DNA from: Beggiatoa alba B18LD
Lineage (GTDB): Bacteria; Pseudomonadota; Gammaproteobacteria; Beggiatoales; Beggiatoaceae
Direction: 5' to 3'
Assembly (NCBI RefSeq): GCF_000245015.1
Contig: NZ_JH600070.1
Location: 2,371,804-2,435,803, forward strand
DNA: 64,000 bases
Every line of letters begins with the position of its first letter. Position 1 is the first letter of the stretch. Below, piece after piece: positions 1 to 64,000 of this stretch. The position numbers and the translations under genes were made by a program. The notes below the pieces were generated by a model. The model worked only from the letters and a program-made list of their open reading frames with translations, was not told where the DNA came from and made no database searches.

Positions 1-202
1 TGTCTGAATCAGAATTCACAAAATTTTTCAGAATTAACAGAATTTAAACCCCTTAAACCAAGAAATTAAGGTGAATCACGCTTTTTAATTCTGCTAATTC
101 TGAAAATTCTGTGAATTCTGATTCAGACAAAAAAAGACCTGCTAGGGTTTAAAAACCTAGCAGGTCTCTGTTTTATTTTGTAAAATTCCGTAGAATTCAG
201 GT
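1..202. repeat. Element A copy 1 (MITE-like palindrome plus terminator hairpin)
   Basis: Positions 1-129 form a long imperfect inverted repeat opening TGTCTGAATCAGAATTC and closing GAATTCTGATTCAGACA. Next comes a compact hairpin at 136-165 (GACCTGCTAGG / CCTAGCAGGTC). On the minus strand the hairpin is followed directly by a run of seven T, as in an intrinsic terminator. A degenerate right terminal repeat (..AGAATTCAGGT) ends near 202, where the insertion-sequence remnant starts. The same module recurs about ten times in the window. The left terminal repeat lies outside the window. Confidence 0.85.
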
Positions 203-206
203 AGAT

Positions 207-1082
207 AACGCGAGTGCGGCGAGATAATAGATATAAAACAGAGGATTAATGATAAAAGCGGAATGGAAGAAATAAAAAGTTATACCTAAAGGAAAAGTAG
301 GGATAATGGAACATCACCAAACGTCCACCCCCACTTTCCAAAGGTACAACCATGGATATGATAACAATCCTGTTCTGCTCAATCGACGACTTTTGTAAAT
401 GGTTTATACCCTTATGGGAACAAATGTTGTTAGAAGAAGGAAATCTCAAGAAAAGTCAGCGAGATGGGATAATGTCCCCGTCGGAAGTGATGACCTTGCT
501 AGTGTTATTTCATCAGTCTAATCAACGCCATTTCAAAGGATTTTATACCCACTATGTCCCGCATGTTCTCGGGGGGCGTTTCCGAAACGGGTCAGTTATC
601 AACGGTTTGTTGAGTTATCCCAGTCAGTGATGATACCGCTCAGTGCCTACTTGCACAGTCGGCGGGTAAACTCTCGCGGGATTGCCTTCATTGACTCAAC
701 CCCGTTAAAGGTTTGCCACAATCGGCGAATTTCACACCATAAAACCTTTGCAAACCTTGCACAACGGGGGAAGAACTCTATTGGGTGGTATTTTGGCTTT
801 AAATTGCACTTCAGTGAATTTGATACGATAATGCTAAAAAAACGTTCCTTAATAGAAACCGTTATCGGTCAGCTTAAATCATTCACTCAGATTGAACATA
901 CGCGCCATCGCAGTGTCTTGGGATTTATGGTCAATGTCATTGCGGGGCTTATTGCTTACACTTGGAAGCTCCATAAGCCTTCTTTGATGTCTCGTATTAA
1001 TCCTAAACTTGATGAGCGCTTTAATTTGTTAAATCCTTCTCAACCTATTTTTATTTAAGTCATTTTTCGCCGTACTCGCGTT
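207..1082 (+). mobile_element. IS982-family insertion sequence remnant
   Basis: The element is bounded by inverted repeats AACGCGAGTGCGGCGA (207-222) and TCGCCGTACTCGCGTT (1067-1082), which match in 15 of 16 positions when one is reverse-complemented. It encloses a broken IS982-type transposase. At about 876 bp it is shorter than the roughly 1 kb usual for the family, in line with the internal deletion. The right end joins the 3' part of an Rpn-family gene in mid-reading-frame, so the IS probably inserted into that gene; the gene's 5' part is no longer next to it. The terminal repeats closely resemble those of the dispersed element A repeats. Confidence 0.8.
352..1058 (+). pseudogene. IS982-family transposase, frameshifted and internally deleted
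   Basis: The N-terminal piece (352-630) has the family opening FCSIDDFCKWFIPLWEQ and LSEVMTLL-like text (SEVMTLLVLFHQSNQRHFK). The second piece (627-1058) has IAFIDSTPLKVCHNRRI, GWYFGFKLH and the C-terminal block KRSLIETVIGQLK. Out-of-frame text around 580-625 reads PKRVSYQRFVELSQS, so one base is missing near the GGGGGG run at about 570. Between FGFKLH and MLKKRSLIE roughly 60 residues, including the region of the second catalytic aspartate, are gone. First Asp (FIDS) and Glu (LIET) of the DDE set remain. The enzyme cannot be active; no programmed frameshift signal is evident. Confidence 0.85.
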
Positions 1083-1448
1083 GAGTTAAGTAACCACTTT
1101 GAAAAATGGGTTTATTTTCTCAAGAACTTATCCACGTTAGATGTAATCCCTGAAATTTTAAACGAACCCGTTTTTCAAAAAGCCTTTCATACAGCGGAAA
1201 TTGTTAATTTAAAACCCCGCCAAGCTAAACAATATCAGCAAAGTTTATTAGATTACTGGTCAAATCAAGCAGTCATAGAAACTGCTCGTAAAGAGGGACA
1301 TTACGAAGGGTTAGCAGAAGGAGAGCTAAAAGCGAAGTTAGCCATCGCAGAACAATTAAAACAACAAGGCATGTCGTTAGCAATAATTCTGCAAATCACA
1401 GGTTTATCAGAGGCGGATTTACATAACGCTCATTATCCCGCCCGATGA
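1083..1448 (+). pseudogene. 3' fragment of Rpn-family (PD-(D/E)XK) transposase-like gene
   Basis: Starting right after the IS end, an open frame without a start codon reads ELSNHFEKWVYFLKNLSTL and ends SEADLHNAHYPAR before TGA at 1446-1448. This is the C-terminal half of the Rpn/TIGR01784-type family: WVYFLKNL..IPEIL, a predicted helical region, and an EGxxEGxxEG-like linker followed by LKQQGMSLAIILQITGLSEADL. The nuclease domain that should precede it is absent, evidently lost through the IS insertion. The last 16 bases overlap the convergent 3' end of queA. The frame is intact for 121 codons, so the disruption may be fairly recent. Confidence 0.8.
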
Positions 1449-2464
1449 TTAATCCACATTGCATCCCCATAGCTAAAAAAGCGATATTTTTCTTGTACAG
1501 CGTAACGATAGGCTTGTAAGGTGAATTCTGTGCCTGCAAAGGCAGAAACCAACATTAATAAAGTCGATTCAGGCAAATGAAAGTTGGTTAACAATGCATC
1601 CACGCTTTTAAAGACGTAACTTGGGGTAATAAATAAGCGTGTTTCCCCTTCATAAGGCTGTATCTCGCCTGATTGCGAAGCGGTTTCTAATGCCCGCACT
1701 GCCGTTGTCCCAATTGCAACCACCCGCCCACCCCGCGCCCGCGTTGCACGAATTTGTTCACAAACCGACTCAGAGACTGATACCCATTCGCTGTGCATCA
1801 CATGCTGGCTTAAATCGTCCACCCGAATCGGGGAAAATGTGCCCGCGCCGACATGTAAGGTTACAAATGTTTGTTGTATCCCTTTCGCGCTAATTTCATC
1901 CAATAAGGTTTGGTCAAAATGTAACCCCGCTGTAGGTGCTGCGACCGCGCCTAAATTTTGCGCGTAAACGGTTTGATAACGCGATTGGTCGATATTGTCG
2001 TCTTGACGGTCGATATAAGGCGGTAACGGAATATGTCCGATGGCTTCTAAAATTTCATAAACCGGGCGTTCATCTTCAAAGCGTAATTCGAAAAAGTTAT
2101 CGATTTTACCGATAACAATAACGGTTATACCGCCTTCTAACTGTATTGCCGTTTCAGGTTTTGGTGGTTTACTCGCTCGCATTTGCCCTAAAAATCGGTG
2201 TTGGTCTAACACCCGCTCGACTAAGATTTCTACCCGCCCGCCTGTGGTTTTTTGTCCAAATAATCGTGCGGGGATGACTTTCGTATTGTTAAAGATGAGT
2301 AAATCTTTTTCGTCTAAAAACTGGGGAAATTCTTTAAAAGTATGATTGGTCAATTGTTGTTTACGGGTGTCGACGAATAATAAACGGCTTCCTGTACGTG
2401 TTGGGCTAGGATATTGGGCGATTAATTCAGGGGGTAATTCGTAGTTAAAATCGGAACGACGCAT
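1433..2464 (-). CDS. queA: S-adenosylmethionine:tRNA ribosyltransferase-isomerase QueA
   Basis: QueA transfers and rearranges the ribosyl part of SAM onto preQ1 in tRNA (Asp, Asn, His, Tyr), giving epoxyqueuosine at the wobble position; it is cytoplasmic. The protein (343 aa from the chosen start) follows the family along its length: MRRSDFNYELPPELIAQYP at the N-terminus, the LFVDTRK block, GRVEILVE, and near the C-terminus GTTAVRALET and ITPSYVFKSVDALLTNFHLPEST, shown here only in part as GTTAVRALE. Four codons upstream there is another ATG, but family members begin at MRxSDF, so 2464 is preferred. No tgt, queG or yajC is adjacent. The 3' end runs into the Rpn gene fragment on the other strand. 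Confidence 0.96.
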   Translation of the reverse strand: MRRSDFNYELPPELIAQYPSPTRTGSRLLFVDTRKQQLTNHTFKEFPQFLDEKDLLIFNNTKVIPARLFGQKTTGGRVEILVERVLDQHRFLGQMRASKPPKPETAIQLEGGITVIVIGKIDNFFELRFEDERPVYEILEAIGHIPLPPYIDRQDDNIDQSRYQTVYAQNLGAVAAPTAGLHFDQTLLDEISAKGIQQTFVTLHVGAGTFSPIRVDDLSQHVMHSEWVSVSESVCEQIRATRARGGRVVAIGTTAVRALETASQSGEIQPYEGETRLFITPSYVFKSVDALLTNFHLPESTLLMLVSAFAGTEFTLQAYRYAVQEKYRFFSYGDAMWINHRAG

Positions 2465-2593
2465 CATCATTGGCATTTTTCAAAAAAGGATTAAATCGAA
2501 ACCGTGTATTCTAGAGAATGTAATACACTTAAGCACGTTAGAAAAATGCTTGTTCATCGCGCTTAAGTGTTAATAATTGGTTACACAAGGGAA

Positions 2594-3370
2594 TTAACGA
2601 TGTTGAAAATTCGGCGGGCGTTTCTCGGTAAAGGCTGCCATGCCTTCTTTTTGGTCTTCTAAGGCAAAAGCAGCATGAAAGGCGCGACGTTCAAATAGCA
2701 AACCTTCCGCTAAACTGCTTTCATAAGCACGATTAACGCATTCTTTCGCCATCATAACAACGGGTTGTGAGAGTTTTGCAATTTGGGTGGCGGTACTCAT
2801 GACTTCATCAAGGAGTTTGTCTGTAGGGACAATACGACTAACCAAACCCGCCCGTTCTGCTTCTTGCGCATCCATCATGCGCCCTGTTAAACACATTTCC
2901 ATGGCTTTAGATTTGCCAATTAAGCGAGTTAGGCGTTGCGTACCGCCCGCACCGGGCATAATGCCGATATTTACTTCAGGTTGACCAAATTTGGCATTGT
3001 CGGCAGCAATGATAAAGTCGCACATCATCGCTACTTCACACCCGCCTCCCAGTGCGTAGCCTGCAACTGCGGCAATCACAGGTTTACGGCAACGGGTTAA
3101 ACGTTCCCAGTCTCGCGTGATAAAGTTCTGTTTATAGGCATCCATATAGCTAAAGTCTTTCATGGCTTTAATGTCTGCCCCTGCCGCAAAGGCTTTTTCA
3201 TTGCCTGTTAAAATCATCACATGAATAGCAGGGTCAGCTTCGCAACTGTCTAACGCATCCGTTAATTCTTGCATGAGTTCAGGGGATAATGCGTTAAGGG
3301 CTTTGGGGCGATTTAATTTGATAAGCGCAACATTATCATGAATTTCCAGCAGAAGATTGTTGTAGTTCAT
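2594..3370 (-). CDS. Short-chain enoyl-CoA hydratase (crotonase family)
   Basis: Predicted to hydrate 2-enoyl-CoA to 3-hydroxyacyl-CoA in fatty-acid or amino-acid catabolism. The 258-aa length is typical. Both catalytic glutamates are present, E112 in [11 protein letters not shown] and E132 in [12 protein letters not shown], spaced 20 residues as in mitochondrial crotonase. The oxyanion-hole regions are AAGADIKAM and YALGGG. A good ribosome-binding site (AAAGGAAA) precedes the ATG. No thiolase or dehydrogenase is next to it, but icmF and an acyl-CoA dehydrogenase elsewhere in the window fit the same kind of acyl-CoA metabolism. Substrate chain length cannot be read from sequence; it resembles the PaaF/FadB-like hydratases. 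Confidence 0.93.
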
Positions 3371-3420
3371 GGGGTTTCCTTTGGTGGTTATAAACTTAAC
3401 TTATTGTTATAGAAATTATT

Positions 3421-4578
3421 TTAATTAATACTACTGGCTAAGACTATATTATTGGTAGCTGCCCATTGGCTAATATCTTGACGACTTAAAGCAATCGCCA
3501 TTAAATCGGGGAATTGGTCAGGGGTACAAGCAAAGGTTGGAATGCCCAAGCTGGCAAAAGCTTGCGCTAAGCGGGTGTCATAAATGGGCGAACCGTCATC
3601 ATTTAACGCTAATAAAGTAATGACTTGTACGCCCGCCCGCACTAAATTGGCTGCCCGCCCGACGAGGGCTTTAGCATCGCCACCTTCGTATAAATCGGTG
3701 ATTAAGACTAAAGTTGTATCTTCAGGTTTCGTTACTAATTTTTCACAATAAGCGAGTGCGTTATTAATATCTGTGCCCCCGCCTAATTGTGTGCCGAATA
3801 GCACATCGACAGGGTCGACCAGCATGTCCGTTAAATCCATAACAACCGTATCAAAAACAATCATCTGAGTTTTAACGGCTGGAATAGATGCCATGACCGC
3901 CGCAAAAATGCTGGCATAAACCACGCTACTTGCCATTGAGCCTGATTGGTCAACACAGAGGATAATATCTTGTAATGTGCGCCGTTGTTTACGGGCATAA
4001 CCGATTAAGGTTTGTGGAATAATACTTTTATAATCAGCTTGATAATGTTTTAAATTGGCGCGAATAGTACGTAACCAGTCGATTTCTGCATGACGTGGGC
4101 GGTTATTTCGTCTTGCGCGGTTTAAACTGCCACGCACCGCTTGCTGCATGGTTAATTCCAGTTTTTCCAATAACTGATTAACTACTTTATTGACAACTAA
4201 ACGCGCGGTTTCTTTCGTCTTTTCAGGCATAGAACGATTAAGCGAAACGATGTTTGCCACTAAATGGACATCTGCTTCTAACGTTTCTAAAAGCTCAGGT
4301 TGCAAGAGTAACGCACCTAAATTTAAACGCTCTATCGCGTCTTTTTGCATGACTTGGACAACGCTTTGCGGGAAATATTCGCGAATATCGCCTAACCAAC
4401 GAGCAATATTTGGTGCAGAACTGCCTAGCCCCCCTTTACGCGAATCGCTATCGTATAACTGCGACAAGGTGCTATCGAGGCGAGTATCCTCTTTGCCCAA
4501 TTGGCAACCCGTCCCATCTGCCGCACCGCCCCCCAATAACAACCGCCAACGCCGCAAACGCTCTGCATTATCTACCAT
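3421..4578 (-). CDS. VWA (von Willebrand A) domain protein, orphan
   Basis: The C-terminal half is a VWA domain with an intact metal-ion-dependent adhesion site: D210-Q-S212-G-S214 in ILCVDQSGSM, GGGTDIN and ITDLYEGGD further on. The N-terminal ~190 residues are predicted helical and rich in leucines and basic residues (RARRNNRPRHAEIDWL), as in bacterial cytosolic VWA proteins that work with MoxR AAA+ ATPases. There is no signal peptide or membrane segment. The gene stands alone: no MoxR ATPase or SWIM-zinc partner lies on either side. Its function is unknown; chaperone-like metal or cofactor insertion is the usual proposal for MoxR/VWA pairs. Confidence 0.85.
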   Translation of the reverse strand: MVDNAERLRRWRLLLGGGAADGTGCQLGKEDTRLDSTLSQLYDSDSRKGGLGSSAPNIARWLGDIREYFPQSVVQVMQKDAIERLNLGALLLQPELLETLEADVHLVANIVSLNRSMPEKTKETARLVVNKVVNQLLEKLELTMQQAVRGSLNRARRNNRPRHAEIDWLRTIRANLKHYQADYKSIIPQTLIGYARKQRRTLQDIILCVDQSGSMASSVVYASIFAAVMASIPAVKTQMIVFDTVVMDLTDMLVDPVDVLFGTQLGGGTDINNALAYCEKLVTKPEDTTLVLITDLYEGGDAKALVGRAANLVRAGVQVITLLALNDDGSPIYDTRLAQAFASLGIPTFACTPDQFPDLMAIALSRQDISQWAATNNIVLASSIN

Positions 4579-4822
4579 GATATGAGTTACCTTTAATAAA
4601 GTCTGTTCATGCCGATATGGCTAAAGTATAAGTGAAAATCGTAAGCGTGTTTAAATTTCTTATCACACATCAATCATTACCCATGTAAATTATCTATTAA
4701 ATTGTAAAATATGAATAAATAAGTTTTCGCTTCCCCCTACAAAATCCCCAGATTGTCCATAACATAATTCCCCTATTTGCCCTATACTTTTTTACCTTTT
4801 CCATACCCTGTAACACATCGAT

Positions 4823-6145
4823 ATGTCATCTGAATCTGAATATTCCCAGCAGTTCGTCGAATGGTTTCGGCAAGCCTCCCCCTATATTCATGCACATCGG
4901 GGAAAAACCGTTGTGATTAGCTTTGTGGGAGAAGCCGTACAAAGCCCCTATTTTAGAAATCTCATTCATGATATTGCCTTACTAAATAGTCTTGGCATTC
5001 GTATCGTATTAATTCACGGCGTGCGTACCCAAATTGATGAAGAACTCGCAATTCGCGGGCAAAAGCCAAACTATGCCAATGGATTACGTATTACTGATGA
5101 AATTACGCTAAGTTGCGTTAAAGCTGCTTGTGGTGAAGTCAGCAGTATCATTGAAAGCTATTTATCGATGGGTCTTACAAACTCCCCAACTGCTGATGTA
5201 CGTATTCGAACCGCATCAGGTAACTTTATCACGGCTCGCCCTGTTGGCGTGCGCGATGGTGTGGACTACATCTATACAGGCGAAGTTCGACGCATTGACA
5301 CAGAAGCCATTACGCGCCGTTTAGATGAAGGCTGCATCGTCCTTGTCCCCCCAATGGGCTACTCACCCACAGGCGAAGCCTTTAACCTACTGACTGAAGA
5401 AGTAGCTACCGAGGTCGCCATTGGGTTACGCGCCCATAAATGGGTTTGTTTAACTGAAGCCGAAGGCATTTTCGACCACGAAGGGCGATTAGTTCAACAG
5501 TTTACCTTGCTAGAAGCCCAACGCTTTTTAACCACCAGCACCTTACCCGACCACATAAAACGCCAACTTGCCAATGCAATTCGTGCCTGTCAAAAAGGCG
5601 TGCATCGAGTGCATTTAGTCACCGACGACATTGATGGCGCGTTACTCATGGAACTCTTTAGCCGTGATGGCGTTGGCACATTAATCAGTACAGACCCCTT
5701 TGAACACCTGCGCAAAGCCACCATTGATGATGTAGCAGGCTTAATTGAACTCATCCGCCCATTAGAAGAAGCAGGCATACTAGTCAGACGCTCCCGCGAA
5801 AAATTAGAAATGGAAATCAACCATTTCACCCTACAAGAACGTGACGGCATGATTATCGCGTGCGCGGCTATCTACCCCTTTACCGAAGAAAACATGGCAG
5901 AACTCGCTTGCGTTGCCGTACACCCAGCCTATCAAGGCTCAGACCGTGGCGACATGTTACTGGCTTATGCAGAACGAGAAGCTCGCCGAATGGGCGTTCG
6001 TTGTCTTTTTGTCCTCACCACCCACACCGCCCACTGGTTTCAAGAACGCGGATTTATTGCCGCCAACATCGACGTACTCCCTGTTGCTCGACGCGGGCTT
6101 TACAACTACCAACGCAACTCTAAAGTATTCATTAAACAACTTTAA
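4823..6145 (+). CDS. argA: Amino-acid N-acetyltransferase (N-acetylglutamate synthase) ArgA
   Basis: Catalyses acetyl-CoA + L-glutamate to N-acetylglutamate, the first step of arginine synthesis, in the cytoplasm. The 440 aa match classical ArgA (443 aa in E. coli). An amino-acid-kinase-like regulatory domain spans roughly residues 1-290 (VISFVGEAVQSPYFRN, IVLIHGVRTQID) and a C-terminal GNAT domain spans about 300-440 (LACVAVHPAYQGSDRGDML, the acetyl-CoA loop). The kinase-like domain is the arginine-feedback site in the family. No clear Shine-Dalgarno precedes the ATG. argG lies at 52.8-54.0 kb, so arginine genes are scattered. A stem-loop follows the stop. Confidence 0.95.
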   Translation: MSSESEYSQQFVEWFRQASPYIHAHRGKTVVISFVGEAVQSPYFRNLIHDIALLNSLGIRIVLIHGVRTQIDEELAIRGQKPNYANGLRITDEITLSCVKAACGEVSSIIESYLSMGLTNSPTADVRIRTASGNFITARPVGVRDGVDYIYTGEVRRIDTEAITRRLDEGCIVLVPPMGYSPTGEAFNLLTEEVATEVAIGLRAHKWVCLTEAEGIFDHEGRLVQQFTLLEAQRFLTTSTLPDHIKRQLANAIRACQKGVHRVHLVTDDIDGALLMELFSRDGVGTLISTDPFEHLRKATIDDVAGLIELIRPLEEAGILVRRSREKLEMEINHFTLQERDGMIIACAAIYPFTEENMAELACVAVHPAYQGSDRGDMLLAYAEREARRMGVRCLFVLTTHTAHWFQERGFIAANIDVLPVARRGLYNYQRNSKVFIKQL

Positions 6146-6149
6146 GCAT

Positions 6150-6201
6150 CAGGGCAAGCAATATTATGAAATTTAATTTATTAAATAATATGCTTGCCCT
6201 G
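6150..6201 (+). terminator. Stem-loop after argA
   Basis: CAGGGCAAGCA (6150-6160) pairs with TGCTTGCCCTG (6191-6201), and the pairing continues into the AT-rich inner part with one bulge. It sits 5 bp after the argA stop. No long T-run follows, so it may be a terminator, an mRNA-stabilising stem or a small palindromic repeat. Confidence 0.55.
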
Positions 6202-6269
6202 AATGAAAGTTTTCTACACGGAAATAACCTAAATTTAACGATAAATAAAACTAACGTTGGAAACACAAC

Positions 6270-7128
6270 ATGACCGACAAATCTCTAGGCACATTCATCA
6301 ACCCCTTCACCGATTTTGGCTTTAAAAAAATACTTCGGCAGTGAAGAAAGTAAACCCCTACTCATCAGCTTCCTCAATGATTTATTACCGATAAAACACA
6401 AAATTGTCAGCTTAGAATTTAAAAATATCGAAAAACTCGGCATGTTAGAAGAAGACCGACGCGCCATCTTTGATATTTATTGTCGGGATGAAAAAAATCA
6501 GGAATTCATTGTTGAATTACAACGTGCAAAACAAGAACACTTTCAAGACCGCGCTACCTATTACGCCAGTTTCTTAATTCAAGACCAAGCCAAAAAAGGC
6601 AAATGGGACTTTGAATTAACCCCGATTTATTTCATTGGGATTTTAGACTTCTCTTTAGCCAGTTTTCCCGATGACCATTACTTACATTTCGGACAAATTA
6701 CCGATATTTACAGTAAAGAAGTCATGTTTAAGAAATTGAACTTCATTTACATAGAAATGGCGAAATTCAAAAAGCAAGAATCCGAATTAGCGAATCATCT
6801 GGAATGGTGGTTATATTTTCTGCGTGAATTGGTGACATTTGACGATATGCCGAGAGAATTTCAAGGCGATATTATCGAAGACGCTTTTGCGTTAGCGAAA
6901 TTAGCGAATATGAGTTATGAAGACCGACATGCGTATGAATTGAGTTTGAAATACTACCGCGATTTCATCAATGTGCTTGATACCGCTAAACAGGAAGGGA
7001 TTGAGATAGGAATCGCGCAAGAAAAAATGAAAGTTGCAATCGCATTGAAAAAAAACGATGTCCCTCTTGAGCTTATTATGGTTGCAACGGGATTAACGCG
7101 CGAAGAAATCGAACAGTTGTCATTCTAG
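6270..7128 (+). pseudogene. Rpn-family recombination-promoting nuclease/transposase-like protein, frameshifted at A7
   Basis: Family members open with a conserved block that here starts at ATG 6270 (MTDKSLGTFINPFTDFGFKK) and should continue YFGSEESKPLLISFLNDLL. The A-run at 6324-6330 has seven A; with six the two parts join perfectly, with seven the frame stops at TGA after ILRQ. The downstream frame (from a TTG at 6316) is open to 7128 and has the PD-(D/E)XK nuclease core FDIYCRDEKNQEFIVELQ, WWLYFLRELVTF and a C-terminal LIMVATGLTREEIEQL helix. Either the gene is broken, or a poly-A run allows slippage that restores about 285 aa, or the base is a sequencing error. Known Rpn proteins are RecA-independent recombination nucleases. 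Confidence 0.8.
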
Positions 7129-7132
7129 TCAT

Positions 7133-7157
7133 AATCTGAGCTCTGCGAGATTTTATA
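7133..7157. repeat. Element A terminal-repeat remnant
   Basis: AATCTGAGCTCTGCGAG follows the Rpn stop by five bases and matches the outer terminal repeat of element A (compare AACTTGAGCTCTGCGAG, reverse complement, at 24234-24250). The palindromic core is missing, so this is a decayed copy. Confidence 0.55.
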
Positions 7158-7181
7158 AATTAAACAGCAAGTTCAGGAGCT

Positions 7182-7199
7182 AAATAGCTTTAGCTATTT
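7182..7199 (+). terminator. Short stem-loop in convergent gap
   Basis: AAATAGC / GCTATTT with a four-base loop and a trailing T. It is a weak but plausible terminator between the Rpn gene and the unknown-protein pair on the other strand. Confidence 0.35.
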
Positions 7200-7241
7200 T
7201 AAAAACTGAATGTTTTCATATACCTTCTCTTAATATCGCTA

Positions 7242-7940
7242 CTATTTTTTTGTGTTATTTGTCATGTTTTTATCAACAAATAAGGGTTTTAACTTTTCTA
7301 AATGGGGTTCTAAGCGGAGGGAAAGTAACGCAGAAATCGAGAATAAGGTCGATAAAACATCTAAATTGGAATCAGCTTCGCTGGCTGCTCGAATGCGTTG
7401 TAAAAAATCGTAATTAAGCGTCTGCATTTCCTCATAGAATTTCTTTAAGCCGTTCAATTCTAAATCAGCAACACCGCCATCTTGATGGATGTAGTATTGT
7501 GTTAATAAATAAGAGGAGGTAACACGAAAGACGATTTCATCTAGCGAGGCAAAGGGTAGGTGATAATGTGCCATGCCACGCATTTTTGAAAGTAAAGGAC
7601 AGGCACTTGTTGCCATCACAAAGCCAATTAATGCCCGCAATCCTGTTTGTGCGTCTGAGCGTTTGATATATTCCCGCTCTGGTGTTTTAACCCGTACATC
7701 GGCTGCACTACACGATAAAATCTCGCGAAATCCTAAAATAATTTCTTTTGCGTCTATTGCTGCAGGACAGTGTGAATGAGATTTAGTTTCTAAAGGACAA
7801 TTACTACATTGATGGAAATCTAATTCTGTCCACTGTGGGTAGTCTTCTTTGTTAAGGAGGTTGGGGCGGGGTCTTTCAAAATTAATTTTGTATTGTAAGA
7901 CTTTGCCATCATCCATTGTGAAAGTGTATTCAATAAACAT
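7242..7940 (-). CDS. Uncharacterised Cys-motif protein, tandem paralogue 1 (possibly DUF6901-like)
   Basis: About 232 aa, cytoplasmic by appearance (no signal or membrane segment). It starts MFIEYTFTMDDGK, then a Cys cluster FHQCSNCPL...SHCPAAIDA, a middle block VKTPEREYIKRSDAQTGLR, then CPLLSKMRGMAHYHLPFAS and helices to the end. The next gene upstream (8022-8690) encodes a close paralogue that starts at the equivalent methionine, so 7940 is chosen; an upstream ATG at 7958 and one at 7994 are also in frame. The four N-terminal cysteines could bind metal. I recall a similar domain of unknown function (DUF6901) but cannot verify this. No function is assigned. Confidence 0.8.
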   Translation of the reverse strand: MFIEYTFTMDDGKVLQYKINFERPRPNLLNKEDYPQWTELDFHQCSNCPLETKSHSHCPAAIDAKEIILGFREILSCSAADVRVKTPEREYIKRSDAQTGLRALIGFVMATSACPLLSKMRGMAHYHLPFASLDEIVFRVTSSYLLTQYYIHQDGGVADLELNGLKKFYEEMQTLNYDFLQRIRAASEADSNLDVLSTLFSISALLSLRLEPHLEKLKPLFVDKNMTNNTKK

Positions 7941-8021
7941 TTGCCGACTGTCGAACATAGTGGGGTACTCTTTGGTCACACATCGCTTATGCACATCAGA
8001 ACTTTAATCTTGATTGAGTGA

Positions 8022-8690
8022 TTAATCAAACAAATATTCTATATCTTTTAGGTGTCTTTCCAACGATAAAGACAACATAGATGAGATGGTGAATAGTGTG
8101 GCGAGTACGTTTAGGTTGGAATCTGCCTCAGTTGCTGCACGGATACGTTCTAAAAAATGATAATTAACGGTTTGGGTTTCTTTAAAACGTTGTTTTAAAT
8201 TTGTAAAGTCTAAATCTACAGCTCTGTTTTTCTTATGATTGTAATACTGTTCTAACATATAGGAAGCCGTCACACGAAAGACTGTTTCATCCAATGACGC
8301 AAAGGGTAGATGATAATAAGCCATTCCTCGCATTTTAGAAAGGAGTGGACATGCACTACTTGCCATCACAAAACCGATAATTGCACGTAGCCCTGTCTGG
8401 GCATCGGTTCGTTTAAAGTATTCACGTTCTGGCGTTTTTACATGAATATCGACTTCATGACAGGAAATAATATCGGCAAACCCAAGTAGGATTTCGTAGG
8501 CATCAATGGCGGGGGGACAATGGGAATAGTGTGATTTTTGTAGGGGGCAGTTAGGACATTGGTGAAATTCTAAAAGCGTCCAATGGGGGTATTTGTCTTG
8601 TTCTAATAGATGTTCTCTGGGTCTATAAAACTCAACTTTGTAGTTCAAGACCTTTCCATCATCCATTGTGAAGGTATATTCGATATACAT
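8022..8690 (-). CDS. Uncharacterised Cys-motif protein, tandem paralogue 2 (possibly DUF6901-like)
   Basis: The 222-aa paralogue of the downstream gene shows strong identity along the whole length: YIEYTFTMDDGKVL, FHQCPNCPL, HCPPAIDA, TPEREYFKRTDAQTGLRA, SACPLLSKMRGMAYYHLPFASLDE (quoted in part). The divergence is mostly at the C-terminus and in the lysine/asparagine-rich segment NHKKNRAVDL. The two genes are in the same direction with a gap under 100 bp, so they probably form a duplication-born two-gene operon. The Cys positions in both N-terminal clusters and the C-P-L-L motif are conserved in the pair, which argues that they matter. Function unknown. Confidence 0.82.
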   Translation of the reverse strand: MYIEYTFTMDDGKVLNYKVEFYRPREHLLEQDKYPHWTLLEFHQCPNCPLQKSHYSHCPPAIDAYEILLGFADIISCHEVDIHVKTPEREYFKRTDAQTGLRAIIGFVMASSACPLLSKMRGMAYYHLPFASLDETVFRVTASYMLEQYYNHKKNRAVDLDFTNLKQRFKETQTVNYHFLERIRAATEADSNLNVLATLFTISSMLSLSLERHLKDIEYLFD

Positions 8691-8929
8691 AGACAGATAC
8701 CTGATTGTTATTGCCCTAACGTCTGTTGTAATGACATCCCAAGTTTTTTATATCTAAGCGAGTTTTATGCCAATGCAAATATTATGGGGTATTAATCGCA
8801 TAAATAGGCTGGCTTTATTCTAAAATAACAACCTTAATCGATTGGTATAAAATCAATTAATAGATTTTACAAGCCATTATGTAAAAGAAAATACACAAGT
8901 TTGAGGGAGTGAGGTATTTATTGTATGAA

Positions 8930-9016
8930 TGGTGCCGGGGGTCGGACTCGAACCGACACAGTGTTGCCACTACCAAATTTTGAGTCTGGCGCGTCTACCA
9001 ATTTCGCCACTCCGGC
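8930..9016 (-). tRNA. tRNA-Leu (anticodon CAA)
   Basis: Reading the minus strand from 9016: acceptor arm GCCGGAG pairs with the 3' CCCCGGC; the D arm contains GGTAGACGC; the anticodon arm CCAGA-CTCAAAA-TTTGG gives anticodon CAA. A class II long variable arm (GGTAGTGGCAACACTGT) follows, then the T arm GTCGGTTCGAGTCCGAC. The discriminator A and an encoded CCA end at 8930. Length is 87 nt with CCA, typical for tRNA-Leu. Confidence 0.97.
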
Positions 9017-9347
9017 ATGGTCTTGAGGGGCTGATAAACTAACTATGTAAGCGGGTTATTTTAATTACTATAGAAAAAAAGTAAAGTTTTTTTACGCAAA
9101 AAACATTTTTTTTATGTTCACATTAGATTTTTGCATGAATCTTTCTTATAAAAGCCGCTTGTTGCATTACAAATTAGGAAAAATACGCCACAATATGTCT
9201 TGCTGACTAAGATGTCTGGTATGATTTTCCTTCAGTAGGGTCATTGCATGGCAAGATTGCAGTTATCATACTACCTTAATTTCTTAAAATGTATTCTACT
9301 TAATATAATGATAATTCTTTGTTTTAATTCATAAGAAGGAGTTCTGC
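9017..9347. other. Intergenic region, AT-rich
   Basis: No open frame with coding character is seen. It presumably contains the promoters of the tRNA (minus strand) and of the lipoprotein gene (plus strand). A TATAAT hexamer lies at about 9303-9308, about 40 bp before the lipoprotein start, but no convincing -35 box goes with it. Confidence 0.4.
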
Positions 9348-9881
9348 TTGAAACGTTCATTATTTGTGATTTCTTTACTGTCTTTTGTGGTGTTACAAGC
9401 CTGCAGTAGCTTACCTTCTCTTCCTACTTCATCACAATCAACAGCTTCAATGGAAAATATGAGCGGGCAAACAGAAAGTTTACCGTTTATTGATGGTGAA
9501 TCTTTTGATAGCTCATTGTCCAGTTATATGAGCGATGGTTATGGAAATATTGAAGTAAAACCTGTAGAGGCATTTACCATTAATAAAATTCCTGAGCGTC
9601 TAGGTAAGTGGTTAAGAGCAATAGCGGATGCAAGAGGTAAAGTAGATGTCAAACCAACTACAGCAACCACAGGTGTGCAAAGTATGGCGTTGTTTAGCAT
9701 TTCAACGCTGATAGAATTGTTACCTAAGTTAGAATATTACGTATCAGAGCGGATGTTATATGGCTCTGCGACAAATTATCAGGTTACTGTTTTCTATAAT
9801 CCTAGCACTCAAGTTGTAGATAAATTGTTGTTTAAATTAAAACCAGAAGCAGTGCCTAAAGTCCCTGATTCTTCTGTATAG
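9348..9881 (+). CDS. Predicted lipoprotein of unknown function
   Basis: The 177-aa protein has a type II signal peptide: MKRSLFVISLLSFVVLQACSS with lipobox LQAC (Cys19). The mature part has a Ser/Thr-rich linker (about residues 20-45), then a region with LPFIDGESFDSSLSSYMSDG and a C-terminal mixed segment (ATNYQVTVFYNPSTQVVDKL) that looks beta-rich. The start is TTG, supported by a strong AAGGAG Shine-Dalgarno seven bases before it. Not recognised as a known family. The residue after the Cys is Ser, which by the usual +2 rule favours the outer membrane. Confidence 0.82.
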   Translation: MKRSLFVISLLSFVVLQACSSLPSLPTSSQSTASMENMSGQTESLPFIDGESFDSSLSSYMSDGYGNIEVKPVEAFTINKIPERLGKWLRAIADARGKVDVKPTTATTGVQSMALFSISTLIELLPKLEYYVSERMLYGSATNYQVTVFYNPSTQVVDKLLFKLKPEAVPKVPDSSV

Positions 9882-10232
9882 TTTTTCGCTTTAACTGTCT
9901 GTTATAAATTTAAGTGGCACAGCAAATCAGCTTGCCACTTGAAACAATAAATAACGGCTTATATTTTGCATATTTACCTGCAATTAATCAGTGATTATCA
10001 TACTTATTTATTAGATAAATTTGATTAACTGATGTGAATAAATACAAAATCTATAACACAAACAGTTAGAGTAATGCTATTCTATTAGAATAAGGATTAA
10101 GAATGGCAATTAAAATATTGTCTCATTTCCAGATTGTCCCTTCTCCGCGTCGTAAAAAGCAGGGAATTGGTTCAAACTATGCGAGTTAGTCTTGATGACT
10201 TTTTCTGATCACCATTTAACGATAGCCGACTC
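9882..10232. other. Intergenic region with one possible small ORF
   Basis: The stretch between the lipoprotein and the pentapeptide protein is mostly AT-rich without repeats of the window's families. The only candidate gene is a 28-codon frame at 10103-10189 (listed separately). Confidence 0.4.
10103..10189 (+). CDS. Possible 28-aa basic peptide
   Basis: ATG to TAG encodes MAIKILSHFQIVPSPRRKK plus a short tail. An AAGGA ribosome-binding site lies five to six bases before the ATG. It is basic, with a short hydrophobic start, and too small to assess by coding statistics. It could be real or chance; the Shine-Dalgarno is the only supporting evidence. Confidence 0.25.
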   Translation: MAIKILSHFQIVPSPRRKKQGIGSNYAS

Positions 10233-10685
10233 ATGAAAAGAATTCTAATTATCATCAGCCTAGCATTATTTATAGGGACACTCTCCCCTTCATTTGCCGC
10301 CAACTCTACTCATGTCGAAAAGCTAAAAACGTCGAAAAACTGTCCGCGTTGTAGCTTAGATGGTGCGAGTTTAGCGGGTGCTAACCTTGCACGGGCTAAA
10401 CTGCGCGGTGCGGACTTAAGTCGGGCGCGGTTACGGGGGACGAATTTACGGGGGGCTGATTTAGTTGGAGCTAATTTGTCAAATGCGGAATTGCGTCGTG
10501 TCAATCTGCGCGGTGCAAATTTAAGCAATGCAAATTTAAGTGGTGCAAATTTACGCGGGGCTAACTTGCGAGGCGCGAATTTACGGGGCGCGAATTTGTC
10601 AGGGGCGGATATGGGTGGTGCAATTATTAAGGATGCTAAGTTAGACGGTGCAATTGGTGCAAACTTGGATGGTACAAAGCGTTAA
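10233..10685 (+). CDS. Secreted pentapeptide-repeat protein
   Basis: The 150-aa protein has a Sec signal peptide (MKRILIIISLALFIG... cleaved after SFAA) and then a short CPRC motif (residues about 33-36). About 19 consecutive pentapeptides of the A(D/N)LXX type follow (GANLARAKLRGADLSRARLR...), which form a right-handed quadrilateral beta-helix. The DNA is itself repetitive. Proteins of this kind, with a KLxxTKNCPxCxL-like leader before the repeats, are common in Beggiatoa and cyanobacteria; their role is unknown. The periplasm is the likely location. The stop codon overlaps that of the broken membrane-protein gene on the other strand. Confidence 0.9.
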   Translation: MKRILIIISLALFIGTLSPSFAANSTHVEKLKTSKNCPRCSLDGASLAGANLARAKLRGADLSRARLRGTNLRGADLVGANLSNAELRRVNLRGANLSNANLSGANLRGANLRGANLRGANLSGADMGGAIIKDAKLDGAIGANLDGTKR

Positions 10686-11196
10686 CTCATGACCCCAAGA
10701 AAATAGTCTTTGATAACCCAAATCGTTGCAACGCCTACCGTAATTGCATTGATTATCCATGTTAGAAAAAATCTTCTTTCATTAATGGGTTGTTTCCAAA
10801 TTTTTTTAATTGTTAGCAATTCTATAACAGCATTTGTTGCACCTCCAAGTATCGGCACAGAAAACCATGTAATAAGATGAAACGTTCCCCAATTTAAAAA
10901 GAAGTAAAAAAGCGAGTTTGGGAAGATTTCCCATGCAATGCCAGAAAGCGGAAGTAAAATAACCCCTAATAAAGCTGAAACAAAATTTGCTGTAACTGTA
11001 TAGTAAATAGCATTTTTAAAGTTTAGATTAAATAATCGTTTAAAAATAATAATTCAATCAATAGACTTAAAGATATTATTGGAACTGAGAGCATATAGCT
11101 TTCAACGTATAAAGCAGGCTATACGACATTTGCATAAACCGTTGGTGTTATTAAAAAGCTTAGTAAAACTAAGCATATTGTTTCTTTCTTGTCCAT
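10682..11196 (-). pseudogene. Broken small integral-membrane protein gene with signal peptide
   Basis: On the minus strand from ATG at 11196 the frame reads MDKKETICLVLLSFLITPT (signal-like), then ANVV followed by an in-frame TAG, and continues PALYVESYMLSVPIISLSL. Near 11045 one base is missing, and the coding text resumes in another frame as FNLNFKNAIYYTVTANFV, then hydrophobic segments (LLGVILLPLSGIAWE, FHLITWFSVPILGG, TWIINAITVGVATIWVI), ending GVMS at TAA 10682-10684. About 171 codons in total with 3-4 membrane helices. One stop (perhaps TGG to TAG) and one frameshift make it a pseudogene. Family not named; similar small proteins occur in cyanobacteria. Confidence 0.7.
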
Positions 11197-11244
11197 CGTG
11201 AATATATATCCCAAAAAACCATTTTTTATTGTATTTAGATTAGT

Positions 11245-12627
11245 CTAATCCCCTAATAAATCGCGTAAATCTTCCAATTCAGCAACTGCGCTTTCTAGAA
11301 ACGTCCAAATACTTTCGTGTCCTGCATAATATATTGAGTCAATTGGCTCATGTGTCTCTTCTTGCAAATAAGCTAGGTCTAAATTATCTTCATTTTTCGC
11401 TAACCATTGGCGACTATAACTATGCCAGCGGCTTGTTTTGCCTTCTTCTTGGCGTGGGCTTGTGCCATAACAATCTTCGCCGAAAACTGTTTCAAACCCC
11501 ATTAAATGTTGTCGATTTAACCGCAGATGTCGCCCAAAACCGACTGATTGGCTGCGCATATCGTAAAACCATACTTGTTGTGTGCATTCTAGTGCAGATT
11601 CACTGCGGTAGAAAAACAGTACATGGGCAGGAATTTGATGCGGATAAAATACGCCGTGTGGTAATCGTAAAATGGTATGTACTACAAAATTATCTAATAG
11701 TTCTTTTCTAACACGTTGAGCATGTCCTGTTGCATGTAACAAACTATCAGGCACAATAATCGCGGCACGTCCTTTAGGTTTTAAATTACGATAACAATGA
11801 CGTAGCAAAGCTAAAGTTTGGGTCTGTTGCACTGTTTCGTGATGGATATCTGTCACAGAAACAAGGGAGCTTAGAACCAAATCAATATGGGGTACTTGAT
11901 GTCGCTCCATTAATAAGCTGTTTCCCCATTGCACAGGAAGATGTGGTTTATCATCAATTTCATGTAATAAACAGTGCATGATGGCTAACCGTTGACGGGT
12001 TAAATCTTGTTCAATCCCTAAGAGGGTTGATTTTGCATAGGTTGGTATCGTTTCATCTTCTGGTTGTGTTTCATAATCACAGGTCACTTGTATATATTGG
12101 TCAGCAGCAACTAAAAAGCCTGCAATGTCTGCGACGGGGTCATGAATCACTTCACCCGCTTGGGGTTGTGTCAAAATAATGAGGGTATCTACAAGTGAGC
12201 GTGGTGGCACAACGTGCTCGTGGTCATCCAGTGCATAGCGGTCTAAAAACTCGCCATAAATTTCCCCTAAATCGTCAATGACTACATCATCTAAGATACT
12301 TAAGACATCAATCAGTTGATTTAATTCCTGTGCATTTTTAAGTTGGGTACGAGCTTGTGAAAAAAGCGCGGCGATACTGGGGTGAGCACTTTGTCTTAAC
12401 GTCATTAGTGCTTGTTGATAATAAGCAAGTCGTGAGGGGGTTGGCGTTGTTAATAAAACACGCCAGTTTAAATGAACAGGCAATTGTTCAATTAAATCGA
12501 TAGCGGGGGCTATTTTCAAAAATAGTAGCCACGTTAAGTTATCCACGTACTCATGATAAGCAAGCCCATTTTCTTGTAACGCTTTTGCGGGCTCCCAAAG
12601 TTTTTGTGCAATCTCTCGTGTATCCAT
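11245..12627 (-). CDS. Orphan HsdM-like protein with degenerate methyltransferase motifs
   Basis: The 460 aa follow EcoKI-type HsdM from end to end: N-terminal helical domain (KLWEPAKALQENGLAYHEYV, LTWLLFLKI), SAM-fold region, then PKGRAAIIVPDSLL, LRLPHGVFYP and the C-terminal WHSYSRQWLAKNEDNLDLAYL. Motif I, normally DPxxGTAGFL, reads DPVADIAGFL. The catalytic NPPF, expected after DLVLS, is replaced by SLVSV. SAM binding and adenine methylation are therefore unlikely. No hsdR, hsdS or nuclease gene is adjacent. This is either a remnant whose reading frame has survived or a protein with a new DNA-related or regulatory role. The intact 460-codon frame favours retention. Confidence 0.85.
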   Translation of the reverse strand: MDTREIAQKLWEPAKALQENGLAYHEYVDNLTWLLFLKIAPAIDLIEQLPVHLNWRVLLTTPTPSRLAYYQQALMTLRQSAHPSIAALFSQARTQLKNAQELNQLIDVLSILDDVVIDDLGEIYGEFLDRYALDDHEHVVPPRSLVDTLIILTQPQAGEVIHDPVADIAGFLVAADQYIQVTCDYETQPEDETIPTYAKSTLLGIEQDLTRQRLAIMHCLLHEIDDKPHLPVQWGNSLLMERHQVPHIDLVLSSLVSVTDIHHETVQQTQTLALLRHCYRNLKPKGRAAIIVPDSLLHATGHAQRVRKELLDNFVVHTILRLPHGVFYPHQIPAHVLFFYRSESALECTQQVWFYDMRSQSVGFGRHLRLNRQHLMGFETVFGEDCYGTSPRQEEGKTSRWHSYSRQWLAKNEDNLDLAYLQEETHEPIDSIYYAGHESIWTFLESAVAELEDLRDLLGD

Positions 12628-12883
12628 ATTACCTTTATAATAAACTGCTAGCCGTTATCTCACTAGCATTATGCAATAACACGTCCTAAAGATAGAATTT
12701 ACGCAATATTTGTGTTTTGAAATTGCGTAAAACTGGTTATTTACACTGATATAGTATGATGAATACAGTGTGTTCTGATCCATAGGCGTTTACAGCGTCC
12801 TTGTTCCGTACCTCGTGCTATCATGCATGATACTATTAAGCACATAATAAGTGTTTTGTCACCTGAGAGAGGTCGATTATTAA

Positions 12884-13312
12884 ATGATTACTGTCAAAGA
12901 GCTCATGAGTCACCGATTATACACACTCAAGCCAACAGACACGGTTCATCAGGCACGGCAATTAATGCTTGATAAACATATCCGTCATATTCCTATTGTG
13001 GACAATCATGGCACATTTTTGGGATTAATCACAAAACATGACATTTTAGCACTCTCAGTTTCAGAACTTGCAGATATAGAACCGCAAGAGCGTATAGAAA
13101 TTGAATCGGGGATTCCGCTCAGTCAAGTGATGCTAACAGAGGTTGTCGTTGCACAAGAGAGCACCAATTTATTAGAAGCTGCTCGTTTTATCTTAGAACA
13201 AAAACATGGTTGTTTACCTGTTTTTAGAGATCAACAGTTGACAGGAATGTTAACCGAAGCAGATTTTGTCAAGTTAGCCATTCACTTAATGGAAAGACTC
13301 GCCCAAGCATAA
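12884..13312 (+). CDS. Tandem CBS-domain protein
   Basis: The 142 aa consist of two CBS motifs making one Bateman module: residues about 7-60 (MSHRLYTLKPTDTVHQAR..IPIVDNHGTFLGLITKHDIL) and 75-135 (VVVAQESTNLLEAARFIL..LPVFRDQQLTGMLTEADFV). Such modules bind adenosyl compounds (AMP, ATP, SAM) and regulate other proteins. There is no additional domain, so any effector must be a separate protein. It is located 100 bp before apbC, in the same direction, and could share its transcript. Cytoplasmic. Confidence 0.9.
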   Translation: MITVKELMSHRLYTLKPTDTVHQARQLMLDKHIRHIPIVDNHGTFLGLITKHDILALSVSELADIEPQERIEIESGIPLSQVMLTEVVVAQESTNLLEAARFILEQKHGCLPVFRDQQLTGMLTEADFVKLAIHLMERLAQA

Positions 13313-13413
13313 ACGCATAAAGAAAACAGATTATTGTTGAACAGGTATATTGAATAGAATCGTTGCTTAAGGATTAAGAGACTGTCCATATTTATTTTTA
13401 GGAGAAGTTCCCA

Positions 13414-14505
13414 ATGACCGCTATTACACAACAACAGGTCGAATTTGCCATTCAATCTTATGTAGACCCCTATCTACAAAAAGATTTAATCTCTGCAAAA
13501 GCGATTAAATCTATTCAAATTGATGGCGATAAGGTTGCGCTAGATATTCAATTCGGTTATCCCAGTAAAAGTTATAACGCTGTGCTGACAAAGCAATTAC
13601 AGCAATTAGTCAGTGGTATCCAAGGCGTTAGCACAGTAACTGTCAGTATTAGCAATAAAGTCATTACACACGCCGTGCAAAAAGGCGTTAAACCCCTACA
13701 AGGGGTTAAAAATGTTATTGCTATTGCCTCAGGTAAAGGTGGTGTTGGTAAATCAACGACAGCTGTTAATTTTGCATTAGCACTTGCCGCAGAAGGGGCA
13801 ACCGTTGGTCTTTTAGATGCAGATATTTATGGACCTAGTCAACCACGTATGTTAGGCGTGAAAGAAAAGCCAGAATCTAAAGATGGTCGGACATTAGAGC
13901 CGATTATTCGCTACCATTTGCAATCCATGTCTATTGGTTATTTAGTAGAAGAAGATGCCCCCACGATTTGGCGGGGTCCTATGGTAATGCAAGCACTAGA
14001 ACAATTATTGCGGGATACTAATTGGCGCGATTTAGACTATTTAGTCATCGATTTACCCCCTGGAACAGGTGATACCCAATTAACCTTAGTGCAAAAGATT
14101 CCTGTGAGTGGCGTAGTTATTGTGACCACGCCACAAGATATTGCCTTGATTGACGCGCTGAAAGGCTTAAAAATGTTTGAACAAGTCAACGTGCCTGTTT
14201 TAGGCATTGTGGAAAACATGAGTATCCACATCTGTAGTCAATGCGGACATGCCGAACATATTTTTGGCGTTGGCGGTGGTGAGCGAATGGCAAAAGAGCA
14301 CAAGGTTGATTTTCTAGGCGCATTACCGTTAGACATCCAAATTCGTGAGGATGCTGATAATGGGCAACCGACGGTTATTGCCAATCCTGACGGCAAAATT
14401 GCACAAATGTATTTAGAGATTGCACGCCGTGTCACAGGTAAACTGTCATTGCAAGCGAAAGACTATAGCAATAAATTCCCAACCATCATGGTTCAAAATA
14501 CCTAA
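13414..14505 (+). CDS. apbC: Iron-sulfur cluster carrier protein ApbC/Mrp
   Basis: P-loop ATPase that binds and transfers [4Fe-4S] clusters to apo-proteins in the cytoplasm. N-terminal MIP18/DUF59 domain at about residues 5-80; then the ParA/MinD-like NTPase with deviant Walker A ([14 protein letters not shown], around residue 110), [25 protein letters not shown] and the C-terminal CxxC (ICSQCG) that holds the cluster. The 363-aa length is typical. A GGAG ribosome-binding site precedes the ATG. It is followed by a strong intrinsic terminator, so it is transcriptionally separate from dcd. Confidence 0.95.
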
Positions 14506-14530
14506 ACACTTTTTCCACTACTAAACCAAT

Positions 14531-14572
14531 ACCAGTGCATTGTCGTACCCTCATGACAATGCACTGGTTTTT
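14531..14572 (+). terminator. Intrinsic terminator of apbC
   Basis: A perfect 14-bp stem, ACCAGTGCATTGTC (14531-14544) and GACAATGCACTGGT (14555-14568), with a 10-base loop, ends in TTTTTT (14567-14572). It lies 26 bases after the apbC stop and just before the dcd start, which rules out the upstream alternative start of dcd. Confidence 0.93.
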
Positions 14573-14582
14573 TATCACGACA

Positions 14583-15149
14583 ATGGGCATTAAATCAGAT
14601 AATTGGATACGCCAAATGGCGGAAAATCATGGCATGATAGAGCCATTTACCCCTGATCAAGTTAAAGCAGATGCATCAGGGCGAATTGTTTCTTATGGCA
14701 CGTCCAGCTATGGCTACGACTTGCGCTGTGCAAATGAATTCAAAATTTTTACCAATATCAACTCGACAATTGTTGACCCCAAGCACTTCGATGCAGGCAG
14801 TTTTGTCGACGTTATTGCAGACATTTGCATTATTCCGCCAAACTCCTTTGCACTCGCTCGTAGTGTTGAATACTTCCGCATTCCCCGCGATGTGCTCGTT
14901 ATTTGCGTTGGCAAGTCCACCTATGCACGGTGTGGCATTATCGTCAATGTCACCCCTTTAGAACCTGAATGGGAAGGACATGTAACCCTAGAGTTTTCCA
15001 ACACAACCCCGCTACCCGCTAAAATATATGCTAATGAAGGCGTTGCCCAAGTTCTGTTTTTAGGCGCGGATGAATTGTGCGAAACCTCTTACAAAGATCG
15101 AGGTGGAAAATATCAAGGACAACGTGGCGTAACATTGCCTAAAACTTAA
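14583..15149 (+). CDS. dcd: dCTP deaminase
   Basis: Deaminates dCTP to dUTP, feeding dTMP synthesis in the cytoplasm. The 188 aa from [21 protein letters not shown] have the family's usual start and length. Conserved blocks: [56 protein letters not shown] (contains the nucleotide-binding Ser-Arg and catalytic Glu region; quoted in part). An upstream in-frame ATG at 14535 is inside the preceding terminator and lacks homology, so 14583 is the start. Confidence 0.96.
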
Positions 15150-15180
15150 AGAATTTATACAAATGAGGGAGAGTTTATTA

Positions 15181-15789
15181 TTAAATCAAACACACGCCCT
15201 CATTTTCCAATAAACGAATTAATCGCATTAAAGGCAAACCAACTAAGGCGTTTGGATCATCGCCCTGCATCGCCTCCATTAAAGCAATCCCTAAACTTTC
15301 TGAGCGAAAACTACCTGCACAGTTATAAGGTTGCTCTAATCGTAAATAATTCTCGATTTGCGTTGCCGTTAAAGGACGAAAAACCACTTTAAACGGGATA
15401 ACTTCAACCTGATACAAACCTGTAACACTATTTAGCAAACACAGTCCTGTTAAAAAACTGACTGTATTACCACTTGCCCTTGACAACTGCTGTACTGCAT
15501 TTTCATGCGTATGCGGTTTACCAACAATTTCCCCGTCAATAATAGCAACCTGATCAGAACCAATAATCAAACCACGTGGATAAACAGTTTGTACAGCTTG
15601 CGCCTTTAAAATAGATAAACGAGTCACCAACGCTAATGGAGTTTCACCGACTAAAGGCGTTTCATCCACTTGTGGGGCAATCGTCTCAAAAGGCAACCCT
15701 AAACGAGTTAATAAATTTTTACGAAATGGTGAAGTTGAAGCCAACACCAATGTATAACCTTGTAAAGCAAACCCAGAATGTATTGTCAT
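15181..15789 (-). CDS. yceF: Maf-family nucleotide pyrophosphatase, YceF type (m7GTP pyrophosphatase)
   Basis: The 202-aa Maf protein hydrolyses modified nucleotides; the YceF subfamily prefers 7-methyl-GTP. Seen: LASTSPFRKNLLTRLGLPF, the metal/phosphate-binding start; the GSDQVA motif; the YceF-type C-terminal signature CAGSFRSESLGI and GDDPNALVGLPL. Position supports the subfamily: it is divergent from yceD, the same neighbour arrangement as in E. coli, where yceF is next to yceD-rpmF-plsX. It likely shares the ~70-bp divergent promoter region. Its 3' end faces dcd with a 31-bp gap. Confidence 0.93.
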   Translation of the reverse strand: MTIHSGFALQGYTLVLASTSPFRKNLLTRLGLPFETIAPQVDETPLVGETPLALVTRLSILKAQAVQTVYPRGLIIGSDQVAIIDGEIVGKPHTHENAVQQLSRASGNTVSFLTGLCLLNSVTGLYQVEVIPFKVVFRPLTATQIENYLRLEQPYNCAGSFRSESLGIALMEAMQGDDPNALVGLPLMRLIRLLENEGVCLI

Positions 15790-15860
15790 AAGTCAAAGGC
15801 AAAAAGCCAGCAGTTAATTAGATTGACAGGAAAAAATCTTGATTATATCATTACGCGCTT

Positions 15861-16373
15861 ATGTTGAAAGACCTGCCAGAACTCATTGATCCCATCCGAC
15901 TCGCACAACAAGGTGTCAACCTACGTGGGCTATTGCCTATCGCACAAATGACACGGATTCATGATAGTTTATGTGATACACAAGGCGATGTTGCGATAGA
16001 TTGGCAATTTAGCAAAGATGAACAAGCCCGCCCTATCATACAAGGGACACTAAAAGCACAGCTTGTAATAACTTGCCAACGGTGTTTACAGCCAATGGTT
16101 TTCGAACTAAATGCCCCTGTAGCACTCATGATTTTGCGCAGCGAACAAGATGAAGAAGACGTGCCAGAACCTTTTGAAGCACTGACATTAGAAAAAACAC
16201 CCGTTTCTTTATCTGATATGATTGAAGACGAACTTGTGTTGGCAATTCCTATCGTGACCTATCACGAACAATGCCCCCAACATGACTACGTATTACCTGA
16301 TTCAACACCGATAATTGAAAGTAAACCTGTTCAGAATCCTTTTACCATTCTGAGCACCTTAAAAAAAAGCTAA
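15861..16373 (+). CDS. yceD: YceD family protein (DUF177), 23S rRNA accumulation protein
   Basis: The 170-aa protein has the DUF177 core: Cys pair in ITCQRCLQPM (about residues 74-80), the acidic segment EQDEEDVPEPFE, the DMIEDELVLAIPIV helix, and the second Cys in HEQCPQHD. In E. coli and plants the family is needed for normal 23S rRNA levels. It precedes rpmF with a 24-bp gap, as in nearly all proteobacteria, and they are expected to be co-transcribed. Confidence 0.93.
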   Translation: MLKDLPELIDPIRLAQQGVNLRGLLPIAQMTRIHDSLCDTQGDVAIDWQFSKDEQARPIIQGTLKAQLVITCQRCLQPMVFELNAPVALMILRSEQDEEDVPEPFEALTLEKTPVSLSDMIEDELVLAIPIVTYHEQCPQHDYVLPDSTPIIESKPVQNPFTILSTLKKS

Positions 16374-16397
16374 TTGATAACCTGTTAGGAATTTACC

Positions 16398-16577
16398 ATG
16401 GCTGTTCAACAAACTCGTAAAACCTCCTCCAAACGCGATATGCGTCGTGCACATGATTTCTTAACCAAGCCGACCTTATCCATTGAACCAACCACAGGTG
16501 AAACTCATCGCCGTCACCACATCAGTCCAGACGGCTACTACAGAGGTCGGCAAGTTCTTCCCAGCAAGAGTGAGTAA
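16398..16577 (+). CDS. rpmF: 50S ribosomal protein L32
   Basis: The 59-aa protein begins [20 protein letters not shown], the invariant L32 start, and continues with the basic [17 protein letters not shown] block. The zinc-binding cysteines of some L32 forms are absent, as in the usual gammaproteobacterial (C-minus) type. An AGGA ribosome-binding site lies before the ATG. It is followed by plsX after three bases, indicating translational coupling between ribosome and lipid synthesis genes. Confidence 0.97.
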
Positions 16578-16580
16578 CAC

Positions 16581-17612
16581 TTGATACCTCGCATTGCGCT
16601 AGACGCGATGAGTGGCGATCATGGAGTTTCTGTGATCATTCCTGCTGCCATCAACGTCCTTAAAGAGATAGATGATGTGCAACTCCTCCTTGTAGGAGAT
16701 GAAACTGTGCTCGAACAAGCACTGGGTCAACAACCCCCATCTATCCTACAACGGTTATCCATCGTACACGCTTCACAAGTCGTCGCGATGGATGAAGTGC
16801 CCTCGTCAACTCTACGCAATAAAAAAGACTCTTCTATGCGTGTTGCCATTAACCTCGTCAAAGAGGGACGTGCTGATGCCTGCGTGAGTGCAGGAAATAC
16901 AGGCGCGCTGATGGCAATGGCACGCTACGTATTAAAAACATTGCCTGGTATAGACCGCCCCGCCATTATTGCAGCACTTCCCACCATCACAGGTTATCCC
17001 GTACACATGCTTGATTTAGGGGCGAATGTTGATTCTACCCCCGAACATCTCTTTGAGTTTGCAGTCATGGGTTCTGTATTAACCAGTGCCGTTGGTAACT
17101 TAAGCAATCCGCGTGTTGGACTTCTCAATATTGGTCAGGAAGAAATTAAAGGCAATGATAAAGTCAAAGAAACAGCGCGTTTACTGTCCGAAACTAACAT
17201 CATCAACTACATAGGATTCGTAGAAGGCGATGATATTTTTAAAGGCACAGTAGATGTCGTGGTCTGTGACGGCTTTGTCGGTAACGTTTCCCTTAAAACA
17301 ACAGAGGGAGTGGCAAAAATGATTAGCCACCATGTTAAACAAAGCTTTAACAGAAACTTATTCACCCGACTAGTTGGACTTGTTGCTTTACCCGTATTGC
17401 AAAAACTGCGCGAAAAAATTGACCCACGTCGCTATAACGGTGCTAGCCTATTAGGATTACGCGGCATCGTCGTAAAAAGTCACGGCAGTGCGGATATCTT
17501 TTCCTTTAGTTGCGCAATCAAAGAAGCGATTGTCGAAGTACGTAAAAACGTACCTGCGCAAATCAGTAGCCAACTAGCCGAACTACTCAGCGAAAGAAGG
17601 CACGTCGGTTGA
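16581..17612 (+). CDS. plsX: Phosphate acyltransferase PlsX
   Basis: Converts acyl-ACP to acyl-phosphate, first step of the PlsX/PlsY route to phosphatidic acid; a peripheral membrane enzyme. The 343 aa show [11 protein letters not shown] at the N-terminus, [35 protein letters not shown] and [16 protein letters not shown]. The start is TTG three bases after the rpmF stop, so translation is probably coupled. The stop overlaps the fabH TTG start by four bases (TTGA). Confidence 0.96.
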
Positions 17613-18571
17613 TTTATTCTCGGATTGCTGGCACAGGTAGCTATCTACCTGCACGAGTCGTCACAAATGCTGATTTGGAAAAAATCGTCGATACCAGTCA
17701 TGAATGGATTGTTGAACGGACAGGTATTCACCAACGGCATATTGTAGCGGACGGAGAAGGCACTTGTGACATGGCTGAACGCGCGGCACGTCGCGCACTA
17801 ACTGCTGCCAATTGTACACCTGCAGATATTGATTTAATTATTCTAGGAACGACAACTCCTGATTGCATCTATCCCAGCACCGCTTGTTTATTACAAGCCC
17901 GCTTAGATAACCACACCGCCGCCGCGTTTGACGTTCAAGCCGTTTGCAGTGGTTTTATTTACGCGCTCAGCATTGCGGATAAATTTATTAAATCAGGCAG
18001 TGCAAAACGTGCTTTAGTGGTGGGTGCTGAAACCTACTCCCGAATTCTCAACTGGCAAGACCGCAATACCTGTGTCCTCTTTGGCGATGGTGCGGGAGCT
18101 GTTGTTTTAGAAGCCAGTGAAGAGGCGGGAATTCTATCAAGCCACCTTCATGCCGACGGTAGTTATAAAGATTATTTACACGTACCAGGGCATGTAGAAC
18201 AAGGTAAAATCCTTGGTGGTGATGGGTTTACAACCATGCAAGGTACAGAAGTTTTTAAATTTGCTGTTAAAGTGCTCAGTGAAGTGGTCGACGAAGTCCT
18301 CACAGCTAACCAACTACAAACAACAGATATAAACTGGTTAGTTCCCCATCAAGCGAACATTCGCATTATCAGTGCGACGGCTAAAAAATTAAAAATGCCC
18401 ATGGAACAAGTCATTGTAACCGTTCCACACCATGGCAATACTTCTGCTGCCTCTATCCCTTTAGCACTGGATACCGCTGTGCGAGATGGTCGCATTCAAC
18501 GTGGTCAAAATTTATTGCTAGAAGGCATTGGCGGTGGCTTTACATGGGGAGCTGTTTTAGTCCGTTATTAA
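17609..18571 (+). CDS. fabH: 3-oxoacyl-ACP synthase III (KAS III)
   Basis: Condenses acetyl-CoA with malonyl-ACP to start type II fatty-acid synthesis. The 320 aa carry the full catalytic triad: C113 (AVCSGF), H247 (VPHQANIRI) and N277 ([11 protein letters not shown]). The start TTG is confirmed by the four-base overlap with plsX, a purine-rich AAGAAGG site, and the family opening [12 protein letters not shown]. Part of the plsX-fabH-fabD-fabG-acpP-fabF cluster. Confidence 0.97.
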
Positions 18572-18672
18572 TGGATAAAACAACCGAATAACCTGAAAAT
18601 GCGATATATTAGCAACACACGTAAACAACAATTTCTCTAAACTCTATCTACTTGTTACGTCAAACATTACCC

Positions 18673-19614
18673 ATGACTAAATACACGTTTGTATTTCCCG
18701 GACAAGGTTCTCAAGCGGTTGGCATGTTGGCGGAGCTTGCCAATACCTACCCCATTGTTAAACAAACCTTTGAAGAAGCCTCACAAACACTGGGATATGA
18801 TTTGTGGAAACTCACCCAAGAAGGTCCTGAAGAAAGTCTAAACCAAACGGATAAAACGCAACCTGCCATGTTAGCGGCTGGGGTCTCTGTTTGGCGGGTG
18901 TGGTCATCACAAATAACGAGCAAACCCACCTACATGGCAGGGCATAGTTTTGGCGAGTACAGCGCGCTTACTTGTGCACAAGCAATCAGTTATGCAGACA
19001 CTGTTTTACTCGCGCAAGCACGCGGACAATTTATGCGAGATGCAGTTGCCCCTCATTCTGGCGCAGTCGCTGCTGTTTTAGGTTTAGAAGACGAAGCCTT
19101 AAAAACCGCTTGCCAACAAGCCGCACAAGGACAAATTGTTGCCGCTGTCAACTTTAACGCCCCTGGACAAGTGGTTGTCGCGGGTGAAAAAGCCGCCGTT
19201 GAACGTGCCATAGAATTGGCAAAAGCGGCAGGGGCTAAAAAAGCCATTCTGCTACCCGTCAGCGTGCCTGTTCACTGCGACCTAATGCGCCCTGCTGCGG
19301 AAAAAATGGCAGAAAAACTTGCACAAGTAACTATCGTCGCACCAACAATTCCCGTCATTCACAACGTAGATGTTGCAACCCATTGCGAAGCCAGCGAAAT
19401 CCGTCAAGCCCTCGTCAGTCAAATTTATAGCCCTGTGCGTTGGACAGAAACCGTTCAATATATGGCACAACAAGGCGTTACCAGCCTATTTGAATGTGGC
19501 CCTGGTAAAGTATTGGCAGGACTAACCAAACGCATTGCAAAAGAAATGCAATCACTCCCGATTTACGATTTAAAAAGTTTAGAACAAGCCTTACAAGCGG
19601 TGGAGCAAGCATAA
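18673..19614 (+). CDS. fabD: Malonyl-CoA:ACP transacylase
   Basis: Loads malonyl groups onto ACP. The 313 aa from MTKYTFVFPGQGSQAVGM carry the nucleophile S92 in GHSFGEYSAL and H201 in PVHCDLM, exactly the E. coli spacing. An upstream in-frame start at 18652 would add seven residues not seen in the family. It is separated from fabH by about 100 bp, where a second promoter could lie, and from fabG by one base. Confidence 0.96.
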   Translation: MTKYTFVFPGQGSQAVGMLAELANTYPIVKQTFEEASQTLGYDLWKLTQEGPEESLNQTDKTQPAMLAAGVSVWRVWSSQITSKPTYMAGHSFGEYSALTCAQAISYADTVLLAQARGQFMRDAVAPHSGAVAAVLGLEDEALKTACQQAAQGQIVAAVNFNAPGQVVVAGEKAAVERAIELAKAAGAKKAILLPVSVPVHCDLMRPAAEKMAEKLAQVTIVAPTIPVIHNVDVATHCEASEIRQALVSQIYSPVRWTETVQYMAQQGVTSLFECGPGKVLAGLTKRIAKEMQSLPIYDLKSLEQALQAVEQA

Positions 19615-19615
19615 T

Positions 19616-20356
19616 ATGACAGCATTAACAGGCGAAATTGCCTTAGTCACAGGGGCAAGTCGTGGCATTGGTAAAGCCATTGCCCTCGCATTAGGTCAAG
19701 CAGGTGCTCAAATCATTGGCACTGCAACCAGCAGTGAAGGGGCAAATAGTATTGAACAATACCTCAGCGAACAAGGCATAACAGGTAAAGGCATGGTCTT
19801 AGAAGTAGGAAGCGCGGACTCCATTAACGCGCTTATCGATGCCTTAGGGAAAAACATGCCCAGCATATTAATTAACAATGCGGCAATTACCCGTGATACC
19901 TTATTAATGCGTATGGATGATGCAGACTGGGATGCGGTTATCAATACAAATCTCACCTCAGTTTATCGCCTGAGTAAAGCCTGCATTCGTGCCATGTTAA
20001 AAGCAAAACACGGTAGAATTATTACCCTAACCTCCGTTGTAGGCTTGACAGGAAACGCAGGACAGGCAAACTATGCAGCGGCAAAAGCGGGCGTTATTGG
20101 TTTTACCAAATCCCTTGCAAAAGAAGTCGGCAGTCGTGGCATTACCGTGAACGCGATTGCCCCTGGTTTTATCGAAACAGATATGACCCGTAAATTAACG
20201 GATGAACAACGGAATTTCTTAATTCAACAAATTCCTTTAGGGCGCATGGGCAGTGTAGAAGATATCGCCGCTGCTGTAGCTTTTCTAGCTTCTCCGAGTG
20301 CCGCGTATATTACGGGCGAAACCCTACATGTCAATGGCGGCATGTACATGGCGTAA
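19616..20356 (+). CDS. fabG: 3-oxoacyl-ACP reductase
   Basis: NADPH-dependent short-chain dehydrogenase that reduces 3-ketoacyl-ACP. The 246 aa show the cofactor loop TGASRGIGKAIA, NNAAITRD, and the catalytic S140, Y153 and K157 (YAAAKAGVIGFTKSLAKE, quoted in part). The C-terminus reads GETLHVNGGMYMA. The ATG follows the fabD stop by one base, with a TGGAG site inside the end of fabD, so the two are translationally coupled. Confidence 0.97.
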   Translation: MTALTGEIALVTGASRGIGKAIALALGQAGAQIIGTATSSEGANSIEQYLSEQGITGKGMVLEVGSADSINALIDALGKNMPSILINNAAITRDTLLMRMDDADWDAVINTNLTSVYRLSKACIRAMLKAKHGRIITLTSVVGLTGNAGQANYAAAKAGVIGFTKSLAKEVGSRGITVNAIAPGFIETDMTRKLTDEQRNFLIQQIPLGRMGSVEDIAAAVAFLASPSAAYITGETLHVNGGMYMA

Positions 20357-20480
20357 AAGCGTTTTAAGTTTAACGAACATCAACATCATTGATTGCTGGA
20401 TGCGCGTTATTTTATAACTCTCCCTGCTATTCCAAATAGATAGCAAAGGAAAGTCAATTAGTTTTTCATCCCTAAAGACA

Positions 20481-20502
20481 GCAGACTGCTTGTCTGCCTT
20501 TT
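20481..20502 (+). terminator. Stem-loop between fabG and acpP
   Basis: GCAGAC-TGCTT-GTCTGC is followed by CTTTT, 26 bp before the acpP start. It may be a weak terminator or attenuator. Such partial uncoupling would suit the far higher expression usually needed for acyl carrier protein. Confidence 0.5.
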
Positions 20503-20527
20503 AATTTATCCTGGAGGATAACTTGTT

Positions 20528-20764
20528 ATGAGTACCGTTGAGGAACGTGTCAAGAAAATCGTTGTTGAGCAATTAGGCGTTAAAGAAGAAGAAGTGAAAA
20601 ATAACTCTTCTTTCGTTGATGACTTAGGCGCGGATTCTCTTGATAATGTGGAATTAGTCATGGCTTTAGAAGAAGAGTTTGGCTGTGAAATTCCCGACGA
20701 TGAAGCGGAAAAAATCACAACTGTGCAACAAGCCATCGACTATATCAGCAAAAACTTGCAGTAA
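20528..20764 (+). CDS. acpP: Acyl carrier protein
   Basis: The small acidic 78-aa carrier of growing acyl chains. S37 in [13 protein letters not shown] is the 4'-phosphopantetheine site. The length and helices II/III ([20 protein letters not shown]) are canonical. A very strong CTGGAGG Shine-Dalgarno precedes ATG, consistent with abundant expression. Confidence 0.98.
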
Positions 20765-20831
20765 TAGCTTGCCTCACAGTTGGTAGCCGATACTCCTATC
20801 GGCTACATCACTTTATTCAGGAACGGTAATA

Positions 20832-22076
20832 GTGACAAAAAGACGTGTTGTCGTAACAGGTTTAGGCGCGGTTTCCCCCGTCGGTTTAAACGTCAAAGAA
20901 AATTGGGATAACATCCTAGCTGGTAAAAGTGGTATTTCCACGGTTACGAGCTTCGATATATCCACCTTCCCTTGTCAATTTGCAGGGACTGTCAAAGGAT
21001 TTGACGTGACCGAATATATTCCTGCAAAAGAAGCGAAAAAAATGGATACATTTATCCATTACGGTATCGCTGCAGGCATTCAGGCCATGAAAGATTCAGG
21101 GCTAGAAATCACAGAAGCCAATGCAGAGCGCGTCGGCATTGCGATTGGTTCAGGGATTGGTGGCTTACCAGGGATTGAAAAAGGGCACTCCGCTTATATG
21201 ACAGGCGGCGCAAGAAAAATCTCCCCCTTCTTCGTTCCTAGTAATATCATTAACATGGTTGCGGGCAACCTTTCCATTATGCTCGGCATTAAAGGGCCTA
21301 ATTACGCCATTGTTACTGCCTGTTCTACAGGTACTCACAATATCGGCGGGGCAGCCCGTTTAATTCAATACGGTGATGCAGATGTCATGGTTGCTGGGGG
21401 TGCGGAAATGTCCAGTTGTCCGATGGGACTGGGTGGCTTTGCCGCAGCACGGGCATTATCAACCCGTAACGACTCCCCTGAAACAGCCAGCCGACCTTGG
21501 GATAAAGACCGTGACGGATTCGTTTTAGGTGATGGTGCTGGTGTGGTTGTGCTGGAAGAGTATGAACATGCCAAACGACGTGGCGCGAATATCTATGCGG
21601 AATTAGTAGGCTCAGGAATGAGCGGTGATGCTTATCACATGACCCTGCCGTCTGAAAGTGGAGAAGGGGCGAGTGCTTGTATGCGCAATGCCTTACGCGA
21701 TGCACAACTCAATCCGACAGCGGTTGACTACATCAATGCACACGGAACTTCTACCCCCGCAGGCGATAAAATAGAAGCCCTTGCGATTAAAAAGACCTTT
21801 GCAGACCACGCCGCCACATTAGCTGTCAGCTCTACGAAGTCTATGACGGGTCATTTACTAGGTGCAGCAGGTGGGATTGAAGCGATTTACACCATTTTAA
21901 GTATTCGCGACCAAGTAGCCCCTCCAACAATTAATTTGGTGAATCTCGACCCCGAATGTGCAGGCTTAGATTTTGTCCCACATCAAGCCAAAGCTATGCG
22001 GATAGAGGTTGCATTATCAAATTCCTTCGGCTTCGGCGGTACAAATGGGACACTGATATTTAAGCGTCTCACGTAA
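20832..22076 (+). CDS. fabF: 3-oxoacyl-ACP synthase II
   Basis: Elongating condensing enzyme. The 414 aa carry the Cys-His-His triad: C164 ([11 protein letters not shown]), H304 ([11 protein letters not shown]) and H341 ([11 protein letters not shown]). The start is GTG at 20832, which fits the family opening [22 protein letters not shown] lies about seven bases before. It follows acpP by about 65 bp, as in E. coli. Confidence 0.97.
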
Positions 22077-22093
22077 CTAGCAGGAATACAGAC

Positions 22094-22930
22094 TTGATCA
22101 TGACCGAAAACAATACACTGTCACTCTCGGTTTATGATCGAGGCTTACACTACGGCGATGGTTTATTTGAAACTTACGCCGTACAACAAATACCACTCTG
22201 CTGGGCATGGCACGGTGAAAGATTACAAGCAGGCTGTCAACGCTTAGGTTTCCCCCCCCCAGACTTACCCCAACTTTATCAACAAGCCATCCAAGTTATC
22301 CCATCAACACCCCGCAGTGTTCTAAAACTACTGATAACACGGGGTGTCGGTGGACGTGGTTATCGACCGCCCCAGCCTGCACACCCGCAATATATCTGGC
22401 TCTCTTACCCCTATCCCGATTATCCCGCTGATTATGCACAAACAGGCGTAACCATACGCATTTGTGAAACCCGTTTAGCCCGTCAACCACAATTAGCAGG
22501 GCTAAAACATCTTAACCGCTTAGAACAAGTGCTTGCCCGCCAAGAATGGCATGAAACGGACATTGCAGAAGGCTTAATGCTGGATACAGCAGATAATGTG
22601 ATTGAAGGGACGATGACCAATCTCTTTCTGGTAAAAGGGCAAACCTTACACACGCCAGATTTAAGCCACGCAGGGATTGCAGGCATTATGCGACGTGCGA
22701 TTTTAACCCTAGCCCCACAACTGGGATATACCGTTGTACAAGGACAATACCGCATAACAGATTGCTTAAACGCGGATGAAATTTTACTGACTAATAGCAT
22801 AATTGGACTATGGACAGTTCGCCAACTGAATAACCGATACTATACGGTAGGAACGGTTAGCCAAACCCTTCGCCATCACCTTCGACAGCAACAGTGGATG
22901 ATTAATGATGCTGAATGCCCGCCTACGTAA
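22094..22930 (+). CDS. pabC: Aminodeoxychorismate lyase
   Basis: PLP enzyme that splits 4-amino-4-deoxychorismate to p-aminobenzoate and pyruvate in folate synthesis. The class IV aminotransferase fold is shown by DRGLHYGDGLFETYAV, the PLP lysine K138 in LKHLNRLEQVLARQ, and EGTMTNLFLV. The start is uncertain: TTG 22094 has AGGA eight bases upstream, while ATG 22100, two codons later, is farther from it. It is placed between fabF and mltG as in E. coli. Its last 26 bases overlap mltG. Confidence 0.93.
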   Translation: MIMTENNTLSLSVYDRGLHYGDGLFETYAVQQIPLCWAWHGERLQAGCQRLGFPPPDLPQLYQQAIQVIPSTPRSVLKLLITRGVGGRGYRPPQPAHPQYIWLSYPYPDYPADYAQTGVTIRICETRLARQPQLAGLKHLNRLEQVLARQEWHETDIAEGLMLDTADNVIEGTMTNLFLVKGQTLHTPDLSHAGIAGIMRRAILTLAPQLGYTVVQGQYRITDCLNADEILLTNSIIGLWTVRQLNNRYYTVGTVSQTLRHHLRQQQWMINDAECPPT

Positions 22931-24002
22931 AATATTCTCTATTTTTTTATTATTGATTTTTATCTTTCTTCTTCTTGCCTGTGCAGGAGCATATTGGCTT
23001 TATACCTACCGACTGACTGCACCATTGCCCACCAGTGAAGATTGGCAATACACAATTCCCACAGGTACGAGCTTAAACACTATTGCGGAAGACCTTAATC
23101 GCCAAGGACAACTAGACACACTCACCGCTTTCGCATGGGTTTATCTCGCACGTTTAGAAAAGAAAGCCCAACAAATCAAAGCGGGTGAATACGCCATTCC
23201 CGCAGGCACTAGCCCACAAGGACTGCTCACAATCTTCACCTCAGGCAAAACTATTCAATACAGCCTGACCATTCCCGAAGGTATTAACTTTCGTGAATTA
23301 ATCATTGCCGTACAAGCACATCCCAAAATTAAACACACACTAAAAAATTTAGATGCTGCCAGCGTCATGCAAGCCATCGGTATTAAACATGAACAATATC
23401 CCGAAGGTCTATTTTATCCTGATACTTACAACTTCCCCGCGAATACAACCGATGTCGCATTTCTTCAACGCGCCTATCAACTGATGGCAACAGAATTAGA
23501 AACTGCGTGGCAACAACGAGTTGACAATTTACCACTTAAGACACCTTATGAAGCCTTAACGCTTGCCTCAATCGTAGAAAAAGAAACAGGGGTTGCCAGC
23601 GAACGCGCACAAATTGCGGGCGTATTTATCCGCCGTTTACAAAAAGGGATGCGCTTACAAACCGACCCAACGGTAATTTATGCATTAGGTGAGGCTTATG
23701 ATGGCAATATTCGCAGTAAAGATTTAGAAGTTGATAGCCCTTACAACACCTACCGCTATACAGGATTGCCACCGACCCCGATAGCCTTACCCAGTAAAGC
23801 AGCCTTACAAGCAGCGGTTAATCCTGATAAAGGCGACAGCTTATACTTTGTTGCGAAAGGTGACGGAAGCCATTATTTTTCGGCGACACAAACAGAACAC
23901 AGTTGTGCGGTTATTCAATATCAATTAAAAGATAAAGCCCCCGCAAAATATCGACAATGGTGTGGACAATATCCCAGTTGCTCCGCTTGTCGAGCGAATT
24001 GA
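22905..24002 (+). CDS. mltG: Endolytic murein transglycosylase MltG (YceG family)
   Basis: Cuts nascent glycan strands at the inner membrane and so helps set their length. The 365 aa have one N-terminal membrane helix (residues about 10-35, IFSIFLLLIFIFLLLACAG), a LysM-like region (IPTGTSLNTIAEDL) and the YceG catalytic domain with E225 in ASIVEKETGVASER. Conserved LQTDPTVIYALG and YNTYRYTGLPPTPI are also present. It overlaps pabC by 26 bp. tmk/holB, which follow in E. coli, are absent; element A starts 17 bases after the stop. Confidence 0.95.
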   Translation: MMLNARLRKIFSIFLLLIFIFLLLACAGAYWLYTYRLTAPLPTSEDWQYTIPTGTSLNTIAEDLNRQGQLDTLTAFAWVYLARLEKKAQQIKAGEYAIPAGTSPQGLLTIFTSGKTIQYSLTIPEGINFRELIIAVQAHPKIKHTLKNLDAASVMQAIGIKHEQYPEGLFYPDTYNFPANTTDVAFLQRAYQLMATELETAWQQRVDNLPLKTPYEALTLASIVEKETGVASERAQIAGVFIRRLQKGMRLQTDPTVIYALGEAYDGNIRSKDLEVDSPYNTYRYTGLPPTPIALPSKAALQAAVNPDKGDSLYFVAKGDGSHYFSATQTEHSCAVIQYQLKDKAPAKYRQWCGQYPSCSACRAN

Positions 24003-24006
24003 TAGC

Positions 24007-24018
24007 TATAGTAAACGT
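24007..24018. repeat. Element B end fragment
   Basis: TATAGTAAACGT, the terminal sequence of the element B family, lies right at the left end of element A copy 2. The rest of element B is missing, so this may be a solo end or the target into which element A inserted. Confidence 0.5.
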
Positions 24019-24250
24019 AACCTGAGTTCGGCGAGATTCTTTTAAAAAGACAACAGCTTGTCTGAATCAGAATTTTCAGAATTAACAGAATTTAAACCCC
24101 TTAAACCAAGAAATTAATGCGAATCACGTTTTTTAATTCTGCTAATTCTGAAAATTCTGTGAATTCTGATTCAGACAAAAAAAGACCTACTAGGGTTTCA
24201 AAACCTAGCAGGTCTCTGTTTTATTTTATAAAACTCGCAGAGCTCAAGTT
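24019..24250. repeat. Element A copy 2 (complete, in the mltG/glycosyltransferase convergent gap)
   Basis: Left terminal repeat AACCTGAGTTCGGCGAG (24019-24035), long imperfect palindrome 24059-24177 with ends TGTCTGAATCAGAATT / AATTCTGATTCAGACA, hairpin 24184-24214, right terminal repeat AACTCGCAGAGCTCAAGTT (24232-24250). The right end contains the stop codon of the minus-strand glycosyltransferase. It fills nearly the whole convergent intergenic space. Confidence 0.88.
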
Positions 24251-25329
24251 GGGTTAATAACCTTCTCCATTTGCTGTAAGAAAACGCTAATATCAAACTG
24301 TTGAGCTTGTTGCTCGCAATATTCGCGTAAGCGCAAGGCATAATCAGCATCTAATAATTGCACCGCATCGCAAATCATCTCTACTGTAAAATCAGTCGGT
24401 AATAAAAGCCCTGTCCGTTCAGGGATAATGCTTTCTAATAATCCCCCTTCAGCAACACCGATAACAGGCTTTCCCGCTGCCATAGATTCTATAGGCGACA
24501 TCCCGAAATCTTCCGCTTTTGCTAAATACAGCGTTGCAATAGCATTGCCTAATAATGTGTGCAGGGTTTCATCCCCAACCCAGCCCGTTAATTGAATATT
24601 TGGCGCATTGCGTGCTAAATGTGTTAAGCGATTAAATTCTTGACCACCTGACGCAACAATTAATTGTTTATCAGGCATTTTTAAAAACGCTTCAATAATT
24701 TTATCAACTCGTTTTAAGGGGTCTAAACGTGCTATTGATAAATAATAGTTTTTCTGTCCTAACCATTTGAATTGTTCTGTATCACAGGGGGGATAAATAA
24801 CCGTTGCTGATTTTCCTAAATAGTGCTGAATACGCTGTTGTACATTGTAGGAATTGGCAATAATTTGTGACATTTGCCCGATAGCGGTTTCATAACGAGG
24901 TTGTAAATAGCGGATAAAGGCTTTTAAGGCAAAGCGTAAAGGGCGCGGGGTTTGGCTTAAGTAAAAATCGGCTTGGTCATAAATAAAACGGGGGGGCGTG
25001 TGGCAGTAGAAAATGTGTTGTGCTTGTGGGTGTCGATGAATAGCAAGCGGGGTATAAAAACCACTGTATAAAAGTGTATTGTAATGCTTAATAAAATCTG
25101 TTTTTTTGCTTTCAAACGCACGGGTTAATTTAAATTGTCGCCAGAGTGGCAAATTACTTCGTGCTTTTAAATCATATTGTTGCGTAATGCCTTGTAGAAA
25201 CGGATGATTTTCACGGGCAAAACCGTAAGCAATTGCTCCCGCTGAGTGACGCGCTAATAAATTACAGAGTCGCCCGCCTCCTTCTAACGATTCAAAGTAA
25301 TCATGCAAAATAAGAAATGAATTTGTCAT
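24244..25329 (-). CDS. Family 4 glycosyltransferase
   Basis: About 361 aa from MTNSFLILHDYFESLEGGG. This is a GT-B fold: the N-terminal Rossmann half has the glycine-rich EGGGRLCN loop; the C-terminal GT1/GT4 nucleotide-sugar domain has YYLSIARLDPLKRVDKIIEAF, LTGWVGDETLHTLL, and the EDFGMSPIESMAAGKPVIG block with the retaining-enzyme E-x7-E pattern. It is cytoplasmic or membrane-associated. It sits 32 bases after the TPS exoprotein gene, so it may be co-transcribed and could glycosylate a surface polymer or that exoprotein, but this is only proximity. An alternative TTG start at 25383 would overlap the exoprotein gene. Donor and acceptor are unknown. Confidence 0.88.
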   Translation of the reverse strand: MTNSFLILHDYFESLEGGGRLCNLLARHSAGAIAYGFARENHPFLQGITQQYDLKARSNLPLWRQFKLTRAFESKKTDFIKHYNTLLYSGFYTPLAIHRHPQAQHIFYCHTPPRFIYDQADFYLSQTPRPLRFALKAFIRYLQPRYETAIGQMSQIIANSYNVQQRIQHYLGKSATVIYPPCDTEQFKWLGQKNYYLSIARLDPLKRVDKIIEAFLKMPDKQLIVASGGQEFNRLTHLARNAPNIQLTGWVGDETLHTLLGNAIATLYLAKAEDFGMSPIESMAAGKPVIGVAEGGLLESIIPERTGLLLPTDFTVEMICDAVQLLDADYALRLREYCEQQAQQFDISVFLQQMEKVINPT

Positions 25330-25361
25330 AAGTTGAATAAATTTACGATGCGCTAAGGCTG

Positions 25362-28226
25362 TTATGTGGTTCTTTTTCGACAATGAACTTGTACAAAGAG
25401 TTGTCCATTGAGTTCAGAGAGTAATTGTTTGGTTTGGGGGGAACGGTTTGTCGGTGTGGGAATATAGCCTTTTGTGCGTAATTCTTTTGGGCGTTGTCCT
25501 ATGCCTTGTAAACTATGGACTAAAAAACGGCTTTCTAATTGTTCGCCCAGTTCATGGCATTGGGCTTGTAGTTGATTGGTGGCATTTAAAAAATTGCTTG
25601 GTAGGCTGATAACATTGCCACTGATGTCGACGATGGGCGAAGTAATCACGACTTGTCCTGAAATGCCTTTTTGTGAACTGGCATCGATGAGTGTGTTTGC
25701 TTCTGTAGAGGCTAGAAATTGTTCTGTTGCAATGTTGATATTGCCGCCATTACCTTCTGTCGCTTGTGCCACAATTTGTCCATGATTGATAACGACAAAT
25801 TGGGGGTATTGAATAGTAATATTGCCACCATTACCTGTACCACCGCTAACGCTGGTTGTGATATTACCACCATCACGGAGATATAACTGTTGTTCTACTG
25901 TGGTAAAAATACTGCCACCGTCTGCATTTTGTGTTGCTGTGTTGATACTGCCTGAATCTTTCAAGGTAAGAATTTGAGTGGTTATATAAATTTCGCCTGC
26001 ACGTCCCGCGTTAGGATTTGCACTTTCTGAACTGGCATAAATACCCGCTGTATCAATGCTATTATTTAATTTTGCCTGTCCACTGATTTCTATTTGTTTG
26101 GCGTTAATGGTCATCTGATTACCATTGCCTGTGCCTGCGGTCGCGCTGGAGATAATGGCATCATGAATGATGAGCGTATCCGCATTAATATTAATCTGTC
26201 CTGCTTGCCCTGCTTGTTCTAGGTTGTTATTGCCAGAACTCACTAAAATGGTTGTCGGATAGAAAAAGGCTTGTTTTGATTCCCCCCCTTGTAGATTTAA
26301 AGTGTCTTTAATCGTCAGTGATAAAGCCCCACCATTGCCACGCCCTTCTGTTGGACTGGAAATATTAGCGGCGTTTTTCATCGATAAATTATTGGCGTTA
26401 ATATCAATACTGCCTGCATTACCTGCACCTAAGGTAATTGTTGTGATAAAACCATTATTTAACGCAACCTCTTGCGCGTTAATAAGAATAGAACCTGCAT
26501 TCCCATGATTACTTGAGGCGGCTAAAATTCCGCTGGTGGTGATGGGTTGTAATGTATTTTCTTCTGTATCGTTATCGGTTGAGCCTGACGTGAGAATAAT
26601 GCCGATTTTGCCTGATTTGTGTGCAGTGGTATTTAATAAATCTTCAGCATTAATCAGCGGGTTAATGGTATTTCCATCACCAATACTAAGCTTACCGTTA
26701 ATCGTTAAATAAATAATGCCTCCTTCGCCACTGCCGACGGTACTACTGCTAATCAGCCCGCCTTGACTCATATTTAAATTATTGGTCTCAATGGTAATTA
26801 ATCCCGCATTGCCCGCCTGTATAGAAGTATCTAAGGCATTTACAAAAACACCACTGTAGGGATTATCATCCGTTGTAACAGTGGCACTGCCTAAAATATT
26901 CATATCTTGCGCTTTAATAAAAATGCCTCCTGCACTACCACTGCCAGAGGAAGAACTTTCTATTTTTCCGCCATCGCGCAAATTAAGCGTTGCGGTTTCA
27001 ATGTAAATCATACCTGCATTGCCTGCATCCGCTTTCGTGCTCAACGTATTTGCGCTAATTTGGCTAGTGAGTATCATCTCTGTATTAATCGCATCAGCAC
27101 GTGTGCCTTCAATCTCCACGCTATCGGTTGCCGTGATATAAATATCTCCCCCGTCTCCGCTACCATTGGTCAAAGTTGCGATAAAACTATCTTTTAAATG
27201 CAACGAGTTGAGTTGCATAAAAATATTGCCACTGTCTTCATTATTTACAAGATTGGCATTAATTTGATAAGCCCCAATATCCTCAACAGTGATATTCAAC
27301 ACGCCACCGCTTATCATAATACTGTCTTGACTGTAAAACTCTCCCGCATAAATATAGATATTGCCTGATTTTTGGGTGTTCGTAACAATACTTTCATCCT
27401 CAAGTTGTCCTGCTGAAACAATGAGGTTGCTATTGTTCAATCGTAAATTACCGCGTTGCGTTGCATCAATTTTAATACTGCCTTCTTGAGTGTCATTTAA
27501 ATCAAAGCTGATGTTGCCATGGCTGCCTAAACTGACTAACGCAATTTCTTTCGAGACCGCCCACAACGTGCTGTTATCGATTTGAATATCACCCCCTACG
27601 AGAGAAATATTATTATCAATCGCTAAGATAATGCTGTCTTGTAAATTAATTGGCGCAGGCGTATCGGTTAAAAAACCATAGGCACTGGGTTGGGCACTGC
27701 TTAGGATAGATTGTTCAGGATGACGGGCATTAAACTCGCCCTCCTGACCCAGAAATAAGGTGTCAGCGGTAGAAATATGAAACGAACTGAATAAGCCAAT
27801 TTGAGCATGTTCACCCAATAAAACCCCATCAGGATTGATAAAAAATAAATTGCCGTTTTGTAAATCAGAAACAATTGCACCATTAATCAGCGAAGGCGTT
27901 CCCCCCGTTACTCGATTAATAATGTTATGCACACTGTTATCATTTGGTGTTAAGGCAAAATTGACAATTTCATTCGCTGTGATATTAAAGTCTTTAAAAC
28001 TATAAAATAAATTGCTTCCTACTTGTACGCCTAAATTAGGTGTTACCGTAATGAGTGTTGTTGCTTGTTCCATTGGGGTTGGTATCGCTGTAATGAGCAC
28101 AGCTTCTAAACGTGTCGGTTCTGATACCGTTCCTAAACTACTATCTATCACCACATCTGCTTGTACAAATGCACTATTTATCAGTATTCCGCTGATAAAT
28201 AAATAGCGAAAATAATTAGTTATCAT
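25362..28226 (-). CDS. Two-partner-secretion exoprotein with filamentous haemagglutinin N-terminal (TPS) domain
   Basis: About 954 aa. The start is ATG 28226 with GAGGA five bases before; it gives a clean signal peptide (MITNYFRYLFISGILINSA..VQA). The TPS domain (about residues 25-160) has the family text NIINRVTGGTPSLINGAI, NGNLFFINPDGVLLG and GLFSSFHIST. Then comes a long beta-helix region of repeating INAN.L.../GNAGSI.I.. units (about 200-870), rich in Asn, Gly and Ser. The Cys-containing tail (TNQLQAQCHELGEQLES) resembles cyanobacterial/Beggiatoa exoproteins. Export needs an outer-membrane TpsB (ShlB/FhaC type), which is not in this window. A role in adhesion or sheath is plausible but inferred. 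Confidence 0.9.
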   Translation of the reverse strand: MITNYFRYLFISGILINSAFVQADVVIDSSLGTVSEPTRLEAVLITAIPTPMEQATTLITVTPNLGVQVGSNLFYSFKDFNITANEIVNFALTPNDNSVHNIINRVTGGTPSLINGAIVSDLQNGNLFFINPDGVLLGEHAQIGLFSSFHISTADTLFLGQEGEFNARHPEQSILSSAQPSAYGFLTDTPAPINLQDSIILAIDNNISLVGGDIQIDNSTLWAVSKEIALVSLGSHGNISFDLNDTQEGSIKIDATQRGNLRLNNSNLIVSAGQLEDESIVTNTQKSGNIYIYAGEFYSQDSIMISGGVLNITVEDIGAYQINANLVNNEDSGNIFMQLNSLHLKDSFIATLTNGSGDGGDIYITATDSVEIEGTRADAINTEMILTSQISANTLSTKADAGNAGMIYIETATLNLRDGGKIESSSSGSGSAGGIFIKAQDMNILGSATVTTDDNPYSGVFVNALDTSIQAGNAGLITIETNNLNMSQGGLISSSTVGSGEGGIIYLTINGKLSIGDGNTINPLINAEDLLNTTAHKSGKIGIILTSGSTDNDTEENTLQPITTSGILAASSNHGNAGSILINAQEVALNNGFITTITLGAGNAGSIDINANNLSMKNAANISSPTEGRGNGGALSLTIKDTLNLQGGESKQAFFYPTTILVSSGNNNLEQAGQAGQININADTLIIHDAIISSATAGTGNGNQMTINAKQIEISGQAKLNNSIDTAGIYASSESANPNAGRAGEIYITTQILTLKDSGSINTATQNADGGSIFTTVEQQLYLRDGGNITTSVSGGTGNGGNITIQYPQFVVINHGQIVAQATEGNGGNINIATEQFLASTEANTLIDASSQKGISGQVVITSPIVDISGNVISLPSNFLNATNQLQAQCHELGEQLESRFLVHSLQGIGQRPKELRTKGYIPTPTNRSPQTKQLLSELNGQLFVQVHCRKRTT

Positions 28227-28415
28227 TTTATTCCTCACACTTTATGAATAAATAGAGGCTAACGAGTTGATTCAATCTTTTTTGTCAGGTTTGTGCATGG
28301 ATAAAGAATCTTTTCACGGCAAATATCGGTATATTATGCGGACTTTATGCCGAGACTGCCTCCTGCGGATTCGGCAAAAGCGACAATAATTAATTAGCAA
28401 TCATTTGAGGACATT

Positions 28416-28796
28416 ATGCAACACCAATTAATCTCTAGTGGGTCTCCTTGGGAAGCAACCGTCGGTTATTCTCGCGCCGTGCGGGTGGGAAATGTCATTG
28501 AAGTCAGTGGCACAGTTGCAGCGGGTGATAATGGCGTGGTTGGAAAAGATGACCCTTATCAACAAGCACAGTTTATTTTACAAAAGATTGAGAAAGCCCT
28601 AAAAGACGCAGGCGCGACGTTAGAAAATGTCGTCCGTACTCGTATTTATGTAACGAATATCAGTCAGTGGCAAGCTGTTGGTAAAGCACATGGTGAAGTG
28701 TTTAGCACAATTCGTCCTGCAACCACCGTGTTAGAAATTTCTAAATTAGTTAATGATGACTATTTAGTAGAGATTGAAGCAACGGCGATTGTTTAA
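28416..28796 (+). CDS. RidA/YjgF family protein
   Basis: The 126-aa Rid protein. RidA proper hydrolyses reactive enamine/imine intermediates released by PLP enzymes. The key arginine is present (R100 in TIRPATTVLEI, equivalent to Arg105 of RidA), as is the E120 region (LVEIEATAIV). The N-terminus with GSPWEATVGYSRAVRVG is that of the YjgF-like subgroup distinct from canonical RidA, so imine deaminase activity is likely but not certain. A TGAGGA site precedes the ATG. Stands alone. Confidence 0.9.
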   Translation: MQHQLISSGSPWEATVGYSRAVRVGNVIEVSGTVAAGDNGVVGKDDPYQQAQFILQKIEKALKDAGATLENVVRTRIYVTNISQWQAVGKAHGEVFSTIRPATTVLEISKLVNDDYLVEIEATAIV

Positions 28797-28956
28797 TCAT
28801 TTTGTCTTGTTTGGCGGTTGACTCTGTCGTTAAAACAGTATTTGACCGCTAACCCTCTGCTTTCACGTTTATTACTCACTATTTGTCATAAAAATACGAG
28901 ATAATAAACAACATGAAGATACTATAAAACATGATGAAACACAGATGGATAATTAG

Positions 28957-29718
28957 ATGAGCAAAAATTATTATGAAATTCTGGAAGTTGCACGCAGTGC
29001 TGATACGCAAACTATTCGTAATGCAGCACAAAATAAACTGAATGTTTTAAAAAACCGTTATGCAACGTTACCAAGTGGGCAACAAGCACAAGAAAAATTG
29101 AAGTTAAAGCAGACATTAGAAGAAATTAAAACCGCTTATACCGTATTAAGCAATGAACACCAACGGAAGAGTTACGACCGAGAGTTAGGCAGCATCACAC
29201 ATATTGCAAAATCGCAACCGACTAACGTCGCAAGCACTGCAAAAATCGCAACCGCTCCCGCCCATAATCCTTATGCAACGCCTCAAGCAAGTTTAAAAAC
29301 CAGCTTTAATTCATCTGATGTGAAATATGGTGGTTTTTGGCGACGGTTTTTTGCCATGATAGTGGACGGTATAATCTGTGGCATTTTGATTTGGATTATC
29401 AGCGTTATATTGGTGTTTTTTTTCGGGGGAAATTTTATTTATTCAGGACTGGAATTTTTAAACCTGCTTGTACAATGGCTATATTTCACTTTAAGTGAAT
29501 CCTCAGAGAAGCAATCCACAATTGGTAAGCGGTTACTGGGTTTAAAAGTAGTGGATTTAGCAGGCGAGCGAATTAGCTTTTTACGCGCAACAGGTCGTTA
29601 TTTCAGCAAAATATTGTCAGCAATTATTTTATTCCTCGGTTTTATTATGGTTGCTTTTACGCAGAGAAAACAGGGACTACATGATATTTTAGCGGGTACA
29701 TTAATTATTCGTGTTTAA
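28957..29718 (+). CDS. Degenerate J-domain / RDD membrane protein
   Basis: The 253 aa have an N-terminal J-like domain (residues about 4-72: YYEILEVARSADTQTIRNAA..IKTAYTVLSNEHQRKSYDREL). The HPD tripeptide needed to stimulate Hsp70 is missing: the loop reads LKNRYATLPSGQQ. A low-complexity linker (75-125) is followed by an RDD domain with three or so membrane helices (KYGGFWRRFFAMIVDGIICG, then ILIWIISVILVFFF; KRLLGLKVVDLAG; ILSAIILFLGFIMVAF). RDD proteins are often small transport-like membrane proteins. The J-like part may serve as a protein-binding module only. Ends two bases from the convergent FemAB-like gene. Confidence 0.85.
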   Translation: MSKNYYEILEVARSADTQTIRNAAQNKLNVLKNRYATLPSGQQAQEKLKLKQTLEEIKTAYTVLSNEHQRKSYDRELGSITHIAKSQPTNVASTAKIATAPAHNPYATPQASLKTSFNSSDVKYGGFWRRFFAMIVDGIICGILIWIISVILVFFFGGNFIYSGLEFLNLLVQWLYFTLSESSEKQSTIGKRLLGLKVVDLAGERISFLRATGRYFSKILSAIILFLGFIMVAFTQRKQGLHDILAGTLIIRV

Positions 29719-29720
29719 TA

Positions 29721-30884
29721 TCACTCCTCTTCCTCCTCCTTGAAGGGGGAATGTTCCCATAATTCTGCCATATAAGCTTCTATCGCAGGGGTTTCTTGGG
29801 TCAAAAAACGTTGCACAATTTGACTAAAACGGTTATCCGCTAACCAATGCGCTGACCAAGTCGGCGTAGGTAAAAAACCGCGACTGATTTTATGCTCGCC
29901 CTGCGCCCCTGCTTCAAATCGCGTTAACCCATGACGAATGCAATAATCAATCGTTTGGTAATAACACAATTCAAAATGTAAATGCGGAAAATGCGCATTA
30001 CAGCCCCAATGTCGCCCATAAAGCGTATGAGTCCCCCGCAAATTAAAGGCACTGGCAACATATTCATCTTGCATTCGTGCCATGACTAACACAATGTTGT
30101 CAGGCATACTTGAACCTATCATTTTAAAAAACTCAAGACTTAACGTAGGCACGCCAGATTTTCGCTCAAACGTTGAGCAATAAAAATTGTGAAAAATTTC
30201 CCAATGCTGTGCAGTTGCTTGATGTCCATCTAAAATTTCTATCGTTAATCCTGATTGCAACGCTTCACGACGTTCTTTTTTAATCTGTTTTCGTCGTTTA
30301 GAAGTCAATTTGCTCAAAAAATCATCAAAATCCTGATAATCCTCATTATCCCAATGAAACTGATACCCTAAACGGGATTGAAATTGACGTTGCTCAATTA
30401 AAAAATCCGTGTCCATACAATCGGTAAAGAGCACATGTAAGCCTGAAACATCTAATTTTTTCGCTAAAGCCAGCGCACCATCTAACAATAAATGTGCAAT
30501 AGTGTCCCAATCAATATCAGGTGCAATCAGCAAACGTGCCCCTGTTGCAGGCGTGTAAGGAGTCGTACTCACTAACTTAGGATAATAAGATTTCCCTGTC
30601 ACACGCTGATACGCATCTGCCCACGACCAATCAAACACAAATTCGCCGTAAGAATTTAGCTTTAAATATAATGGCATCGCACCAACAAGCCGTTGTTCAC
30701 TATGCACAAGTACATGAAACGGTTGCCAACCATACTGATGCAAACACCCTTGTTCCTCTAAAGCAAGCAAAAACTCATGATGTAAAAAAGGGTTTTCCAT
30801 GCCACGTAATTGATTCCATTCCACCGCAGAAACATGAGCAAGTGATTGACTATAGTTAATTAATAGGGTGTGTGGTGTATTCAT
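29721..30884 (-). CDS. FemAB-like GNAT-fold acyltransferase (PF04339 type)
   Basis: About 387 aa from MNTPHTLLINYSQ. The family signature is clear: NPFLHHEFLLALEEQGC, GAMPLYLKLNSYGEFVFDWSWAD (partly quoted), KRRKQIKKERREAL, LYGRHWGCN, FELCYYQTIDYCIRHGL, FEAGAQGEHKISRGFLP. The family is annotated 'peptidoglycan biosynthesis/recognition' from distant FemAB similarity, but its true substrate is not established. Cytoplasmic, with no membrane segment. The upstream 26 codons of the longer frame have no family counterpart, so 30884 is preferred. C-terminus acidic (KEEEEE). Confidence 0.88.
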   Translation of the reverse strand: MNTPHTLLINYSQSLAHVSAVEWNQLRGMENPFLHHEFLLALEEQGCLHQYGWQPFHVLVHSEQRLVGAMPLYLKLNSYGEFVFDWSWADAYQRVTGKSYYPKLVSTTPYTPATGARLLIAPDIDWDTIAHLLLDGALALAKKLDVSGLHVLFTDCMDTDFLIEQRQFQSRLGYQFHWDNEDYQDFDDFLSKLTSKRRKQIKKERREALQSGLTIEILDGHQATAQHWEIFHNFYCSTFERKSGVPTLSLEFFKMIGSSMPDNIVLVMARMQDEYVASAFNLRGTHTLYGRHWGCNAHFPHLHFELCYYQTIDYCIRHGLTRFEAGAQGEHKISRGFLPTPTWSAHWLADNRFSQIVQRFLTQETPAIEAYMAELWEHSPFKEEEEE

Positions 30885-30997
30885 AGCAACGTGTTGAGAG
30901 AACAAGGGAGGATGAAGAACAACGCTTGTTTTGCAGTATGGGGCTAAATACGACTCACACAATAGATTTTTTACAAAAGTAAGAGAATGAGAGGATA

Positions 30998-31057
30998 TTC
31001 TGAATCAGGATTCACCAGATAAGATTAAAAAATTGCCTGAATCAGGATTTCAGACAA
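30998..31057. repeat. Element A partial copy (GGATT-type)
   Basis: TTCTGAATCAGGATTC at the left and AGGATTTCAGACAAAAG at the right belong to the GGATT variant. The internal GGATTCACCAGATAAG is the reverse complement of a module at 38052-38073 in copy 4. Confidence 0.6.
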
Positions 31058-31089
31058 AAGCCTTAAGATTTGTTTAGCACAAGCAAGAA

Positions 31090-31165
31090 AGTGATTTAAA
31101 TCTAGGACTGGCAGTCCTGTGAGGACTGCCAGTCCTTGGTGTCGTTTTATCGTACGTTTACTATA
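31090..31165. repeat. Element B copy (reverse orientation, one end lost)
   Basis: The reverse complement reads TATAGTAAACGTACGATAAAACG, then AGGACTGCCAGTCCT twice, then AGATTTAAATCAC, matching the element at 54239-54315. The central palindrome AGGACTGCCAGTCCT is duplicated in this copy, giving a strong hairpin, and the second terminal repeat is missing. Confidence 0.7.
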
Positions 31166-31168
31166 CTT

Positions 31169-31391
31169 AACCTGAGTTTTACGAGTTTCTTTTAAAAAGA
31201 CAACGGCTTGTCTGAATCAGAATTCACAGAATTTAAACCCCTTAAACCAAGAAATTAATGCGAATCATGCTTTTTAATGCTGCTAATTCTGAAAATTCTG
31301 TGAATTCTGATTCAGACAAAAAAAGACCTGCTAGGTTTTCAAAACCTAGCAGGTCTCTGTTTTGTTTTATAAATCTTGCTAAACTCAGGTT
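31169..31391. repeat. Element A copy 3 (complete)
   Basis: Left terminal repeat AACCTGAGTTTTACGAG, palindrome about 31210-31318, hairpin about 31325-31355 (GACCTGCTAGG / CCTAGCAGGTC), right terminal repeat AAACTCAGGTT ending at 31391. The flanks read TTA before ACCTGAG and TAC after CTCAGGT, consistent with a TA target duplication. The last bases form part of the icmF stop codon. Confidence 0.88.
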
Positions 31392-34300
31392 ACATATTCC
31401 GCCGATATTTTCCGCCAACTTCAAATAACGCTTGGGTAATCTGTCCTAAAGAACAACAACGTACGGCATCCACTAAAACAGCAAAAACATTGTCGTGTTT
31501 AATCGCCGCTTGTTGTAAACGGGCAAGCATAGCGGTGGCTTCCGCTTGATGGCGTTGTTGAAACTCATTTAAGCGGGCTAACTGGCTCTGTTTTTCGGCT
31601 TCAGTTGAACGGGCAAGTTCAACTTTTATTTCTAACTCGTCTGCATGGGGGTTGCGGAAGGTATTCACGCCAATCAAGGGCAACGTACCATCGTGTTTCA
31701 ACATTTCATAATGCAAGGATTCTTCTTGAATTTTTCCGCGCTGATATCCTGTTTCCATCGCACCCAATACACCACCACGTTCAGCAATTCGCTCAAACTC
31801 TTTTAAAACAGCTTCTTCTACTAAATCCGTGAGTTCATCGATAATGAAAGACCCTTGTAACGGGTTTTCATTTTTCGCTAATCCCCATTCTCGATTGATA
31901 ATCATCTGAATTGCCATTGCACGGCGGACTGAATCTTCTGTCGGCGTGGTTACGGCTTCGTCGTAAGCATTCGTATGTAAACTATTGCAGTTGTCATAAA
32001 TCGCAATCAGGGCTTGTAAAGTGGTGCGGATGTCATTAAAGGACATTTCTTGCGCGTGCAGTGAACGCCCAGAGGTTTGAATATGATATTTGAGTTTTTG
32101 ACTACGTTCATTCGCGCCGTATTTAAAGCGCATCGCAACAGCCCAAATTCGTCGCGCAACTCGTCCCATCACCGTATATTCTGGATCCATGCCATTGGAG
32201 AAGAAAAAGGATAAATTTGGCGCAAAATCATCAATGTGCATACCACGTGCTAAGTAAGTTTCTACATAAGTGAAGCCATTAGCAAGGGTAAAAGCTAATT
32301 GTGAAATGGGATTCGCCCCCGCTTCGGCAATGTGATAGCCAGAAATTGAGACCGAGTAGAAATTGCGCACGCCGTGATGGACGAAATATTCTTGAATATC
32401 GCCCATGACTTTTAAACTGAATTCGGTGGAAAAAATGCAGGTGTTTTGCCCTTGGTCTTCTTTGAGAATATCAGCTTGCACCGTGCCGCGCATGTTTTCT
32501 AATACCCATGCTTTAATTTTGTCGATTTCTTCATCACTGGGTAAGCGTTTATTTTCCTTTTCAAAGCGTTCTATTTGTTGGTCAAACGCCGTGTTTAAAA
32601 ACATCGCTAAAATGGTCGGTGCTGGACCATTAATTGTCATGGAGACGGAAGTATTGGGGCAACATAAATCAAACCCGCTATATAACACTTTCATGTCGTC
32701 TAACGTTGCAATCGATACGCCTGAATTGCCAACTTTTCCATAAATATCTGGGCGTTGGTCTGGGTCGCAACCGTATAAAGTCACGGAATCAAAAGCGGTC
32801 GAAAGCCGTTTTGCAGGGGAATCTTTAGATAAATAGTGAAAGCGTTTGTTGGTGCGGAATGCGTCGCCCTCGCCTGCAAACATGCGGGTAGGGTCTTCAT
32901 TTTCGCGTTTAAAAGCAAATACGCCCGCCGTGTAGGGAAAACTACCGGGTAAATTTTCTTTGAGTAACCATGTTAATAGTTCGCCATGGTCTTCATAAGG
33001 AGGCAGGCAGACTTTGGGAATACGTGAGCCTGATAAAGAAGTGTGGGTTAATTTAGTACGAATTTCCTTATCGCGGATTTTTACTACGTACTCATCGCCC
33101 GCATAACTGGCTTTTACGGCTGCCCAGATGTCTAATAATTTTCGTGCACGTCCATCTAGTTGTTGGTCTTTTTTCTGGATTAAATCTGCCAGTGTTGGCA
33201 CGGTTTCCCCAGCTTTGGCGAGCATGGTTTGTGTGGCTTGCAATTGCTGACGCTCGCGGGCAATTTGTGCTTGCTGTTTAATAGTTTTGTGATAATCACG
33301 TACAGTGTCGGCAATTTCGGCTAAATAGCGTTGACGAGCGGGGGGAATAATGACAGTTGTGTCGGAAGATTCGCGCACATTCACCCGTTCAAGTTTGCCC
33401 CCTGTTTGCCATTGAATCTGTAATTTTTCGCCAATGAGGTCGATAACGCCTTGATAAAGGGCGGTGATACCATCGTCATTAAAGCGGGCGGCAATTGTGC
33501 CATAAACAGGCATTTCATCGACGCTTTGGGTAAAGGCTTGGCGGTTGCGTTGGACTTGTTTACGAACATCGCGCACGGCATCCTTCGCGCCTTTGCGGTC
33601 AAATTTGTTAATGGCGATGATGTCGGCAAAATCGAGCATGTCGATTTTTTCTAATTGGCTCGCCGCGCCAAATTCGGGGGTCATCACGTACATAGGGATA
33701 TCGACGTGTGGAACAATTGCCGCATCGCCTTGTCCTATGCCTGAAGTTTCAACAATGATGAGGTCAAAATTAGCCAGTTTAGTAAGGGCGATAATATCGG
33801 CAAGATTATCAGGAATTTCATTGCCTGCACTGCTACGGGTTGCTAATGAGCGCATATAAATCTGTGAAAAATCAATTGCATTCATGCGGATACGGTCGCC
33901 TAGCAATGCGCCACCACTTTTGCGCCGTGATGGGTCTATGGCGATGATGGCAATTTTTAATGCGTCTTGATGGTCTAGGCGAAAACGGCGAATTAATTCA
34001 TCGGTTAAAGAAGATTTTCCCGCACCGCCTGTGCCTGTAATACCGATAACAGGCAAGGGGCGAATCATCGCACGAGCTTTATCATGCAGTTGTTGATAAA
34101 AGGGTTCGGGTAGTTTTTGATTTTCTAAGGCAGTGATTAAACGCGATAATGCTAACCAATCCCCTTGTTCCAGTTGTTGTAAATCGGGTAATGGGTAGCT
34201 AGTGCTCAGGTCGGTATCGCATCGTTTAAGCATGTCGTTAATCATGCCTTGCAAGCCCATTTTTTGCCCATCTTCGGGCGAATAGAGGCGCGTTACGCCG

Positions 34301-34668
34301 TAACTTTGTAATTCTTGAATTTCTGCGGGAACAATAACACCACCGCCCCCCCCAAAGACTTTTATTTGTGGGCAACCGCGCTCCTTGAGTAGGTCTATCA
34401 TGTATTTAAAGTATTCAATATGTCCGCCTTGGTAAGAACTGACGGCGATACCTTGCACATCTTCTTGAATGGCGGCGTTGACAATTTCGTCAACAGAGCG
34501 GTTATGTCCTAAATGAATGACTTCTGCGCCTGAGGTTTGCAGAATTCTGCGCATGATGTTGACGGCTGCATCATGTCCATCAAATAAGCTGGTTGCGGTG
34601 ACAAAGCGGATTTTATGGGTTGCTTGATAGACTTCGGGGGTATGGGGGATGTGTTTAGCTTTCGTCAT
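31390..34668 (-). CDS. icmF: Fused isobutyryl-CoA mutase with G-protein chaperone (IcmF)
   Basis: Adenosylcobalamin enzyme interconverting isobutyryl-CoA and n-butyryl-CoA. The 1092 aa hold three parts: B12-binding domain (about 18-160, with cobalt-ligand region [13 protein letters not shown], His32), MeaB-like GTPase (about 210-420, P-loop [18 protein letters not shown] guanine motif) and the mutase TIM-barrel (about 560-1060, [30 protein letters not shown]). This domain order is diagnostic of IcmF rather than methylmalonyl-CoA mutase. A GAGGAG site precedes the ATG. An operator-like TTGACGTTGACGTAA motif lies about 80-100 bp upstream. The TAA stop lies at the end of element A. Confidence 0.95.
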
Positions 34669-34983
34669 GAATGACGCTCCTCATGTTGGTGATGATGTTA
34701 TTTCTTTATTTTTATATAATTACTTTAATGAAATAGATTTTACTAGCGTTTACGTCAACGTCAAATTGAATTTATTTGTGGTTTATGTTGATTCAGTTGT
34801 GTTTAGTTAATAGTCATGATAGTGAGGGGGATGTAAGAATAGGGTAATTGCGTTGACCATGTTGTCAGATAGACTACAATGCACGAATATCCCAATTTAA
34901 GCAGAATTTTTTTGTTTGCTGTACTCTAAGTTAACCGCATCATAATTAATTATGTAATATTAAGCACTAAGGAGTATCAACAC
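34669..34983. other. Divergent intergenic region icmF / unknown protein
   Basis: An AT-rich divergent promoter region of 315 bp. It contains the TTGACGT-type motif listed separately. I looked for a cobalamin riboswitch on the icmF strand and saw none. No ORF is seen. Confidence 0.5.
34747..34764 (-). promoter_or_regulatory. Candidate operator upstream of icmF
   Basis: On the minus strand it reads TTGACGTTGACGTAAACG, two ACGT half-sites about 80 bp before the icmF start. The same TTGACGTTKACGT string precedes the acyl-CoA dehydrogenase gene at 48163. It resembles the operator described for the MerR-type regulator LiuR of branched-chain acyl-CoA genes; this assignment is from memory and inferred. 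Confidence 0.45.
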
Positions 34984-36063
34984 ATGCTTTGGGCAAATGA
35001 TTATGTTTTACCTGAATTAAACGCAAAACGTTATCCAAGTGTGACGGACAGTTCTTCATTTATTGATGTACGTTATTCTAGTCGTGCAGTTAATTTAGAA
35101 GATAAAGTCGTTATTAATGAACGTCGTCCTGTTTATACAGGGCAAGCATTGCGTATTCGTGTGTTAGCTCCACCGGGAGCAACTGGCGTTAGTATTGGGG
35201 GAGAGTCTAATCTTTGGCAGGGAAGCGCGGGCGATATTAGCAGTCGAGTACGCTTTAAAGCATATGATTATGACCCCGGAAATTTTATTTATGAACCTAC
35301 ACAACGCCCTGCTGGAGTCACAAATAATGTATATGCCAGTGATTTAGAGCCTGCGGGCGGTGGTTTAAGTCTCTCTTTATATGGAAAAATTGGAAGTAAA
35401 ACGCCACCATTAACAAGTCCCCGTTATTTATATTTTGTTTTGTATAATCCTGCAAATTCTGTGAATTTTACCTTTGAAAGTTTAAGTTTTTCTTTTGTTA
35501 TCGGTGATACGAATTTATATACTGCTTGGAGAAATAAACGTCCTTGGGCAGGTGGTAGTGGAAATATTGATGGGATTGGCGAGGAATATGGTAGTAGCAG
35601 CAATACACGTACAAGTAGCGTGCTCAATTTGCCCAATTTAGGGTTAGCCTCTGTCGGTGGCTCTGTGTTTTTTGGTGGGATTTCTTCTACCCAAGGTGGC
35701 GCATATTTACAACGTACTAATCACCCTTTAAGCAGTGTTGCAGATATTCAAGGTGCGATTCAGGTTGATTCGCAACATGTTGGACAAAATGTAGAATTAC
35801 TTATTTTTGCCAGTTATACACCGCCCAACACAACACAACGACTTTATTATATGTTGTCATCGCAAGGTTTAGAGTTATGGGATGGCAATCCGAACAGTTT
35901 AAAGGCATATAAACAAGGGATTGTGTTACAGTCTTATCACCCTTTTGAGTTGTATAAAGGGCAATTTGTTGGTACAGGTTTATTAAACGTTTATTTTGGG
36001 TATCGATTACCGAATAAAATGATTATTACCAGCAAACAATCTATTGATATCAATGTTTTTTAA
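34984..36063 (+). CDS. Unknown beta-rich 359-aa protein
   Basis: Not recognised. A strong AAGGAG site ten bases before ATG fixes the start, and there is no signal peptide or membrane helix. The composition is rich in Ser, Gly, Tyr and Asn with alternating patterns suggesting beta-strands (RYLYFVLYNPANSVNFTFE, VELLIFASYTPPNTTQRLYYML). The opening LWANDYVLPELNAKRYPSV and a repeated 'aromatic-x-Y' style hint at a repeat architecture, such as a C-terminal SH3-like or jelly-roll part. It lies divergent from icmF and about 130 bp before the lectin-tailed glycosyltransferase. Function unknown. Confidence 0.7.
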   Translation: MLWANDYVLPELNAKRYPSVTDSSSFIDVRYSSRAVNLEDKVVINERRPVYTGQALRIRVLAPPGATGVSIGGESNLWQGSAGDISSRVRFKAYDYDPGNFIYEPTQRPAGVTNNVYASDLEPAGGGLSLSLYGKIGSKTPPLTSPRYLYFVLYNPANSVNFTFESLSFSFVIGDTNLYTAWRNKRPWAGGSGNIDGIGEEYGSSSNTRTSSVLNLPNLGLASVGGSVFFGGISSTQGGAYLQRTNHPLSSVADIQGAIQVDSQHVGQNVELLIFASYTPPNTTQRLYYMLSSQGLELWDGNPNSLKAYKQGIVLQSYHPFELYKGQFVGTGLLNVYFGYRLPNKMIITSKQSIDINVF

Positions 36064-36197
36064 CTCGTTTTAATCATATCTATTGATGATTCGCTGAATT
36101 CACTGATTGATGTTCAAACTCAATTTAAGTTTCTTATCAAGATAAGGCTAGTGGTATTGCACTGCTAGTCTTCCTCTACTTCATAAAGCTGTTGCTT

Positions 36198-37886
36198 ATG
36201 TCATTGTCGCCTGCGTTTTCTCGCCTCCTAACTTATTATTTTATTGCTCTGTTCTGTAGTATTTTCGTTCTCAACTGCCTTTATAGTGTTCGACAGCCCG
36301 TTTGGAGTCCTCTCGATGAATGGGCGCATTATGACTATATTGAACAGCTGAGTCATTGGCAGTTACCTGATGCAACACAGCCTTTTGCGCCTTATACGCA
36401 AATGATTTCTTCAGTAGAGTTTAAAAAGCCCATTCAAGGGGTACAAACCTCTTATCAGGCACAACAACCACCTGTTTATTATGCATTATTAGCCATTCCA
36501 AACTATCTGTTAAAACAGTTTAACGTCACCCCAACGCATCAAATTAAACTATTACGGCTGTTTAATCCGTTCTTTATTGCACTAGCTTGTATTATTCTCT
36601 GGTTAGTTTTTAGAACACTGGCAGTACAAACAGACATTAATCCGCAATATGGATACGGATTAATCCTCACGATTATGCTATTAGATGCTGACCGCCGTTA
36701 TGGTCTCAATAATAACTACTTGCCTTTATTATGGAATAGTCTTTGTTTACTTTACTTAGTGCGCTGGTGGCAATGTCCGACAAAGATGCAATTAACGCTT
36801 GCGATTGGCTTTGCCGTCTTGGGGTTTTTAACTAAATATACTAATGCTTACATGTTGGTGATTTGCTATAGCACAGTATTTTTTGCCTATTGTAATCCTA
36901 CTAAGCGCGTATTAATTAATTGGTTACGTCAACTGCCTGTTGCCAGTTTACCTTTAGGGCTCATTCTTCTTTTTTTCCTATTTAATTATATTCATACAGG
37001 TAGTTTGCTAAATACACAAATGACGCAACAATTATTCAGTGCGTCTGTGTATTCTGTTAATGAGCCATTGCACTTTATTAATTTGTTTTTTAAAAAATTA
37101 TTAAATACCTCACATATCTTTGAATTACCCGACGCGGTTATTTGGTTCGCAGGGTTGAATTTAGTAATTAACCTAATCATGGGAGCTTATGATGGCTTTT
37201 ATCGACATCACCCATGGAGCAAATTAATTTTTCTCTCTGCATTACTCACTGCGGGGCTATTGGGGGCGGGTTGGTGGTTAAATATTCATCAAACAGGTAT
37301 TTATTGGTTTGAATATCGTCACTATGCGGGCTATATCGGTTTTAGTTTACTTGCAATTACACCGATTTATTTTTTAACCGCTTATTTCAAAAAAATATTA
37401 TGGGGAGTCTATCTGTTCCTGTTAACAGGTATGACAAGCGTTTATGCCTTTCAAGTTTCTTTGATGTTTGACACGCCTAAAAAACAATTAGTTAATCAAG
37501 CAAATCAGCAATGTTTAGAAGCTCCCCCATTTTTAAATTATCGCAATGGAACGCCTTTATGGACGCAAGCCTGTCAAGCAATAGAACAACAATTATGGCG
37601 TTATAATTATCATGAACAAGCCATTAAAATTGCTAAAAATACCTGCATCGATGCGTCTATCGATGATAATTTTCGCCATACCGATGGCAGTATCATTTTT
37701 TTCTGGGATTGTTTAGCAACGGCTAATCAAGTGTGGTATTACGACGAATCGCGTCATCAATTTCGTACCGAAGAGGGGAAATGCTTAACAATGGTGAATC
37801 ACGGGGCTAATAATGAAGAAGGAATGACTTCTATTCGTTTGTGGACGTGTAACGATTCGCTAGAACAACAATGGGTATTTAAGTAA
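36198..37886 (+). CDS. Multi-helix membrane glycosyltransferase-like protein with C-terminal ricin-B-like lectin domain
   Basis: About 562 aa. The N-terminal 430 residues hold some 9-11 membrane helices with a periplasmic first loop PVWSPLDEWAHYDYIEQLSH, the acidic (D-E) motif typical of DUF2142/GT-C lipid-linked sugar transferases. The C-terminal 125 residues contain QxW-type motifs of ricin B/CBM13 lectins (ANQVWYYDESR, KCLTMVNHG, RLWTCNDSLEQQWVFK), so a beta-trefoil or part of one faces the periplasm. A TTG start two codons earlier is possible; no clear ribosome-binding site is seen for either. It likely moves sugars from polyprenyl phosphate to a periplasmic acceptor; donor and acceptor are unknown. 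Confidence 0.75.
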   Translation: MSLSPAFSRLLTYYFIALFCSIFVLNCLYSVRQPVWSPLDEWAHYDYIEQLSHWQLPDATQPFAPYTQMISSVEFKKPIQGVQTSYQAQQPPVYYALLAIPNYLLKQFNVTPTHQIKLLRLFNPFFIALACIILWLVFRTLAVQTDINPQYGYGLILTIMLLDADRRYGLNNNYLPLLWNSLCLLYLVRWWQCPTKMQLTLAIGFAVLGFLTKYTNAYMLVICYSTVFFAYCNPTKRVLINWLRQLPVASLPLGLILLFFLFNYIHTGSLLNTQMTQQLFSASVYSVNEPLHFINLFFKKLLNTSHIFELPDAVIWFAGLNLVINLIMGAYDGFYRHHPWSKLIFLSALLTAGLLGAGWWLNIHQTGIYWFEYRHYAGYIGFSLLAITPIYFLTAYFKKILWGVYLFLLTGMTSVYAFQVSLMFDTPKKQLVNQANQQCLEAPPFLNYRNGTPLWTQACQAIEQQLWRYNYHEQAIKIAKNTCIDASIDDNFRHTDGSIIFFWDCLATANQVWYYDESRHQFRTEEGKCLTMVNHGANNEEGMTSIRLWTCNDSLEQQWVFK

Positions 37887-37889
37887 GCC

Positions 37890-38166
37890 AACGTGAGTAC
37901 GGCGAGTTTCTTTTAAAAAGACAACAACTTGTCTGAATCAGGATTCACAGGATTTTCAGGATTAGCAGGATTAAAAAGCGTGATTCACCTGACTTTTTGG
38001 TTTAAGGGTTTTAAATCCTGTTAATCCTGAAAATCCTGATTCAGACAATGTTTTAATCCTATCTGGTGAATCCAGATGAAAAACAAGAGAGTAATCTCTG
38101 CCAGTCCGTCAAACCTTTTCGCGTGTTCCGACAGACCTACTCGGTTTTAAAAACCTAGCAGGTCTC
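37890..38166. repeat. Element A copy 4 (GGATT variant, convergent gap)
   Basis: Left terminal repeat AACGTGAGTACGGCGAG, almost identical to the right end of the IS982 remnant (AACGCGAGTACGGCGA). The palindrome 37930-38047 uses CAGGATTTTCAGGATTAG on the left and the matching AATCCTGAAAATCCTGATT on the right. A spacer with an ATCTGGTGAATCCAGAT hairpin follows, then the terminator hairpin 38133-38163 (GACCTACTCGG / CCTAGCAGGTC). It fills the gap between two convergent genes. Confidence 0.85.
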
Positions 38167-38176
38167 TGTTTTATAA

Positions 38177-38692
38177 TCAATCTAACACCATCAATCCTCT
38201 TAATTGATTGGGGGTTAAAGCCCAACAGAGTTGTGCTTGTCCTGCTTCTACTTCACTGTCAAAGTTTAATAAACAAGCCCCCCCTTTTTTAAACGGCAAC
38301 CAATCATTGACATGTCCTGTCAGTAACCATGTGGCTAGCTCGCATAAATCAGGCTCATGCCCTACTAATGCAATCGTGTGATTTGTATAAGCTTCTGTTT
38401 GTAAAGTATTTAGCACATCATGCATAGAGCGGTCAGGGGAGAGAGAGGGTAAACAATGGCGATGTGCTTCAGGGTAATATTCCGACAGAATATCTGCGGT
38501 TTGTACGGCACGCACAAGTGGACTGCTAAATATCTGTTGAATTGTCGGCAGTTGCGTTTTAATGCCAGCGGCATTTTTATGCATTTTATTGATGCCCTTT
38601 GGTGTCAGTGGGCGTAAATCGTCGCTTTTGCCTGTCATCGCAAACTCATCTCGTTCTTCTGCAATGGCATGACGGACAAGTAATACGTTCAT
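38177..38692 (-). CDS. sixA: Phosphohistidine phosphatase SixA
   Basis: The 171-aa histidine phosphatase-superfamily protein has the RHG core as LVRHAIAEERDEF (catalytic His8), R near SSPLVRAVQTA and the second His in LVGHEPDLCELA. In E. coli SixA removes phosphate from phosphohistidine of HPt domains and of the nitrogen PTS. It lies 60 bp downstream of the PPK2-type gene in the same direction; the pairing of SixA with polyphosphate genes is also found elsewhere, so a shared phosphate-related role is possible. Confidence 0.93.
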   Translation of the reverse strand: MNVLLVRHAIAEERDEFAMTGKSDDLRPLTPKGINKMHKNAAGIKTQLPTIQQIFSSPLVRAVQTADILSEYYPEAHRHCLPSLSPDRSMHDVLNTLQTEAYTNHTIALVGHEPDLCELATWLLTGHVNDWLPFKKGGACLLNFDSEVEAGQAQLCWALTPNQLRGLMVLD

Positions 38693-38755
38693 GATTCAAT
38701 CCTTTTAATACGCTTGTTGATACGGAAAATCATTCAGATATTTAGCAGTTACTGG

Positions 38756-40351
38756 CTATTTCTTCTGTTGTTTACGGGTGTCTAAGGCTTTTTCTAAGCA
38801 TTCACAGACGGTTTTTAGCACTTCAATCCGCGCCCATTGTTTATCGTTTGCGGCAATTAATTTCCATGGTGCGTAATCGGTACTTGTGCGCGAAACCATG
38901 TCATTTACTGCCAGTGCGTATTTATCCCATTTTTCACGGTTACGCCAATCTTCGCTGGTGATTTTGTGCTGTTTGTAAGCAATCACTTCACGCTCTTCGA
39001 AACGACGGAGTTGTTCTTCTTTACTAATATGTAACCAGAATTTGATGACAACCCCACCGCCATAAACGCGGGATTCGTCAACGTTTTGTAAAAAGGATTC
39101 GACGAGTTGTTCTTCAAAACTGTTAATTTCTAGGTAAGCGCGTTTCCATTCATGTTCTTGTGCAAAGCCTTCTACTCGCTCGACAAGCACGCGCCCATAC
39201 CATGAGCGGTCATAAAGGGTGAAGCGTCCTGCACGGGGCACATGTCGCCAGAATCGCCATAAGTAATGATGGGCGCGTTCTTCATCTGTGGGTGCAGCGG
39301 TGGAAATAACGCGATAGAGACGAGCATCTAAGGCTTGGGTTAATCGGCGAATCGCGCCCCCTTTACCTGCTGCGTCCCAGCCTTCAAAGACGATGACGGT
39401 GGAGAGTTTTTCATGATTGGCGAGCCAGCTTAAGCGGTGGAGTTTACCTTGATAATGGGATAGTTCTTCATTGTATTTTTTCCCGCTAATGCTTTGGTTT
39501 AAGTCAACACGGTCTAAGATGGTTAGTGGGGTGTTGAATTGAGCAACAAGGGTATTGCTGGGGGCAATTTGGTCGTCATCGATACGCAGTTGTTCAGCGG
39601 ATTGTAGGGCGTTGAGGCTATCAGCTTGTTTGCTTTTTTCTTGATAGTTGATGAATTTTTGTAGGGTTTCGAGAATAGTACGTGCAACGGTGATATTGCG
39701 ATAACGTTCGTCAGTTGCTTCTACTAATGTCCAAGGGGCAGCCCCTGAATCAGTGTGACGAATAGCACGTTCTGCCGCTCTTGCGAATGCGTCGTAATGT
39801 TCGGCAAGTTCCCAATCGCTGCTGGAGACACTGCGGATGCTGTTGGGGTCTTTTTCTAGTTTTTTTAACCGTTTGGCTTGAGATTTTTGGGATAAGTGTA
39901 ACCAGAATTTAAAAATAATCGCCCCATCTTCAACCAGCATGTTTTCAAAACGGCGTATCGCAACCAAACTTTCGTCGAAAAAACTTAAGTCGACTTCGTT
40001 CATGGCATATTTGTCAATAATATCAGCGTACCAACCACCGAAAAAAACGCCAACTCGACCGCGTGCGGGTAAATTACGCCAGAATCGCCAGCCATAAGGG
40101 CGTTCGCGTTCTTCGTCGGTGAGCGTGTCTAGGGAAATGGTTTCAAGTCCGCGTGTGTCTAGCCATTCATTCAGTGCGTTGACTGTTTCGCCACGTCCTG
40201 CGGCATTAACGCCTGAAATAATGATAATCACAGGTGCGTTGGTTTTGCTCAGTGCAAATTGAGCTTGTAGCAAGCCTGCTCGTAATTCAGGTAAGAGTGC
40301 TTTGTATTCTTCTTTGTTTACTTTTCTTCCTAATTCAACAGCTTCAAACAT
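38756..40351 (-). CDS. pap: Polyphosphate:AMP phosphotransferase (two-domain PPK2 class II)
   Basis: Transfers phosphate from polyphosphate to AMP, giving ADP, in the cytoplasm. The 531 aa consist of two PPK2 domains. The C-terminal one (about 270-500) has an intact P-loop FEGWDAAGKGGAIRRL, the lid RFWRHVPRAGRFTLYDRSWYGRVLVERV (quoted in part) and D-R-S-W-Y-G-R. The N-terminal one (about 40-250) has SGVNAAGRGETVN, where the P-loop lysine is arginine, and FFGGWYADI in place of DRSWY, so it is probably inactive, as known for this class. An AGAGG site precedes ATG. Beggiatoa accumulate polyphosphate, which fits. Confidence 0.93.
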   Translation of the reverse strand: MFEAVELGRKVNKEEYKALLPELRAGLLQAQFALSKTNAPVIIIISGVNAAGRGETVNALNEWLDTRGLETISLDTLTDEERERPYGWRFWRNLPARGRVGVFFGGWYADIIDKYAMNEVDLSFFDESLVAIRRFENMLVEDGAIIFKFWLHLSQKSQAKRLKKLEKDPNSIRSVSSSDWELAEHYDAFARAAERAIRHTDSGAAPWTLVEATDERYRNITVARTILETLQKFINYQEKSKQADSLNALQSAEQLRIDDDQIAPSNTLVAQFNTPLTILDRVDLNQSISGKKYNEELSHYQGKLHRLSWLANHEKLSTVIVFEGWDAAGKGGAIRRLTQALDARLYRVISTAAPTDEERAHHYLWRFWRHVPRAGRFTLYDRSWYGRVLVERVEGFAQEHEWKRAYLEINSFEEQLVESFLQNVDESRVYGGGVVIKFWLHISKEEQLRRFEEREVIAYKQHKITSEDWRNREKWDKYALAVNDMVSRTSTDYAPWKLIAANDKQWARIEVLKTVCECLEKALDTRKQQKK

Positions 40352-40608
40352 ATGCGCCCTCTATGATTCAGTCAATAATGTTATGTGTGTTGTTTATGGT
40401 GCGTTGTTTATTGGTTGTCAGGATTGGGCATTCATTCTGGGGGGGAAAGAACGCCTTGTCTTTGTCGCACCTTGTTATTTTACGGCGATACGGGTCTTAT
40501 GCGTCATCGTGAGTATGATAATATGCTTTATTAATGTTAAATATTAGGGGTTATTTAGTTTTTTTATTGTTGCAGAGCGTCATTTGCACGTTTTGCTCAG
40601 AGAATTTC

Positions 40609-41580
40609 ATGAATAGAAAACGCATCGTTATTATTGCTGGGACATTGTTTAGTCTGATATTGCTGGTTGTGGTGTTATGGCGATTGGATTGGCAGGCTTT
40701 TGTTAATGCGTTGACGCAATTGTCTTATGCACATGTTGTTGTTGCAATGTTGGGAATTTTGGGCGTTGTTGCATTACGTGCTTTACGTTGGTTATTGATT
40801 AATAACGTATCAATATCGCAATTCAAAGCCTTTTGGCAGGCGGCGGCAATTGGGTTTTTAGGAAATATGATTTATCCCTTGCGTGCGGGGGAAGTTTTGC
40901 GCGTTTTGGCATTGCATCATTTTTTAGGCATTCCCTTTGGTAAAGCGTTATCTAGTGCGGTGATTGACCGTATGTTAGATATGATGCTTGTTGGAATCTT
41001 TATGTTATTTGTGATTTGGTTACATGGTAGCCGTTTAGATGCAAGTATCGGCATTGGTGCGATTGGTATTTTTGTGCTCTGTATCCTTGTTTTATTAGGA
41101 TTATTATTTTTAGCCGATAAATTGTTGCAGTCTGCAAAGCAATGGCATTTTCATCGTCATTGGCAAATCCGTTTACTGCATTTGTATTGTCATGGTTTAC
41201 AAGGTGTTATAGATTTTCGTCAAGCACCTTATGCCTTAACAGTTGTTCCGCTGACCTTAATCGTATTTTTAGGGGATTATTACATTATGTGGCAGGTGAT
41301 GGCGGCGTTTGGTTGGGAGTTGCCTTATAGTGCCGCGATTACTGTTGGGGTTTTTATTATGCTAGGGGCTTCTTTGCCTTCTGCACCCAGTTACATAGGT
41401 ATTTATCAAGTAGCGGCGATTTTAGCCTTAAAGCTGTATGACGTTGGAACGAGTGAGGCTGTAGCCTATTCTTTAGTCTTGCAGTTAGTACAGTTTATTG
41501 TCTTAGGGATTCAAGGCGGTTTAGTGACTTTGTATTGTGGTTTTCATTTGTCGAGAAATCCGCAAGTTGAGGGGCAGTAA
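40609..41580 (+). CDS. Flippase-like integral membrane protein (AglD/MprF N-terminal family)
   Basis: About 323 aa with eight or so membrane helices. Family marks: GFLGNMIYPLRAGEVLRVLALHHF, SSAVIDRMLDMMLVGIF and LPSAPSYIGIYQVAAILAL (quoted in part), which match the lysylphosphatidylglycerol synthetase TM region / UPF0104 family. Such proteins flip lipid-linked molecules or support cell-envelope lipid synthesis. The start 40609 (MNRKRIVIIAGTLFSLI) is preferred over an ATG 25 codons upstream because the membrane topology begins there and an AGAGA site is near. Substrate unknown. Confidence 0.87.
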   Translation: MNRKRIVIIAGTLFSLILLVVVLWRLDWQAFVNALTQLSYAHVVVAMLGILGVVALRALRWLLINNVSISQFKAFWQAAAIGFLGNMIYPLRAGEVLRVLALHHFLGIPFGKALSSAVIDRMLDMMLVGIFMLFVIWLHGSRLDASIGIGAIGIFVLCILVLLGLLFLADKLLQSAKQWHFHRHWQIRLLHLYCHGLQGVIDFRQAPYALTVVPLTLIVFLGDYYIMWQVMAAFGWELPYSAAITVGVFIMLGASLPSAPSYIGIYQVAAILALKLYDVGTSEAVAYSLVLQLVQFIVLGIQGGLVTLYCGFHLSRNPQVEGQ

Positions 41581-41717
41581 TTTGATTCTATCGAGATTCT
41601 TGAAATAAAAAAGAACCTGTTAGGTTTTGAAAACTTAGCAGGTTTTTATTTTGTCTGAATCAGGATTAAGCGGATTAAAAACGTTAAACTGATTTTATCT
41701 TGAAAATCTTGTTAATC
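41581..41717. repeat. Element A copy 5 (reverse orientation, degenerate)
   Basis: Degenerate end TTTGATTCTATCGAGATTC directly after the TAA of the flippase-like gene. Next is the terminator hairpin 41613-41644 (AACCTGTTAGG / TTAGCAGGTT followed by TTTA), then the palindrome from TGTCTGAATCAGGATTAA to AATCCTAATTCAAG. The far arm overlaps the last codons and stop of the TPR gene. It fills the convergent gap. Confidence 0.75.
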
Positions 41718-43559
41718 CTAATTCAAGTCGCTTATTGTTTCTTGCAGGGTTTCAAATGAAATTTTCCTTTGAAAATAAACAATAAACTGTTGTGCAATTT
41801 GTTGATGTTTAGAAGAAAGTTGCAGGATAATAGGTTGCAGATTATTAAAATCCCAATTTATTTTAACAGTGGGTGAAAGTTGTTGAATCGCTGTTAATAG
41901 TGGTTTTAAAGAGGATTCGGGATTTGCTATCCATTGAAGAAAAGGAATAATGGCAAACTCTTGTACCCGATTATTTAAGATAGGTAGCATAACGGCTAAA
42001 CGTTGTTGCATTCGGTTTAAATCATTTTGAACAAGTGCTAATTCAATATCGTTGCCTAAAGCAAGCAAATGATTAGGTTGTATTGCTAATGCACGCGCAA
42101 AAACTTCAGCGATTTTTGTAGTTGGTAGCCCTGACAGCCTCCATAAACTTACCCCGTAATTACTCCATGCAAGCGCATCATTAGGCTTGAGCTGAATGAC
42201 TTTATCAAAACTTTCTACTGATTCTTTATAGCGAGCTAGATAGTTAAGTACAATCCCTCGGTTATTCCAAGCATCAGCGAAATCAGGTTTGCATTCAATG
42301 GCTTTATCGTAACTTTCTATTGCTTCTTCATAGCGAACTAAATGACGAAGTGCAAGTCCACGGTTATACCACGCATTAGCTAAATCAGGGTTGAATTGAA
42401 TCGCTTTATCACAACTTTCTATCGCTTCTTCATAGCGGGCTGAATGAAAGAGCGCAACCCCTCGGCTACTCCATGCAGTCGCTAAATCAGGTTTGAATTG
42501 AATCGCTTTATCATAGCTTTCTATGGCTTCCTGATAACGGGCTAAATTAGAGAGTGCAATCCCACGGTTAAACCATATTTCAGCGTTATCAGGCTGTAAT
42601 TGAACAGCTTTGTTAAAAGCTTTTATTGCCTCTTCATAGCGCGTTAAGGCATTGAGCGCATATCCCTGATTATTCCACGTTTCAGCATTATCAGGTTGTA
42701 ATTGAATGACTTTATCAAAAGTCTCTATCGCCTCTTCATAACGCGTTAAAATACTGAGTGCATTGCCCCGATTATGCCATGCCTCGGCATTATCAGGCTG
42801 TAATTGAATGACTTTGTCAAAAGCCTCTATTGCGTCTTCATCACGAGTTAAAGCTCTGAGCGCAACCCCACGACCCAGCCATGCTTCAGCATTATCAGGC
42901 TGTAATTGAATGACTTTGTCAAAAGTTTCTAGTTCCTCCTTATAATGGGTTAAAGTTGCTAGTGCAATATCCCATCTCTCAGTATTATCAGACTGTAATT
43001 GATAGGCTTTATTAAAATTTTCTAGTGCCTCCTCATAATGGGTTAAAGTAGCGAGTGCAACCCGACTCTCCTCCCATGCATCAGCATTATCAATCTGTAA
43101 TTTAATGACTTTATTAAAACTTTCTATTGCCTCTTCATAGCGATTTAAAGCACCGAGTGCAAACCCACGATCCAGCCATGCTGTAGCATTATTAGGCTGT
43201 AATTGAATGATTTTGTCAGAATCTTCCAGTGCCCTTTCATAATGACTTAAAACAATGCGTGTAACCCCGTTATAATCCCATGCTTTAGTATTATCAGCTT
43301 GTAATTTAACGGTTTTATCAAAGTTTTCTGTTGCTGCTTGATAATGGGTTAAGACACCAAGAGCAAATCCGCGCTGTAACCATGCATCAGGATTATTAGG
43401 TTGTAATTGAATAACTTTATCAAAACATTCGATTGCTTCTTCATAGCGACTTAAAGCAATGAGTGCAGACCCACGCTGTAGCCATGCTTCAGCATTATCA
43501 GGTTGTAATTGAATGACTTTATCAAGGGTATCTATGACCTCTTTGGCTGTTTTACGCAT
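41718..43559 (-). CDS. TPR-repeat protein, 14-15 tandem repeats
   Basis: The 613 aa start with MRKTAKEVIDTL and then 14-15 tetratricopeptide repeats of 34 residues (consensus DKVIQLQPDNAEAWLNRG and YEEAIE), up to about residue 500. A helical C-terminal region of about 110 residues (NRMQQRLAVMLPILNNR, LQWIANPESSLKPLL, FQRKISFETLQETI) ends the protein. Repeats 1-10 keep LQPDN almost unchanged and repeats 11-13 have F(K/N)PDLA, indicating stepwise DNA-level duplications. One repeat (RWDIALATLTHYK) is shortened by two residues. No signal peptide. Probably a protein-interaction scaffold; partners unknown. The stop codon is in element A. Confidence 0.88.
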   Translation of the reverse strand: MRKTAKEVIDTLDKVIQLQPDNAEAWLQRGSALIALSRYEEAIECFDKVIQLQPNNPDAWLQRGFALGVLTHYQAATENFDKTVKLQADNTKAWDYNGVTRIVLSHYERALEDSDKIIQLQPNNATAWLDRGFALGALNRYEEAIESFNKVIKLQIDNADAWEESRVALATLTHYEEALENFNKAYQLQSDNTERWDIALATLTHYKEELETFDKVIQLQPDNAEAWLGRGVALRALTRDEDAIEAFDKVIQLQPDNAEAWHNRGNALSILTRYEEAIETFDKVIQLQPDNAETWNNQGYALNALTRYEEAIKAFNKAVQLQPDNAEIWFNRGIALSNLARYQEAIESYDKAIQFKPDLATAWSSRGVALFHSARYEEAIESCDKAIQFNPDLANAWYNRGLALRHLVRYEEAIESYDKAIECKPDFADAWNNRGIVLNYLARYKESVESFDKVIQLKPNDALAWSNYGVSLWRLSGLPTTKIAEVFARALAIQPNHLLALGNDIELALVQNDLNRMQQRLAVMLPILNNRVQEFAIIPFLQWIANPESSLKPLLTAIQQLSPTVKINWDFNNLQPIILQLSSKHQQIAQQFIVYFQRKISFETLQETISDLN

Positions 43560-43662
43560 TATTTTCTCTCTTTATAGTTAAAAATAACCTAAATTCAGTC
43601 CAATTTTCAAAATCTAACGGGTCTTTTTCATTTGGAAACCCCTGTTAATTTTGATTAGATAA

Positions 43663-43699
43663 AAACGGATAATACCGCTTGAAGTGATACTATCCGTTT
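43663..43699 (-). terminator. Intrinsic terminator of the inositol-phosphatase-family gene
   Basis: On the minus strand AAACGGATAGTAT pairs (with G-U wobble) with GTATTATCCGTTT and is followed by TTTTT. It lies about 20 bases after the stop of the phosphatase gene. Confidence 0.75.
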
Positions 43700-43719
43700 A
43701 GTAAGTCTGTACGTTAATG

Positions 43720-44502
43720 TTATTGTTGTAACAAGTTTAAGGCTTGTTGATGGGTGTGTGCATCGCCTGCAGCAATCACTCGTCCATCGGAATGGATGGT
43801 TAATGGCTGTCCTTGCCAATCAGTCATAATCCCCCCTGCATTTTCTACAATTGGCGCGAGCGCACAATAATCATAGGGTTTTAATGAAGATTCTATGACT
43901 AAATCTACAAATCCTGTTGCTAACAGTGCGTAGGCGTAACAATCTCCACCGTAAATAGTCATTTTGACTGTATCACGTACCCGTCCGAAGGCTTCAAAAT
44001 CAGCCCCAAGAAACATCGCGGGCGTTGTCGCGTATAAGGCAGCTTTTTTAATGTCCGTACAAGCGCGAACATGAATCGGATGACCGTTTAATGTCGTCGG
44101 TAAATGCTGTCCGCCTATCCAGCGTTCTTTTAAAATAGGTTGGTCTAATAAGCCTAGAATGGGTTTGCCTTGATGGATTAAGGCAATCAAAGTGCCAAAT
44201 AAAGGCTTTCCTGTAATAAATGATTTCGTGCCATCAATCGGGTCTATAACCCATGTAAATTCCGCATTTTCATTCTTAGTGCCAAACTCTTCTCCATAAA
44301 TGCCATCATGTGGATAATTTTTTTCTATCATCTCCCGTAATTTTTGTTCAACGGCTTTATCTGCCAAAGTGACGGGGCTAGTATCGGGTTTATCATCAAC
44401 GGTTAAATGGGTGCGAAAGTAGCTTTTAATAATTGTTGCGCTTGCATTTGCCATTTGATTTATAAAATCAAATAATTGTGCATTAATTACTGGTTTCATC
44501 AT
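43720..44502 (-). CDS. hisN: Inositol monophosphatase-family enzyme, probably histidinol-phosphatase HisN
   Basis: 260 aa from MMKPVINAQLFDFINQMA. Mg-dependent sugar-phosphatase motifs: GEEFGTKNENAEFTWVIDPIDGTKSFITG (quoted in part: the E-E, D-P-I-D-G-T signature) and the second metal site YDYCALAPIVENAGGIMTDWQG (in part), with GDCYAYALLATGFVDLVIE between. The HisN subfamily shows exactly DPIDGTKSFITG, so dephosphorylation of histidinol phosphate in histidine synthesis is likely; 3'-phosphoadenosine or inositol phosphates are alternatives. A longer frame to 44628 adds 42 residues without family similarity. Confidence 0.85.
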   Translation of the reverse strand: MMKPVINAQLFDFINQMANASATIIKSYFRTHLTVDDKPDTSPVTLADKAVEQKLREMIEKNYPHDGIYGEEFGTKNENAEFTWVIDPIDGTKSFITGKPLFGTLIALIHQGKPILGLLDQPILKERWIGGQHLPTTLNGHPIHVRACTDIKKAALYATTPAMFLGADFEAFGRVRDTVKMTIYGGDCYAYALLATGFVDLVIESSLKPYDYCALAPIVENAGGIMTDWQGQPLTIHSDGRVIAAGDAHTHQQALNLLQQ

Positions 44503-44687
44503 TATAGTGACGCATTCGGTAGTAAATAGGTAAAAAGAAACCTTTGAATAAAATGGATTATTGTCGTTGTTTGCCGTACAACTGGCGTATAAGCCTTTAG
44601 CCTTGTTAGGTATCAGCATTATCCGCATTTTATTTGACGTAGATATGATGCCCGCCAGTCAGCCATTTGCCTATAGGAGTTTTTATT

Positions 44688-45497
44688 ATGTTTGAAAAAT
44701 CGAGCTTTTTTGGACTTCCTCTCATAGTGTTCCTCATTTATGCCGTTTATTTTTATTTTTCTCATCAAGAAACTGTGCCATTAACAGGACGGTCTCAACT
44801 AGTTGATATGAGCCGTAAGGATGAAATGGTACTAGGCGCAAAAGCGTATCAGGATATTTTGCAGAAAGAAAAGGTAGTTGCTTCGGGAAAGTTGGTCGAT
44901 AACGTGCGCACCATTGGTCAACGGTTAGCGGCTGTTGCGGATGAAACGGATTTTAAGTGGGAGTTTAACGTTATTAATTCTCCCCAAGTCAATGCCTTCG
45001 CCTTACCAGGTGGGAAAGTTGCAGTTTATACAGGCATTATTCCTGTAGCAGAAAACGCGAATGGGTTAGCAATTATTATGGGACATGAAATTGCGCACGC
45101 AATTGCGCGACATGGCGCAGAGCGAATGGCATATCAGAAGTTAAAAAATTTAGGCATGTTAGCGGTTAGTAGTTCTTTAGGGGAAATGGATGCTGGAAAG
45201 CGTCAATTAATTATGGGCGCGTTAGGCGTTGGGGCGCAGTATGGCATGATGTTGCCCTTTTCTCGTGAGCATGAATCAGAAGCAGATTATATGGGGTTAA
45301 TTTATGCCGCCCGTGCTTGCTTTGACCCCCGCGAAGCCCCTAAATTGTGGGAGCGTATGGGCAAAGCGAATGGTGGAAAAGCACCTGCTGAATTTACGTC
45401 GACACATCCTAGCCATGACACACGGATTACTCAGTTTAATGAGTGGATGCCAGAGGCATTAAAGGTGCGAGAGCAATATTGTAGCAAGGGTAAATAA
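44688..45497 (+). CDS. M48-family metalloprotease (LoiP/BepA-like)
   Basis: 269 aa from MFEKSSFFGLP, with a TAGGAG site nine bases before. One N-terminal membrane helix or uncleaved signal anchor (about 8-25). The zinc site is H133-E134-x-x-H137 in GHEIAHAIARHGAERM, with the third ligand in SREHESEADYMGL. Preceding text VINSPQVNAFALPGGKVAVYTG and the C-terminal FTSTHPSHDTRITQ are typical of periplasmic M48 proteases involved in envelope quality control. It stands alone; element A follows the stop immediately. Confidence 0.9.
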   Translation: MFEKSSFFGLPLIVFLIYAVYFYFSHQETVPLTGRSQLVDMSRKDEMVLGAKAYQDILQKEKVVASGKLVDNVRTIGQRLAAVADETDFKWEFNVINSPQVNAFALPGGKVAVYTGIIPVAENANGLAIIMGHEIAHAIARHGAERMAYQKLKNLGMLAVSSSLGEMDAGKRQLIMGALGVGAQYGMMLPFSREHESEADYMGLIYAARACFDPREAPKLWERMGKANGGKAPAEFTSTHPSHDTRITQFNEWMPEALKVREQYCSKGK

Positions 45498-45711
45498 GCT
45501 GGGTTTGGCGATATTTTTTAAAAAAGACAACAGCTTGCCTGAATCAGAATTTTCAGAATTAACAGGATTTAAACCTCTTAAACCAAGAAATTAATGCGAA
45601 TCACGCTTTTTAATTTTGCTAATTCTGAAAATTCTGTGAATTCTGATTCAGACAAAAAAAGACCTGCTAGGTTTTCAAAACCTAGCAGGTTTTTGTTTTT
45701 TCTTATAGTCT
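45498..45711. repeat. Element A copy 6 (convergent gap)
   Basis: Left end GCTGGGTTTGGCGA directly after the protease stop codon; palindrome about 45537-45654 with ends TGCCTGAATCAGAATT and AATTCTGATTCAGACA; hairpin 45661-45691 (GACCTGCTAGG / CCTAGCAGGT) followed by TTTTTG. The right terminal repeat is not recognisable. It spans the whole gap to the rraA stop. Confidence 0.82.
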
Positions 45712-46194
45712 TTACATCTCTAACGCATGTTCAGCCACAATCACGCCGTCAGCATCGGCATAAACATAGTGGTCTGGGAAGAAGGTCACGCCCGCAAAAG
45801 TAACAGGGACATCTTTATCACCACGTCCATGTTTATGGCTTTTTAGCGGATGGGTATTTAAGGCTTTAATGCCTATAGGTAAGGTGTTGATAACGCTAGA
45901 GTCACGAATACATCCATAAACGATAATCCCCGCCCAACCATTATCAGCGGCAGATTTAGCAATGATGTCTCCAACTAATGCGCAACGTAAGGAAGCACCA
46001 CCATCAATCACAAGGACTTTGCCCTCACCTGCTGTTCCCAGAATTTCTTTTACAAGGACATTGTCTTCATGGACTTTGACCGTTTTAATTTGTCCACCAA
46101 AAGCGGTTTTTAATCCAAAACTGCGGAAAATAGGGTCTGCGACTTTAACCACTTTGGGATATTTATCGCATAAATCAGGGGTTACATAATCCAC
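45712..46194 (-). CDS. rraA: Regulator of ribonuclease activity A (RraA)
   Basis: The 160-aa RraA binds and inhibits RNase E in E. coli; some homologues are aldolases. Seen: TPDLCDKYPKVVKVADPIFRSFG, VLVIDGGASLRCALVGDIIA, GIIVYGCIRDSSVI, FFPDHYVYADADGVIV. The start is GTG with AAGGAT seven bases upstream. Length and sequence match the proteobacterial RraA group rather than HMG/CHA aldolases. It forms a same-strand pair with the acyl-CoA dehydrogenase upstream but a terminator lies between them. Confidence 0.93.
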   Translation of the reverse strand: MDYVTPDLCDKYPKVVKVADPIFRSFGLKTAFGGQIKTVKVHEDNVLVKEILGTAGEGKVLVIDGGASLRCALVGDIIAKSAADNGWAGIIVYGCIRDSSVINTLPIGIKALNTHPLKSHKHGRGDKDVPVTFAGVTFFPDHYVYADADGVIVAEHALEM

Positions 46195-46229
46195 GGCAGT
46201 ATCCTTTTTTTAATTTTAGGTTGAAATAA

Positions 46230-46265
46230 AACCCATTCTGTTTATTTGTATCAACAGAATGGGTT
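46230..46265 (-). terminator. Intrinsic terminator after the acyl-CoA dehydrogenase gene
   Basis: AACCCATTCTGTT (46230-46242) and AACAGAATGGGTT (46253-46265) form a perfect 13-bp stem with a 10-base loop. On the minus strand it is followed by TTATTTC, so it ends the dehydrogenase transcript upstream of rraA. Confidence 0.85.
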
Positions 46266-46299
46266 AGTGGTATCAGGGTTGAATCAGTTTTGTAAACGA

Positions 46300-48087
46300 T
46301 TAAAACTGTTCGTCACGTAATGCTAAAGCACTCACGGCTCCGTTGACAACACTGTAGGCTAATCCACCCGTTTGGGAGAGAATGTGTTCTGCGTAGAAAC
46401 GGGCTGTAATCAGTTTGGCTTCGTAGAAACTGGGGTCTTGTCCGCGTTGTAATTGGGCTTGTGCGATTAATGCAGCTCTTGCCATTTGCCAACCACCCGC
46501 TACGATACCGAATAGGCGTAAATAGGTCACAGAAACGGCTAAGGGTTGTTTTGGATTTTGGGCGAAGTTGGCTAAAATCCAGTCGGTTGCTTCTTGTAGG
46601 GCTTGAAGACTTGCGGTAAAGGCTTTGTGAATCGCTGCGCAGTCATCGCCGGTGGCTTGGGCGAGGTCGTTGGCGACGGTTTGCATTTCTGTCATGAGGG
46701 CTTTAACGGTCACGCCATTTTCACGGGCAATTTTCCGTCCGACTAAGTCACTGGCTTGTATGCCTGTTGTTCCTTCATAGATTGTGGTGATACGGGCATC
46801 GCGGAAATGTTGTGCCGCGCCTGTTTCTTCAATAAAGCCCATCCCACCATGAATTTGTACGCCTGTTGAGGTGATTTCAATCGCGGATTCTGTACACCAG
46901 CCTTTAACAATGGGGGTGAGTAGGTCGACGAAAGCACTGGCGGTTTTTTGTTGTTCGCTGTCAGTGCCTCCATGTGCGGTATCCATATAGGCAGCGGTGA
47001 CATAAGCGACAGCACGCATGGCTTCAATTTGTGCTTTCATCGACATTAACATGCGACGAATATCAGGATGTTTAATAATGGCGACTCTATCGCTGCCTTT
47101 TACGCCTGCTTCCCGTCCTTGTATGCGTTCTTTAGCATAACGCAAGGCTTGCTGATAGGCGCGTTCGGCAATGGCAACCCCTTCTAATCCGACGGATAAG
47201 CGGGCGTGGTTCATCATGGTAAACATGTATTCTAAACCGCGATTTTCTTCCCCAACTAAGTAGCCGACCGCGCCTGTTTTATCGCCGAAAACCATTACAG
47301 CAGTTGGGCTTGCGTGAATACCAAGTTTGTGTTCAATCGAGGTGCAGTATGCGTCGTTACGCTCGCCTAAACTGCCATCGGCGTTAATCAGGAATTTAGG
47401 CACGACAAATAAGGAGATACCTTTCACACCTTCAGGGGCATCAGGGGTGCGGGCAAGGGTTAAGTGGATGATATTTTCAGCCATATCATGCTCACCCCAT
47501 GTAATGAAGATTTTTTGCCCGCTGATTAAATAATGGTCGCCATTTGGTACTGCTTTTGCGCGGACGGCACTTAAATCAGACCCTGCTTGTGGTTCAGTTA
47601 AGTTCATTGTCCCTGTCCATGTGCCTTCGACCAGTTTTGACAAATAAGTTGCTTTAAGTGCGTCACTGCCATGATGTTCAATGGCTTCAATCGCGCCTTG
47701 TGTCAGCATGGGGCATAAACCAAAAGACATATTCGCGGCGTGCCACATTTCGCTCACAGCAATGCTGACAATTGCGGGTAATCCTTGCCCGCCAAAATCA
47801 GGATTGCTATGTAATCCATTCCAACCATTTTCAACAAATTGCGCGTAAGCCTCTTTAAAGCCTGTTGCAGTGGTGACAACGCCTGCTTTAAGCATATTGC
47901 CTTGTGTATCACCACTATAGTTAATCGGCGCGAGCACTTCGGAAGCGAGTTTATTGGCTTCATCAAGGATAGAGCTGACTAATTCGGCAGTTGCATCTTG
48001 ATACATGGGATAGCTATTGATGGTTGCTAAATCAGCAAGTTCATTGATAACGAACTGCATATCACGAGTGGGCGCAATATAAGTCAT
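46300..48087 (-). CDS. Acyl-CoA dehydrogenase, DmdC-like long type
   Basis: FAD enzyme introducing a 2,3 double bond into an acyl-CoA. The 595 aa have an N-terminal extension, the ACAD core (GTMNLTEPQAGSDLSAVRAKA, FITWGEHDMAENIIHL, EHKLGIHASPTAVM), the catalytic base Glu in TIYEGTTGIQASDLVGRK, and a ~120-residue C-terminal domain. This layout matches 3-methylmercaptopropionyl-CoA dehydrogenase (DmdC)/FadE5-type proteins, which also take short- and medium-chain acyl-CoAs. Substrate uncertain. A TTGACGTTTACGT motif shared with icmF is about 75-110 bp upstream, suggesting common regulation. Confidence 0.9.
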   Translation of the reverse strand: MTYIAPTRDMQFVINELADLATINSYPMYQDATAELVSSILDEANKLASEVLAPINYSGDTQGNMLKAGVVTTATGFKEAYAQFVENGWNGLHSNPDFGGQGLPAIVSIAVSEMWHAANMSFGLCPMLTQGAIEAIEHHGSDALKATYLSKLVEGTWTGTMNLTEPQAGSDLSAVRAKAVPNGDHYLISGQKIFITWGEHDMAENIIHLTLARTPDAPEGVKGISLFVVPKFLINADGSLGERNDAYCTSIEHKLGIHASPTAVMVFGDKTGAVGYLVGEENRGLEYMFTMMNHARLSVGLEGVAIAERAYQQALRYAKERIQGREAGVKGSDRVAIIKHPDIRRMLMSMKAQIEAMRAVAYVTAAYMDTAHGGTDSEQQKTASAFVDLLTPIVKGWCTESAIEITSTGVQIHGGMGFIEETGAAQHFRDARITTIYEGTTGIQASDLVGRKIARENGVTVKALMTEMQTVANDLAQATGDDCAAIHKAFTASLQALQEATDWILANFAQNPKQPLAVSVTYLRLFGIVAGGWQMARAALIAQAQLQRGQDPSFYEAKLITARFYAEHILSQTGGLAYSVVNGAVSALALRDEQF

Positions 48088-48162
48088 AATAGTTCCTTTA
48101 GTTTAATAAATTGATTGTTATCATAAAGTGAATAACAGTTATGAAAATGTTGTTATTCAATG

Positions 48163-48197
48163 TTGACGTTTACGTTTAAGGTAACTTTTACGTCAAT
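48163..48197 (-). promoter_or_regulatory. Candidate operator upstream of the acyl-CoA dehydrogenase gene
   Basis: TTGACGTTTACGTTTAAGG (48163-48181) is followed by a half-site TTTTACGTCAA (48186-48196). It shares TTGACGTTKACGT with the icmF upstream motif and resembles LiuR-type operators of acyl-CoA catabolism; the regulator itself is not in this window. Confidence 0.45.
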
Positions 48198-48339
48198 AAA
48201 ATTTAAAGTTTATCCGAACCATCATTTGCATAATTTTCCCAATTCACTCGATTAAAAGATACTTTAAATTAAAGCGGTTAGATGAATTATGAAAATTGTA
48301 GTTTAGACAAAAAAAAGCGAAATATACCCCAAAATTTTA

Positions 48340-50448
48340 CTACTGTTGTTTCAAAATTAAGAGGGTAATATCGTCAAAAACTTTGTAATCATCAATATGC
48401 ATACGTACATCAGCAATGACCGCCTGACAAATTTCATCCACCGTTTTTGACCAATGGCGACTGACAACCGTGCATAAACGTTCAACGCCGTACATTTCAT
48501 TCTGACGATTACAGGCTTCAGGAATACCATCGGTATAAAGCACTAAACCATCACCTGATGCTAATTCTATCCCTGTTTGCGCAACGAAACTTTCAATATT
48601 TGCCTCTAATCCCAACGGAAAACCTAAATCTTGGGTATCAATGCGTTCAACCTTGCCATTAGCACGAACAAGGATAATTTCCTCATGTTGCCCACTTAAA
48701 TGCAATGTCCCATGACCTGTATCTGTACCTAATGACGGATGGTAATCTAACAATAATAACGATAAGTTACGGTCTGAATTCATTCGATTAACATTGTCAT
48801 AAACGATACGATTTAACGTATTCATAAACCGCAAAGGGTCAGTTTCTTGATTAGCTAATAACGTTCGTACAGCGGTTTGTACCATCAACATCAATACACC
48901 ACTTTCTAAGCCATGTCCCGTAATGTCGCCAATCCCAATTTTAATATGACCGTCATATTCCAACACATCATAATAATCACCACCAACTTCCGTCGCAGGT
49001 TCCATAAAACTGGCGATATCTAAACCATGAATAGCTTTTAACTCCTGCTTTTTTGGCAAAATCATTTGTTGCAAACGGCGCGTAGTTTCCAACTCCGTCC
49101 CCATTCGCATATTTTCTGCACTTAACCTTTCGTTTAATTTACTAATTTCTAATGTTCTTTCAGCAACCATGGCTTCTAATGAAGCGTTATATAACTCCAG
49201 TTTTTTAACTAAAGTACGATTTTCTCGAAACGCCTGCGAAACTGTTTCAAACCATGCTTGCCATGCAACAGGGACTTTAGGAATAACCGTTGTTTTCCCC
49301 TGATTTTCAGCCTCTATATGTTGAACCAATAAATTAGCAGGATGAATGAACTCTCTACGGGTTAAATATAATGCAATCATTAAGATAATGATAATTGCAG
49401 GCAATAAAACTAAAAACCCTAAACTGGTTGAATAAAAAGCTTCTTTAAGAATTGTTTGATGAGATACCCAATACACCAATTGCCATGGCACATTTTTAAA
49501 AGATTGTTTAATAATCCAATAACCATCATGATAAAAAAAATCTTGCGTTGAATTGGATAATATTTTTGCTAACTGCGGTTGTAACTCATCAGGAAATGCA
49601 GATTGAATGGGTTTTATGGTTTTATCCTTAGAACTTACTAATTGACTATGCGCTAATAACTGATTTTTATTAATAATAAAAAGTGGTGTATCTACATAAG
49701 CAAAATGGTCTAATAAGTTGTTTAAAATATCTAAAGTAAAATCCAACGCAACAGTTCCTAAAAAGGTTTGTTTTTCATACACAGGTGCGGCACTTGTCAC
49801 CATCAAACCTTTTCCCGCTTCATCAATGTACGCACTCGTCCAAAAAACTGATTTACTTGGGTTATTCTCTGGTAATCCTAATGTATAAAACTCATGGGTA
49901 TATAATTCGGCGGAAAAATGAAAATCGGCTGATTTAACCCAAGGATAAATATTTATAAATTGGTTTTTTGACGTATAGTAAACCCATGCAATATTCGGTA
50001 TGGTAGTCTCAATCCCTTGATAAGCAGAGTTTAAATCTAACGCCATTGCAAGTTCTCGATAAAAATCGGCAGTACGATTTCGCAAACTACCCTCCCCTGT
50101 TAAATTACCAATCATATGAATATTATAGGTTGTAGGTAATTGATCCAAATTATAAGTTTTTTGCGCCTTATCTTCTTGTAATGCCTCTAATAAAGTTAAA
50201 TCTGTGGGGGGGCTAGGATGAGAGATTAAATAATTTTGTGCCTGTATCTTCATCCGTTGCACTTGATTTGTTGCCGTTTGCATAACATAATCTATTGTTA
50301 ATAAACGAGATTCAAACGATGCTTTAATATCGCCTAATGTCACATCATAGCGTGACTTAAACTGCATATAAAAAATACCCGCCGCAATCAACATTAAAAT
50401 AATACAAGTGATTGCCATTATGTAATTATAATTTCTAAAAAATTTCAT
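48340..50448 (-). CDS. Membrane sensor PP2C/SpoIIE-type serine phosphatase
   Basis: 702 aa from MKFFRNYNYIMAITC, with AAGGAT seven bases before; an upstream start adds 16 residues without a site. Topology: first membrane helix (about 8-28), a periplasmic dCache-like sensor (30-350, WVYYTSKNQFINIYPWVKS, SKSVFWTSAYIDEAGKGLMVTSAAPV in part), second helix (LGFLVLLPAIIIILMIALYL), a coiled-coil linker (ASLEAMVAERTLEISKLNERL in part), then the SpoIIE phosphatase with metal aspartates GGDYYDVLEYDG and GIGDITGHGLESG and LYTDGIPEACN. It probably dephosphorylates an anti-sigma-antagonist; no STAS or anti-sigma gene is adjacent. Confidence 0.9.
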   Translation of the reverse strand: MKFFRNYNYIMAITCIILMLIAAGIFYMQFKSRYDVTLGDIKASFESRLLTIDYVMQTATNQVQRMKIQAQNYLISHPSPPTDLTLLEALQEDKAQKTYNLDQLPTTYNIHMIGNLTGEGSLRNRTADFYRELAMALDLNSAYQGIETTIPNIAWVYYTSKNQFINIYPWVKSADFHFSAELYTHEFYTLGLPENNPSKSVFWTSAYIDEAGKGLMVTSAAPVYEKQTFLGTVALDFTLDILNNLLDHFAYVDTPLFIINKNQLLAHSQLVSSKDKTIKPIQSAFPDELQPQLAKILSNSTQDFFYHDGYWIIKQSFKNVPWQLVYWVSHQTILKEAFYSTSLGFLVLLPAIIIILMIALYLTRREFIHPANLLVQHIEAENQGKTTVIPKVPVAWQAWFETVSQAFRENRTLVKKLELYNASLEAMVAERTLEISKLNERLSAENMRMGTELETTRRLQQMILPKKQELKAIHGLDIASFMEPATEVGGDYYDVLEYDGHIKIGIGDITGHGLESGVLMLMVQTAVRTLLANQETDPLRFMNTLNRIVYDNVNRMNSDRNLSLLLLDYHPSLGTDTGHGTLHLSGQHEEIILVRANGKVERIDTQDLGFPLGLEANIESFVAQTGIELASGDGLVLYTDGIPEACNRQNEMYGVERLCTVVSRHWSKTVDEICQAVIADVRMHIDDYKVFDDITLLILKQQ

Positions 50449-50514
50449 TATAAAATCCTTAGTGTTATATTTCCAAACATGACACTGTTTATTCACATAA
50501 ATTAAAAGACAATT

Positions 50515-51147
50515 ATGCTAACAAAATACTTCAACCACGACGCATTCAAAACCCGTCTTTGGGAAACAATTGCGCAAATAGAACAACAGTCACTTGTTGA
50601 AATTGTTGTGATTATTAAACCACGCTCAGATACTTACATTGATGCTAGTTTATGGTGTGGTGCATTCTTCAGCTTACTGACATACACCTTTTTTATGTTT
50701 TCACCGTGGGTTTTTGGAGACTATCTCATTTACACAGGAACGATTATTGCCTTTACGCTTGGCACTATCCTGAGCATATTCCTACCCTATTTAAAACGAG
50801 TCGTATTGACAAAAAAACGCTTAAAGCGTCAAGTAGAAATTATGGCACGTGCGCTTTTTCAAAAAGCAGGCATTTATAACACCCATAGTCGCGCAGGCGT
50901 TTTTATTTATTTCTCTTTATTTGAACGATGTGTTTATATCCTGCCTGATAACGCTGCCTACTCTGCAATTCCTTTTGATGAATGGGACAACTTAAATCAA
51001 CAATTTCATCAAATATTTACAACAGCAAACCCTGCCATCACTTTATTAAAAACACTGAGCCAGACACGAACACTGTTTCATCGATATCTCCCCCCCGTTG
51101 AAAATGACATTAACGAACTTCCCGACGATTTAGAGGTGAATTTATGA
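50515..51147 (+). CDS. TPM-domain membrane protein
   Basis: The 210-aa TPM (YgcG/TLP18.3/Psb32) family protein. A short N-terminal TPM segment (TIAQIEQQSLVEIVVIIKPRSDTY) is followed by two membrane helices (SLLTYTFFMFSPWVF, YTGTIIAFTLGTILSIF) and the remainder of the domain (RAGVFIYFSLFERCVYILPDNAAYSAIP in part). The last four bases (ATGA) overlap the start of the next gene, so the two are translationally coupled and probably act together. Related pairs occur in many Proteobacteria; function unknown. Confidence 0.82.
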   Translation: MLTKYFNHDAFKTRLWETIAQIEQQSLVEIVVIIKPRSDTYIDASLWCGAFFSLLTYTFFMFSPWVFGDYLIYTGTIIAFTLGTILSIFLPYLKRVVLTKKRLKRQVEIMARALFQKAGIYNTHSRAGVFIYFSLFERCVYILPDNAAYSAIPFDEWDNLNQQFHQIFTTANPAITLLKTLSQTRTLFHRYLPPVENDINELPDDLEVNL

Positions 51148-52739
51148 AATTGAAATTAAAAATCGTCGCTATCAGCTTTACCCTATTTGTATTACTCGCC
51201 CCTATTCATCTGGTTTTTGTTCCTTCTACCCCACTGGGTATTATGCCCACAGTGCAACTACACGATGTAGAAGCCCGTCCTGGTGGTGGCTCATCCTTCC
51301 GCTCATCTGGTCGACGCTCTTCATCTTCCTCATCCTCCTCCCGCTCATCGTCAGGTTCTTCTTTTTCATGGGGAAGCAGTAGCAGCAGTATTGATGTCGA
51401 TTTAGATTTTGGTGAATTTATCGCGATTATCCTGATTATTATCGCAATACTGATTATTCATTATTACTATCAAAAGTATGATGAAAAACGCACGCGCCGC
51501 GTAGTTAGCTCTAAAGCGACTAAAGACAACTTAACCAATAAATTGCAACTGACTGATAATCGCCTCACTCAAGTTCGTGACCGTGACCCTAGTTTTTCAA
51601 GGGTTCTATTTTTAGATTTTGTACACTCGCTGTATCACAAATACTATAACTATCGTGGTAACGAAAAAATGCAATTTCTAAGCCCTTATCTTTCACAAGG
51701 AATTTTAAACGAAGCCAATAAACCACAATATAAAAACCAACGTGTTACTGAAATCGTGGTCGGTAGCTTAAACATTACCGAGGTGGGAGAATGGACAAAT
51801 AACGAAGGCATTAAAGTAGAAATTGAAGCAAACTATACAGTTAGTTACAGCGATAAAAAAGAAGTCTATCGCCATATTGTGCGTGAAGCATGGTTTTTAG
51901 TCCGCCAAAAAGGCACACAATCCGCCCCGCCTGAAAAAATGCAAAGCATTACTTGCCCCCAATGTGGCGCGCCTGCTCACTTTAATGATGCAGGAAAATG
52001 TGAATACTGCGAATCTATTATTAAACGCGGTGTTATGCAATGGAGTTTAGACCGTCGAACCGTATTAAGCGACGAACAATTTAGTGCGCAATTACTTGGC
52101 ACTTATGCTGAAGAAGAAGGTACAGAATTAGCCACTATTCGCCAAACTAACCTTGCAAAACAGCAACAAGATTTTGCACAAGCGCATAATTTCAGCGAAT
52201 TCGACAATTTCTGGCGCAATTTTGAATCACATATCGTTAAAGAATTCTTTTTAGCGATTTATGCCGCATGGACAGCGCAAAATTGGCAAACAGTCCGCCA
52301 TTTATTATCTGACCGTTTATATGAAACCAATGAGTTTTGGATTCAACAATATAAAGCGCAAGGCTTAGTCAACCGCTTAGATAATATTAAAATTCAAAAA
52401 ATTGTCCTCGCTAAAGTCGAATGTGACAAATACTACGAAGCGATAACCGTCCGTATTTACGCCAGTTGTAACGACTATGTTACGGATAAAAAAGGAAAGG
52501 TTATCGGCGGCGCGAAAAATAAAGCCCGTAAATTTACTGAATACTGGACATTTATCCGTCGGACAGGCGTAGAAAAGCCAGAAAGTGAATTCGATTTGCA
52601 CCACTGCCCCAGTTGTGGCGCGCCTTTGGATAAAATGAGCATGGCGGCAGAATGTGGCTACTGTGGCTCAAAAGTCAGTACGGGGAATTTCTCTTGGGTG
52701 CTTTCACTCATTACCCAAGACGAAGTTTATCAAGGTTAA
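51144..52739 (+). CDS. Tim44-like membrane protein with two zinc ribbons
   Basis: 531 aa. N-terminal signal or anchor (KIVAISFTLFVLLAPIHLVF), then a Gly/Ser/Arg low-complexity stretch (about 45-80), a membrane helix (FIAIILIIIAILIIHYYY, about 90-110) and two consecutive Tim44-like domains. Each is followed by a Cys4 zinc-ribbon: CPQCGAPAHFNDAGKCEYC and CPSCGAPLDKMSMAAECGYC (20 residues). The GG-SSFRSS.GRRSSS region followed by a Tim44 domain is a known arrangement in bacterial 'TIM44-like' proteins of unknown role. Coupled to the TPM gene by ATGA. Its TAA is contiguous with element A. Confidence 0.85.
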   Translation: MKLKLKIVAISFTLFVLLAPIHLVFVPSTPLGIMPTVQLHDVEARPGGGSSFRSSGRRSSSSSSSSRSSSGSSFSWGSSSSSIDVDLDFGEFIAIILIIIAILIIHYYYQKYDEKRTRRVVSSKATKDNLTNKLQLTDNRLTQVRDRDPSFSRVLFLDFVHSLYHKYYNYRGNEKMQFLSPYLSQGILNEANKPQYKNQRVTEIVVGSLNITEVGEWTNNEGIKVEIEANYTVSYSDKKEVYRHIVREAWFLVRQKGTQSAPPEKMQSITCPQCGAPAHFNDAGKCEYCESIIKRGVMQWSLDRRTVLSDEQFSAQLLGTYAEEEGTELATIRQTNLAKQQQDFAQAHNFSEFDNFWRNFESHIVKEFFLAIYAAWTAQNWQTVRHLLSDRLYETNEFWIQQYKAQGLVNRLDNIKIQKIVLAKVECDKYYEAITVRIYASCNDYVTDKKGKVIGGAKNKARKFTEYWTFIRRTGVEKPESEFDLHHCPSCGAPLDKMSMAAECGYCGSKVSTGNFSWVLSLITQDEVYQG

Positions 52740-52806
52740 TCTGAGTTTTACGCTTGAAAAAACAAAAACCTGCTAAGTGTTTTAAAACCCTAGCAGGTCT
52801 TTTTTA
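52740..52806. repeat. Element A copy 7 (minimal: end plus terminator)
   Basis: TCTGAGTTTTACG, matching the left terminal repeat, starts at the stop codon of the Tim44-like gene. It is followed directly by the hairpin AACCTGCTAAG..CCCTAGCAGGT with TTTTTT behind it (52795-52806) and AAAAAAC in front. The long palindrome is missing. It works as a two-way terminator in the convergent gap before argG. Confidence 0.8.
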
Positions 52807-52817
52807 TTCAGGCTTAA

Positions 52818-54038
52818 TTACTTCTTACGAGTTTGTTGCAACCGTGCAGCAATTCGCATCCGTAAGGCATTTAATTTAATAAAACCTTCTGCATCTTTCT
52901 GATTATACGCGCCACCATCATCTTCAAACGTTGCGATGCTGGTATCGAATAAGCTATCTGTCTCTGAAGCGCGTCCTGTCACAATCACATTGCCTTTATA
53001 CAACTTAACCCGCACTTTACCGTTGACCGTTGCTTGAGAGGCATCAATCATGGTTTGCAACATGTGACGTTCAGGACTCCACCAATAACCGTTATAAATC
53101 AAGCTCGCATAACGAGGCATTAAATCATCTTTTAAATGCGCAACTTCGCGGTCTAACGTAATAGATTCAATCGCACGATGGGCTTTTAACATAATTGTGC
53201 CACCGGGGGTTTCATAGCAACCACGAGATTTCATCCCAACGTAACGGTTTTCGACTAAGTCTGCACGCCCGATACCATTCGCACCGCCGACTTTATTCAA
53301 ATAAGTTAAAACAGTCGCAGGACTCATGGCTTGACCGTCAATGGCGACAATATCCCCCTTTTCATAAGTCAATTCTAAAGTTGTCGCTTTATCAGGCGCA
53401 ACTTCAGGGGCAACAGACCACCGCCACATATCTTCCTCAGGCTCTTGCCAAGGGTTTTCTAAGCCTTTGCCTTCATAAGAAATATGCAACAAATTCGCAT
53501 CCATAGAATAAGGGGATTCGCCTTTTTTCCGTTCGATGGGAATATCATGTTTTTCTGCATAAGCTAATAATTTTTCACGGGAGTTTAAATCCCATTCGCG
53601 CCAAGGTGCAATAACTTTCACTTCAGGTTTTAACGCATAAGCCCCTAATTCAAAACGAACTTGGTCGTTACCTTTACCCGTTGCACCGTGAGAAATCGCA
53701 TCCGCCTGCGCACTATTGGCAATTTCCACTAAATACTTAGCGATTAACGGGCGGGCAATGGATGTACCGAGTAAATATTCCCCTTCATACAAGCTATTAG
53801 CACGAAACATAGGAAATACGAAATCGCGGACGAATTCTTCGCGTAAATCTAAAATGTGAATTTCTTTCACGCCTAACTTTTGCGCTTTTGCGCGAGCAGG
53901 CTCTAATTCTTCTCCTTGCCCGATATCTGCGGTAAATGTGACAACCTCGCAATGATACTCATCTTGTAACCATTTGAGAATAATGGAAGTATCTAATCCG
54001 CCTGAATAGGCGAGCACTACTTTTTTGATGTCGCTCAT
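52818..54038 (-). CDS. argG: Argininosuccinate synthase
   Basis: ATP-dependent ligation of citrulline and aspartate in arginine synthesis. The 406 aa show the PP-loop [15 protein letters not shown] at the N-terminus, [27 protein letters not shown], and [18 protein letters not shown] in part; length as usual for the type 1 enzyme. AGGAC precedes ATG. Stands alone; argH is not adjacent. A 590-bp intergenic region lies upstream. Confidence 0.97.
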
Positions 54039-54627
54039 GATGTCCTAATTTGTAGGTGCTAATGAAAGATAAATTTTAACCGTCAATTTTACTCGATTCA
54101 TATGACGATTTGCTGGCGTTTTTCGTTGGTGATGACTTAAACAATTCTTATAAAACGGTGCATTTCAGCCATTATTATCCGCAATTTCTACTGAATGAAC
54201 GCATTAATTTAAATTAAAAATTAAATGAATAATGAACTTATAGTAAACGCACTATAAAACGATGCGAAGGACTGCCAGTCCTAAATTTAAATCACTTTGT
54301 GGTACGTTTACTATATCAAGTTGTTATCACAGCAATATTGAAGGAATCATGAGATTTTTTGCAAGATTGGTGTGAATAAAGATTATGTCATTTTAATTAA
54401 ATGTTTTTTCTGAAAATTCATAGAAAAATGTATTTTTAACAGGGTTTTATATGCAGTCGCCCCTTGTATTGTAGATGGAATTCCGTCATATTCAATTTGT
54501 TCTTATGCGTACAAAAAAAATTATATTATAAATATTTATCTTTGATATCTATTATTTAATATGATTAATCTTTTTGTAAATTTTCCTTAATTATTTGAAA
54601 TTTATATATTTCATATGGTTTATTGTT
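54039..54627. other. Divergent intergenic region argG / Bcr-CflA
   Basis: A 590-bp AT-rich divergent region that holds element B (54239-54315). Beyond this I see no conserved structure or coding frame; promoters of both genes should be here. A TTG-started extension of the transporter frame from 54595 has no homology support. Confidence 0.5.
54239..54315. repeat. Element B copy (complete, 77 bp)
   Basis: Terminal inverted repeats TATAGTAAACGCAC / GTGGTACGTTTACTATA enclose the near-perfect palindrome AGGACTGCCAGTCCT and a TTTAAATCAC segment. The size and structure are those of a small MITE or REP-like element. Other traces are at 24007, 31090-31165 and 56363. Confidence 0.75.
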
Positions 54628-55824
54628 ATGCGTAATCCACAATCATTAACAACGGCGATGATTCTTGCGGCATGTGTTGCTTTAGGACCATTATCGACCG
54701 ATATGTATTTACCCAGTTTACCGATGCTTGTCGGTGTTTTTTCCACATCAATTGATCAGGTGCAATTAACCTTAAGCGTTTTTTTATTTGGGTTTGCGGT
54801 TGGACAGCTAATTTATGGGCCACTGGCTGACCGTTTTGGACGTAAACCTATCATGTTATTAGGTATGTTTATTTTTACGGTTGCAACGATTATTTGCATT
54901 TTTGTACAAACCATTGACGGTCTAATTATCTGTCGGTTTTTCCAAGCAATAGGGGGATGTGTAGGACCTGTATTAGGCAGAACGGTTGTACGGGATATTT
55001 ATGGTGCGGTGAAAGCAGCAAAAATGTTGTCGTATATTGCAACGGCAATGGCTCTCGCGCCTGCGTTTGCGCCGATTATTGGGGGATATTTAGCAACATG
55101 GTTTAGCTGGCATGCCGTGTTTGTTTTATTAAGCATTTATGGGGTGTTAATGCTTTGGTTGGTTTGGGCTTATGTCCCTGAAACTCGACCAGAGGAAAGC
55201 CAAGCAGTTTTAAATCCGTTGATTATTTTAAAGAATTATACGGTTTTAGTTTTAAATAGGCAGTATAACGGTTATGTATTGTGCTGTAGCTTTGCTTATG
55301 GGGGCTTATTTGCTTTTATTTCAGGTTCATCCTTTGTCTTAATCGATTTTTTAGGTGTTGAAAAACAGCATTTTGGTTATTTTTTTGGCGTGATAATTAT
55401 TGGTTACATGGCAGGCACACTCATTGCGGGGCGGTTTAGTTTGCGTTGGGGAATTAATCGTTTAGTGTTACTGGGCGTTGTGTTGATGACAGGCGCAGGC
55501 TTAACCATGGTTACAGCGGCTATTTTACAAATTTATACTGTGTGGGTTGTCATTCTACCGATGATGTTTTTTTCAGCGGGTGGCGGTATTGTGATGCCAC
55601 AAGCGATGGCGGGCGCGCTCGCGCCGTTTCCTGAAATGACGGGTACGGCTTCTGCTTTATTTGGGTTTACACAATCTATGATGGCGGCTTTAACAGGTAT
55701 GTTGGTCGGTCATTTGCATTCAGGTACATCTTTTGTGATGGCAAGTAGTATTGCTTTGATGGGGATTGCAAGTTTAGTGAGCTATTTTAGCTTAATTCAC
55801 TTTCAACGACCTGTTGCACATTAA
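54628..55824 (+). CDS. Bcr/CflA-family multidrug efflux MFS transporter
   Basis: 398 aa from MRNPQSLTTAMILAACVALG, with 12 predicted membrane helices. Diagnostic: GPLSTDMYLPSLPMLV in helix 1, the MFS motif A YGPLADRFGRKPIMLLG between helices 2 and 3, and QAIGGCVGPVLGRTVVRDI of Bcr/CflA drug:proton antiporters. It exports drugs, sulfonamides, bicyclomycin or cysteine in relatives; its own substrate is unknown. The gene stands alone with an A-type repeat array behind. Confidence 0.92.
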   Translation: MRNPQSLTTAMILAACVALGPLSTDMYLPSLPMLVGVFSTSIDQVQLTLSVFLFGFAVGQLIYGPLADRFGRKPIMLLGMFIFTVATIICIFVQTIDGLIICRFFQAIGGCVGPVLGRTVVRDIYGAVKAAKMLSYIATAMALAPAFAPIIGGYLATWFSWHAVFVLLSIYGVLMLWLVWAYVPETRPEESQAVLNPLIILKNYTVLVLNRQYNGYVLCCSFAYGGLFAFISGSSFVLIDFLGVEKQHFGYFFGVIIIGYMAGTLIAGRFSLRWGINRLVLLGVVLMTGAGLTMVTAAILQIYTVWVVILPMMFFSAGGGIVMPQAMAGALAPFPEMTGTASALFGFTQSMMAALTGMLVGHLHSGTSFVMASSIALMGIASLVSYFSLIHFQRPVAH

Positions 55825-55896
55825 CAGAAATTGTTGCAATCAAGATTTTCAGGATTACTCATAGATTAAGGGTTAAACCCTGAAAGTTCTAATTTA

Positions 55897-56331
55897 ACCT
55901 GAGTTTGGCGAGTTTTTTAAAAAAGACAATAGCTTGTCTGAATCAAGATTTTCAGGATTAAAAGATTGTCTGAATCAGAATTTTCAGAATTAAAAAGACA
56001 AGAAAATTAAAAGAATAAAAAATTATGTTTTTAATTGTTTTTAATTCTGCTAATTCTGAAAATTCTGTGAATTCTGATTCAGACAAAAAAAGACCTGCTA
56101 GGTTTTGAAAACCTAGCAGGTATCTGTTTTATAAAAAAGACAATAGCTTGTCTGAATCAAGATTTTCAGGATTAAAAAGACAAGAAAATTAAAAGAATAA
56201 AAAATTATGTTTTTAATTGTTTTTAATTCTGAAAATTCTGTGAATTCTGATTCAGACAAAAAAAGACCTGCTAAGTTTTGAAAATCTAGCAGGTCTCTGT
56301 TTTGTTTTATAAATCTCGCCGAACTCAGGTT
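55897..56331. repeat. Element A copies 8 and 9 (tandemly duplicated core)
   Basis: The outer terminal repeats AACCTGAGTTTGGCGAG (55897) and CTCGCCGAACTCAGGTT (to 56331) enclose two cores. The text AAAAAAGACAATAGCTTG is repeated 212 bp apart (about 55921 and 56133), each time followed by the GAATCAAGATTTTCAGG arm, the palindrome and the terminator hairpin (56091-56121 and 56266-56296). The second hairpin has mismatched arms (CTGCTAAG / CTAGCAG). Confidence 0.85.
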
Positions 56332-56362
56332 GATTTAAATAATCTGTTATCTGTCATTTAGT

Positions 56363-56384
56363 TATAGTAAACGCGCTATAAAAT
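56363..56384. repeat. Element B end fragment
   Basis: TATAGTAAACGCGCTATAAAAT matches the first 22 bases of the complete element at 54239 apart from one base (quoted with the first 20 in common: TATAGTAAACG and CTATAAAA). The rest of the element is missing. Confidence 0.5.
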
Positions 56385-56613
56385 AAATGGTTAGTAGTCT
56401 TTTTAGAAATATCGGTCTTAAAACTAGCTATTTTTACTGAATTGAGGTTATTTGTTAATCATTTGTGATATAAGTTGGCATCATGATAAACTCGTTAAAG
56501 TATTAATCATACTAATCTTTATGTAAAAGTTTTAAATATCAAATTATTAATTATTTAAATCACTTTTATATAAAGTTATTTATATTGTTTCTTTCCCCTA
56601 ATCCCGAACTATT

Positions 56614-59067
56614 ATGCAACAAATTGTTAGCCTTGATAATTTACCGAAACTGTCTCAGCCATTTATTGGGCGTAGGGTTTTATTAGCAGATATTGACGCG
56701 GCATTCTTTAGCCAAACAGTTTCTATGGTGACATTAACCGCTGCGGCTGGGGTTGGTAAGTCAATGTTATTGCGTGCATGGCTTGATGCTATTGCACCGC
56801 AATATCAAAATGTTAATGCTGTTTTTGGTTGGTCATTCTATGGTCAAGGAAATGATTATCCACAATTTTCATCTAGTTTATTTTTTGAACAAGCCTTGCA
56901 TTTTTTTGGGCATCAAGCAGAAATACCACGACAAGATGATGTAAAAGCAAAACGTCTCGTTGAGTTATTGCGAGAGCAATCGTTTATTTTGTTGTTAGAT
57001 GGCTTAGAAACCTTGCAATACCCTGTGATGACAAAAGGGGGGGCTTGTGCTGATTTAGGGTTAAAAACTTTTTTGCAGGAGTTAAAAGGGATAAGTAATG
57101 CGGAGAAGCGTTTAATTTTAGCGACATCGCGTCAATCTATTGTAGAGCTACAGGATAGAGCCTGCCCGTATGTTACTAATTTGAGTGTAGAAAATTTAAA
57201 TGCGGGTGAAAGTGCCAATTTTTTAAAATTATTAGGTGTGCAGGGTGCAACTTGGCAGTTAGTGGGGTTAGCCAAATTATTGGGGGGGCACGCCTTAGCC
57301 CTGAGTTTATTGGCGGGTGCATTTGTGAATGGTTATGCACAAGATTTAAATACGATGTCAACCCAATTACCCGCTTTATTCGCCGATGAAGAGTGGGGGG
57401 GGCAAGCATTACGTGTTTTACGCTTTTATGATGAGAATTGTTGGGAGTCAACCGCACCCGAGCGGGTATTTTTACAGGTTTTAAGTTTATTTGACCGTCC
57501 TATGCAGGCAGCAGAGCGCGATATTTTATTTCGTCAGGCAAAATTAACGCAAATAAGCCCTGCCTTATCCGTCACGGAGTGGGAGCATGTTTTACAACAA
57601 CTGGTTAAGTTAGGTTTATTGTATCCATCGCAAGTCAATCAATGGGATACTCATCCTGTCATTCGTGCTTATTTCCGTGAACAGTTGCGTAGCCAACGTT
57701 TAGATTTATGGGAGCAAGCGCATCATGTGTTATTTCAATATTTTCAGAATATGACGGATGAGTCTGCCCCTTCTTTTAGTGCCTTAGAGCCGTTATATCG
57801 TGCGGTTGCACATGGTTGTATGGCAGGCGAATATCAAACGGCAATGCAGGTTTATACCGATAAAATTTTGCGTGAAGAAGCCTATTACAGCATTAATATC
57901 TTTGGTTCTTTTTCCGCAGATTTAGCTTTGTTATCGTATTTTTATGCCCAAGATGAGCAAAGTCAGGTGAATTCTTGGACAACACCACATGTGGCATTAT
58001 CTGAGCGTGGACAAGCGTTTTTATTAGCACAAACCGCTTTTTTGCTCACGGCTTTAGGGCGATTAGAAGAGGCGTTAGAGCCTTTGCAAGCGGCAGCAAC
58101 TTTAAAACAATCGCAAGCCGATTGGCATAATGCTGCTTTGAGTGTGATTAATCGGGTTGATTTACTCATGAGTTTGGGTAAATTGTATGAAGCCGAAACT
58201 GTTGCACAACAAGCCATTGATTGGGCTGAACAAGGTAAAAAATTATCGAGTCAAATGCAAAGCCATGCAAAGTTAGCGGCTGTTTTGCATCAGTTGGGGG
58301 ATTTGGAATATAGCTTGAGTGTATTTGTGCAAGCGGAGCAGTTACAACAGACTGACCAACCACAGCATTCTTATTTATATTCATTAGCAGGGATGCAGTA
58401 TTGCAGTTTGTTGTTGGACATGTCACAGGATGAAAGGTCACGCGCCGCCATTTTAGCGCGTGGGCAAGCGATTTTAACCTTAGCCGAAACGGAGTTAGGC
58501 GTAAACAGTATCGCGTTTGCACAGTTAAATATGGGACGTATTTGGACGACGATGCAAAACCCAATAGAAGGGCTTGCTTGTTTAAATAAAGCCTTGCAGA
58601 GCTTTCGCCAAAGTGAATTATTTTTATTTATCCCTGATGCCTTGTTAGCACGTGCCGTGTTATATCGGCAATTAGGCGATGTGGCGCGGGCGCAAAAAGA
58701 TATTAATGAAGTATTAGAAATTATTCAGCGTACAAATATGCGTTTGTATGAAGTCAAAGCCCGTTTATTACAAGCTAATCTTTTATTTGATGTACAACGG
58801 AAAAAACGCGCGGTTGCAGGGGTAGAAGATATTACCAACAAGGTTGAAAAACTGTATCAGCGAACAGTACGTTTAATTTATCATTTTAATCATGGCTTGC
58901 ATATCGCTGATTTATCGCTATTAAATGCACGGATTGCCCATTATAGTAAACGTCAAATTGATGCAAAAGATAATTTAGAATTAGCACGGCAACGGATTGT
59001 TTCTATAGGTCAATGGCAGTTAATGCAAACGTGGGAAAATATTCGCTTAGAAATAGAAAGTAGCTAA
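56614..59067 (+). CDS. STAND-type NTPase with TPR-like sensor, no effector domain
   Basis: The 817 aa open directly at the NTPase: FIGRRVLLADIDAAF, P-loop LTAAAGVGKSMLLRAW (about residue 45), a WSFYGQG motif, Walker B FILLLDGLETLQYP, and LATSRQSIVELQD (sensor). A winged-helix-like part with the DTHPVIRAYFREQLR motif (about 350) is followed by a 400-residue TPR-like superhelix (LGRLEEALEPLQAAATL, LYEAETVAQQAIDWAEQ, LGDVARAQKDINEVLEI). Relatives in cyanobacteria and Beggiatoa usually have an N-terminal TIR, CHAT or other effector, absent here. The frame has no upstream extension. It may act with a separate effector or by oligomerisation; role (defence, signalling) unproven. Confidence 0.85.
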   Translation: MQQIVSLDNLPKLSQPFIGRRVLLADIDAAFFSQTVSMVTLTAAAGVGKSMLLRAWLDAIAPQYQNVNAVFGWSFYGQGNDYPQFSSSLFFEQALHFFGHQAEIPRQDDVKAKRLVELLREQSFILLLDGLETLQYPVMTKGGACADLGLKTFLQELKGISNAEKRLILATSRQSIVELQDRACPYVTNLSVENLNAGESANFLKLLGVQGATWQLVGLAKLLGGHALALSLLAGAFVNGYAQDLNTMSTQLPALFADEEWGGQALRVLRFYDENCWESTAPERVFLQVLSLFDRPMQAAERDILFRQAKLTQISPALSVTEWEHVLQQLVKLGLLYPSQVNQWDTHPVIRAYFREQLRSQRLDLWEQAHHVLFQYFQNMTDESAPSFSALEPLYRAVAHGCMAGEYQTAMQVYTDKILREEAYYSINIFGSFSADLALLSYFYAQDEQSQVNSWTTPHVALSERGQAFLLAQTAFLLTALGRLEEALEPLQAAATLKQSQADWHNAALSVINRVDLLMSLGKLYEAETVAQQAIDWAEQGKKLSSQMQSHAKLAAVLHQLGDLEYSLSVFVQAEQLQQTDQPQHSYLYSLAGMQYCSLLLDMSQDERSRAAILARGQAILTLAETELGVNSIAFAQLNMGRIWTTMQNPIEGLACLNKALQSFRQSELFLFIPDALLARAVLYRQLGDVARAQKDINEVLEIIQRTNMRLYEVKARLLQANLLFDVQRKKRAVAGVEDITNKVEKLYQRTVRLIYHFNHGLHIADLSLLNARIAHYSKRQIDAKDNLELARQRIVSIGQWQLMQTWENIRLEIESS

Positions 59068-59212
59068 ACATTGCATACTGCTGACTTTCTTGTGATTAAA
59101 GACGATTTTAAACAGTTATCTATTGAAAAATAGATTTTATAGTCGACGGATTTAAAACGCGCTTTGCCTTTGCCTATAAACAGGCATCACCTTATTCACT
59201 TCTATATTTATC

Positions 59213-60094
59213 ATGCTAATCCGTGTTTTTACTATTTTATTTCCTGTATTTGCGATTATTGCAATTGGCTATTTCTATGCTCGTCGTCATCCTGTTGACA
59301 TGAGTATTGCCAATCGAATTAATTTAGAAGTGTTTACCCCTTGTTTACTGTTCAGTATTCTTGCCGATAAATCCTTTAATCTGAATGAATATTATCAACT
59401 CGCAATTGTTGCATTACTGTTAGTATTAGGCAGTGGCATTTTAATGTTACCTATTGTTTATTGGTTAAAATTAAATGCAAAAACCTTTATTCCATCGATG
59501 ATGTTTGCTAATACAGGCAATATGGGCTTACCCGTTGCCTATTTCGCGTTTGGACAAGACATTATGCCCGCTGCGGTTGTTTTATTTATTGTCAGTAACG
59601 CGCTACATTTTACCGTCGGCTCATACATCATGAACCATCATACAAATTGGTGGAGCATTCTAAAAAAACCTATGATTTTAGCGACGTTAAGCGGTATCAT
59701 ATTGAGCTTTTTTAAAATATCAGTTCCGCCTTTATTGTTAGAACCGTTAAAAATGTTGGGACAGATTTCAGTGCCTTTAATGCTGTTCGCGTTGGGTGTT
59801 CGCTTGATTAACGTCAATCTTGCAGACTGGGAAATTGGGTTGCGCGGCGCAATTTGGTGTCCTTTATCAGGTGTATTGGTTTTAGCCGCAGCATTACCAT
59901 TTTTAACCTTTACGCCAGAACAAACAGGACTTGTGCTGATTTATGCGATGTTGCCACCTGCAGTTATGAATTATATGATTGCTGAACAATATCAACAAGA
60001 ACCACAAAAAGTCGCTTCTATTGTTATGTTAGGAAACTTAATGAGTTTTGTCACAATGCCCTTAGCATTACTCTTAGCTTTGCCAGCATCATAA
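59213..60094 (+). CDS. AEC (auxin efflux carrier)-family transporter
   Basis: 293 aa with about ten membrane helices. Family signature: FPVFAIIAIGYFYARRH at the start, NRINLEVFTPCLLFSILADK, the NTGNMGLPVAYFAFG motif (N-T-G-N-M-G-L-P) and MLPPAVMNYMIAEQYQ. The family exports organic acids such as malate or malonate, or related solutes; substrate unknown. No good ribosome-binding site is visible. It is 33 bp upstream of the response-regulator gene in the same direction, so co-transcription is possible. Confidence 0.9.
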   Translation: MLIRVFTILFPVFAIIAIGYFYARRHPVDMSIANRINLEVFTPCLLFSILADKSFNLNEYYQLAIVALLLVLGSGILMLPIVYWLKLNAKTFIPSMMFANTGNMGLPVAYFAFGQDIMPAAVVLFIVSNALHFTVGSYIMNHHTNWWSILKKPMILATLSGIILSFFKISVPPLLLEPLKMLGQISVPLMLFALGVRLINVNLADWEIGLRGAIWCPLSGVLVLAAALPFLTFTPEQTGLVLIYAMLPPAVMNYMIAEQYQQEPQKVASIVMLGNLMSFVTMPLALLLALPAS

Positions 60095-60127
60095 CTGATG
60101 GATTACACCGTTATGTAGGATAACGTT

Positions 60128-61567
60128 ATGAATAACACTAAAAGTTGTATTTTAATTGTGGACGATGAGGAAATTGGACGTAATACCCTTGAAAGTCTGC
60201 TGTTAATGGAAGGATATCAACTCGAATTTGCAAATAATGGTGTAGAAGCGTTAAAAAAGGCAGAATTAGTCATGCCTGATTTAATCCTGTTAGACGTTAT
60301 GATGCCTGTCATGGATGGCTATGAATGTTGTCAACGGATTCGCCAAAATCCTTTATTAGCAGAAGTGCCCGTGATTATCGTCACGACGTTAGATAGCCGT
60401 GATTCTTTGCTACGTGGTATTGATGTTGGTGCGGATGATTTTATCAGTAAACCGTTTGACCGCTTAGAATTACGCGCCCGTGTGCGCACCATTACCCGCT
60501 TAAATCGCCAACGCCGTTTAATGAATGAACGGGCAAAATTTGCATGGGTAGTGGAAAATGCGGATGAAGGCTATATTCTTGTTAATCCTGATAATCAGGC
60601 GAGATATGTCAATCCACAAGCCTGCGTCTTTTTAGGCGTTAGTAAAGATAAATTACTACAACAAGATTTTTTTGAAGTTGTTGCACAACAAAATTATCAA
60701 GCTAAACCTGTAGAAGCATGGGTAAATTGGCAAAAAAATGATTTAACCCGCTATTTGGTTCTACCAGAAAGCCGCGAACGTCCGCCGTTTTGGCTACAAG
60801 TCGATATATTGCCCTTACCTGCACGGGTTGAGAATGGCTATTTATTACGCTTGATGGATGTGACAGAAAAGATTGTGTTAGCACGTCAACGTTGGGCATT
60901 TAATAGCTCAGTCTCCCACAAACTCTTAACCCCATTAAATGGATTAAGCATCCTTAGTATTTTCAAACCAGATGATTTTACTAACGAACAGGCTTATGAA
61001 CATTTGAAAATAGCACAGGATAGTGCTGAACGTTTAAATACTCAAATCTCAGGCATTTTGCAATATTTAGATTCAACCAGTATTTGCTATGGGGGATTTA
61101 CCCAAGTATTAGCGGGCGTTGAATATATTTTTCGCCAACTGTGTGAAGAAGCTGAGTATGTCGACTTTGAAATTCAATTCGACGCGGTTGTTTTAACTAC
61201 TGAAATTTTAGTTTCAGGACAAGCTATCGAGCTAATTCTGCGGGAATTATTCACAAACTCGAAAAAGTTTCATCCAAAGAAACAACCTCATATTATTTTA
61301 AAAGCCAGCAAAGAAACGGATAAAAATCTATTGGCTCTCCATTTTATCGACGATGGCATTACGATTCCTGCAACAGAATTAAAAAAAGTCATACAGCCTT
61401 ATTATCAAAGTGATAAATATTTTACGGGAGAAGTCGCAGGCATGGGCTTAGGGTTGGCGATGATATCGCAATTACTCTGGGGCATTGGTGGCAGTTGTAG
61501 CGTTTTACAGCGTTCAGATGGCAAGGTTGGAACAGAAATTGTAATAACACTCCCAACGCCAGAATAA
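60128..61567 (+). CDS. Hybrid response regulator-PAS-histidine kinase
   Basis: 479 aa. A receiver domain comes first (1-125: acidic D12-D13, phospho-acceptor D56 in LILLDVMMPVMDG, K108 in ISKPFD). A PAS domain follows (about 137-250: WVVENADEGYILVNPDNQARYVN) and then a HisKA-like dimerisation helix with H264 in SVSHKLLTPLNG. The HATPase domain has ELILRELFTNSKKFHPKK (N box) and AGMGLGLAMISQLLWG (G box). No membrane segment, so it is a cytoplasmic relay. An AGGA site precedes ATG. Partner receiver not adjacent. The D-box part IDDGITIPATEL is intact, so kinase activity is expected. Confidence 0.9.
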   Translation: MNNTKSCILIVDDEEIGRNTLESLLLMEGYQLEFANNGVEALKKAELVMPDLILLDVMMPVMDGYECCQRIRQNPLLAEVPVIIVTTLDSRDSLLRGIDVGADDFISKPFDRLELRARVRTITRLNRQRRLMNERAKFAWVVENADEGYILVNPDNQARYVNPQACVFLGVSKDKLLQQDFFEVVAQQNYQAKPVEAWVNWQKNDLTRYLVLPESRERPPFWLQVDILPLPARVENGYLLRLMDVTEKIVLARQRWAFNSSVSHKLLTPLNGLSILSIFKPDDFTNEQAYEHLKIAQDSAERLNTQISGILQYLDSTSICYGGFTQVLAGVEYIFRQLCEEAEYVDFEIQFDAVVLTTEILVSGQAIELILRELFTNSKKFHPKKQPHIILKASKETDKNLLALHFIDDGITIPATELKKVIQPYYQSDKYFTGEVAGMGLGLAMISQLLWGIGGSCSVLQRSDGKVGTEIVITLPTPE

Positions 61568-61578
61568 AAAATCAGACT

Positions 61579-62043
61579 TCACGCGGACTTATCCACTAAC
61601 GCCAGAATAAACGCCCATTCCTCTGCCGTAACAGGGGTAATAGATAAACGGTTTCCTCTCCGTAATACCTGCATATCTTGTAAAAATGCCTGCTGTTTTA
61701 AACTGGCTAAACCCAAGACTTGTGGAAATTTACGTATAAAAGCCACATCAACTTGATACCATCGCGGATTATCAGGCGTGCTTTTAGGATCATAATGGAT
61801 ATTTGTCTCATCCCATGCGGTCTCATCGGGATAGCCTGTCCGCGTAATCTGCATAATTCCTGCAATTCCCATCGGCTGGCTATTAGAATGGTAAAAAAAG
61901 GCTAAATCCCCCACTTGCATTTGATCGCGCAACATATTACGCACCTGATAATTACGCACACCATCCCAGCCTGTCACCTGATCTCGTGCTAAATCATCGA
62001 TACTAAAAGCGGTTGGTTCTGATTTCATTAACCAATAAGCCAT
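61579..62043 (-). CDS. EVE-domain protein
   Basis: The 154-aa protein consists of one EVE (PUA-like) domain: MAYWLMKSEPTAFSIDDLA, GWDGVRNYQVRNMLRDQMQVGDLAFFYHSN (in part), RWYQVDVAFIRKFP and LSITPVTAEEWAFILAL. EVE domains resemble YTH and ASCH folds and are thought to read modified bases in nucleic acid; stand-alone forms are common in Proteobacteria. AGGAT precedes ATG. The 3' end faces the kinase gene with an 11-bp gap. Confidence 0.93.
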   Translation of the reverse strand: MAYWLMKSEPTAFSIDDLARDQVTGWDGVRNYQVRNMLRDQMQVGDLAFFYHSNSQPMGIAGIMQITRTGYPDETAWDETNIHYDPKSTPDNPRWYQVDVAFIRKFPQVLGLASLKQQAFLQDMQVLRRGNRLSITPVTAEEWAFILALVDKSA

Positions 62044-62255
62044 ATTATTATCATCCTGTCTTAAACTACTTGCTGATATCCTAAAAAATCTTTATTACGC
62101 CTGCTCCGTCATTTGCAAAAACTTTAAACTATTATTTTACCTAATAGTATCAATTCAATTAACAGGCTGATGACGCTCAATTCTCACGGTCTTTTTACAA
62201 CAGGCATTATTTTTGCGCCACTATGTCTTAGAGAAACATCAGTAAGGAGAAAAAA

Positions 62256-63155
62256 ATGCTTTCCCGCTATCATACCGCTCATTTTACCGTCTTGCTTGCT
62301 ACGCTTGCCTTAACCGTCAGTATAAGCCCCTTAAGTGTTGCGAATGAATTTGTTGAAACCAGTAGTTTTTTACGCTACGACGATAATATTGGACGCGCAA
62401 CGCAAAACAGTGATAAAGAAACAGAAATTAGTGTGCAACTCAATCTCAGCGCAGGCAAGGCTTTTCACCCTGCAACAGGTAGCCGTTTTACCCTACAAGC
62501 CAATGTGACCTTAAACCAACCGACCAATGTCACCGATTTAACGCAAGCGACCTTAGGATTTACAGGACAATACAATTATAAATTTGGTTTAGGTGCATTC
62601 GCGCCACGTCTATCTGCCAAATTATCCGCAGATTATGCCGATTTTCGCAGCGATATTCGGGATAGTTGGATTTATCACACAGAAATACAACTGAACAAAC
62701 GCATAGATGAACAATGGGTTATTAATGGAGGAATCGCCTATAAAATCCGTCATGCTCAAGATGAACCCGTCAGCACAATAACGACCCCGACAGATGTCTT
62801 TGATCAAGAACGTATCAGTTTCTTTATCGGCAATGCTTACACCCTGCAAAATGGAACACGCTTAAGCCTGAGTTATAACTATCATGATGGTGATATAGAC
62901 TCTACTGCAACCGCGCCCAATTCGCGCTTGCTCAATGCATCAGCAGCAAGATTACGCGATCCTGCATTTGGTAATAATAAAGTCGTTTATAAACTAGAAA
63001 ACACGCATACTCATGACATCAGACTAGAAGCTAGTTGGATGCTGACAGATAAATCAACAGTAACAATTGGTTATAACTTCTTAAATACAACTGCACATGA
63101 TGATATTGAATATCGATCTAACCTACTGCATATCGGGATTATCACTGCTTTTTAA
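62256..63155 (+). CDS. Predicted outer-membrane beta-barrel protein
   Basis: The 299 aa start with a signal peptide (AHFTVLLATLALTVSI..SVA). The mature part alternates hydrophobic/aromatic and polar residues in strand-sized pieces (RFTLQANVTLNQ, QATLGFTGQYNYKFGLGA, WVINGGIAYKIR, TRLSLSYNYHDGD, STVTIGYNFLN), as in barrels of about 12 strands, and ends in IITAF with a terminal Phe, the outer-membrane insertion signal. FLRYDDNIGRA resembles the start of barrels next to 'methylamine utilization'-type cupredoxins. A strong AAGGAG precedes ATG. Only 18 bp separates it from the cupredoxin gene, so they form an operon. Function unknown. Confidence 0.82.
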   Translation: MLSRYHTAHFTVLLATLALTVSISPLSVANEFVETSSFLRYDDNIGRATQNSDKETEISVQLNLSAGKAFHPATGSRFTLQANVTLNQPTNVTDLTQATLGFTGQYNYKFGLGAFAPRLSAKLSADYADFRSDIRDSWIYHTEIQLNKRIDEQWVINGGIAYKIRHAQDEPVSTITTPTDVFDQERISFFIGNAYTLQNGTRLSLSYNYHDGDIDSTATAPNSRLLNASAARLRDPAFGNNKVVYKLENTHTHDIRLEASWMLTDKSTVTIGYNFLNTTAHDDIEYRSNLLHIGIITAF

Positions 63156-63173
63156 ATAATTAAGGAAAATTTC

Positions 63174-63818
63174 ATGTTAAAGCAAATAATGAGCTTACTG
63201 CTTGCTGGCGTACTCTCTCCCCTCACCTTTGCCGCCTCGCTGACGGTACAAGTCACTGAGCAAACAGGTAAACCTGTACAAGGGGCTGTGATTGAAATCG
63301 TTTCACCAACAGGGGCTTTTCCCAAACCCCCAATATTTATTAGTATTATTGACCAGATTAATAAAGAGTTTGTCCCAAATATCACCGTTGTCCCTGTGAA
63401 TACACCGATAAAATTCCCCAATAAGGACAATATTCACCACCATGTTTATTCTTTCTCCACTGCTAAACCCTTTGAACTTCCTCTTTATGAAGGCACGCCC
63501 ACAGACCCCATTATCTTTGATAAAACAGGTATTATCACTTTAGGCTGCAATATTCACGACTGGATGCTAGGCTATATCTACGTTGCCGCCAGCGATAAAT
63601 TCACGCAAACCAGTGCAGACGGCACAGCCACACTTGCTGATATCCCCGCAGGAAATTACACTCTAAAAGTTTGGCATCCAAATACACAAAACGCCAAAGA
63701 AGCAGAAAGCTATCCGCTGAATTTAACAGATAATAATCAAATTTTTCCTGTTAAAATTACCATCAAGCCTACCATTCGCATCAGACGTGCCCCCAACTCA
63801 CGGAGTGATGATTATTAA
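63174..63818 (+). CDS. Periplasmic cupredoxin-like protein (methylamine-utilisation-type)
   Basis: 214 aa. Signal peptide MLKQIMSLLLAGVLSPLTFA, cleaved near AAS. The N-terminal part is a cupredoxin fold with candidate copper ligands H88-H90 (NIHHHVYSFS), C125 and H128 in LGCNIHDWM and M131 of the same segment, the order His...Cys-x2-His-x2-Met of a type 1 site. A C-terminal segment (ADIPAGNYTLKVWHPN) has the look of a carboxypeptidase-regulatory/SpaA-like beta domain. AAGGAAA precedes ATG. It follows the beta-barrel gene by 18 bp; electron transfer or copper handling at the envelope is inferred. Confidence 0.85.
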   Translation: MLKQIMSLLLAGVLSPLTFAASLTVQVTEQTGKPVQGAVIEIVSPTGAFPKPPIFISIIDQINKEFVPNITVVPVNTPIKFPNKDNIHHHVYSFSTAKPFELPLYEGTPTDPIIFDKTGIITLGCNIHDWMLGYIYVAASDKFTQTSADGTATLADIPAGNYTLKVWHPNTQNAKEAESYPLNLTDNNQIFPVKITIKPTIRIRRAPNSRSDDY

Positions 63819-63830
63819 ATAAAACATGAT

Positions 63831-63927
63831 TGTCTGAAACAGGATTTTCGGGATTAAACCCTCACACAAAAACCAACGCGAATGAATCTTTTAAATCCAG
63901 CTAATCGTGTGAATCCTGTTTCAGACA
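63831..63927. repeat. Element A copy 10 (palindrome only, variant)
   Basis: TGTCTGAAACAGGATTTTC pairs with GAATCCTGTTTCAGACA. Compared with other copies both arms carry the same replacement (GAATCAG to GAAACAG, and CTGATTC to CTGTTTC), again preserving the stem. The terminator hairpin and the outer terminal repeats are absent. Confidence 0.7.
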
Positions 63928-63983
63928 AAAGCGTTAAAATGAACAACTAAAACCTGACTTGTTTAGCACTACCAAAATTCTTT

Positions 63984-64000
63984 ATGCCAGAACCAACAGT
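63984..64000 (+). CDS. Possible start of a gene cut by the window edge
   Basis: ATGCCAGAACCAACAGT opens a frame at the last 17 bases (MPEPT). Too short to judge. Confidence 0.2.

Follow-up and report, generated by a model that had tools for sequence, protein, structure and literature searches.

A probable pseudo-methyltransferase derived from a type I restriction-modification subunit is retained, often beside divergent CBS-domain and ApbC genes, in the Beggiatoaceae

The window analyzed here, the whole stretch of 64,000 nucleotides from Beggiatoa alba B18LD (C2:2,371,804-2,435,803), carries on its minus strand, at 11245..12627, a gene for a protein of 460 aa that begins with ATG and has zero internal stops in the ORF list. 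We refer to it as pseudo-HsdM; it was recognized by ORF call, phmmer, Pfam and PADLOC, and has orthologues in 30 further genomes of the same family. Across an intergenic region (12628..12883) it faces three plus-strand genes identified by locus comparison: a protein with two CBS domains (12884..13312), an ApbC/Mrp protein that is a NUBPL-type P-loop NTPase (13414..14505), and a dCTP deaminase-like protein, Dcd (14577..15149). A plus-strand frame of 125 aa lies antisense within the pseudo-HsdM gene (11334-11711) and is probably due to chance.

Our searches bore out the first-pass annotation of the gene as an HsdM homologue without the NPPF motif. The protein matches the EcoKI M subunit (2y7c_B) with a phmmer E value of 1.2e-62, the Pfam N6_Mtase model at 1.2e-39, and the PADLOC MTase_I model at 7.6e-105 over residues 1-457; the latter two models match 28/28 aligned family members, and the motif IV position of the window protein reads SLVSV. 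The same annotation had aligned the protein with EcoKI to its C-terminal tail, which holds in part: the homology is strong, but the alignment is broken, with the best stretch covering residues 2-397 and the tail stretch weak, and a segment before the last helix (LPEP, around P482) is absent from all 27 core members. The protein is also shorter than EcoKI M (460 versus 529 aa). The Pfam HsdM_N model gives 19.1 bits, below its cut-off of 24.5, and reaches E 0.001 in only two of the 28 aligned members; the N-terminal part of HsdM is still aligned by model. The NCBIfam hsdM equivalog TIGR00497 scores the window protein at 22.7 bits against a cut-off of 242.75, a threshold applied without an EcoKI control. 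A weak Pfam match to Anamorsin_N (E 0.07) is not significant; we take this domain to be a dead methyltransferase fold of iron-sulphur assembly, and apbC lies nearby.

The AlphaFold2 model of the window protein (mean pLDDT 81.4, pTM 0.82) was consistent with a complete HsdM fold. VIA-align placed it on HsdM 2okc_A with Z 42.0 and rmsd 2.7 (391 aligned) and on EcoKI M 2ar0_B with Z 34.5 and rmsd 2.1 over 277, and the first Foldseek row was 2y7c_B (E 1.1e-29). Because the model input combined the window protein with 16 relatives, all of them active, the prediction leans toward the active fold and informs on the overall fold rather than on the state of the pocket.

Orthologues are widespread within the family. 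A protein search of 57 genomes, comprising that of B. alba and its relatives, matched 41, active HsdMs included, and close orthologues were recovered from 25 family genomes (own included), with 78% identity in the genus mate and 38-47% in the others. A profile search of 42 family genomes added two more (G404 and G405; the stop reported in G404 falls beyond the protein end). Four very divergent members (G007, G014, G016 and G030) were likewise recovered with a profile. Open orthologues are thus found in 31 of 42 family genomes, as 27 core and 4 very divergent members, with 31/31 frames open, and they cover 19 of the 25 genus codes of the family. The G016 member has only about 26-28% identity; its gene is divergent from a CBS gene as in the window, an arrangement that supports orthology despite the long branch. 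The most altered member (L109 5814-6959, from G007) encodes 382 aa and has lost the motif I Asp; its frame is open and it is recognizable by profile. Of the 11 family genomes lacking the gene, four gave no match to the profile and seven gave only NPPF-bearing matches (15/15); some of these absences may be gaps, since five of the 11 genomes are 52-87% complete.

NPPF-less relatives were not encountered outside the family: the best 26 loci in 369 sampled genomes of the class all carried NPPF, as did the four relatives that the window protein retrieved from named genomes and the 13 from a scan of viral contigs. In a tree of 74 rows, the 27 core and four divergent members separated from 43 NPPF-bearing HsdMs with branch support of 100/99, a split with which a quick tree agreed, and the core members alone were supported at 93/95. 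The tree is unrooted, the four divergent rows sit on long branches, and it omits L128-L130, a second 325-aa frame of L124, the near-copy L167, further copies of the same genes and L003, which is the other HsdM of the B. alba genome and has NPPF. A single loss of NPPF, in or before the family ancestor, would be the simplest reading of this topology, though not one that it proves.

The alterations that set this clade apart include the catalytic and target-base residues. Counts refer to an alignment of the 27 core and 43 active sequences, in EcoKI numbering unless window numbers are stated. The readings of motif I as DPVADIAGFL (residues 163-172; 12112..12141, minus strand) and of motif IV as SLVSV (residues 254-258; 11854..11868, minus strand) in the first-pass annotation were both correct. 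NPPF occurs in 43/43 active HsdMs and in neither the 27 core nor the 4 divergent members. The check for orthologues sharing SLVSV gave a divided answer: the loss of NPPF is common to all 31 orthologues, but the literal SLVSV was seen only in the window protein, and the family form is S-x-L-[VLI]-F. N266, P267, P268, T285 and F292, each present in 43/43 active sequences, are replaced in at least 25 of the 27 core members, F292 in all 27; judged from its spacing to the following PGG, F292 is probably the Phe that packs on the SAM adenine. Replacement also affects G349, K351 and N353, which are conserved among the 12 active sequences nearest to the clade.

In motif X (F-T-P-R), Thr151 is lost in 27/27 core members, whereas the Pro is kept in 27/27 and the Arg in 20/27. 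The motif I glycine G180 is lost in 24/27; the window protein retains it but, like its sister, has Asp at the first motif I Gly (G177), a residue kept in 23/27. Most relatives retain a DPLAGTASF-like motif I, and that of the window is more degraded than most. The description of the protein as being without a SAM motif is therefore accurate for the window and a few relatives but not for the clade, in which the motif I Asp (D173) is kept in 27/27. Among the other cofactor acids, the core members keep the motif II Glu (E216) in 27/27 and the motif III position N248, as D or N, in 26/27. According to passages of the CamA paper (PMC8187626), the acids of motifs I, II and III contact SAH in that enzyme. 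The four divergent members have lost the motif II and III acids, and ligand binding therefore cannot be a requirement of the whole family. The clade also has conserved residues of its own (window numbers): W234 in 25/27, S253 in 26/27, L255 in 25/27, P329 in 27/27 and H335 in 23/27, and 36 of the 427 well-filled columns are invariant among the 27 core members. In the C-terminal helix (residues 437-458; 11254..11319, minus strand), located from the alignment and the model, the heptad leucines L444, L451 and L458 are invariant in 28/28 aligned members, and most other positions vary.

These altered sequences are maintained by selection. NG86 dN/dS ranged from 0.083 to 0.441 in eight within-family pairs, with a ninth pair (L016-L019) saturated for this method, and maximum likelihood gave 0.067-0.501 for the same eight. 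The neighboring CBS, ApbC and Dcd genes had omega values of 0.024-0.297 in seven of those genome pairs, and that of pseudo-HsdM exceeded ApbC in 5/6 pairs, Dcd in 3/3 and CBS in 2/5. These ratios point to a constraint looser than that on housekeeping genes, yet clearly purifying. Pairwise protein distances tracked those of ApbC (rho 0.85, 136 pairs of 17 genomes) and Dcd (rho 0.87, 36 pairs of 9 genomes), and more weakly those of CBS (rho 0.41, 153 pairs of 18 genomes); because the pairs are not independent, these values are taken as no more than an indication that descent was mainly vertical. With orthologues present and dN/dS well away from 1, the earlier notion of a dead but conserved M subunit is supported.

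The gene also has a conserved chromosomal position. A CBS gene divergently adjoins it in 17 of 25 core loci, with two small predicted frames intervening in one; ApbC follows CBS in 13 of these 17 and Dcd is present in 8, some contigs ending earlier. In three of the 25 loci ApbC is divergent without CBS, in one CBS and ApbC lie ahead in the same direction, and in four neither adjoins. The link with CBS is strong but not obligatory, since two of those last four genomes (G006 and G024) keep a CBS orthologue elsewhere. The intergenic region of the window contains a perfect 10-bp inverted repeat, TTTACGCAAT/ATTGCGTAAA, with a 14-nt spacer (12698..12731), the only such place in the genome; the sister genome has other repeats instead, including a different 9-bp repeat. 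No shared operator was found in the intergenic regions of the 17 loci, compared by eye, or among the inverted repeats of the window and its sister. Promoter and terminator scans of the region gave no more than shuffles, and Rfam found nothing over 11000-13500.

We consider it somewhat more probable than the alternatives combined, at roughly 55%, that pseudo-HsdM is a pseudo-methyltransferase, descended from an EcoKI-like HsdM whose catalytic activity was lost, most simply once, and inherited since then mainly vertically under purifying selection. A disrupted catalytic motif together with purifying selection, the combination that defines such proteins, is what the family displays. The replaced residues imply that it is unlikely to methylate DNA and would have lost its role in restriction-modification. 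An HsdM ancestor would have shed NPPF, the target-base pocket and the LPEP segment to become a chromosomal gene of the family; selection has preserved the fold and the leucine heptad and, in the core clade, the cradle of acids. Working through its N-terminal domain and a C-terminal coiled coil, such a protein could be a scaffold or a regulator, standing alone or associating with itself; alternatively, it could contact another protein partner. The old cofactor pocket may respond to an adenosyl ligand. The most speculative step is the target: the protein might act on the divergent CBS-ApbC genes, at the level of expression or of activity; their conserved arrangement fits regulation of, or by, the neighbors. 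The complete proposal, in which a domesticated dead HsdM serves the family as a core regulator outside defence, sensing an adenosyl ligand or holding a complex together, and controls CBS-ApbC, is put forward only tentatively.

The main rival to a pseudo-methyltransferase is a neofunctionalized enzyme that still uses SAM, now to modify a protein, an RNA or a small molecule, and that carries S-x-L-[VLI]-F in the place of NPPF. Many class I methyltransferases acting on non-amino substrates have no NPPF, and such an enzyme would be consistent with the near-complete retention of the cofactor acids, with the first motif I Gly in 23/27 members, and with the conservation of the replacement motif itself, in which S253 and L255 are nearly invariant. 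However, the loss of the motif X Thr and of F292 throughout the core, and of G180 in most of it, disfavors ordinary SAM binding. Also counting against it are the Asp that the window protein and its sister carry in place of the first motif I Gly, the divergent members without motif II and III acids, and the lack of any partner enzyme or pathway consistently adjacent beyond CBS, ApbC and Dcd. We regard this alternative as rather unlikely.

The first-pass annotation proposed instead that a dead M subunit could bind DNA or an S subunit and might act as an anti-restriction decoy or regulator. Such a decoy would affect the type I systems of its host by competing for HsdS or HsdR. The annotation's observation that neither hsdR nor hsdS lies near the frame was confirmed, as none of the HsdS or HSDR_N matches of the genome falls inside the 64-kb window, and its question about hsdS elsewhere is answered by HsdS matches at three other places (C2:195-196 kb, 522 kb and 1,438 kb); HSDR_N matches lie at 199 kb, 517 kb, 2,053 kb and 3,343 kb. 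One of the HsdS-like domains (G000 C2:1438483-1438986) sits in a 1178-aa frame apart from the two type I loci, and is perhaps, as a guess, type IIG-like. Type I loci elsewhere in the genome, the HsdM fold, the retained C-terminal helix and at least one HsdS domain somewhere in 20 of 29 carriers would all be consistent with a decoy. Against it, the other nine carriers had no PF01420 (HsdS) domain in a search of 36 family genomes, a set without G404 and G405. These nine (G003, G004, G009, G012, G018, G022, G023, G028 and G029) have an estimated completeness of 85-100%, one being a single-contig genome, and in eight of them no HsdM-like match other than pseudo-HsdM appeared at E 1e-10. HSDR_N had no match in three (G004, G009 and G022); this model also matches many short frames, so that absence of HsdR is not firm.

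The C-terminal deletion bears on the same question. In passages of a study of Thermoanaerobacter tengcongensis HsdM (PMC3047542), the C-terminal helix is required for HsdS binding, a 10-residue C-terminal deletion still co-purified with HsdS, and deletions of 21, 30 and 40 residues did not; a title cited in PMC6158711 (Powell et al. 2003) likewise concerns the HsdM C-terminal region and EcoKI assembly. The helix is kept in pseudo-HsdM, but the LPEP segment before it is gone from every core member. A general dependence on HsdS is ruled out by the co-occurrence data, which argue against an HsdS-bound decoy. Binding to an S subunit is supported by neither line of evidence, and the decoy, against which the loss of basic positions described below also weighs, is improbable.

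Less probable still is a DNA N6-adenine methyltransferase that remains active with an unusual motif IV, as the preserved fold and cofactor acids would allow: N266, P267, P268 and T285, invariant in the 43 active sequences, are each replaced in at least 25 of the 27 core members, and nine of the 29 carriers offer no HsdS to give specificity. A further candidate role is that of bait: phage DNA mimics such as Ocr and ArdA counter restriction by binding type I methyltransferases, and pseudo-HsdM could attract proteins of this kind. In its favor, complexes bound to Ocr and ArdA are among the best structural matches of the model, and of 24 basic positions that are conserved in the closest active HsdMs the dead clade mostly keeps 13, making nucleic-acid binding by pseudo-HsdM possible. 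The other 11 are mostly lost (R18, K137, K143, K259, R279, K288, R326, K351, K389, R390 and K469), and the gene persists where HsdS is undetectable; we give this idea very little credence. Simple decay of an old hsdM, the first idea tested, might explain the degraded motif I of the window and the 11 of 42 family genomes in which the gene was not found, but is rejected as scarcely credible given that all 31 frames are open, the NG86 omega values, the newly conserved residues and the conserved position.

Pseudo-HsdM can be compared with several known systems. It shares with EcoKI-type HsdM the whole fold, the N6_Mtase domain, the cofactor acids and the C-terminal helix; unlike it, pseudo-HsdM has no NPPF, a replaced target-base pocket and a deleted LPEP segment, and sits on the chromosome beside CBS-apbC with no linked hsdS or hsdR in the window. 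The nearest idea in the literature appears to be the eukaryotic pseudo-methyltransferase METTL14, presented in passages of PMC6112310 as the dead partner in the METTL3-METTL14 m6A writer. Both have a methyltransferase fold and a disrupted catalytic motif, whereas METTL14, as described there, is eukaryotic, carries an EPPL motif and has a known active partner. CamA, an orphan gamma-class adenine methyltransferase, resembles pseudo-HsdM in its gamma-class fold (7lt5, Z 24.4), the motif I-III acids and the lack of a restriction enzyme, but is active, with NPPY and its own target recognition domain, in the passages of PMC8187626 that describe it. The MAD2 methyltransferase of the methylation-associated defence system has distant HsdM-like similarity, and its model NF047738 (NCBIfam) scores the window protein at 32.8 bits against a cut-off of 720.

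Among the matches listed in the literature searched (titles and abstract openings), we found no description of a dead HsdM family, and none of those matches concerned a regulator that arose from a subunit of a type I restriction-modification system, although relatives of enzymes that have lost activity often turn into regulators. As PADLOC scores 28/28 aligned members as type I methyltransferases, pseudo-HsdMs could be miscounted as active defence genes. The family forms a natural series, from members with a near-complete motif I to those that have lost the cofactor motifs, and includes HsdS-less carriers, so that the domestication of a defence protein can be put to the test.

Elsewhere in the window, two paralogous minus-strand genes lie side by side (7242-7994 and 8022-8690; 250 and 222 aa) and are also paired in the sister genome (cluster c11). 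A pentapeptide-repeat protein is encoded at 10233-10685, with relatives in 8 of the 29 compared stretches, the window included.
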